Positions 1-22,827 of a stretch of DNA of 22,827 nucleotides are shown in pieces. How positions within the stretch are numbered: position 1 is the stretch's first letter; every line of letters begins with the position of its first letter. Location of the stretch: the IMG/VR virus record IMGVR_UViG_3300006916_000422, positions 1 through 22,827 of that record; one strand, written 5' to 3'. This stretch comes from a virus. The notes beneath the pieces were generated by a model. It was not told the DNA's origin. It was given only the letters and a program-made list of their open reading frames with translations, and did no database searches. The position numbers and the translations under genes were made by a program.

Positions 1-1427
1 CTGACAGTGCGTATATAATAGTCATTATGTCTAGCGTGAATACCGCTAGCCGCGTCCACTAGTTGAGACACAGTACCCGACGGCTTTACACAAGTAATGG
101 CAACGCTCTGTGGGATTCCAAGCATCTGGGCATACTCTTTGTTGACCGCTACCGCTTCGTCTCTCATCTCGCGCAACCACTTTGCGCTGTCTACGTTCTT
201 TGATAGAACGGGATGGTCCATGATACCAGTTAAGGATACGCCCAATAAACGTTCTTCTTCTGTGTTGTCTTTCCATACTTTCCTCAAGTATTTAAAATCT
301 GTAAGGGTTGACTGTAGTGTTCCTAGAATAGTAGCCAGACGAACTTTACGTTTCAGGCTCTTGAGGTCATCACTCTCTCGCACAACCACTTCCGATAAAT
401 TGCAGAATTGATACGGACGTAGGATAATCTCCGAACATGGATTAGTTCCCCACATATGTCCTGTCTCGCGTCTACCGTTCTTCGCAACTTGCCTGTCTGC
501 GGCATCACGATTGAAGATACCGCGCTCACCAGACTTACTATCATACAGGGCTAACCACTCACGCATGAACGTACCTATCTCTGGCTTACCCTTGTAGGCA
601 ACAGAGTTATTAGATAGAGCGCGTTGTGGCTCGTTGTCCCACCACTGTCCTGCTTTAGCGTGAGCCATCTGGTCATCGTTTAAGTTTGACAGGCTGATTA
701 GGGCTGACCTACGCACACCCCCAACGACCACAACCTCACCAATTTTACACATGATGTCGTGACATTCGATAGGGTATAGTCTCCTACCCTTTGCCTTTGT
801 AAACACTTCTATACAGAACCTAAACAAGTCAACTAATGGTTGCGGTCCTGATGCTCTACCTCCCATCACCTTTAGGCGAGAACCTGCCTCTCTAACCTGA
901 GAGACATCCCACACAGGTACTTCTCCTGCATATAGTAGTGCAATCAACTCCTTGAAGGCTTTCGCCCAGCCGGGCTTACTGTCTGCTACCTGTATCACAG
1001 TATATGAATTACTGAAAGTATCACTAACTATGGGTAGCTTATCGACGTTCTCACGTTCTACGCTGAAGCCTACTCCTGTTCCACACATAAGTATATACAT
1101 ACACTCATCAAAAGAACGAGGACTATCAACAGGAATATAAGAACAATTATATCCACAAATGTTATCACGAGATAGTGCAGTCCCTGCTGTCATCATTGCC
1201 CTCATAGAAGGCATTACATCTAAATTTGTTATACCTTCTACTATATCATTCTTGTCCTGCTCAGGCAACTTAACAGCGTGCTTAACGTGTGCATGGTCTA
1301 ACATAAAGTTTACATATCGCTCTACTGTTTCGTTCCAATCTTCTCGACGTTGACTATCATCTATCCAACGAGCGTAGCGGGACTTGTGTATAAATTGCTG
1401 ATATGTGCTTGGTAACATGTTATTCAT
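1..1427 (-). CDS. nrdJ: Adenosylcobalamin-dependent (class II) ribonucleoside-triphosphate reductase, C-terminus cut off by window edge
   Basis: This enzyme reduces ribonucleotides to deoxyribonucleotides with a B12-derived radical and supplies precursors for phage DNA synthesis in the host cytoplasm. I translated the minus strand from ATG 1427 and the frame stays open to base 1 (about 475 residues). The active-site block NPCSEI gives C331 and E333, followed by C342 in RPYQFCNL. The spacing of 11 matches the Lactobacillus leichmannii C408/E410/C419 triad. C95 in NCSYIPV is the likely partner of C119. Glycine-rich GTGVGFSVE and the late KPSGTVSQLVD stretch are also typical. The C-terminal redox cysteines would lie outside the window. 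The start overlaps the DUF3310 gene by 8 bases and has GGAAGAG upstream. Class II in a phage implies a host that makes or imports cobalamin, as many marine alphaproteobacteria do. Family assignment is firm; the monomeric type is inferred from similarity. Confidence 0.93.
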   Translation of the reverse strand, partial: MNNMLPSTYQQFIHKSRYARWIDDSQRREDWNETVERYVNFMLDHAHVKHAVKLPEQDKNDIVEGITNLDVMPSMRAMMTAGTALSRDNICGYNCSYIPVDSPRSFDECMYILMCGTGVGFSVERENVDKLPIVSDTFSNSYTVIQVADSKPGWAKAFKELIALLYAGEVPVWDVSQVREAGSRLKVMGGRASGPQPLVDLFRFCIEVFTKAKGRRLYPIECHDIMCKIGEVVVVGGVRRSALISLSNLNDDQMAHAKAGQWWDNEPQRALSNNSVAYKGKPEIGTFMREWLALYDSKSGERGIFNRDAADRQVAKNGRRETGHMWGTNPCSEIILRPYQFCNLSEVVVRESDDLKSLKRKVRLATILGTLQSTLTDFKYLRKVWKDNTEEERLLGVSLTGIMDHPVLSKNVDSAKWLREMRDEAVAVNKEYAQMLGIPQSVAITCVKPSGTVSQLVDAASGIHARHNDYYIRTV

Positions 1428-1701
1428 TAGGTTCTCTTCCTTCCAATTGATTAATACGCATCTCTATATATCTTATTGCTTTCTTTAAATCTTGTACCTC
1501 ATCCGTGTCATCCTTAGTTCCTGCACGCATAACATACTTTATAACGTTGCCCATCCAGAAGGATAGCTCGTTCTTCATTATAAACGATACAGGTTCAAAC
1601 TCGTACTGCTCGTAATGTCTTGGGTTCTTAATAACATCAGGCTGTTGTTCTGCCTGTTCTAATCTACGTGTCATATAATCTTCATGTTTTTCTTGAGTCA
1701 T
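1420..1701 (-). CDS. DUF3310 family protein
   Basis: A 93-residue protein. The core from about residue 24 to 88 follows the DUF3310 pattern: a PRHYEQYEFEPVSFI start, then LSFWMGNVIKYVMRAG (GN.iKYv.RaG) and DLKKAIRYIE. DUF3310 proteins are common in tailed phages near replication and nucleotide genes. Some are annotated as putative nucleotide kinases, but I know of no firmly established activity, so none is claimed. The start ATG (1701-1699) shares bases with the TGA stop of the upstream gene (ATGA junction), which suggests coupled translation. Its stop lies inside the start of nrdJ. The position between recombination genes and the reductase fits a role in nucleotide supply, but that is inference. 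Confidence 0.85.
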   Translation of the reverse strand: MTQEKHEDYMTRRLEQAEQQPDVIKNPRHYEQYEFEPVSFIMKNELSFWMGNVIKYVMRAGTKDDTDEVQDLKKAIRYIEMRINQLEGREPNE

Positions 1702-2057
1702 TGTTCCTTACCAAAATCTACCTTTATTATATTGCCAGTTCTAGACAAGACGTTCTCTACAGCCTCATCCACCTCGTCATCATCTAACTCTATCTGTATA
1801 CTATCTATTGCAGCCATAAACTTAGTACGCGCTACTCCCGCATCCCAGATAGTATCAAAGTGGTTCTCCATAAGTTCAATAATTCCTGACAGAATTACCA
1901 TACCTGCAGGAACTTCTGGTTCACCATCACTAGATGTGTTCGTATCATATGCCGCCATAGTAAAGCTATCTGAATCATTATTATTAAGTATAAGATAATA
2001 ACGTCCACCTAGAAGACTTGCAACCTCTAAATTCCTGTCCATTTCATCTGTTGTCAT
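1698..2057 (-). CDS. Hypothetical acidic protein
   Basis: A 119-residue protein of no family I recognise. The reading frame is open further upstream to 2165, but that extension lies wholly inside the endonuclease I gene, so I place the start at ATG 2057 (MTTDEMDRN). A second ATG at 2047 forms an ATGA junction with the endonuclease stop and is an equally fair choice; neither has a strong Shine-Dalgarno sequence. The protein is acidic, with a DDDEVDEAVE run near residue 93 and an aliphatic middle (VILSGIIELMENHF). A short N-terminal beta-like stretch (GGRYYLILNNND) precedes a polar loop. There are no membrane segments or cysteine motifs. Its place in a packed replication operon suggests an accessory DNA metabolism role, which is only inference. 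Confidence 0.7.
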   Translation of the reverse strand: MTTDEMDRNLEVASLLGGRYYLILNNNDSDSFTMAAYDTNTSSDGEPEVPAGMVILSGIIELMENHFDTIWDAGVARTKFMAAIDSIQIELDDDEVDEAVENVLSRTGNIIKVDFGKEQ

Positions 2058-2421
2058 TCTTGAACCACTCCTCTGGGATAGCACCCTCTGCCCAAGGAAA
2101 TTCGTACTTGGTTGCCCACATACTGTATGTAGTCTTGCTACCTCTATAAATTTTATTTCTAGCATTTAAGAAAACTATACGGATATCCAAATCGGGGTAC
2201 TGTTGCTTAATCAACAACATCTTAACCCTGTCTCCCTTATCGAAATGCCCCTTCGCTTCTATGTAAATGTCTTGGTCTACAAGATAAAAGTCAGGGGTAT
2301 ACACACGAGGCTTTGGTATGTACGGTAGTTTCTTCTTCTCATACTCAAACGCTATCTTCTGTTGTGATAAATTCTTTGCTATGTTTATCTCGAACATAGA
2401 ACGGTACTTTGTATTTCTCAT
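2044..2421 (-). CDS. T7 gp3-like endonuclease I (Holliday junction resolvase)
   Basis: This enzyme cuts branched DNA and, in T7, also degrades host DNA. The alignment to T7 gp3 as I remember it is clear: FEINIAKNLSQQKIAFEYE matches the T7 helix holding E20, TPDFYL carries the D55 equivalent, IEAKG carries E65/K67, and LDIRIVFLNARNKIYRGS matches the T7 stretch LDIRIVFSSSRTKLYKGS. With the start used here the catalytic residues are E11, D44, E55 and K57. I chose ATG 2421 because it forms an ATGA junction with the upstream gene and has AAGGA close by. An alternative ATG at 2544 with AAGGAG (2557-2562) would add 41 basic residues and overlap the upstream gene by 127 bases. The protein would be 125 residues, against 149 in T7. 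Confidence 0.88.
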   Translation of the reverse strand: MRNTKYRSMFEINIAKNLSQQKIAFEYEKKKLPYIPKPRVYTPDFYLVDQDIYIEAKGHFDKGDRVKMLLIKQQYPDLDIRIVFLNARNKIYRGSKTTYSMWATKYEFPWAEGAIPEEWFKNDNR

Positions 2422-2813
2422 AATCCTTGAAGCAGAAACTCCTGCTTTATCCTCTCTAGCCTTTTTAATAGATACTGTTCTACTTTTGGGGTGTGTTTTT
2501 CTAAATTGTTTAGCTCGTCGCTTAATCGCAACGTCGGAAGACATATGGTTGCCCCTCTCCTTAATTGATACATTATAGCCTGTGATTCTTCTTCAATCTT
2601 CTTTATGTCCCGTGCTTCTGTGTCTGACACGAGATACCCAGACTTAGAGAAGTTGTTTTTTACTGTAAGGGGAAAGGAAGTTTGTAAACTCCTAACTTCA
2701 ACAGTTGCAGAGTCGCCTCCCCTACTCTCGTGGCTCTCTACAAATACACACATCAACTGCGGGTTTAACTTCATAATCTTTATAGGATATGTTTCGGTGA
2801 AGAGTACTGGCAC
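2418..2813 (-). CDS. Hypothetical protein between exonuclease and endonuclease
   Basis: A 131-residue protein with no family I can name. It begins at GTG 2813, sharing one base with the TAG stop of the exonuclease frame (TAGTG junction), with AAGGAA about 8 bases upstream. The first 60 residues look beta-rich (PIKIMKLNPQLMCVFVESH, then VEVRSLQTSFPLTVKN). The last 60 are helical and charged: ARDIKKIEEESQAIMYQLRR, then LSDELNNLEKH and YLLKRLERIKQEFLLQ, which could form a short coiled coil. It sits in T7-like recombination gene order, so a nucleic-acid accessory role is likely but unproven. Its C-terminal quarter is crossed by the alternative longer start of endonuclease I in another frame. Confidence 0.7.
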   Translation of the reverse strand: MPVLFTETYPIKIMKLNPQLMCVFVESHESRGGDSATVEVRSLQTSFPLTVKNNFSKSGYLVSDTEARDIKKIEEESQAIMYQLRRGATICLPTLRLSDELNNLEKHTPKVEQYLLKRLERIKQEFLLQGL

Positions 2814-3148
2814 TACACTTTCCTTGTCTTAACTGTAGTGTACCATGCCATTGGGGGGAACTTAGCCTTAGACGTGACCTTAGGCAGATGTTCTGCATTC
2901 TTCCAACATATACTCTTGAAGGAGCAGAAGGTGCAGGTCTTAGGCATTAGTTTATTACCTGTTTCAACTTTTTGTTTTGAGACGGTGTACGTCTCGTCTG
3001 TAGGTGTGAAGGGTATCTTGAACCCTTTATCTTCTAACAGGCTACGTACGCGCTCCTTAGCGTCAGCAATGTACTGTTTCCTGTCCTCTTCTTGGTCTTC
3101 AGGAGCTTCAGCAAAAGCCCACTCTCCTGTAGACTTATTTATAGCTAT
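2813..3148 (-). pseudogene. C-terminal Fe-S portion of the Cas4/RecB-like exonuclease, downstream of an in-frame amber
   Basis: This is the direct in-frame continuation of the exonuclease after its TAG codon (3151-3149). It encodes 111 residues before a second TAG at 2815-2813. It has no obvious start of its own at the break; the next codons read IAINKSTGEWAFAEAPED, a normal continuation of a RecB-like beta-strand. Near the end lie C256, C259 and C265 (whole-protein numbering) in TCTFCSFKSICW, the CxxC-x5-C half of a Cas4/AddB-type 4Fe-4S site. The fourth cysteine, C61, is in the N-terminal part. The coding sense is well preserved, so the break is either very recent, a sequence or population variant, or read through. 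The downstream gene is coupled to this stop by TAGTG, which also argues that ribosomes normally reach it. Confidence 0.75.
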
Positions 3149-3700
3149 CTACCCACCAAACGGCATACCCTGCGCTTCTGCATATAAGAAGCCCTGCATG
3201 ATGTATCCGAATGGGTCATCCTCTTTTATGACATCGTAGCCACCACGGTTGGCAAACTTGTTATCGTATGACCAAGGACTTGTAGACTTGATATCCCAAA
3301 CCTTATCTACCCCATCATTCATAATGAGGTCTAGAGTACCCTTAACTATTGTACCGTCTATGTCTAGTTCACAAGCTCGTTGAGTATCCACAACTTTGAC
3401 ATCCGCAGACTTGAGAACAAACACAGCAACAGCTTCAATCAAGTCACCCATGAGGAAACGCATGATGTCGTTATACCCCATCTCCTGCTTGTTACCCTGT
3501 TGCTCTAGCTTCTGCTGACATAGGGGACGACCAAGCCCCGACATACGTATTCGGTAGCCTTCTTTGCGAGATAGTTGTTTTCTAAGAGACTCTTTGCAGT
3601 CCTCACCAAACTGCTCTATTAAATGCTCAAGACGAGAAGAGTCTACCTCTCCTCGCCCTGCACGTTTAAGAAAGTCCTGTACTTCAAACAGGGCTAACAT
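3149..3700 (-). CDS. PD-(D/E)XK exonuclease of Cas4/RecB type, N-terminal 183 residues ending at an amber codon
   Basis: This is a likely 5'-3' exonuclease for phage recombination or end processing, in the position T7 uses for gp6. The nuclease core shows G121-TLDLIM with metal-binding D124, then VWDIKST with D136 and K138, and the Q169-containing helix YIMQGFLYAEAQ typical of RecB-family nucleases. C61 in GRPLCQQK resembles the first cysteine of the Cas4-type iron-sulfur site. The frame stops at TAG right after PFGG; one base change from TGG (Trp) would explain this, and the other three cysteines follow in the same frame. The start ATG 3700 overlaps the upstream stop (TAATG), with only a weak Shine-Dalgarno. 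If really terminated here, the protein keeps catalytic residues but loses the cluster and the C-terminal third. Confidence 0.85.
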   Translation of the reverse strand: MLALFEVQDFLKRAGRGEVDSSRLEHLIEQFGEDCKESLRKQLSRKEGYRIRMSGLGRPLCQQKLEQQGNKQEMGYNDIMRFLMGDLIEAVAVFVLKSADVKVVDTQRACELDIDGTIVKGTLDLIMNDGVDKVWDIKSTSPWSYDNKFANRGGYDVIKEDDPFGYIMQGFLYAEAQGMPFGG

Positions 3701-4533
3701 TAGCCGAATCGTTGTGCTAAATCAACGTCCTCGTCTGTTGCTACAAGTTTGAGGGAGTCACGATGCTCCTGTAGTACCTTCTGATTAGAAGCAGACACAC
3801 CATCATGGAAGCTCTGTAATAGTTCCTTAGCTTCTAAAGTGAAGGGTATTTCCTTGACCAACTCTGGTTGTGGTATCCAGTAGGTCACCCCACCATTCGC
3901 CATACGTTTAGTCTTCAACTCTATATAAGCAGTGGGCAGTGGTATCTTATTACCAAGCTTCTGATTAATAAAGTCATTTATAGGTCTAAACCCTGAACGC
4001 TTGAAGTAGGATATGAATGGTAAGTCTTTTACAGGGGTCTTCTTACCTTGTGCATTCTTAGCATCAGGCATATCGACCTTACCATATAGTATCACGTTGC
4101 ACGTCACCGACTTACTAAGAAGCAACTGCGGGTCATCATCAGACAGCCCCTCCTCTTCTGCTCGTGTCAGTCGTCCACACTTCATCGTCCCCAGTTTGTC
4201 AGGGAATGAGTCAGACATCTTCTTACGTTGCACTGATTTGCAAGAGAAAGTGTTCTCCTCTGTGTCAAATACAGAGTACTCGTAAGTCCTCATCATTGGA
4301 ACTATAAAGGCAGATTCGGCATACACCATCTCTGAGCCATTATACATCTTCCATGTACCACGTTTTAGGGTTTCCCCATTCTCCGTGTCTGCATCGTAAT
4401 TGATGCGAAGCGATGACAGTGCATCACTCTTTGATTCAGCCAATCCGTCCTGCCCTAGCATGGCAATAAGACTAGCGTTATCATCTCCTACATTAACGTC
4501 AAATTCATTAATTAAGTCTAAGTCTGTACCCAT
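3700..4533 (-). CDS. Putative single-stranded DNA-binding protein
   Basis: A 277-residue protein lying between polymerase and exonuclease. I choose ATG 4533 because AAGGAG sits 6 bases upstream. An earlier ATG at 4566 overlaps the polymerase stop (TAATG) but has a poor binding site and adds 11 residues. The N-terminus is acidic (TDLDLINEFDVNVGDDNAS). The middle is beta-rich and contains VTCNVILYGKVDMP and the conserved-looking PFISYFKRSGFRPINDFI. The tail ends in an acidic stretch plus aromatic residue (TDEDVDLAQRFG), a layout reminiscent of the acidic tails of phage ssDNA-binding proteins such as T7 gp2.5. I do not recognise a defining domain. The function is inferred from gene order and tail; an unknown replication accessory protein is the alternative. 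Confidence 0.5.
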   Translation of the reverse strand: MGTDLDLINEFDVNVGDDNASLIAMLGQDGLAESKSDALSSLRINYDADTENGETLKRGTWKMYNGSEMVYAESAFIVPMMRTYEYSVFDTEENTFSCKSVQRKKMSDSFPDKLGTMKCGRLTRAEEEGLSDDDPQLLLSKSVTCNVILYGKVDMPDAKNAQGKKTPVKDLPFISYFKRSGFRPINDFINQKLGNKIPLPTAYIELKTKRMANGGVTYWIPQPELVKEIPFTLEAKELLQSFHDGVSASNQKVLQEHRDSLKLVATDEDVDLAQRFG

Positions 4534-4539
4534 TTCTTT

Positions 4540-4545
4540 CTCCTT
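4540..4545 (-). promoter_or_regulatory. Shine-Dalgarno AAGGAG deciding the start of the 3700-4533 gene
   Basis: On the minus strand AAGGAG lies 6 bases before ATG 4533. The alternative ATG at 4566 has only a weak GAAG, so the shorter protein is preferred. Confidence 0.7.
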
Positions 4546-4565
4546 GGGTTGGTTGCGTAAAATCA

Positions 4566-6104
4566 TTATACTTCTAAGACAGCTTCTAAGTCAAGCCAGT
4601 TTTTACCCATCTTTAATTCAATGCCTATTGGCATGTCATACTCGTTACCATAACGACGAAGTGTCTCCTGTGGTAGGGACAGCATCGCTTCAGCCATAAT
4701 ATCAATGCACTGCTGTTCTTCAGAAGGGTAAACATCTATTACTATAGAGTCGTGAACTGTGTTGCAAATGAGAGATTTCATACCTGCATTTTTCATATCG
4801 TGATACAACTTAACCAAGGCTATAGGCAATAGGTCAGCCGTAGCAAATCCCTGCACAGGATAATTACATATAGCAGTGCGGTTAGTAGCAGTACCCCAAT
4901 CTGTCCACTTGGAATCTGGGAAGGCATACACCCTGCCCGATGGTAGGGTTATTTCTTTCTTGGTTACAGCATCCTTCTGTAAGTCCTTGTGCCATTCTTT
5001 AACACCCGCATACTTCTCCTTGAATGCTCTGTAGTATCTCTGTTGGCTATCCGTCCCGCTAACTCCACCGTATAAAGGCTTGAAAGTATGAGCTTTTGCC
5101 TCTTGTCGGGTGCAGCCAATGATGCTAGCAGTGTAGTTATGAACGTCTGTTCCTGCCTCTACATCAAGTCGAATGTTATCATCTTTGGCTAGATACCCCG
5201 CAACTCTGAACTCCAGTTGTGCATAGTCCCCCTCTAGGATTGACCCTCCCTCGAACCTACTCTCTATCGCCTTACGAATGGCAAACGTCGAACCCCGTGG
5301 CATGTTCTGGAAGTTAGGATTACGACTAGACAGCCTACCAGTAGCTGTGATGCATTGCATATACTCTGTATGTACAAAGCCCTTACTGTCGACATTGTTG
5401 AACATACCCTCTACAAACGAACGCAGATATGTTCGCAGGGCAGAGTATCGTATGTAACTCTGTGAAAACTCTTGAGCTTCTCCTCGTAGTGTTAGGGACA
5501 CGTCCTCTAGTGTAGTCTTGTCTGTCTTGAAACCCCCTGATGCTGTATCGAATGCGTCCCGCGGCAGAACTTTGAACCCTGCCACCTCTTTAAGCTTCTT
5601 GTATCGGACACCCTTGCCTTCACAAAGCTTGCAGATACGAACAGCCTTCCCCAGACTACCATCCTTCTTGAGCGGAGAATATCGTCCTGTACCCCTACAG
5701 GCAGGACACTGTGAACCCTCCGTTTTATAGACCACATCTGTGTGTCGTATGACATGATGCTTAAACTCTGTGCGCGTCATGCGCTTACGTAGTTTTGGTT
5801 TCTTAGTAGCCCCGCGAAACTCGTGACCAAGATTGAAGAGGATAGCCCACTGCTTCTTGTCCTTTACCTTGCAGGAGTATAACAGCATAGACCTATCATC
5901 GGGACTATCCAAGTTGACAGGAGTATCACCCATAGCATTCCGTGCCAGTTCGTTAAGCCTACGTTCAAGGACGAACATCTCCTGCTCGTACTCCTCTTTA
6001 ATCTGTAGTAGGGTGTCTGTGTTTATCTTAATACCGTTCTGCTCTATGTGAGCCAGAACATCCGTCATCTCAAACGACAAGCGTAGTGTGGGTAACAGGT
6101 TCAT
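4566..6104 (-). CDS. Family A DNA polymerase (polymerase subunit) with DnaJ-type zinc finger insert
   Basis: This is the replicative polymerase, without its own exonuclease domain. Start ATG 6104 has GAGGAG 7 bases upstream, giving 512 residues. The N-terminus (MNLLPTLRLSFEMTDVLAHIEQNGIKI) is the usual thumb entry of PolA. Residues 133-140 (CPACRGTG) and 158-165 (CKLCEGKG) are two CxxCxGxG units as in the DnaJ central domain, placed before the palm. Motif A is GDYAQLEFRVAG (D293). Motif B is RQEAKAHTFKPLYGG, with F341 at the E. coli 762 position and Y345. Motif C is NTVHDSIVIDV (D452). A DnaJ-like insert in PolA is, to my memory, the described signature of SAR116 phage HMO-2011. The preceding gene supplies the proofreading domain and overlaps by 35 bases. 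The stop TAA overlaps an ATG at 4566. Confidence 0.95.
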   Translation of the reverse strand: MNLLPTLRLSFEMTDVLAHIEQNGIKINTDTLLQIKEEYEQEMFVLERRLNELARNAMGDTPVNLDSPDDRSMLLYSCKVKDKKQWAILFNLGHEFRGATKKPKLRKRMTRTEFKHHVIRHTDVVYKTEGSQCPACRGTGRYSPLKKDGSLGKAVRICKLCEGKGVRYKKLKEVAGFKVLPRDAFDTASGGFKTDKTTLEDVSLTLRGEAQEFSQSYIRYSALRTYLRSFVEGMFNNVDSKGFVHTEYMQCITATGRLSSRNPNFQNMPRGSTFAIRKAIESRFEGGSILEGDYAQLEFRVAGYLAKDDNIRLDVEAGTDVHNYTASIIGCTRQEAKAHTFKPLYGGVSGTDSQQRYYRAFKEKYAGVKEWHKDLQKDAVTKKEITLPSGRVYAFPDSKWTDWGTATNRTAICNYPVQGFATADLLPIALVKLYHDMKNAGMKSLICNTVHDSIVIDVYPSEEQQCIDIMAEAMLSLPQETLRRYGNEYDMPIGIELKMGKNWLDLEAVLEV

Positions 6105-6651
6105 TATATATCTCCTCAAACGATGAGCCAAAGGCTTTGAGTTGTTCTAGGGCTACTTGCTCTGTAGCCAGTACGTCGGCTATACCGTACTCTACTATCG
6201 TGTCCCACGGTATATCATAGAAAGTCTTGCCCTCCTTGAAGTAGGGAGTAATGAGGTCTTTCTCCTTCTGCACTCCACCATACTTCTCTGCAACAGAAGC
6301 AAGCGACAAAGCCCAACGTCTTGCCTTCGATAGAATATATTCTGAAACCATCGTATCATAAACTTTCCCTTCATACTTAAAATTAGATTCGCGTATCCAC
6401 GACAGGTCAAACTTGATGTTGTGTCCTATCACAATGTCGGCACGGTCTAGCTCTGATTGAAACCTGTCGAACGCATCGGGTGTTGGTTCTTCTGTACTGT
6501 GGTAGTAACAGTCGTAGGTTACGTCTTCCTCGTCCAACCACTTGTATCCTATTGCCACGAGCATATTGCCAAAGTAGGGCAGGGGAGTAGTAGAACCGTT
6601 AGACTTCTCCTTGTGGGTAGTCTCTACATCAAAAGTGAGGATGTTAGTCAT
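6070..6651 (-). CDS. DEDDy 3'-5' exonuclease (proofreading domain of PolA as a separate gene)
   Basis: A 193-residue DnaQ-fold exonuclease. The metal ligands are visible: D8 and E10 in LTFDVETT, D82 in GHNIKFDLSW, and Y155/D159 in EYGIADVLATEQV (Yx3D, so the DEDDy subtype). It equals the N-terminal exonuclease domain of T7-like family A polymerases, but the frame stops at TGA (6072-6070), 35 bases after the polymerase start in the next frame. The last residues (NEPVTHTTLVV) are encoded by the overlap. The start ATG 6651 follows a GGGGGGGAG run and overlaps the upstream membrane protein gene by 8 bases. It most likely works in trans with the polymerase just downstream; a frameshifted fusion protein is the alternative. 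Confidence 0.93.
   Translation of the reverse strand: MTNILTFDVETTHKEKSNGSTTPLPYFGNMLVAIGYKWLDEEDVTYDCYYHSTEEPTPDAFDRFQSELDRADIVIGHNIKFDLSWIRESNFKYEGKVYDTMVSEYILSKARRWALSLASVAEKYGGVQKEKDLITPYFKEGKTFYDIPWDTIVEYGIADVLATEQVALEQLKAFGSSFEEIYNEPVTHTTLVV
6112..6117 (-). promoter_or_regulatory. Shine-Dalgarno GAGGAG for the polymerase, inside the exonuclease gene
   Basis: GAGGAG on the minus strand lies 7 bases before ATG 6104 and inside the 3' end of the exonuclease gene. It supports independent translation of the polymerase rather than expression only by frameshifting. Confidence 0.75.
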
Positions 6652-6925
6652 GCTCCCCCCCGTTGCCCCTGCCTAGCCCACCAAAGTATTGAGGTCTGCG
6701 CTTTGCTGTCTCGAATGTTCCAACAGTGGTGAATATACCTGCAAGTATTAGAGCATGTATGATAGCACTAACACCGAAGGCAAGAACTGAGCCTAGATAC
6801 ATACTGAATATGATGCACCACATCCAAGCCAAGACTTGCATTATCATGTGTCGAGTATTCACGTCAGGTATGTTAGACAGCGGGTTCTTGGTGCTGTCCA
6901 TGATGTTTCTATATATTCCTAGCAT
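6644..6925 (-). CDS. Small membrane protein, two predicted transmembrane helices
   Basis: A 93-residue protein of unknown function. The frame is open upstream to a TTG at 6976, but ATG 6925 is preferred: it has GAGGAAGG about 10 bases upstream and overlaps the end of the 51-residue gene before it. After a polar start, residues 27-72 form two adjoining hydrophobic stretches (MIMQVLAWMWCIIFSMYLGS, then an FGVSAIIHALILAGIFTTVG run), followed by a basic, glycine-rich tail (TAKRRPQYFGGLGRGNGG). Two helices with a charged tail resemble small phage holins or membrane anchors, but the location inside the replication operon, between helicase and exonuclease, does not suit a lysis gene. It overlaps the exonuclease start by 8 bases. 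Confidence 0.7.
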   Translation of the reverse strand: MLGIYRNIMDSTKNPLSNIPDVNTRHMIMQVLAWMWCIIFSMYLGSVLAFGVSAIIHALILAGIFTTVGTFETAKRRPQYFGGLGRGNGGEHD

Positions 6926-7074
6926 GAGCAAACCGCCTTCCTCAAAAGTTCTACAACAACTACGTAAGCCCCACAAGCAAATACAAACATGATAAGAAAA
7001 CGCAACACATTGTCCATGCTGGGGTCTTGCATCTCATCCTTGTTCATCCAGAAGGTAAGTATCTTAATAAGCAT
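6919..7074 (-). CDS. Tiny single-span membrane protein (51 residues)
   Basis: I found this short gene by reading the minus strand between helicase and the next membrane protein. ATG 7074 shares a base with the helicase TGA stop (TGATG), and its own TAG (6921-6919) lies inside the start of the next gene, so it fits the coupled operon exactly. The protein has an N-terminal amphipathic piece (MLIKILTFWMNKDEMQD), one hydrophobic helix at about residues 25-42 (LRFLIMFVFACGAYVVVV), and a short basic tail ending KAVCSC. I know no family. Together with its downstream neighbour it could form a small membrane complex. The alternative that it is chance coding is unlikely because of the overlaps at both ends. 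Confidence 0.65.
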   Translation of the reverse strand: MLIKILTFWMNKDEMQDPSMDNVLRFLIMFVFACGAYVVVVELLRKAVCSC

Positions 7075-8312
7075 CAGTAGTATACCCCCGTGTTTATATC
7101 AATATGACTTGTAAACATACCATGCCACCCATTGAGTTTGTTCTTGGATATGCAGATATGCCGTGCGGTGTTCTCCTCATCAGAGCCACCCGTCTTGCCA
7201 ATACCTATGATAACATCCGCTTCTCCTGCCTTACCAGTTCGCGAACCATCTAGCATAGCATAGTCAACAAATTGACGGTCATGGGCATCGTAGCTAGCCT
7301 GAGACACAGACCAGAGTAGTAACTTGTTACGCTTGGCTATCTCACGAGCCATCACATACGTTTCCTTCAGGCGTTCGTCGCCCCTGTTAAACTCACCATC
7401 TATTCTAAACTTATCTAGTTGGTCACAGAACATAACGTCAGGTTCATTTAGTTGAGCATAATCATTTAGTTCAGCCATAGACGTACCAACAGAGTCCATA
7501 ACTGTGAGGTAAGGTTCTATCCTGTCTGTGTAGATGGAGTGGAGCATGTGCATCTCCTCTTCCATCGCATGTCGTGTCAGACCAAAATAGGATTGAATTA
7601 TACGCAACTTAATCTTCGGGGCAGGTTCTTCATTAGCCCAGTAGACAACACGCTTGCCTTGTTTGATGTAGCTAGAAGCTAGGAAGGAACAGAACGTTGT
7701 CTTACCTACCTCAGGTCTAGCGAAGATGATACCTAAGTTACCCCTGTCCATGCCCCCAAGGTTCTGGCTCATCAGTTCCCAATCGAAGGGGAAGTCAGGG
7801 TCAGACACAGCCTCTTTAACTAAGTCGGAGAAGTCCGTGACAACCTCACTATAGGTAGTCTTGTCAGACATCCTACCATCCTCTACCATATCAATCAGGG
7901 TCTTCAGTTCCCCAAAGTGTTCGGACTCACCAGTGAAGATTGCTATAGCCTTCTCACCTATCTGCCTAGCCTTATCCCTAACCCAGAAGTTCCTGACCAC
8001 ATCCATCTCCAACTCCATGTTGGGAGACATCTCCGTAGGTATCGAATCTATAGTGTCGTATATTTCTTGTATCGCACTGCTTGGCATAGCAGGGTTACGG
8101 TCATATACCACCGCTGATATCTGTCGTGGGTGCATGTCTTGTTCGTACTTCTTGTGTGCGTAACCAATGCAATCAAATATTGTTGCATCCCTACCAGTAA
8201 ACATGTCCTTGGTGACTATGTTCTTTACCTTCTGGTAGAACTCGTAATTGAGTAGGTAACCCAGTACCTGTTTCTCAATCGTAACTTGCGAGTATTCTTT
8301 CTCTTGTGTCAT
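7074..8312 (-). CDS. DnaB-like replicative helicase
   Basis: A hexameric 5'-3' DNA helicase of 412 residues with a DnaB N-terminal-like helical region (residues about 8-150) and a RecA-fold motor. Walker A is ARPEVGKTT (K204). Walker B is PDVMFCDQLDKF (D297). LLLWSVSQAS (Q338) is the DnaB motif 3 region, and GEADVIIGI near residue 363 fits the C-terminal motor. Unlike T7 gp4, primase and helicase are separate genes here: the primase gene ends 38 bases inside this one. ATG 8312 has AAGGA about 9 bases upstream. The stop TGA overlaps the start of a tiny membrane protein gene. Family assignment is firm. Confidence 0.93.
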   Translation of the reverse strand: MTQEKEYSQVTIEKQVLGYLLNYEFYQKVKNIVTKDMFTGRDATIFDCIGYAHKKYEQDMHPRQISAVVYDRNPAMPSSAIQEIYDTIDSIPTEMSPNMELEMDVVRNFWVRDKARQIGEKAIAIFTGESEHFGELKTLIDMVEDGRMSDKTTYSEVVTDFSDLVKEAVSDPDFPFDWELMSQNLGGMDRGNLGIIFARPEVGKTTFCSFLASSYIKQGKRVVYWANEEPAPKIKLRIIQSYFGLTRHAMEEEMHMLHSIYTDRIEPYLTVMDSVGTSMAELNDYAQLNEPDVMFCDQLDKFRIDGEFNRGDERLKETYVMAREIAKRNKLLLWSVSQASYDAHDRQFVDYAMLDGSRTGKAGEADVIIGIGKTGGSDEENTARHICISKNKLNGWHGMFTSHIDINTGVYY

Positions 8313-9063
8313 CTCTCATATCCTTCAAATCTTGATTTAAAATCATCATCTTTGTCGTTACGACATCTTGTAATTTAATTACAATATCTAGTGCCTTCTT
8401 TGTAGCATCCTTATCAAGAGCTACATAGAGCTTTTTATATCTGCGTAGGATAGGTATGTAGCTATCCAGTAGGCTTGTACCTAGTAGTGCTATTCCTGTA
8501 AAACTACATGAAACACTACAAGCACTAGCACAATCTTCAACAATAATCCCCACGCGTCCGTTACCGCAAACGAAAGGATGACCACTTCTTCCATATCTCC
8601 ACCACTTCGGTTTTTCATCTGTTAAACTTCTACCAACTGCATCAACAACCCTATTGCCATCCTTAATCAGATAGACCACACGGTTACGTTTGAAATCAAA
8701 TCGTAGGTCTACCCAACCACTATTGTAGGCTTTGGATACGTTGACACTCCTAATATAACTAAAAGCCTTCTCACTACGAGATATCGGGACAAACGTGTCA
8801 GGCTCTTCAAACACAAGACTAGGTTCTGCTCTTACTGGAGAATGTACTCTTAATGGAAGAGGGTTAGTGTTGTCTGTTGTTAATCGTAGTTTAGTCCGTC
8901 CCTTCGCAGTACATTGAGCGTGAAAGCAGTTGTACAGCCTCTGTCCATTCTGTTCCGCTACACTAAACGTGTTCTTCCTATGGCATAGAGGACAGTCTAG
9001 GCGCATTGTGCCGTTTGGCTGCAATGGCAAATCTGTCACATAGTTTTTAATCCAATCAGTCAT
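8275..9063 (-). CDS. DNA primase with zinc-binding and Toprim domains
   Basis: A 262-residue primase resembling the front half of T7 gp4. Cysteines C24, C27, C46 and C51 (DCPLCHRK and NCFHAQC) form a zinc-binding site for template recognition. The Toprim domain shows VGIIVEDCASA with catalytic E176 and LYVALDKDA with D217 and D219, where T7 has a DxD motif. The frame is open back to 9366, but that extension crosses the divergent promoter and the regulator gene, so ATG 9063 is the start. No Shine-Dalgarno is visible; the predicted minus-strand promoter would start transcription within a few bases of the ATG, so the mRNA may be almost leaderless. It is the first gene of the leftward operon and overlaps the helicase by 38 bases. 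Confidence 0.9.
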   Translation of the reverse strand: MTDWIKNYVTDLPLQPNGTMRLDCPLCHRKNTFSVAEQNGQRLYNCFHAQCTAKGRTKLRLTTDNTNPLPLRVHSPVRAEPSLVFEEPDTFVPISRSEKAFSYIRSVNVSKAYNSGWVDLRFDFKRNRVVYLIKDGNRVVDAVGRSLTDEKPKWWRYGRSGHPFVCGNGRVGIIVEDCASACSVSCSFTGIALLGTSLLDSYIPILRRYKKLYVALDKDATKKALDIVIKLQDVVTTKMMILNQDLKDMRDDTRERILASYD

Positions 9064-9072
9064 GCTATAAGA

Positions 9073-9099
9073 TGTATAGGTTACAAAAACATCTGTCAA
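9073..9099 (-). promoter_or_regulatory. Candidate leftward sigma70-like promoter for the replication operon
   Basis: On the minus strand TTGACA (9099-9094) is followed after 15 bases by TATACA (9078-9073). The spacer is shorter than the preferred 17. Transcription would start near 9066, almost at the primase ATG. Confidence 0.45.
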
Positions 9100-9112
9100 C
9101 AAATCTTTTCGC

Positions 9113-9141
9113 TTGACGAATGATTTTTCTGTATCTATAAT
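9113..9141 (+). promoter_or_regulatory. Consensus sigma70-like promoter for the rightward early genes
   Basis: TTGACG (9113-9118), a 17-base spacer, then a perfect TATAAT (9136-9141). It points at the ribbon-helix-helix gene and lies back to back with the leftward promoter, so a repressor bound here could control both operons. Confidence 0.8.
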
Positions 9142-9181
9142 CGCGTATACCCTGCAGGGCAAACCCCCCAACGAGGCAAAC

Positions 9182-9379
9182 ATGGCGAGACCAAACAAGA
9201 TAGAAGAAGAAACTAAGTCGTACAATCTACTGATGACACAAGCGCAATGGGACAAACTATCCCACATGGCAAGTGAACAACAGAAGACAAGCATGGAACA
9301 GGTAAGTGTTGCTGACCTTATTCGTGATGCTATAGACCTAACCATAGAAATATACGAGGAAGACAATGAACAAGCGTGA
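9182..9379 (+). CDS. Small ribbon-helix-helix (CopG/Arc-like) DNA-binding protein
   Basis: A 65-residue protein, the first rightward gene after the divergent promoter. Its pattern fits a ribbon-helix-helix dimer: a beta strand (SYNLLMT, about residues 13-19), helix A (QAQWDKLSHMASEQQ), then helix B (VSVADLIRDAIDLTIEIYEE). An open frame begins earlier at a TTG (9113), but that codon is inside the promoter -35 box, so ATG 9182, with GAGG 7 bases upstream, is the start. A regulator at the divergent junction is the natural candidate to repress one or both promoters, though that role is inferred. It overlaps the next gene by 14 bases. Confidence 0.75.
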   Translation: MARPNKIEEETKSYNLLMTQAQWDKLSHMASEQQKTSMEQVSVADLIRDAIDLTIEIYEEDNEQA

Positions 9380-9617
9380 AACTAAGACCGAAGTTGTACA
9401 AAGACCCTACGACAAGCTCTGGCTAGTCAACGCAAGAGTATCGTCTGCTAGGATAGGCTTGACAAATAAAGAACGCGTTAAGAATGGAACAGCAGTTGAC
9501 CTTCCAACTTGGGCAACTATTCATGTGACAAATTCTGAACGCGAAGCAAAAAAATGGCTTGACACTAATAAAGATAAAGTGATACTCTTAGGGATACCAT
9601 ACGAAGTTTCTGCGTAG
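9366..9617 (+). CDS. Hypothetical small protein
   Basis: An 83-residue basic protein without a family I recognise. ATG 9366 lies within the end of the regulator gene, with GAGGAAG just upstream. A notable segment is DLPTWATIHVTNSEREAKKWLDTNKDKVILLGIPYEV at the C-terminus, which alternates strand and helix and looks like a compact alpha/beta domain. No cysteines, membrane spans or catalytic motifs are evident. It is followed 29 bases later by a strong intrinsic terminator, so with the regulator it forms a short two-gene early transcript. Co-transcription with the regulator could mean a host-takeover or regulatory role, which the sequence does not prove. Confidence 0.7.
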   Translation: MNKRETKTEVVQRPYDKLWLVNARVSSARIGLTNKERVKNGTAVDLPTWATIHVTNSEREAKKWLDTNKDKVILLGIPYEVSA

Positions 9618-9646
9618 TATCTATAGTATGGTGTTTTCCTTTCCTT

Positions 9647-9678
9647 AAAAGGGGTTATCTTCGGGTAGCCCCTTTTTT
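9647..9678 (+). terminator. Intrinsic terminator with UUCG tetraloop
   Basis: Stem 9647-9659 pairs with 9664 onward: AAAAGGGG against CCCCTTTT, with G-U wobbles in the upper stem, and a C(UUCG)G loop at 9660-9663. Six T follow at 9673-9678. It ends the two-gene early unit. Confidence 0.9.
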
Positions 9679-9680
9679 GT

Positions 9681-9709
9681 TTGACAGGCATATACATTAG
9701 GTGTACAGC
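9681..9709 (+). promoter_or_regulatory. Possible promoter after the terminator
   Basis: A perfect TTGACA (9681-9686) directly follows the terminator T-tract. At 17 bases spacing the -10 would be TACAGC, a poor match, so only the -35 is convincing. Something must restart transcription here if the terminator is efficient. Confidence 0.35.
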
Positions 9710-9731
9710 TATTGTATTGAAAGGAGTTACC

Positions 9732-10013
9732 ATGATAAAAAGAATACACGTTAATCAGCACGTCATTCGTTCCAACAAGAAGAATGATAAGCGAGAACCA
9801 GTAATTACAGTTAAGGCGGGTAAGCAGAATATCTATTGTGATAGGGTGCTAGTCGATGGCTTGACTGAGGTAGTCTATAGTCCTGATAAGCCACTATCAT
9901 GTGGTGCTAAAGTCTGGATAGAGACTAGTGATGTAGTAGAGTGTTGGGATAGGGTCGAGGGTGAGGTTCTATCCAATGATGAGGATTATATCAACAGGAG
10001 GGTGCTAGCATGA
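9732..10013 (+). CDS. Hypothetical protein of a type common in marine phages
   Basis: A 93-residue protein. ATG 9732 has AAGGAG 5 bases upstream; the TTG-started extension from 9681 is rejected because it runs through the -35 box. It reads as a small beta-rich domain: KREPVITVKAGKQNIYC, EVVYSPDKPLSCGAKVWIETS and then an acidic end. I recall similar proteins annotated as hypothetical in cyanophages and other marine phages, but no function. C36 and C57 are the only candidates for a shared metal or disulfide. It begins a chain of small coupled genes leading to the methyltransferase: its TGA stop overlaps the next ATG (ATGA). Confidence 0.72.
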   Translation: MIKRIHVNQHVIRSNKKNDKREPVITVKAGKQNIYCDRVLVDGLTEVVYSPDKPLSCGAKVWIETSDVVECWDRVEGEVLSNDEDYINRRVLA

Positions 10014-10150
10014 GTAATCACGAACACGAGGAATACTTAGAACGCAAGTATGAAGAGATACTTGAAATGAATGTAAGTGACTTTATTGATTCACTACCAC
10101 AAGAATTTGAGAAAGATATAGTTCGTTTAATATGGGCGAGTATAGAATAA
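10010..10150 (+). CDS. Small hypothetical protein (46 residues)
   Basis: This short gene is found by reading on from the ATGA junction with the preceding gene. GGAGG lies about 7 bases before ATG 10010. The product is strongly acidic and helical: HEEYLERKYEEILEMN, then VSDFIDSLPQEFEKDIVRLIW. No family is recognised. Its TAA stop is part of the binding site for the next gene (TAAGGAG), so the three genes are tightly stacked. A small helical acidic protein made early could be a host-protein inhibitor, but that is a guess. Confidence 0.65.
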   Translation: MSNHEHEEYLERKYEEILEMNVSDFIDSLPQEFEKDIVRLIWASIE

Positions 10151-10165
10151 GGAGATACCAGATGA
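10148..10165 (+). repeat. Direct repeat over a translation start, copy 1
   Basis: An 18-base sequence beginning TAAGGAGATACCAG and including the ATG and next base. It is identical to 10407-10424. The two copies flank exactly one small ORF (10162-10434). Confidence 0.9.
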
Positions 10166-10434
10166 ATGAATATGTAGAAGACATAATGGAAAAGCGAGAG
10201 AAGTGGTTTCAGGAATACTATGGACAACTTGAGGGATATACTATAAGCAAGTTCGATGGTATGAAGGATACTGATGGTGTAGGTGAGGATGGGTTTGCTA
10301 GTTTCATACTACACAAAGCGGGACATCAAACATTGCGTGTAGAAGTGTCTAAGGATGAGGAAGGCAATGGTGGTGGTTTCATGTTCGTATCAGAATATAA
10401 GTTAAGTAAGGAGATACCAGATGAGAGTGCTTAG
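10162..10434 (+). CDS. Hypothetical protein bracketed by repeated start sites
   Basis: A 90-residue protein. ATG 10162 has GGAG with 7 bases spacing; a frame extension to 10132 is not needed. The N-terminus is helical (MNEYVEDIMEKREKWFQEYY). The second half is a likely beta sheet: GFASFILHKAGHQTLRVEV and GGGFMFVSEYKL, separated by a glycine-rich acidic turn (SKDEEGNGG). No family recognised. It overlaps the methyltransferase start by 14 bases. The start region of this gene (18 bases) is repeated exactly at the start of the methyltransferase, so the gene is bounded by direct repeats and could be gained or lost by recombination between them. Confidence 0.68.
   Translation: MNEYVEDIMEKREKWFQEYYGQLEGYTISKFDGMKDTDGVGEDGFASFILHKAGHQTLRVEVSKDEEGNGGGFMFVSEYKLSKEIPDESA
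10407..10424 (+). repeat. Direct repeat over a translation start, copy 2
   Basis: Identical 18 bases to 10148-10165, here giving the ribosome binding site and ATG of the methyltransferase. The offset between copies is 259 bases. Confidence 0.9.
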
Positions 10435-11509
10435 TCTGTTTGATGGTATGGCTTGTACCAGAATTGCTCTAGATAGAGCGGGTGTTCCTGTGACAAAATA
10501 CTACGCTAGTGAGATAGATAAGTATGCTATCAAGGTAGCGATGGCAAACTATCCTGACATAGAACAGCTAGGAGATGTGACCAACATACTCAAGCGTTCG
10601 CACCTACACAACGAACCTATCGACTTACTTGTTGGTGGCTCACCATGTCAAGGGTTTAGCTTTGCGGGTAAGCAACTAAATTTCGATGACCCACGCAGTA
10701 AGTTATTCTGGGAGTACGTCAACATATTGCGTGTACTCAAGCCCAAGTATTTCCTACTTGAGAACGTCAAGATGAAACAACAGTATCAGGACATAATATC
10801 TGATGCACTAGGGGTGAAGCCAGTAGAGATAAACAGTTCTCTTGTGTCTCCCCAATGTCGCAAGCGTTTGTACTGGACGAACATACCAGACGTGACAAAA
10901 CCAGACGATAAAGAACTAGTCCTCAAGGATATAATAGAGGATGGGTTTGTAGATAGGGACAAAGCACATTGCCTAGATGCTAACTACTGGAAGGGTGGCA
11001 ACCTCAAGTCATACTTCCAGAAGCACAGACGGCAACTTGTATTTAGTGATGACGGTTTGTGCCACGTTGGAGACGCAGATTTGAATGGACACGACATACT
11101 AAAACGTGTCTATCATGTTGATGGCAAATCGCCCACGCTAACAACAATGCAAGGGGGCAACCGTGAACCCAAGATATTGTGTGGTGCATGGCGGGGACGC
11201 TACGTTGTAGATGGAGTGAGACAAGACCACAAACAAGCGACAAAGGGGCTGACAAAACAACGACTCGAAGTAAGACTTGACCAGAAGACAAACGCACTAA
11301 CGACAGTCCAGAAGGACAACGTTGCTGTAAGCCTCGACGCGCTCCAATGGCGAAAGCTTACTCCGCTAGAGTGTGAACGGTTACAGACTGTTCCAGATAA
11401 CTACACCAATCATGTAAGCAATACGCAACGCTACAAGATGCTTGGTAATGGTTTTACTGTCGATGTTATTGCACACCTAATAAAAAGCTTGACAAAAACG
11501 CCACGCTAA
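10421..11509 (+). CDS. Orphan C5 cytosine DNA methyltransferase
   Basis: This enzyme transfers a methyl group from S-adenosylmethionine to C5 of cytosine in DNA. Of 362 residues, motif I is LSLFDGMACTRIAL (a DNMT3/phage-type variant of FxGxG). Motif IV is GGSPCQGFSFAG with nucleophile C76. Motif VI is LENVKM (E114), motif VIII is QCRKRLYW (145-152) and motif X is LGNGFTVDVI (341-350). The target-recognition region holds two similar phrases, SPTLTTMQGGN and TNALTTVQKDN. No restriction enzyme gene adjoins it, so it probably protects phage DNA from host restriction or regulates it. The start uses GGAG and sits in a repeated leader. Isoleucine is encoded mostly by ATA, as elsewhere in this phage but unlike the next two genes. 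Confidence 0.95.
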   Translation: MRVLSLFDGMACTRIALDRAGVPVTKYYASEIDKYAIKVAMANYPDIEQLGDVTNILKRSHLHNEPIDLLVGGSPCQGFSFAGKQLNFDDPRSKLFWEYVNILRVLKPKYFLLENVKMKQQYQDIISDALGVKPVEINSSLVSPQCRKRLYWTNIPDVTKPDDKELVLKDIIEDGFVDRDKAHCLDANYWKGGNLKSYFQKHRRQLVFSDDGLCHVGDADLNGHDILKRVYHVDGKSPTLTTMQGGNREPKILCGAWRGRYVVDGVRQDHKQATKGLTKQRLEVRLDQKTNALTTVQKDNVAVSLDALQWRKLTPLECERLQTVPDNYTNHVSNTQRYKMLGNGFTVDVIAHLIKSLTKTPR

Positions 11510-11517
11510 ATTTTACT
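11489..11517 (+). promoter_or_regulatory. Candidate promoter upstream of the 11539 gene
   Basis: TTGACA (11489-11494), 17-base spacer, then TTTACT (4 of 6). The -35 lies in the last codons of the methyltransferase. It would give the 11539-13205 genes their own expression. Confidence 0.45.
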
Positions 11518-11538
11518 AGGCATCGAAAGGAATTTATC

Positions 11539-12162
11539 ATGTCAGTAGAAAACATTATTAATATATATAATCTATCAACACCCGCAGAACGTCGTCACGG
11601 TGTCACTTGGTATCGTGTCGCATTGACTGAGTGTGAACGGTTGGCTGTTCAGTTTGACTTGCCAGTTAATATCGTTGCGGGTGTTGTGTCTGCCTTGTCA
11701 CCTAATAACAAGTGGGAACGCAACATCGAGAACGCCCACGTTCTAATCGATGCTTATCTAGATGGTGAGGATATCAACAGCGTCAAAGTTTCAACATATA
11801 ACGCGATGAAAAATAAAGCTTGGCAAATACTCAACGCTAAACTATTGGGAAATTGTCACGATGATGTCGTGTCTGATTACCACATAACCTACAAGCTGAA
11901 CGGGCAGAAAATAGTTTCGTTTTTTGAGTGCATCATGGGATACGATACCTGCTGTATCGATGGACACGCTAAGGGAATATTCGAGGGTCAGCGGTTTGGG
12001 CTTACCAGTCCCAAGAATTACATCAGCAAGAAGTACTATAAAGAACTACAGGAAGCATACGTCGAAGCGGGTAAAAGATGCACATTTCAAAAAAGACACT
12101 TGAAAGCATTTGAAATACAGGCTATTACTTGGTTAACGTGGAAGCGTATCCACGATATTTAA
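11539..12162 (+). CDS. DUF7178-like protein, possibly a helix-hairpin-helix fold
   Basis: A 207-residue protein. The features I associate with a family of phage and actinobacterial proteins (DUF7178, from memory) are present: an N-terminal helix with STPAERRHGVTWYRVA, then VAGVVSALSPNNKWERNIENA (about residues 46-66), STYNAMKNKAWQIL, GQKIVSFFECI, the CIDGHAKGI signature (about 138-146), a run of helices and QAITWLTWKRI at the end. The all-helical layout with a conserved D-G-H loop recalls HhH-GPD DNA glycosylases, but I see no certain catalytic lysine or aspartate, so activity is not claimed. GGAA lies 8 bases before ATG 11539. It uses many more ATC/ATT codons than the methyltransferase before it, hinting at a different origin. 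Confidence 0.65.
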   Translation: MSVENIINIYNLSTPAERRHGVTWYRVALTECERLAVQFDLPVNIVAGVVSALSPNNKWERNIENAHVLIDAYLDGEDINSVKVSTYNAMKNKAWQILNAKLLGNCHDDVVSDYHITYKLNGQKIVSFFECIMGYDTCCIDGHAKGIFEGQRFGLTSPKNYISKKYYKELQEAYVEAGKRCTFQKRHLKAFEIQAITWLTWKRIHDI

Positions 12163-12185
12163 ACCAACTATGAAAGGAAAAACAG

Positions 12186-13205
12186 ATGTTGGATTTAGTA
12201 GAAACAAAAATAAATGATACTGGTTTTCGAGATGTTCGGGGCGGTATATCATATCATCATAATGACATTTTCGATATGTCACTATTTAAAGCTTATTCGG
12301 AATTTGAGCGCGTACCGATTAGCGCGTCTATTCCGTCCTATGGTGGAATGGGGGAACAACAGCCAGACATTGTCGAGACTATGCACGGTTATAATGCTGT
12401 CTATAATCAGGCAACAGGTCAGATTGTCCCCATGCGTCCTATAGCTGATAGCTATAAGCTTGTCCCGCATCAAGATATGATTAGTGAACAGGCGCGAACT
12501 ATCCAAGAACACCCGCACTTTTTGGTCGATAATCTCAAGATAGTTGATAGGTTATTTGAGGAAGGTAAGAAAGCGCACCGAACTGTGTATTTCAACGATT
12601 TCAAAACCGATATCAATTCTCGCCAGTTGGACGATGCTGTTACCCCACGAATTGATATTTATAATAGCATTGATATGTCGTGGGCTTTCCAAGTGTTTAG
12701 CGGTGCTTATCGTGAACTATGCCGAAATAGTCTTGTGTTTGGTGGTGCTAAGGCATATCACCAGAAACATAAGCACACTAGGGGATTAGATATCAGGGCT
12801 ATGATTGGGAAGGCAGTTTTTAGTCTGGATATGTTTACTAATCAGCGGGAGAAGATGAACAACTGGGCGCGTACTAGTTTAAACAGTCGAGACTTTGAGC
12901 ATTTACTTGCAACAAGTATCTGTAAGAAGGAACAACCGAAAGCGGAGATGTTGCAAACTGACGAGCCAATGGTTAACAAGAGTCTGCTTAATCTGTTGGT
13001 TGAGCAATATCACGAGGAAGCAAAGGAATTGGGCGAGACTGTTTGGGCGGGTTATAATGCCCTAACACATTGGTCAACCCATACGCTTGAAACCAAGAAC
13101 GCCAAGTCGAACCATAAACAGCACGACGTTAGAAGGTCGCGTTCAGATATGGTTAGGGATGTTATAACCTCACCCGAATGGGAAAAGCTTTGCGAGGTGG
13201 CTTAA
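12186..13205 (+). CDS. DUF932 family protein
   Basis: A 339-residue protein matching the phage/plasmid DUF932 pattern: YKLVPHQDMISEQARTI (about residues 90-106), HRTVYFNDFK, PRIDIYNSIDMSWAFQVFSG, YRELCRNSLVFGGAKAYHQ (about 175-193) and a KHTRGLDI segment. Members are widespread on phages and plasmids and have been discussed with anti-host-defence or plasmid maintenance roles, but no activity is established that I can state. The C-terminal 100 residues are helical and include a basic KNAKSNHKQHDVRRSR stretch. GGAA precedes ATG 12186. Isoleucine codons counted by eye are ATT 10, ATA 5, ATC 4, against ATA 13 of 17 in the methyltransferase, so it may be a recent acquisition with its left neighbour. 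Confidence 0.82.
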   Translation: MLDLVETKINDTGFRDVRGGISYHHNDIFDMSLFKAYSEFERVPISASIPSYGGMGEQQPDIVETMHGYNAVYNQATGQIVPMRPIADSYKLVPHQDMISEQARTIQEHPHFLVDNLKIVDRLFEEGKKAHRTVYFNDFKTDINSRQLDDAVTPRIDIYNSIDMSWAFQVFSGAYRELCRNSLVFGGAKAYHQKHKHTRGLDIRAMIGKAVFSLDMFTNQREKMNNWARTSLNSRDFEHLLATSICKKEQPKAEMLQTDEPMVNKSLLNLLVEQYHEEAKELGETVWAGYNALTHWSTHTLETKNAKSNHKQHDVRRSRSDMVRDVITSPEWEKLCEVA

Positions 13206-13227
13206 TTGGAAGCTTTATATATAATTT

Positions 13228-13251
13228 ACAGAACAGTTATGATTGTTCTGT
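13228..13251 (+). promoter_or_regulatory. Inverted repeat, candidate operator
   Basis: Perfect 8-base arms ACAGAACA and TGTTCTGT are separated by 8 bases, in the 96-base gap before the winged-helix gene. No T-tract follows, so an operator is more likely than a terminator. A TATAAT (13220-13225) lies just upstream without a clear -35. Confidence 0.5.
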
Positions 13252-13301
13252 TGTCTCTAATAATTTACGCAATATTCATTAATTGAAAAGGAAATAAAAC
13301 A

Positions 13302-13805
13302 ATGGATAAGAAACTTATACCAACATCAGAAGATACTCCAACAATGCGCGATTATAAGCTATATAGTCAGTCGGTGTTGGAAGTTAAAAACGCTTGCTCT
13401 ACTCTCTGGGGTGCAGTTAACGTTCTGGATGCTAGGTTTGAGCAGGTTATGAAGAACGAGCATAAACAGCATCTAGCAAGTAAGCGATTAATCAACGAGC
13501 TTGCCCTATTCCCTGATGATAATAAGCAGGATATTCCCGACGAAATCGTAGCGGATAATCAGGTAGGTAAGTATCGACAGAAACTCAACCCAACCGATAA
13601 GCTAGTCCTTAAAGAACTATCTAGGGGTCACTTTGTAGCACTGCCGACTATTGCGGGTTCTATCGGTCGTGGAAGGCTTACTGTTGCCCAATCAATAAAA
13701 GTGTTGCGTAATCTTAATTATAATGTAATAACCAAGAGTGTAAGCGGTAGCGGTAGGCGTTATCGTAAAATTTACAAGATTGAAGGGAAACAAAACAATG
13801 CATAA
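13302..13805 (+). CDS. Winged-helix DNA-binding protein
   Basis: A 167-residue protein with an N-terminal helical region (residues about 15-70, containing LEVKNACSTLWGAVNVLDARF) and a C-terminal winged-helix domain from about residue 96: NPTDKLVLKELSRGHFVALPTIAGSIG, recognition helix near RLTVAQSIKVLRNLNYN, then the wing VITKSVSGSGRRYRKIYKI. The wing is rich in basic residues. The likely role is a transcriptional regulator, perhaps of its own operon through the inverted repeat at 13228-13251. GGAA lies 9 bases before ATG 13302. It overlaps the next gene by 8 bases. Replication initiator proteins with winged helices are an alternative. Confidence 0.7.
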   Translation: MDKKLIPTSEDTPTMRDYKLYSQSVLEVKNACSTLWGAVNVLDARFEQVMKNEHKQHLASKRLINELALFPDDNKQDIPDEIVADNQVGKYRQKLNPTDKLVLKELSRGHFVALPTIAGSIGRGRLTVAQSIKVLRNLNYNVITKSVSGSGRRYRKIYKIEGKQNNA

Positions 13806-14055
13806 GAATAATATTTCATACCACCTTAATGAACTAAAAGACGGTGAGAAGTTTGCAGTCGTACCACATGAGCAATTGGCATTGATTGCTAATACTGTTA
13901 ATTCTGTCCAGTCTCAAGTGAAAGTGCTTCACGAGATGCTAGAAGCTTTTGGTATAAAACAGTATTACTACCACAAGGATGTCAAGACACTTGCGGATAT
14001 GCCAGAGATAAAGATTGGTTTTAACAAGAAGGAATATGAACCAGAACAAGACTAA
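13798..14055 (+). CDS. Small hypothetical protein
   Basis: An 85-residue protein. ATG 13798 is within the end of the winged-helix gene and has GGGAA 8 bases upstream. An ATG at 13780 in the same frame would add 6 residues but has a weaker site. The middle (LIANTVNSVQSQVKVLHEMLEAFG) is a heptad-like helix that may form a short coiled coil, followed by tyrosine-rich KQYYYHKDVK. No family recognised. It is the last gene before a terminator, so it closes the early accessory region. Its coupling suggests partnership with the winged-helix protein. Confidence 0.65.
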   Translation: MHKNNISYHLNELKDGEKFAVVPHEQLALIANTVNSVQSQVKVLHEMLEAFGIKQYYYHKDVKTLADMPEIKIGFNKKEYEPEQD

Positions 14056-14080
14056 ATAAACCTTACTATTTCCTCCCCAG

Positions 14081-14110
14081 AAACCCTCTAGCATTGTCTA
14101 GGGGGTTTTT
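14081..14110 (+). terminator. Intrinsic terminator
   Basis: An 11-base stem, AAACCCTCTAG with CTAGGGGGTTT (one G-U pair), loop CATTGT, and a run of five T at the end. It lies 25 bases after the last early gene. Confidence 0.88.
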
Positions 14111-14297
14111 GTTTGGGTAGATGCCAGAATAACCATCAAAGGCTTGTATAGGCTTGGTTATCTGGGTTGTTGCTATCGGGTTTATTGCTACGCTTCTTTA
14201 CCTTGATGCATCCCCTAAAGGGTTAACCATACAGATTATATATGGATGACAAATGACAAAACGCGTACGCGCGCGGGTGTGGGCGCGATATATTATC

Positions 14298-14340
14298 GGG
14301 GAAAGTATCGGGGAAGTTTCGCGGGGTCAACTTGGCGGGG
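14298..14340 (+). other. Potential G-quadruplex motif
   Basis: Four GGGG runs at 14298-14301, 14310-14313, 14323-14326 and 14337-14340 with loops of 8, 9 and 10 bases. The repeating unit reads CGGGG at steps of 12, 13 and 14 bases. The loops are longer than the classic 7, so stability is uncertain. Confidence 0.5.
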
Positions 14341-14647
14341 CGGTTGGTGTTTCATTGAAGACCCGCTATCGACAAATAAAAATAAATATACTTGCTTGCG
14401 GGCGCACGCATGGGACACCCCCCTCCCCCCGGTATTTGCTAGCAATCCCGACATATTTTTTGTATTTTGAGGGTTTCCTGTATGGTATTCCCGACGAACA
14501 TGTAAGGGGAGACGCTCCGAGAACCCGCTGCGGGGGGTATGGGGTTTCCCCCGGCAGGTGTACTGCCATGATAGGGTCAAAAACACGTCCTGTCAACTAA
14601 AAAATGACCCCTCCTGTATTTTTTTTTTACTATTTCAGAATAACCTG

Positions 14648-14676
14648 TTGACATAACCCCCTTCTAACCCCATAAT
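14648..14676 (+). promoter_or_regulatory. Strong sigma70-like promoter for the virion operon
   Basis: TTGACA (14648-14653), exactly 17 bases, then CATAAT (14671-14676, 5 of 6). Transcription would begin near 14683, leaving a leader of about 100 bases before the small terminase gene. Confidence 0.75.
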
Positions 14677-14784
14677 GTAGACTGCTGGGGCTTGCAAAAC
14701 AGCGAACGACCCCACACATAGCGATAATTTCCTTACTTTATAGGTCTTCGGTACGCTTCCCAGCACCAAATTACGGAAAATAGT

Positions 14785-15183
14785 ATGAATTTGATACAAC
14801 AAGCTCCCAAAAAGCAGTTGTCCGACAAACAGGAGTCGTTCCTGACTGCTCTGTTTGAAAACAACGGCAATTTTAACAAGGCAGCAGAGGTTGCAGGCTA
14901 CTCCACAGGCTCTGTATCGTGGCTACGCGACAAACTAGCCGAAGAAATAGTCGAGCGAACCAAGTCTCTCCTCTCAGGACACAGCCTACGGGCTGCAAAC
15001 AAGATGGTAGAACTGGTAGACACCCCTGTAATCGAACGGGGAGACGACCTACGGCTACGTGCGGCAGAGGCGATACTCAATAGGGTAGGTCTTGGCAAAC
15101 AAGAGACAATGAACCACAACGTTCAGGCAATCCATGGCGTAGTCCTGTTGCCACCAAAGAAAGAGGTAGTAATCGATGGGTGA
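14785..15183 (+). CDS. Terminase small subunit
   Basis: The small terminase recognises phage DNA for packaging and recruits the large subunit. The 132-residue protein has an N-terminal helix-turn-helix-like part (LSDKQESFLTALFENNGNFNKAAEVAGYSTGSVSWLRDKL, residues about 12-51) as in many small terminases, a central helical region and the common phrase LRLRAAEAILNRVGLGKQE (about 92-110). Position directly before the large terminase cluster and after the virion promoter supports this. ATG 14785 has a weak GGA. It overlaps the next gene by 8 bases. The packaging site it binds may be in the preceding intergenic region. Confidence 0.82.
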   Translation: MNLIQQAPKKQLSDKQESFLTALFENNGNFNKAAEVAGYSTGSVSWLRDKLAEEIVERTKSLLSGHSLRAANKMVELVDTPVIERGDDLRLRAAEAILNRVGLGKQETMNHNVQAIHGVVLLPPKKEVVIDG

Positions 15184-15538
15184 TACTAAACAATTTAACA
15201 AAAACTTTAATAGGGTGACAAAAAAAGATTATGATAGCCTGACTACAAGAAATAAAAAACGGTATGACAGAGCTAAAGATAAGGGTTTAATTCCTGCAGT
15301 TAAAAAAGGCAGTACACTAGGCACTATAACAGTATTTGACCCTACAAGTTTTGATAGAGTTGCCGATAAGGAACTAGGTATAGGTATGCTTCGTGATGAA
15401 CCATCAAGAACAGCAACAACTATACGATATAATCCTGACATAGGGCAGTCCATACCTACTAGTAGACCTGCTATGTCTAGAGGACCCGACAGTCCTAGAG
15501 GCAGACCCGCATCACGTTCGGTAGAGAAAAATGGCTGA
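15176..15538 (+). CDS. Hypothetical basic protein between terminase genes
   Basis: A 120-residue basic protein of no known family. ATG 15176 has GAGG about 9 bases upstream. The first half is rich in lysine and asparagine (NKNFNRVTKKDYDSLTTRN, KKRYDRAKDKG); the second half is rich in Pro, Ser and Arg, with SIPTSRPAMSRGPDSPRGRP, probably disordered. The last residues, RGRPASRSVEKN, closely match the end of the next protein (RGRKAASSVEKN). The shared end is also a DNA repeat. It could be a small DNA-binding or virion accessory protein. It overlaps the next ATG by 8 bases. Confidence 0.65.
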   Translation: MGDTKQFNKNFNRVTKKDYDSLTTRNKKRYDRAKDKGLIPAVKKGSTLGTITVFDPTSFDRVADKELGIGMLRDEPSRTATTIRYNPDIGQSIPTSRPAMSRGPDSPRGRPASRSVEKNG

Positions 15539-15543
15539 GTGGC
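15516..15543 (+). repeat. 28-base direct repeat spanning a gene end and next start, copy 1
   Basis: Starts GTTCGGTAGA and ends CTGAGTGGC. It matches 15811-15838 at 25 of 28 positions; the three differences are all G here and A there. It contains the end of one ORF and the start of the next. Confidence 0.85.
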
Positions 15544-15833
15544 TTATAAGGGCAATGACACCCTCTACTCCAACAACCTCTGACAATGAAACTGTTCGCA
15601 CTATATCGTATGAACAGGATGGTGTTGCTTACTTAGCCCCTACAATACGAATGATTGATGGTAAACTAAAAAGATTTGAAGATAAACAAGCGATAGACGA
15701 AGCCATAAGAAGAAAAGATGGTATTCGTGTTCCTGATGGCATGAACTCAACAGAGTTTTCAAAGCTGATTAGTGAACGTATAGGAACGGCTCGTGGTAGA
15801 AAAGCGGCAAGTTCGGTAGAAAAAAATAACTGA
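15531..15833 (+). CDS. Hypothetical protein with a phage internal-protein-like tail module
   Basis: A 100-residue protein starting at ATG 15531 with AGAG upstream. The centre (TVRTISYEQDGVAYLAPTIRM, then AIDEAIRRKDGIRVPDGMNS and FSKLISERIG, residues about 21-85) resembles a short module seen at the ends of large phage internal proteins (TvR..., LvPTi..., eAi..y..tG.hlg.F.s.e.A...). I know it only as a pattern without a function. The last ten residues repeat those of the preceding protein. The gene lies between two near-identical 28-base repeats and just before the large terminase, so it may be a duplicated or mobile unit. Confidence 0.62.
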   Translation: MAEWLIRAMTPSTPTTSDNETVRTISYEQDGVAYLAPTIRMIDGKLKRFEDKQAIDEAIRRKDGIRVPDGMNSTEFSKLISERIGTARGRKAASSVEKNN

Positions 15834-15838
15834 GTGGC
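15811..15838 (+). repeat. 28-base direct repeat, copy 2
   Basis: Counterpart of 15516-15543, offset 295 bases. The start codon present in copy 1 (ATGG) is lost here (ATAA, giving a stop context), and the large terminase starts 9 bases later. Confidence 0.85.
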
Positions 15839-15846
15839 CCAGAGAA

Positions 15847-17535
15847 ATGCCTGAAGAAAAGAAGCCACGGGGCAGACCCAAGAAAGACCCTGAAGCTCCT
15901 AAGGCAGTATACAACCTGTCTAGGAAGGAACGGGCTAGACGCGCTCTACAGGCTCGTGTTCGTAAGGCAGAGAGTTCTAAGAAGAAACTACAGAAGAAGT
16001 CAAAGCAGAAGGCTGAGTACGCACGAGTCCTAAAGAAGAGTGCAAAGAAAGTAGAGTCAGCCCTAAACCAGAAGACTACTCGTGTCGTAGATATGGATGA
16101 CGTATCCAACTTACCCGCCACCGTTCGAGAGATAATAGATGACACACCAGTTATCTTCAAGCCTAATGACGGTCCTCAGGAAGAGTTTCTATCTGCTAGT
16201 GAACAGGATGTCCTCTATGGTGGCGCGGCAGGTGGTGGCAAGAGTTTCGCACTTCTAGCTGACCCTCTCAGGTACTGCCACAATTCCAACCATCGTGGTC
16301 TTCTCCTTCGTCGTACTCTAGACGAACTAACAGAACTGATAGATAAGTCTAAGCAGTTGTACACCAAGGCGTTCCCCGGAGCGACCTTCCGGGAGTCAAA
16401 GTCAACGTGGGTCTTCCCCTCTGGGGCAACCATGTGGTTCACCTACCTCGACAGAGATAAGGACGTAACACGTTTCCAAGGACAGGCTTTCAACTGGATA
16501 GGCATAGACGAGATAACCCAATACCCTACCAGCTACGTCTGGGACTATCTCAGGTCACGTCTTCGTAGTACAGACCCAGAGCTACAGAGAAACCTCTGTA
16601 TGCGTTGCACAGCAAACCCCGGCGGTGTTGGTGGTTGGTGGGTCAAGAAGATGTATATAGATATAGCGGAACACAACAAACCGTTCCCCGCTGCAGATTT
16701 AGAAACAGGCAAACCCTTCGTATGGCCTAAGGGGCATGAGAGAGAAGGGCAAGCCCTGTTCTACCGTAAATTCGTACCTGCTCGTCTCACAGATAACCCT
16801 TATCTAATGGCAGATGGACAGTACGAGGCGATGCTCCGTTCCCTACCCGACGTTGAGCGTCGTCGATTATTAGAAGGAGATTGGGATGTTGCAGAGGGGG
16901 CTGCTTTTCCAGAGTTTTCACGAACTCACCACGTTGTCGAACCTTTCGATGTACCTACCAATTGGCCGCGCATTCGGGCGGCAGACTATGGGTACGCTTC
17001 CCCGTCCTGTATTCTATGGGGTGCTATTGATTGGGATAATAATATTTGGGTTTATCGTGAACTGTATATAAAACACTTGACAGCAGAACAGCTAGCCGAT
17101 AGAATACTAGAAATGGAAGAGTTAGACCCTCTCCCGCACTATACAGTGTTAGATGCATCCTGTTGGAATAAAACAGGCTTCGGACCTTCGATAGCAGAAA
17201 CCATGATGCGCTCTGGTGTTAGATGGACACCATCAGACAGAAACAGACTCCAAGGAAAAATGGAATTACATAGAAGGTTAGCGGACGACCCGTATACCAA
17301 AGAACCACGTTTACGTGTCTTCTCAACTTGTAAACACACTGTCGCACAACTCTCAGGTATTCCGCTGTCCAAAACCAATAGTGAAGACGTTGATACAAAA
17401 GCTGAAGACCACGCATATGATGCACTCCGTTATATGGTTATGACACGCACAAGTGGTTATACATCCATACACAAAACTTTGCAAGGTATAAAAGACCAAG
17501 CATACCAACCCTTTGATAATACATTTGGATATTAA
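15847..17535 (+). CDS. Terminase large subunit
   Basis: This is the packaging motor and DNA-cutting nuclease. Of 562 residues, the first 75 are very basic with an AT-hook-like PRGRPKKDP and a lysine/arginine coiled segment, longer than in most relatives. The ATPase has Walker A YGGAAGGGKSFAL (K132), Walker B FNWIGIDEIT (D221, E222) and the CTANPGG coupling motif near 254-260. The RNase H-like nuclease shows RAADYGY (D380), TVLDASCW (D436) and EDHAYDALRYM (D521 and D525). ATG 15847 follows a duplicated junction sequence and has only AGAG upstream. The next gene starts 3 bases after the TAA stop. Assignment is firm. Confidence 0.96.
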   Translation: MPEEKKPRGRPKKDPEAPKAVYNLSRKERARRALQARVRKAESSKKKLQKKSKQKAEYARVLKKSAKKVESALNQKTTRVVDMDDVSNLPATVREIIDDTPVIFKPNDGPQEEFLSASEQDVLYGGAAGGGKSFALLADPLRYCHNSNHRGLLLRRTLDELTELIDKSKQLYTKAFPGATFRESKSTWVFPSGATMWFTYLDRDKDVTRFQGQAFNWIGIDEITQYPTSYVWDYLRSRLRSTDPELQRNLCMRCTANPGGVGGWWVKKMYIDIAEHNKPFPAADLETGKPFVWPKGHEREGQALFYRKFVPARLTDNPYLMADGQYEAMLRSLPDVERRRLLEGDWDVAEGAAFPEFSRTHHVVEPFDVPTNWPRIRAADYGYASPSCILWGAIDWDNNIWVYRELYIKHLTAEQLADRILEMEELDPLPHYTVLDASCWNKTGFGPSIAETMMRSGVRWTPSDRNRLQGKMELHRRLADDPYTKEPRLRVFSTCKHTVAQLSGIPLSKTNSEDVDTKAEDHAYDALRYMVMTRTSGYTSIHKTLQGIKDQAYQPFDNTFGY

Positions 17536-17537
17536 AT

Positions 17538-19286
17538 ATGGCAGGTGGCGGTTCTAAGCCGATAGAAATTAAAAGTAAGTTTGACCCTCGCGTGACAACT
17601 TTGCGAGAGGTTGTTGACTTATACGCGAAGGACGCTCGTGCAGCAGGTCGTAAGATTGAAGATTTTGAAAAGACTTTTAATCTTGCTGGATTAAAGGATA
17701 TGCTAGATAGACCAGCTATTGATATGTTCGAGGGTAGCTGGGATGGTGACTTAAATCCACTAGAAGCCGCCTTACAGGGCAAAGCGGAGTCTACACATCG
17801 TTCGGTTATATCTGCAGTAAGTAATGTGCAGAGAAATGTTATAAGAGAAGCAACCAGATTAAAAACTGGTTCTGATTTGATACAGATAACCGATACTGTA
17901 TATATACCTCCAAAGTCTAAAGCCTATACTAAGAGTTTTGGTTATAATCCGTACAGAATAGGATTTTTAACAGAGGCTCTTGTAAAACATGTAAAAGATA
18001 ATCCTGCTGATAAACCGATTGCTAACGCTATTATGTTTCAACTTCAGACAGGACTACGCCCCTCTGCCGTAGGTGGTCTTCCTACTGCATCCTTCAAAAC
18101 GTCGGAACGTCCGGGAGGTTCTCCGGGGATATTTATACCGAAGGATATGAAGGGTGTTAAAACAGATAATAATATAAATGTACCGCTATCAAGACGTTCT
18201 ATAGCTATACTACAAGACCAAACAATGTACAACGAAGCAGAGTTCGGAGGTTCCGAAGGATTTTTTGTAAGACGAATAGGAAATAAAGTAGAGTCTATTA
18301 CGGATACTGATATAAATAGAGTGCTTAAAAAATTAAATTCTAGTTTTGGAATTAAAAAAGACCTTAAAACAGTAGACACTAAAGATGTACCATACCTAAC
18401 TTCGTACGACCTTCGACGTTTAAATGCAACGGCCTTTGACCAACTAGGTGTTGATGTAAACAGAGCAGGCGCATTAGTAGGTCGCCCTATACAAGCAAAT
18501 ACAGAACAATCTAGATATATTGGGGCAGCTCCCGGTGTTTACGGAGACTCTGCAACAGAAGATGTAAATAGAGTATCCAACTTCTTTCACCAACAATACG
18601 CAGAAACACTTTCGGGTGCTAGCGAAGCAGGGCAAGAAGGTAAGTCTCTAAGTCTCAATACAATGTTATTTGATGGTAAAACACCAGAGTTTACTGACAT
18701 AGAAACAGAAGCACCCGCATCAATAAAGATAAAGAAGTTTGACGTTGGTACAAATATACAAGTAGAAGAAAAAGGCCCTGCTAAACAGGCTGTTCCCTCA
18801 CCACAAGTAGCTGATGACCTAATGCCTGCGCCTAACCCTGAGGCGGCTGAAAGCTTGAGAGCTAAGGGATTTGACGGAAAGAAGATGGCTGATGCAATCT
18901 TAAACTTCGTCAATAAGGATACAACCAAGGCAGTTACAGGAGTTATTGCGGGGGCTGGTTCTACTTTAGCGGCTATGGTTCCCGGACCTGTGGAGGCACT
19001 GGTTACAGGAGTCTTCGACCAGAAGAGTTTAGAAGAGGCAGGAGCTAAGGGTAAAAAGCTAGTACAGGACGTTACTGGTCAAGAGGAGGGCGTACTTCCT
19101 GCGCTTGGTGAAGTAGCAGGGGTAACTGGTGAAATGGTTACAGGTGCAGTTGCTGACCCCGAAGCCCCTCTTGCAACTTCAAAATTTTTAGCTAGTCCTA
19201 TGGCGACTATAGCTTCAGGATTTATTAACAGGAACGAGGAAGCCACTCCTGTTGATATGAATACAGGTGGCTTCCTATCTAGATAA
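17538..19286 (+). CDS. Tyrosine-recombinase-like domain fused to a virion-type C-terminal tail
   Basis: A 582-residue protein between large terminase and portal. Residues about 135-345 follow the catalytic layout of tyrosine recombinases: R174 in LQTGLRPSAVGGL, a beta-hairpin lysine such as K205 or K208 before NNINVPLSRRS, SYDLRRLNATAFDQLG where R293 is the second arginine but Y290 replaces the usual histidine, AGALVGRP where R316 replaces the next His/Trp, and Y327 in QSRYIGAAPG as nucleophile. The N-terminal 120 residues could be the core-binding domain. From about 380 the chain is unlike an integrase: acidic/proline linker, then Gly/Ala-rich hydrophobic AVTGVIAGAGSTLAAMVPG (465-483) and more small-residue sequence. 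No Shine-Dalgarno is seen before ATG 17538. Function could be resolution or integration of DNA, or a structural role. Confidence 0.75.
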   Translation: MAGGGSKPIEIKSKFDPRVTTLREVVDLYAKDARAAGRKIEDFEKTFNLAGLKDMLDRPAIDMFEGSWDGDLNPLEAALQGKAESTHRSVISAVSNVQRNVIREATRLKTGSDLIQITDTVYIPPKSKAYTKSFGYNPYRIGFLTEALVKHVKDNPADKPIANAIMFQLQTGLRPSAVGGLPTASFKTSERPGGSPGIFIPKDMKGVKTDNNINVPLSRRSIAILQDQTMYNEAEFGGSEGFFVRRIGNKVESITDTDINRVLKKLNSSFGIKKDLKTVDTKDVPYLTSYDLRRLNATAFDQLGVDVNRAGALVGRPIQANTEQSRYIGAAPGVYGDSATEDVNRVSNFFHQQYAETLSGASEAGQEGKSLSLNTMLFDGKTPEFTDIETEAPASIKIKKFDVGTNIQVEEKGPAKQAVPSPQVADDLMPAPNPEAAESLRAKGFDGKKMADAILNFVNKDTTKAVTGVIAGAGSTLAAMVPGPVEALVTGVFDQKSLEEAGAKGKKLVQDVTGQEEGVLPALGEVAGVTGEMVTGAVADPEAPLATSKFLASPMATIASGFINRNEEATPVDMNTGGFLSR

Positions 19287-19297
19287 GGAGAAAAAAC

Positions 19298-19516
19298 ATG
19301 CCCGGAAATAACTATAACTACGGTGCTGCTTACATTATGAACTCAGACAAGACATCTGTTGACACAGACGAGGGTGCAAGCTCCCTAACACGCGAAGGCT
19401 TGGAATTTGATACTCGTGTACAACAAGGCCCTATAACTGAAGACATGCCAAAGAAGCAGACTAAGCCAACAGTTGAAGCATCGTTATTCGCTATGGCAGA
19501 CGAACGCGACTATTAG
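19298..19516 (+). CDS. Small acidic hypothetical protein
   Basis: A 72-residue protein with a good binding site (GGAG 7 bases before ATG 19298). It is acidic and probably mostly disordered: NYNYGAAYIMNSDKTSVDTD at the start, then GASSLTREGLEFDTRVQQG, and a basic patch PKKQTKP before the end ASLFAMADERDY. It lies between the recombinase-like gene and the portal, 11 bases before the latter, so it is very likely co-expressed with virion genes. It may be a minor virion or scaffold-type protein, but nothing in the sequence fixes this. Confidence 0.65.
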   Translation: MPGNNYNYGAAYIMNSDKTSVDTDEGASSLTREGLEFDTRVQQGPITEDMPKKQTKPTVEASLFAMADERDY

Positions 19517-19526
19517 AAAGTAAGAT

Positions 19527-21647
19527 ATGTCAGAAGACAATTTCCTACAGCCTGCAGACGACACAACTATACCCGTTCAATCCCCAGATGAAATGCTTCC
19601 GGGGTTGGCAGGGTACGTTCGACGCAAGTTTGAAGAGGCTGAGAACGGACGTTTCTCCTACGAGCAACGTTGGTTACAGGCTTTTAAAAACTTTAGGGGC
19701 ATCTACGATTCGACTACGCAGTATAGAGATTCCGAAAGGTCACAGGTATTCGTAAGAGTAACCAAGACCAAGGTTCTTGCCGCGTATGGTCAGATTATAG
19801 ATATCCTGTTTGCTAATAAAAAGTTTCCACTCGTTGTAGAACCAACTCCTATGCCAGAAGGTATAGCAGAGTTTGCTCACATGGAAACTCCTCTAGACCA
19901 AATGTCAGAAGACCCCTACGGGTTCTCTGGGGATGGCAGGGAGCTTACTCCCGGAGCCTTAGGTGCTGAACCCTCTAAGGATTTTCTTGGTGGTCTAAAA
20001 CAGTCTATGGGGCAGTTGCCACTAGCTGAAGGACCTAGCAAGATAGGCGAACCACAGATTAGCCCAGCACAGAAGACAGCCCTGAAGATGGAGAAGTGTA
20101 TTCACGACCAACTTCTCGACACGAATGCGGTCAATGTTTTCAGGAGTGCAATCTTTGAGTCGGCTCTTCTAGGTACAGGAATTGTAAAAGGACCTTTCAA
20201 CTTCAACAAACGTGTTCACAAGTGGGACAGAGACGAGAATGGTGAACGGGAATACCAGCCATATGAAAAGTCTGTACCACGTATAGAAATGGTATCTGCT
20301 TGGGACTTTCATCCAGACCCTGCGGCTACAAACATCGATGACTGTGAATACGTAATAGAGAGACACCGATACAATCGTCAACAACTTCGCTCTCTAATCA
20401 AGCGTCCCTACTTCATAGCGGAGAACATAGAAGAGTGCCTAGCAAAAGGCCCCAACTATGAGGACAAGTATTATGAAGATACTATCCGCGAGGATGAGAC
20501 TGAGCCTTACGTATCTGAGAATAGATATGAGGTTCTAGAGTATTGGGGTGTCCTAGATTCTAAACTAGCTAGAGAAGCGGGCTTCGACGAAGCTACTGAC
20601 ATGTCTGAGTTTGACGAACTACAGGTAAACGTCTGGGTTTGTGGGGGTATGATACTTCGCTGTGTCCTAAATCCATTCACACCTGCTCGTATACCATATC
20701 AGGTATTTCCATACGAATTAAATCCGTATCAACTCTGGGGTACTGGCGTGGCAGAGAATATGGAATACTCACAGAAGCTGATGAATGGTCACTATCGAAT
20801 GGCTATTGATAATCTAGCCTTGGCAGGTAATCTAGTCTTTGACGTTGATGAGGCTAGCCTTGTCCCCGGTCAGAACATGGACATCTTCCCCGGAAAGATT
20901 TTCCGTAGACAGTCGGGGGTTACTGGAACAGCTATCAACGGACTAAAGTTTCCAAACACCGCAGGTGAAAATCTGCAGATGTATCAGATAGCAAGGCAAC
21001 TTGCTGACGAGGACACAGGAATACCGTCGATTATGCACGGTCAGACAGGCGTTACAGGCACAGGACGTACTGCGGCAGGTCTATCCATGCTAATGGGGTC
21101 TGCTGGGCTTTCTATGAAGACTGTGGTTAAGAATATAGACGACATGTTGTTAAAACCACTAGGGGAGGCATATTTTCAATGGAACATGCAATTCAACGAC
21201 GATGCTCCCGATATTGTGGGGGACTTGGAAATAAAGCCGAGGGGTGTTGCTGCTGTAATGCAGAAAGAAGTTCGGAGTCAGAGGCTTACAGCCCTCCTCC
21301 AGACTGTCGCAAACCCGATGCTTGCGCCCTTTATCAAGATACCTAATCTTATGCGGGAGTTAGCTATCTCTCAGGACATAGACCCTGATAGTTTAGTTAA
21401 TGATACTAATGAAGCACAATTATATGCAAAAATGTTACAAGGAATGATGGCAAATGCTCAACAAGCAGCAAGCGCAGAAGCTAGCCCCGCTGGTGCAGGG
21501 CAAGGAATGGGAAATGATGGAGGAGTACCTGAAGGACCTCAGGGAACTGACGATTCAGGGCGTGGTAACGGCACAATCGGAGTCGGAACTGCTCCGAGCG
21601 CAGGGGAAGCTGGCTTTACTGGAAATCCTCCTCAAGCTGAAGAGTAG
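19527..21647 (+). CDS. Portal protein
   Basis: A dodecameric ring at the capsid vertex through which DNA enters and leaves. The 706-residue length and the sequence fit podovirus portals: an early helix RRKFEEAENGRFSYEQRWLQAFKNF (about 32-56), KVLAAYGQIIDILF, a wing region with PRIEMVSAWDFHPDPAATN, YEVLEYWGVLD, then AENMEYSQKLMNGHYRMAIDNLALAG (about 411-436) and TGRTAAGLSMLMGSAGLSMKTVVKNIDDMLLKPL. The last 65 residues are low-complexity (Ala, Gly, Pro) and are overprinted by another gene in a different frame from 21454. ATG 19527 has AAGTAAG upstream. Assigned by overall pattern and place after the terminase. Confidence 0.88.
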   Translation: MSEDNFLQPADDTTIPVQSPDEMLPGLAGYVRRKFEEAENGRFSYEQRWLQAFKNFRGIYDSTTQYRDSERSQVFVRVTKTKVLAAYGQIIDILFANKKFPLVVEPTPMPEGIAEFAHMETPLDQMSEDPYGFSGDGRELTPGALGAEPSKDFLGGLKQSMGQLPLAEGPSKIGEPQISPAQKTALKMEKCIHDQLLDTNAVNVFRSAIFESALLGTGIVKGPFNFNKRVHKWDRDENGEREYQPYEKSVPRIEMVSAWDFHPDPAATNIDDCEYVIERHRYNRQQLRSLIKRPYFIAENIEECLAKGPNYEDKYYEDTIREDETEPYVSENRYEVLEYWGVLDSKLAREAGFDEATDMSEFDELQVNVWVCGGMILRCVLNPFTPARIPYQVFPYELNPYQLWGTGVAENMEYSQKLMNGHYRMAIDNLALAGNLVFDVDEASLVPGQNMDIFPGKIFRRQSGVTGTAINGLKFPNTAGENLQMYQIARQLADEDTGIPSIMHGQTGVTGTGRTAAGLSMLMGSAGLSMKTVVKNIDDMLLKPLGEAYFQWNMQFNDDAPDIVGDLEIKPRGVAAVMQKEVRSQRLTALLQTVANPMLAPFIKIPNLMRELAISQDIDPDSLVNDTNEAQLYAKMLQGMMANAQQAASAEASPAGAGQGMGNDGGVPEGPQGTDDSGRGNGTIGVGTAPSAGEAGFTGNPPQAEE

Positions 21648-21708
21648 CCAAGAGGCAGTAGTCCTCAACGAGAATAGAAAAGAAAACAGCACATTTATTT
21701 ATGAGTAG
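21454..21708 (+). CDS. Small helical protein overprinted on the portal 3' end
   Basis: An 84-residue protein whose first 65 codons lie out of frame inside the portal gene (194-base overlap). The product is clearly protein-like and amphipathic: APLVQGKEWEMMEEYLKDLR, then SELLRAQGKLALLEILLKL. The phrase xxLVxxxEWxxxxEYL...ELxRxQGxLxxLexLL matches a type of short protein I recall downstream of portals in other phages, of unknown function. The portal residues in the overlap are low-complexity, as expected when the second frame is under stronger constraint. ATG 21454 has AAGGA 11 bases upstream. It probably acts in head assembly, by position. Confidence 0.72.
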   Translation: MLNKQQAQKLAPLVQGKEWEMMEEYLKDLRELTIQGVVTAQSESELLRAQGKLALLEILLKLKSSQEAVVLNENRKENSTFIYE

Positions 21709-21716
21709 TATAGACA

Positions 21717-22827
21717 ATGGCAATAACATACACGCAGACTCAGACACTAACTCCAGACCAGTATCATAATAGCTTTGTCAACTTCTATCAGCAAATACTA
21801 GGAATAAAAGGTACGTACAGTGGTGGAGGCGATGGAGGTGACGATACTTCTGATGAGCAAGAAGAGACAACAACTGGCGTAAGCTATAATGTGTCTCCTA
21901 GGGACGACGATGATATGTCCCCGTTTGTTCCGGGGTCTTCCTTTGTTAAGTCTGACGGTACTATGGACATAAACGTTATGGCCTTAGACCCTAAGAATAT
22001 TAATTCAAAAATATCTGAGTCAGAGGCGTTTGGCTCTAAGACTTTTCGCAATGACAGGGTAAACCTTTTTAACCTTCCTGACGATTCTAGTCTTAGGGAG
22101 AAGATAACTGATAACTTAGAACCTGCAGTTAAGGGGGTTTTTGCAGCTGCGAGTTCAATGGGGCAGACCAGTTTAGTAGGAGCAGGTTTAACAGGCGGTT
22201 TTATGAGCAGTCTTATTGGGGGAGAAACCTATAAAGACGAAATGGGGAATACCCAGTTTGACCCCACGGGAAACCCTGTTCTAAGTGCAATGGGTCAGAT
22301 AACCAGAGACGCAAGAAAAGATATACTAACAAGAATAGCCGCAGAAGCGGAGGCTAACCCCTCAGGGGACTTGGGGTTTGCCGCTAGCATAGGAAACCTC
22401 ATGGTTGTCCGAGGTCCGGGGGACGTATCTTACTCAGGCAACAGACAGGGCTTGTCTTTTCAACAGATAAAAAATATAGAAGCTCTATCGAAGGGTATAC
22501 TCCCCGATACCTTCCGTTTTGAGAAGGATAAGGATGGTCAGAGTGGGCTATTCATGGGTAACAAGAGGATTAACACAGGCATTGAGGAGAGTGGGGGTGT
22601 CTACTTAGACCCTAATAATAAACAGGCAGGCTTCTATAGAGCGGATGGAGCTATCTATACTCACAGGTTTGGATATGCTCCTGTGGGTATGATGTCGGAC
22701 GTGGAAACCTTGGCTAAGAACTATTTTCCGGGCATGGATGCTAAAACGGCACGAGATTTAGCGTTAAGTGCTATACAGAATGCTAGGGCAGGGAGTGGCA
22801 CTCTTCAAAGTAATTTGCGTGACGCAG
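21717..22827 (+). CDS. Large virion or scaffold-type protein, incomplete at window edge
   Basis: I translated from ATG 21717 and the frame stays open to the last base (370 codons). The start is 8 bases after the previous stop, with no strong binding site. Residues 1-30 (TYTQTQTLTPDQYHNSFVNF) lead into a very acidic, glycine-rich linker (GGGDGGDDTSDEQEE, about 36-50, and a DDDD run). Residues 138-169 are Gly/Ala-rich and hydrophobic (VKGVFAAASSMGQTSLVGAG). Later parts are mixed alpha/beta (SFQQIKNIEALSKGILPDTF, YRADGAIYTHRFGYAPVG). No catalytic motif is recognised. By position after portal it may be an internal virion protein, tail component or scaffold. The glycine/alanine stretch recalls the tail of the recombinase-like protein. 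Confidence 0.6.
   Translation, partial: MAITYTQTQTLTPDQYHNSFVNFYQQILGIKGTYSGGGDGGDDTSDEQEETTTGVSYNVSPRDDDDMSPFVPGSSFVKSDGTMDINVMALDPKNINSKISESEAFGSKTFRNDRVNLFNLPDDSSLREKITDNLEPAVKGVFAAASSMGQTSLVGAGLTGGFMSSLIGGETYKDEMGNTQFDPTGNPVLSAMGQITRDARKDILTRIAAEAEANPSGDLGFAASIGNLMVVRGPGDVSYSGNRQGLSFQQIKNIEALSKGILPDTFRFEKDKDGQSGLFMGNKRINTGIEESGGVYLDPNNKQAGFYRADGAIYTHRFGYAPVGMMSDVETLAKNYFPGMDAKTARDLALSAIQNARAGSGTLQSNLRDA

Follow-up and report, generated by a model that had tools for sequence, protein, structure and literature searches.

A hypervariable tyrosine recombinase gene with an exchangeable tail lies between the terminase and portal genes of HMO-2011-type marine phages and may encode a virion-borne enzyme

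Uncultured HMO-2011-type marine phages include a large clade in which a gene for a predicted tyrosine recombinase with a long C-terminal tail is fixed in the slot between the genes for the large terminase subunit (TerL) and the portal protein. The strict conservation of its predicted active site amid divergence suggests a new role for tyrosine recombinases, possibly inside the virus particle. We describe this gene, hereafter the slot gene, in one stretch of viral DNA (the window, which means the whole stretch analysed, 22,827 nt) and in related loci, starting from an earlier note on the window's sequence.

Judging from its sequence, the window belongs to an HMO-2011-type phage. Its TerL is homologous to those of HMO-2011-type isolates (47–58% identity), its portal is of the SU10 type, and its DNA polymerase (DNAP) ORF (4566–6131) contains CPACRGTG and CKLCEGKG, which are partial DnaJ-type CxxCxGxG zinc motifs. 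Such motifs are a trait of the HMO-2011-group DNA polymerase (PMC6918029). The features of the window that concern us are:

14785..15183, + strand: probable small terminase subunit (by position and a weak PF03592 match, E 0.038, below the cut-off)
15847..17535, + strand: large terminase subunit, TerL (PF03237)
17538..19286, + strand: TerL-portal slot gene (protein P0001, 582 aa, ATG start), predicted tyrosine recombinase plus a tail of ~230 aa
17538..17927, + strand: N-terminal domain, residues 1–130; matches the lambda Int/Xer core-binding domain in alignment; arm-binding domain absent
17928..18587, + strand: catalytic domain, residues 131–350; PF00589 at residues 146–313; pLDDT >90 for most blocks
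18057..18059, + strand: R174, first catalytic Arg (76/76 homologues)
18159..18161, + strand: K208, beta-hairpin Lys (68/70 ungapped rows)
18405..18407, + strand: Y290, HxxR histidine position, in YDLRR (variable, S/Y/K/A/T in most; His in 4/76)
18414..18416, + strand: R293, second catalytic Arg (76/76)
18483..18485, + strand: R316, His/Trp position (Arg 39/76, His 36/76; H or R 75/76)
18516..18518, + strand: Y327, predicted nucleophile (76/76)
18588..18782, + strand: acidic linker, residues 351–415
18783..19283, + strand: exchangeable Gly/Ala-rich tail, residues 416–582
18918–19268, + strand: block replaced in locus L005, about residues 461–577 (P0001 compared with L005)
19266..19283, + strand: C-terminal GGFLSR, one form of the terminal F-[LIVM] peptide
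19298..19516, + strand: 72-aa ORF ending ...ADERDY, between slot gene and portal
19527..21647, + strand: portal protein, SU10-like (PF23899, E 1e-27)

The earlier note had read a tyrosine recombinase layout of R174, YDLRR (R293), R316 and Y327 with Tyr at position 290, and every one of these residue positions is exact; the beta-hairpin lysine K208, absent from its list, completes the catalytic set. It had also placed the gene 3 bases past the TerL stop and before the portal. The gene order stands; the TerL stop ends at 17535, leaving a gap of 2 nt, and the 72-aa ORF precedes the portal. An ORF of 55–110 aa lies before the portal in 82 of 90 loci. The C-terminus of the 72-aa ORF (SLFAMADERDY) and the end of the portal (GFTGNPPQAEE, 21620–21647) each loosely resemble the terminal peptide of the slot protein. 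Upstream of the small terminase gene, the window contains ~670 bp without clear genes (14056–14784), which open with a terminator-like hairpin (~14078–14111) and include a tandem TATCGGGGAA repeat at 14294–14315; this region is possibly a late promoter, pac site or origin. No tRNA or Rfam match was found in the whole window.

Profile and structure comparisons agree on the fold of the slot protein. It matches PF00589 with 32.1 bits (curated cut-off 27.1) and the PHROG_1 integrase family with E 5e-10. AlphaFold, given a 76-row alignment of cores from highly diverged homologues, modelled residues 1–362 with a mean pLDDT of 92.1 and a pTM of 0.87, and the PDB matches listed by Foldseek were all tyrosine recombinases or a telomere resolvase (probability 0.98–1.00): Xer, lambda Int, Tn1549 Int, XerH and Cre, with a weaker match to the telomere resolvase TelA (E 8.5e-3). 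The structure prediction proposed in the earlier note as a check thus returned a recombinase fold. By VIA-align, the model aligns over 246–252 residues with Z 15.8 to an archaeal Xer and 14.6 to lambda Int, and its residues 16–349 superpose on lambda Int 71–337, which comprise the core-binding and catalytic domains. Direct tblastn of the slot protein against 50,697 phage records gave no match, nor did a second divergent core, and a profile built from eight close homologues found no match among PDB chains. The slot recombinase often escapes standard annotation, its sequence having diverged too far to be detected.

With Y290, the slot protein lacks the HxxR histidine that serves as a criterion of the tyrosine recombinase superfamily. 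Active archaeal integrase subfamilies also lack this residue, namely the pNOB8-type (R..YxxR..Y) and SSV1-type (R..KxxR..Y) integrases (PMC8371274), so its loss does not expel the slot protein from the superfamily. From its catalytic residues and fold, we classify the slot protein as a tyrosine recombinase superfamily member with one canonical residue replaced. Values of dN/dS are mostly 0.04–0.2 across the N-terminal and catalytic domains, below that of the tail, and 0.04–0.16 for the N-terminal domain in comparisons with enough changes. Altogether, the slot protein is very probably an active site-specific DNA strand-transfer enzyme.

To survey the locus, we collected 217 loci with TerL from three TerL-based scans of IMG/VR, and used a core profile that was seeded by the window's slot protein and then iterated. 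Of 160 slot ORFs, 138 contain the recombinase core by this profile, as does no other ORF in an 8,964-ORF set. Where TerL is at least 70% identical to that of the window, the recombinase-plus-tail gene is present in 111 of the 111 distinct determinable loci (duplicates removed); the search for this fusion beside the terminase of HMO-2011-type genomes, as the earlier note had suggested, was therefore positive throughout the clade. In the sister clade (TerL 58–70%), a recombinase fills the slot in 6 loci and a different ORF in 16, one locus has only small ORFs there and 4 have an empty slot; below 58% the slot is mostly empty. Two loci with TerL 98% identical differ in having (L061) or lacking (L100) the recombinase. 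Between the TerL stop and the slot start codon, the distance is −4 to +6 nt at every locus. Recombinase slot genes encode 522–974 aa, and the long fused tail described in the note proved general: it is in frame, with at least 198 residues beyond the core in 100/100 complete distinct homologues.

Several slot proteins differ in architecture. Those of 818–974 aa in the sister clade (L060 3479–6403, L062 4709–7417, L061 3361–6279, L105 2378–4834) consist of an N-terminal canonical Xer-like integrase with HxxR intact, a middle domain and, at the C-terminus, an exchangeable tail; between L060 and L062, identity is ~96% across 889 aa, and the two differ thereafter. The middle domain also occurs in non-recombinase slot proteins. 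The latter are 330–548 aa long (L058, L063, L100, L101, L106, L108, L116 and L118) and have an N-terminal domain in common, and a Pfam search of these proteins gave no match. TerL and the portal are directly adjacent in HMO-2011 and CRP-9, and unrelated genes occupy the slot in HTVC103P, HTVC033P, a Rhizobium phage and ctYwJ313. The gene filling the ctYwJ313 slot is HNH-endonuclease-like (L019 9505–10182).

By these sequence comparisons, the slot gene changes much more rapidly than the genes on either side. Median pairwise identity of the core is 16% among 70 representatives. In the locus pairs L026/L215 and L020/L127, TerL is 100% and the portal ~99% identical, and the slot proteins have little or no detectable similarity; DNA alignments break where TerL ends and resume near the 3' end of the slot gene. 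Two distinct N-terminal extensions of ~140 aa, one in L023, L029 and L040 and the other in L022 and L043, are found on otherwise different slot recombinases. These extensions are a third exchangeable module of the slot recombinases.

The tail is exchanged separately from the core. At the DNA level, the P0001 gene and its L005 counterpart are 98.7% identical up to codon 460, then diverge, and share the final few codons. The tail of P0001 is found on another core in L020, and L103, which has no recombinase, shares a tail with L105, which has one (58% over 128 aa). An F-[LIVM] motif falls in the C-terminal 16 residues of 41/69 distinct recombinase slot proteins and 5/9 non-recombinase ones, compared with 9/190 control ORFs (p 1e-20); these counts concern a short motif defined post hoc from slot tails and missing from ~40% of them. 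Because the motif was defined after the slot tails had been viewed, only its recurrence in a family of ~180-aa late proteins serves as an out-of-sample test. There, the motif ends the protein, whose neighbours are 600–1660 aa long, in 11 of 13 genomes, that is, the first three near-complete ones and 8/10 further homologues, and slot-less isolates have an altered motif (GLMSR, GLMSK or GLMAR) in this protein. In the cultured roseophage CRP-9, the protein terminates in TGLMSRV.

The ~180-aa gene just precedes two giant genes (sizes ~180, 400–1160 and 1100–1660 aa), and from this order and these sizes we infer a podovirus-like ejection-protein module; the ~180-aa protein itself matched no PHROG family. 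Late proteins of ~170–220 aa that are annotated as hypothetical (L226 17609–18148, L230, L236–L246) are conserved among HMO-2011-type phages and those of Rhizobium, Vibrio and Aeromonas, and near their ends is a conserved hydrophobic C-terminal peptide (GFL, SFM, GLM). In BLAST searches of the tails against non-slot ORFs, there was no detectable similarity, and only the terminal peptide is common to the two. Nor does the tail look clearly like a membrane segment: peak hydropathy in P0001 is 1.39 over 19 residues, and 7/98 family tails exceed 1.6.

The earlier note held that phage integrases normally lie outside the packaging-head module, and this is true of cultured HMO-2011-type phages, in which a tyrosine integrase, when present, is found upstream of the replication module (PMC9038755, PMC6918029). 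HMO-2011 has a 302-aa integrase elsewhere and an empty TerL-portal slot. Across HMO-2011, ctYwJ313 and G032, which lack the slot recombinase, the conventional integrases lying elsewhere measure 302–389 aa, and several slot-less isolates have neither enzyme. No second PF00589 match was found in 12 slot-bearing contigs (32–57 kb). In these few genomes, it is suggestive that slot recombinase and conventional integrase are mutually exclusive. Among 25 of 51 PHROG families listed for the early ORFs of three near-complete genomes, we recognised no repressor or excisionase, and HTH_11 proteins are present in the early regions examined. A prophage scan of one genome per species (~85,000 species) found no clade member, for which hosts may be unsampled, and one distant match in a planctomycete MAG.

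We also looked for a DNA target. The gaps around the slot gene are only a few nt, with no room for an attP between genes. tRNA T-arm motifs are not enriched (14.8 vs 13.1 per Mb, slot compared with flanking DNA), nor are inverted repeats of lox/dif geometry (5–9 nt spacer) in slot genes relative to TerL, portal and shuffled sequences. In the 2.5 kb upstream of TerL, the best hairpins were terminator-like only.

As a whole, the best explanation we can offer is an active recombinase that is made late, packaged, injected and acts on DNA, an account we put forward tentatively, at rather less than even likelihood. Its position and coupling imply that the slot recombinase would be translated late, with TerL and the portal. 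The module and motif evidence points to a tail and C-terminal GFLSR-type peptide that would load the recombinase into the prohead, like a cargo-loading peptide, and the enzyme would then enter the next cell along with the phage DNA. Its fold and conserved residues predict site-specific cutting and rejoining through a 3'-phosphotyrosine bond, with Y327 acting together with R174, K208, R293 and H/R316. The enzyme might circularise, resolve or integrate the phage DNA that has just entered, or act on a replicon of the host or of a competitor, and rapid core exchange would alter the target site.

Carriage of the recombinase in the virion, one of the readings offered in the earlier note, seems to us only a little short of an even call; it is favoured by the late-operon position, by the tail on non-recombinase slot proteins and by the peptide common to the ~180-aa protein. 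With slightly more reserve than for the account as a whole, we propose that the slot is a cargo bay, in which a hypervariable recombinase would be loaded via an exchangeable tail and C-terminal peptide and injected as infection begins; payload and tail would evolve through the exchange of modules. Pfam and PHROG gave no match to a MuF or other head-targeting domain in the proteins scanned. To our knowledge, no virion-borne tyrosine recombinase has been described, and a search of the open-access literature found no relevant paper on a virion-packaged or packaging-module tyrosine recombinase. Precedents for injected cargo are MuF proteins, encoded in the same neighbourhood, and polyvalent phage proteins (PMC5576092, PMC5512222), and the N4 virion RNA polymerase is described as virion-packaged (PMC5512222).

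The same gene could instead be a relocated integrase: the sole lysogeny recombinase, moved into the packaging operon and not packaged, with a diversity that reflects different attB sites. A mere change of place by an ordinary integrase would equally account for the hypervariability and the lack of any other integrase, and it is in keeping with the conventional integrases elsewhere in slot-less phages and the lack of a second PF00589 match in the 12 slot-bearing contigs; the group's conventional integrases are themselves strongly divergent (35–63%; PMC6918029). However, the gene sits in a late operon with no attP room, T-arm motifs are not enriched, no repressor or excisionase was recognised among the 25 of 51 listed PHROG families in the early regions of the three near-complete genomes, and the clade is absent from the one-per-species genome set. 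The slot recombinase also has no arm-binding domain, and a tail common to non-recombinase proteins is unexpected for an integrase. On balance, we consider relocation unlikely. The abrupt limits of exchange, one where TerL ends and one close to the slot gene 3' end, the extreme turnover and the HNH endonuclease in the ctYwJ313 slot could also mark a selfish or conflict module directed against competing phages or host replicons. Such a module would be swapped at one fixed position between genes, much as a free-standing homing endonuclease or a polymorphic effector is. Occupancy of 111/111 loci in the clade exceeds that of a sporadic selfish gene, however, and PADLOC gave no match, which leaves this reading improbable.

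Loss of the HxxR histidine is also seen in type IB topoisomerases and telomere resolvases. Together with the Foldseek match to TelA and the position directly after TerL in every clade member, it would suit an enzyme that works with the terminase in the producing cell, resolving concatemers or dimers, changing topology or forming hairpins, as Cre, Xer or a telomere resolvase does. Sequence-specific cut-and-rejoin chemistry is common to these families (PMC12270096). Such an enzyme is not essential, however, since the sister-clade slot may be empty or hold a non-recombinase, even at 98% TerL identity (L061/L100). Core swaps at identical TerL and portal would break the match between enzyme and site, unless the site lies in the cassette, and no inverted-repeat site was found in the searched slot genes or the 2.5 kb upstream of TerL. 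The packaging-linked resolvase of the earlier note is weakened by close relatives that lack the recombinase, and we rate it as slightly less likely than relocation. The note's further suggestion, a structural protein derived from a recombinase fold, is contradicted. The phi3T repressor SroF (9rgl) is among the structural matches and the HxxR histidine is lost, as non-catalytic reuse in a structural or regulatory role would allow, but R, R and Y are invariant and K is nearly so amid general divergence. Because R-K-R-Y is the sole near-invariant part of a core that otherwise diverges, with dN/dS of ~0.05–0.2, a purely structural role is strongly disfavoured and very improbable.

The clade matters because HMO-2011-type phages rank with the most widespread viruses of the sea, and one large group of them carries this predicted tyrosine recombinase without exception. 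If the recombinase is injected, as we prefer to read it, it would represent a new phage route to intervene on DNA during the opening minutes of infection, and it would supply an existing system in which to look for cargo-loading peptides. HMO-2011-type subgroups without a recognised integrase have been described as probably obligately lytic (PMC9038755); if the slot recombinase is an integrase, the strictly lytic view of such phages must change. Either way, a fixed catalytic site with target-binding parts that shift between otherwise identical phages would amount to a natural recombinase library.

Among known systems, Xer, XerA, XerH and Cre, of the simple core-binding plus catalytic domain type, share their fold, domain order and R-K-R-Y site with the slot recombinase, which differs from them in the replaced HxxR histidine, the frequent Arg at the His/Trp position, the long C-terminal tail, the fixed place in the TerL-portal slot and the extreme sequence turnover. 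The telomere resolvases (protelomerases) TelA and ResT have an altered HxxR position and a related catalytic domain, a remote structural match to the slot recombinase. They act on a palindromic telomere site; for lox/dif geometry, the slot gene and the 2.5 kb that precede TerL gave no enriched inverted repeats beyond terminator-like hairpins. The pNOB8-type and SSV1-type integrases belong to the same class of HxxR substitution, with YxxR as in P0001, but they come from archaeal plasmids and viruses, have no such tail and lie outside a packaging operon (PMC8371274). The integrases of HMO-2011 and CRP-1/2/3 are tyrosine recombinases from the same phage type (PMC6918029, PMC9038755); unlike the slot recombinase, these conventional enzymes (302 aa in HMO-2011) have no tail, lie upstream of the replication module and occur where the slot gene is absent. 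MuF-fused toxins and polyvalent proteins resemble it as variable enzymatic cargo of the terminase-portal neighbourhood that is thought to be virion-delivered (PMC5576092, PMC5512222). MuF genes, however, follow the portal and use the MuF domain, of which none was found in the proteins scanned here; searching the text of the survey of polyvalent proteins for 'tyrosine recombinase' or 'integrase' gave no result. The N4 virion RNA polymerase is a different enzyme, and its packaging is demonstrated, where that of the slot recombinase is only proposed; like the slot recombinase as envisaged here, it works on nucleic acid and is produced late, for use when the next infection begins.

Follow-up and report, generated by a model that had tools for sequence, protein, structure and literature searches.

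The window, by which we mean the whole 22,827-nucleotide stretch of virus DNA that was analyzed (IMG/VR record IMGVR_UViG_3300006916_000422), carries a portal protein gene whose 3' end is shared with a second, much smaller gene (Table 1). The original prediction had described an 84-codon frame that opens inside the portal gene, shares 194 bases with it, and ends 61 bases beyond the portal stop, and these coordinates were reproduced. Because a TGA lies in the small frame shortly before the ATG, the start of the small gene is well fixed. Ribosomes probably initiate internally at this ATG, behind a weak Shine-Dalgarno-like site.

Table 1. Features at the portal locus of the window
Feature	Position	Strand	Details
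Portal protein gene, SU10-type	19527..21647	+	706 aa; PF23899 97.2 bits for the whole protein (curated cut-off 30); phrog_332, 2e-78
Predicted small helical protein gene	21454..21708	+	84 aa; ATG start; +1 frame relative to the portal gene
Doubly coding stretch	21454..21647	+	194 nt; portal residues 643-706
Portal tail motif	21546..21623	+	26 residues; exactly over the QGKLALLE region of the small protein
AAGGA, Shine-Dalgarno-like	21439..21443	+	10 nt upstream of the small ATG
TGA in the small frame	21445..21447	+	9 bases ahead of the small ATG; frame open from 21448
Next gene	21717..22826	+	Begins 9 nt past the small gene; runs off the window

The match of the portal to PF23899 spans residues 246-561 and leaves the C-terminal tail outside. 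With 45-53% identity to the portals of HMO-2011, the CRP phages, and HTVC033P over 86-96% of the protein, it is homologous to portals of the HMO-2011-type group, and its closest annotated relatives are those of Pelagibacter phages HTVC033P, HTVC115P, HTVC104P, and HTVC103P, Roseobacter CRP phages, and HMO-2011. The small gene lies on the same strand at the 3' end of the portal gene, the position typical of the portal-adjacent family to which we assign its product. For the next gene, no family match below E 0.05 was found in PHROGs or Pfam. The median G+C content of the window clade (46%) is above the range that PMC9038755 gives for SAR11 phages (31.9-35.4%), and we therefore claim no host for this clade.

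Other parts of the window also deserve mention. Between the large terminase and portal genes, an odd place, a 582-aa protein (17538-19286, + strand) has a phage-integrase (tyrosine recombinase) domain (PF00589, 32.1 bits against a cut-off of 27.1; phrog_1, 5e-10) and a long extra C-terminal part. On the minus strand, positions 4566-6131 encode a Family A DNA polymerase (DNA_pol_A, 169.7 bits) with a DnaJ-like CXXCXGXG insert that scores 18.7 bits for PF00684, below the cut-off of 32.7. A Family A DNA polymerase with a DnaJ-like central zinc motif is a trait of the HMO-2011-type group. Two adjacent small ORFs on the plus strand (15176-15538 and 15531-15833) have no family match and end in near-identical peptides, SRSVEKNG and SSVEKNN, as if by partial duplication. 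Two further unmatched ORFs, 14246-14470 and 14253-14600, overlap each other within 14055-14785 (+ strand), and the region 14060-14785 gave no Rfam match.

Conservation and selection in two reading frames

We gathered loci from IMG/VR scans (the best 80 loci of each) and from named isolates, which yielded at least 663 loci with a portal gene. Twelve of these had no portal stop and 23 were too short; the remainder collapsed to 514 distinct loci. Among the loci listed, the small protein is present in 503 of 514, with no match in the other 11 (ten HMO-type loci and the outgroup Y3). The nested arrangement seen in the window, which a large clade of marine phages has in common, occurs in at least 351 distinct loci: among those listed, 125 are of the window type, 5 of the L590 type, 59 of the HTVC033P type, 55 of the L623 type, 77 of the HTVC104P type, and 30 of the HTVC115P type. 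One locus, L357, was excluded from the nested counts, as its nested score came from the script's choice of start codon. Stops in the small frame of close relatives, which were looked for, did not occur; each of the 351 nested loci keeps an uninterrupted ORF that opens with ATG. A simple scan for Shine-Dalgarno-like sites of the AGGA, AAGGA, AAGG, or GAGG type detected one in 289 of these loci and none in 62. The presence of an ORF is by itself weak evidence, since 107 other ATG-started +1-frame ORFs of at least 70 aa lie elsewhere in 496 portals. What exceeds chance is conservation.

Selection has left its mark on the shared bases. In the window clade, fourfold synonymous sites of the portal gene differ in 824 of 2464 comparisons upstream and in only 38 of 1586 in the overlap (43 independent pairs; Fisher p = 1.5e-152). 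This collapse, together with the intact ORF, bears out the earlier description of a functional-looking gene. In other groups, the corresponding fractions upstream and in the overlap are 189/1168 versus 55/829, 85/699 versus 12/423, 116/546 versus 13/361, and 19/90 versus 4/67, and in HMO-type phages they are 238/765 versus 3/106. Wobble positions of the small frame differ at 105 of 1188 sites inside the overlap (window clade) and, in a subset of 17 pairs, at 34 of 461 sites within the overlap versus 10 of 40 beyond the portal stop. Synonymous changes are thus fewer in both frames, the pattern of dual selection, and the portal reading is itself constrained by selection. Conservation confined to the portal frame, an outcome that would have spoken against the small gene, was not what the synonymous comparison of both frames revealed: the small frame is conserved too. 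Over the same bases, amino acid differences in the window clade amount to 0.076 for the small protein versus 0.118 for the portal tail, in agreement with the suggestion that the helical reading is the more constrained. In the 104P groups these values are 0.160-0.189 and 0.220-0.266, and neither reading is strongly constrained. On this comparative evidence, we regard the small ORF as a real gene.

Homologs on separate DNA

In phages that are not nested, the start of the small gene ranges between 104 nt ahead of the portal stop and 286 nt beyond it. These phages include HMO-2011, CRP, Rhizobium, Sinorhizobium, Aeromonas, Vibrio, and Pseudoalteromonas phages along with uncultured kin. Most of their portals carry the tail motif D.TG.G.G.IG.G..P.PGE.GF[ST]G, a form of whose last part was matched in 137 of 148; in nested phages, PGExGF of the portal falls on QGKLxL of the small protein. 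It had been proposed to check whether other portals end before 21454. Given that the tail is conserved even without overlap, the other portals of the clade do not simply end there, and most separated relatives keep the tail as conserved protein.

We built test profiles from non-nested phages only and used portal-preserving (synonymous) randomizations as controls. The small-protein profile scored nested proteins at medians of 32.9 to 45.6 bits in four tested groups and single nested loci at 25.6 to 52.2 bits, while controls reached at most 24.2 (nine representatives). With the tail profile, the window scored 37.1 bits (randomized, at most 21.3) and HTVC033P 58.0 (at most 30.8), and the tail motif alone gave a median of 25.9 in the window group against at most 14.5 after randomization. 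The fit of HTVC104P-type tails to this profile is poor (1.0 to 25.1 bits). For the window, HTVC033P, and HTVC115P, the nested readings stand far above synonymous-randomized controls. A de novo overprinted pair, in which one frame would have no outside homolog, was rejected because both frames match homologs in separated phages. Nor does overprinting as a local event, the view first taken of this locus, survive the comparison, the pair being neither young nor specific to this phage.

These scores also bear on the idea that the portal alone is real and the +1 ORF is a by-product of composition. Long +1 ORFs are not rare in such portals, as the count given above attests, and Gly, Pro, and Ala codons give a Leu/Glu-rich reading in the +1 frame. 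Yet composition would not predict the roughly 14-fold drop in portal synonymous change, the homologous separate genes of relatives, or randomized controls that score far lower. We take the drop and the control scores to exclude a by-product, the chance of which we consider negligible.

The window protein fits the pattern W-x5-YL-x23-QG and matches the profile from non-nested phages at 34.8 bits. Sequence comparison places it in an unnamed family that is encoded directly after portal genes in many podovirus-type phages. In 91 rows, G51 is invariant and Q50, L10, L56, and L62 occur in at least 90%. Searched against PHROGs and Pfam, the 84-aa protein had phrog_6961 as its best match in the former (E 0.068) and none in the latter, where weak matches (FliJ, HBL, and others) fell below cut-off and were judged coiled-coil noise. 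The records of CRP-1 (L414), CRP-345 (L415), and Aeromonas phage 1233 (L423) do not annotate the small gene that follows the portal. Farther out, the match in MW202426 is marginal (11.8 bits), and candidates in the outgroups Y3 and StenR look similar by eye and score like shuffles. Pseudomonas phage Rollin, however, has a homolog after its portal (L424, 4455-4670; 25.5 bits, with shuffles reaching no more than 4.1), for which the annotation shows just a truncated 44-aa ORF. As the portal of Rollin has no tail motif, this suggests that of the two partners the small protein came first. We regard it as the structured member of the pair, older than the tail and under tighter constraint. The original prediction had allowed for a helical protein that was older or more constrained; that part gains from the wider distribution of the family, whereas the simple overprinting in this phage that went with it does not hold.

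Loss of the overlap and the deeper direction of change

On three contigs, L545, L550, and L572, the genes are apart and the small gene begins 2 nt past the portal stop. A portal tree of 52 rows places L545 and L572 as sister to the nested L570 and then to L552 (support 100/99 and 100/100). The portal core of L545 is 80-84% identical to those of the nested L542, L544, L546, L570, and L552, reaching 84% with L544 and L546. A single clade of all nested rows was rejected (AU p = 1.8e-74, for a group named after the tree was seen). With L545 and L572 lying within the nested phages and a single nested clade rejected, the sequences clearly indicate that the overlap was lost at least once in the L545 group, from nested to apart. 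The proposal that the portal tail overgrew the helical gene by stop-codon loss, or the reverse, does not stand as simple overprinting, and at least one lineage has given the overlap up again. Synonymous change in the portal tail is free again after separation: L545 and L550 differ at 7 of 31 tail sites versus 4 of 85 upstream, while the nested pair L540-L542 differs at 1 of 39 versus 8 of 90. Two further pairs (L544-L570 and L540-L570) were dropped because different tail lengths put them out of register. Once apart in this trio, both genes would have been free to evolve, each on separate DNA.

The likeliest route of separation would be tandem duplication of the shared stretch, after which each copy would have lost one reading. 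No vestige of duplication was found in the DNA of non-nested phages, where 7-bit matches were trivial and corresponded to the actual short overlap. Two-copy intermediates were likewise absent among 340 loci with a match; the second match of L357, the sole double match, is meaningless. The small protein of L545 shares just some 36% identity with nested proteins, so that recombination, in which a downstream gene from another phage replaced the overlapped one in L545, L550, and L572, is as possible as duplication. We judge this quite conceivable, though short of probable. In its favor, the L572 small protein is 36% identical to that of its sister L546 and 37% to that of L633, when the portal cores of L545 and L546 share 84%. 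On the other hand, a gene released from a second frame should diverge fast too, and among the best 25 matches per query, the best matches of the L545 and L572 proteins outside the trio are all from nested clades (about 36%) and none from separated lineages.

It is likely that the HMO-2011-type phages also descend from an overlapping ancestor. Conversely, an ancestor with genes apart could have suffered a deletion that ran the portal into the small gene in a new frame, with selection driving the new tail to converge on the old motif, a sequence of events that we consider rather unlikely. The basal-most relatives in the portal tree (MQM1, CHOED, Slicky01, and L589) do have their genes apart, and a clade uniting the nested phages with the L545 pair was neither supported nor rejected (p = 0.49), which leaves room for such a merger at the root of the nested state. 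A tree that included distant outgroups was not used because of long branches. In addition, position 1 of portal codons is the wobble position of the small protein, and the tail can thus be partly tuned without changing the small protein. Under synonymous recoding, nested small proteins could reach tail scores whose group medians are 50-72 (36 in the 104P type, with an actual median of 3.6), compared with 79 for a typical non-nested tail on the same scale. For separated small proteins, by contrast, the best attainable medians per group lie between -15 and -34 (-24 for the L545 group). A merger would accordingly call for a large, matched amino acid change, and the asymmetry favors splitting. Counted by eye, the tails of HTVC033P and HMO-2011 also share 21 of 26 motif positions, and the direction in the L545 group is clearly from nested to apart. 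When the non-nested tail and small-protein profiles were assessed for joint codability, the observed register ranked 2 of 30, with 10 of 500 permutations as high; this is suggestive only, as the register was chosen from overlapping phages.

Taking splitting as the preferred direction, we tentatively entertain a further step, namely that the tail arose when the older small gene acquired a second reading, that it became indispensable, and that the pair was then unzipped by duplication in several lineages. If true, in HMO-2011, Rhizobium, and Roseobacter phages the portal tail and the gene downstream of it would both derive from a single piece of DNA, with a different frame retained in each.

Products and relation to known systems

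The two products are predicted to differ in structure. The AlphaFold model of the small protein (mean pLDDT 91.9) is a confident helical bundle, a four-helix chain with helices at 4-14, 17-39, 43-60, and 62-82. Portal residues 641-695 and 697-706, corresponding to the overlapped tail, have pLDDT under 50 and model as a disordered, Gly/Pro/Ala-rich segment. A fold search with the small protein gave no match at E <= 0.001 in PDB or BFVD, and a second look at PDB returned generic helical bundles only (Z at most 6.7). The closest BFVD rows, A0A7S5RHX4 and W8G0L7 (70 and 76 aa), may be family members. PDB sequence matches to designed helical repeats were set aside, as no stretch passes alone. From position and fold, the small protein is probably an assembly or connector factor on the portal or procapsid. 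Searches of open-licence PMC papers yielded nothing usable on virion proteomics of relatives and listed none that describes this overlap or a natural reversal of an overlap through duplication; the word "overlap" is absent from the main text of PMC9038755. Overall, we think it highly probable that the locus holds a conserved pair, a structured small protein and a disordered tail, both under selection and separated at least once, in L545, L550, and L572.

Among double-stranded DNA phages, long same-strand overlaps with selection on both readings are unusual. The length had been singled out as unusual at the outset, and rightly so if measured against +1 overlaps among virus genomes, for which PMC8903798 gives a median of 14 nt (interquartile range, 8-26). 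Because hundreds of genomes allow these two proteins to be compared in overlapping and in separate form, the system is a natural experiment on the constraint imposed by overlap and on release from it. It also means that a conserved structural-module gene is absent from the annotation of cultured SAR11 phages, in 4 of the 4 records examined (HTVC033P, HTVC115P, HTVC104P, and HTVC103P).

Several known systems invite comparison. Like the window, HMO-2011-type phages (Puniceispirillum phage HMO-2011, Roseobacter CRP phages, and Pelagibacter phage HTVC033P) have the homologous portal, the tail motif, and the small protein family; within this group, PMC9038755 places subgroups VII-X on a separate branch. 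Unlike the window, HMO-2011 and the CRP phages have an overlap of at most about 104 nt or none, whereas the four Pelagibacter phages named above share the full overlap with its unannotated small gene. SU10-type portals share the core domain, and the tail of the window portal lies outside it. In Rollin, as in the window, a gene of the small family starts in the portal 3' end in the +1 frame, but the overlap is 77 nt and the portal is without the tail motif. In the LUZ24 module, as described in PMC10386132, three small genes with no assigned function are congruent with the portal. Finally, PMC8227390 notes that disorder is frequent in the products of overlapping genes and that one of the two frames is, as a rule, ancestral. 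The overprinted viral genes reviewed there resemble this locus in their same-strand overlap of one structured and one disordered product. The present pair departs from them, as they are described, in that both of its products have separate homologs and a natural lineage has lost the overlap again.
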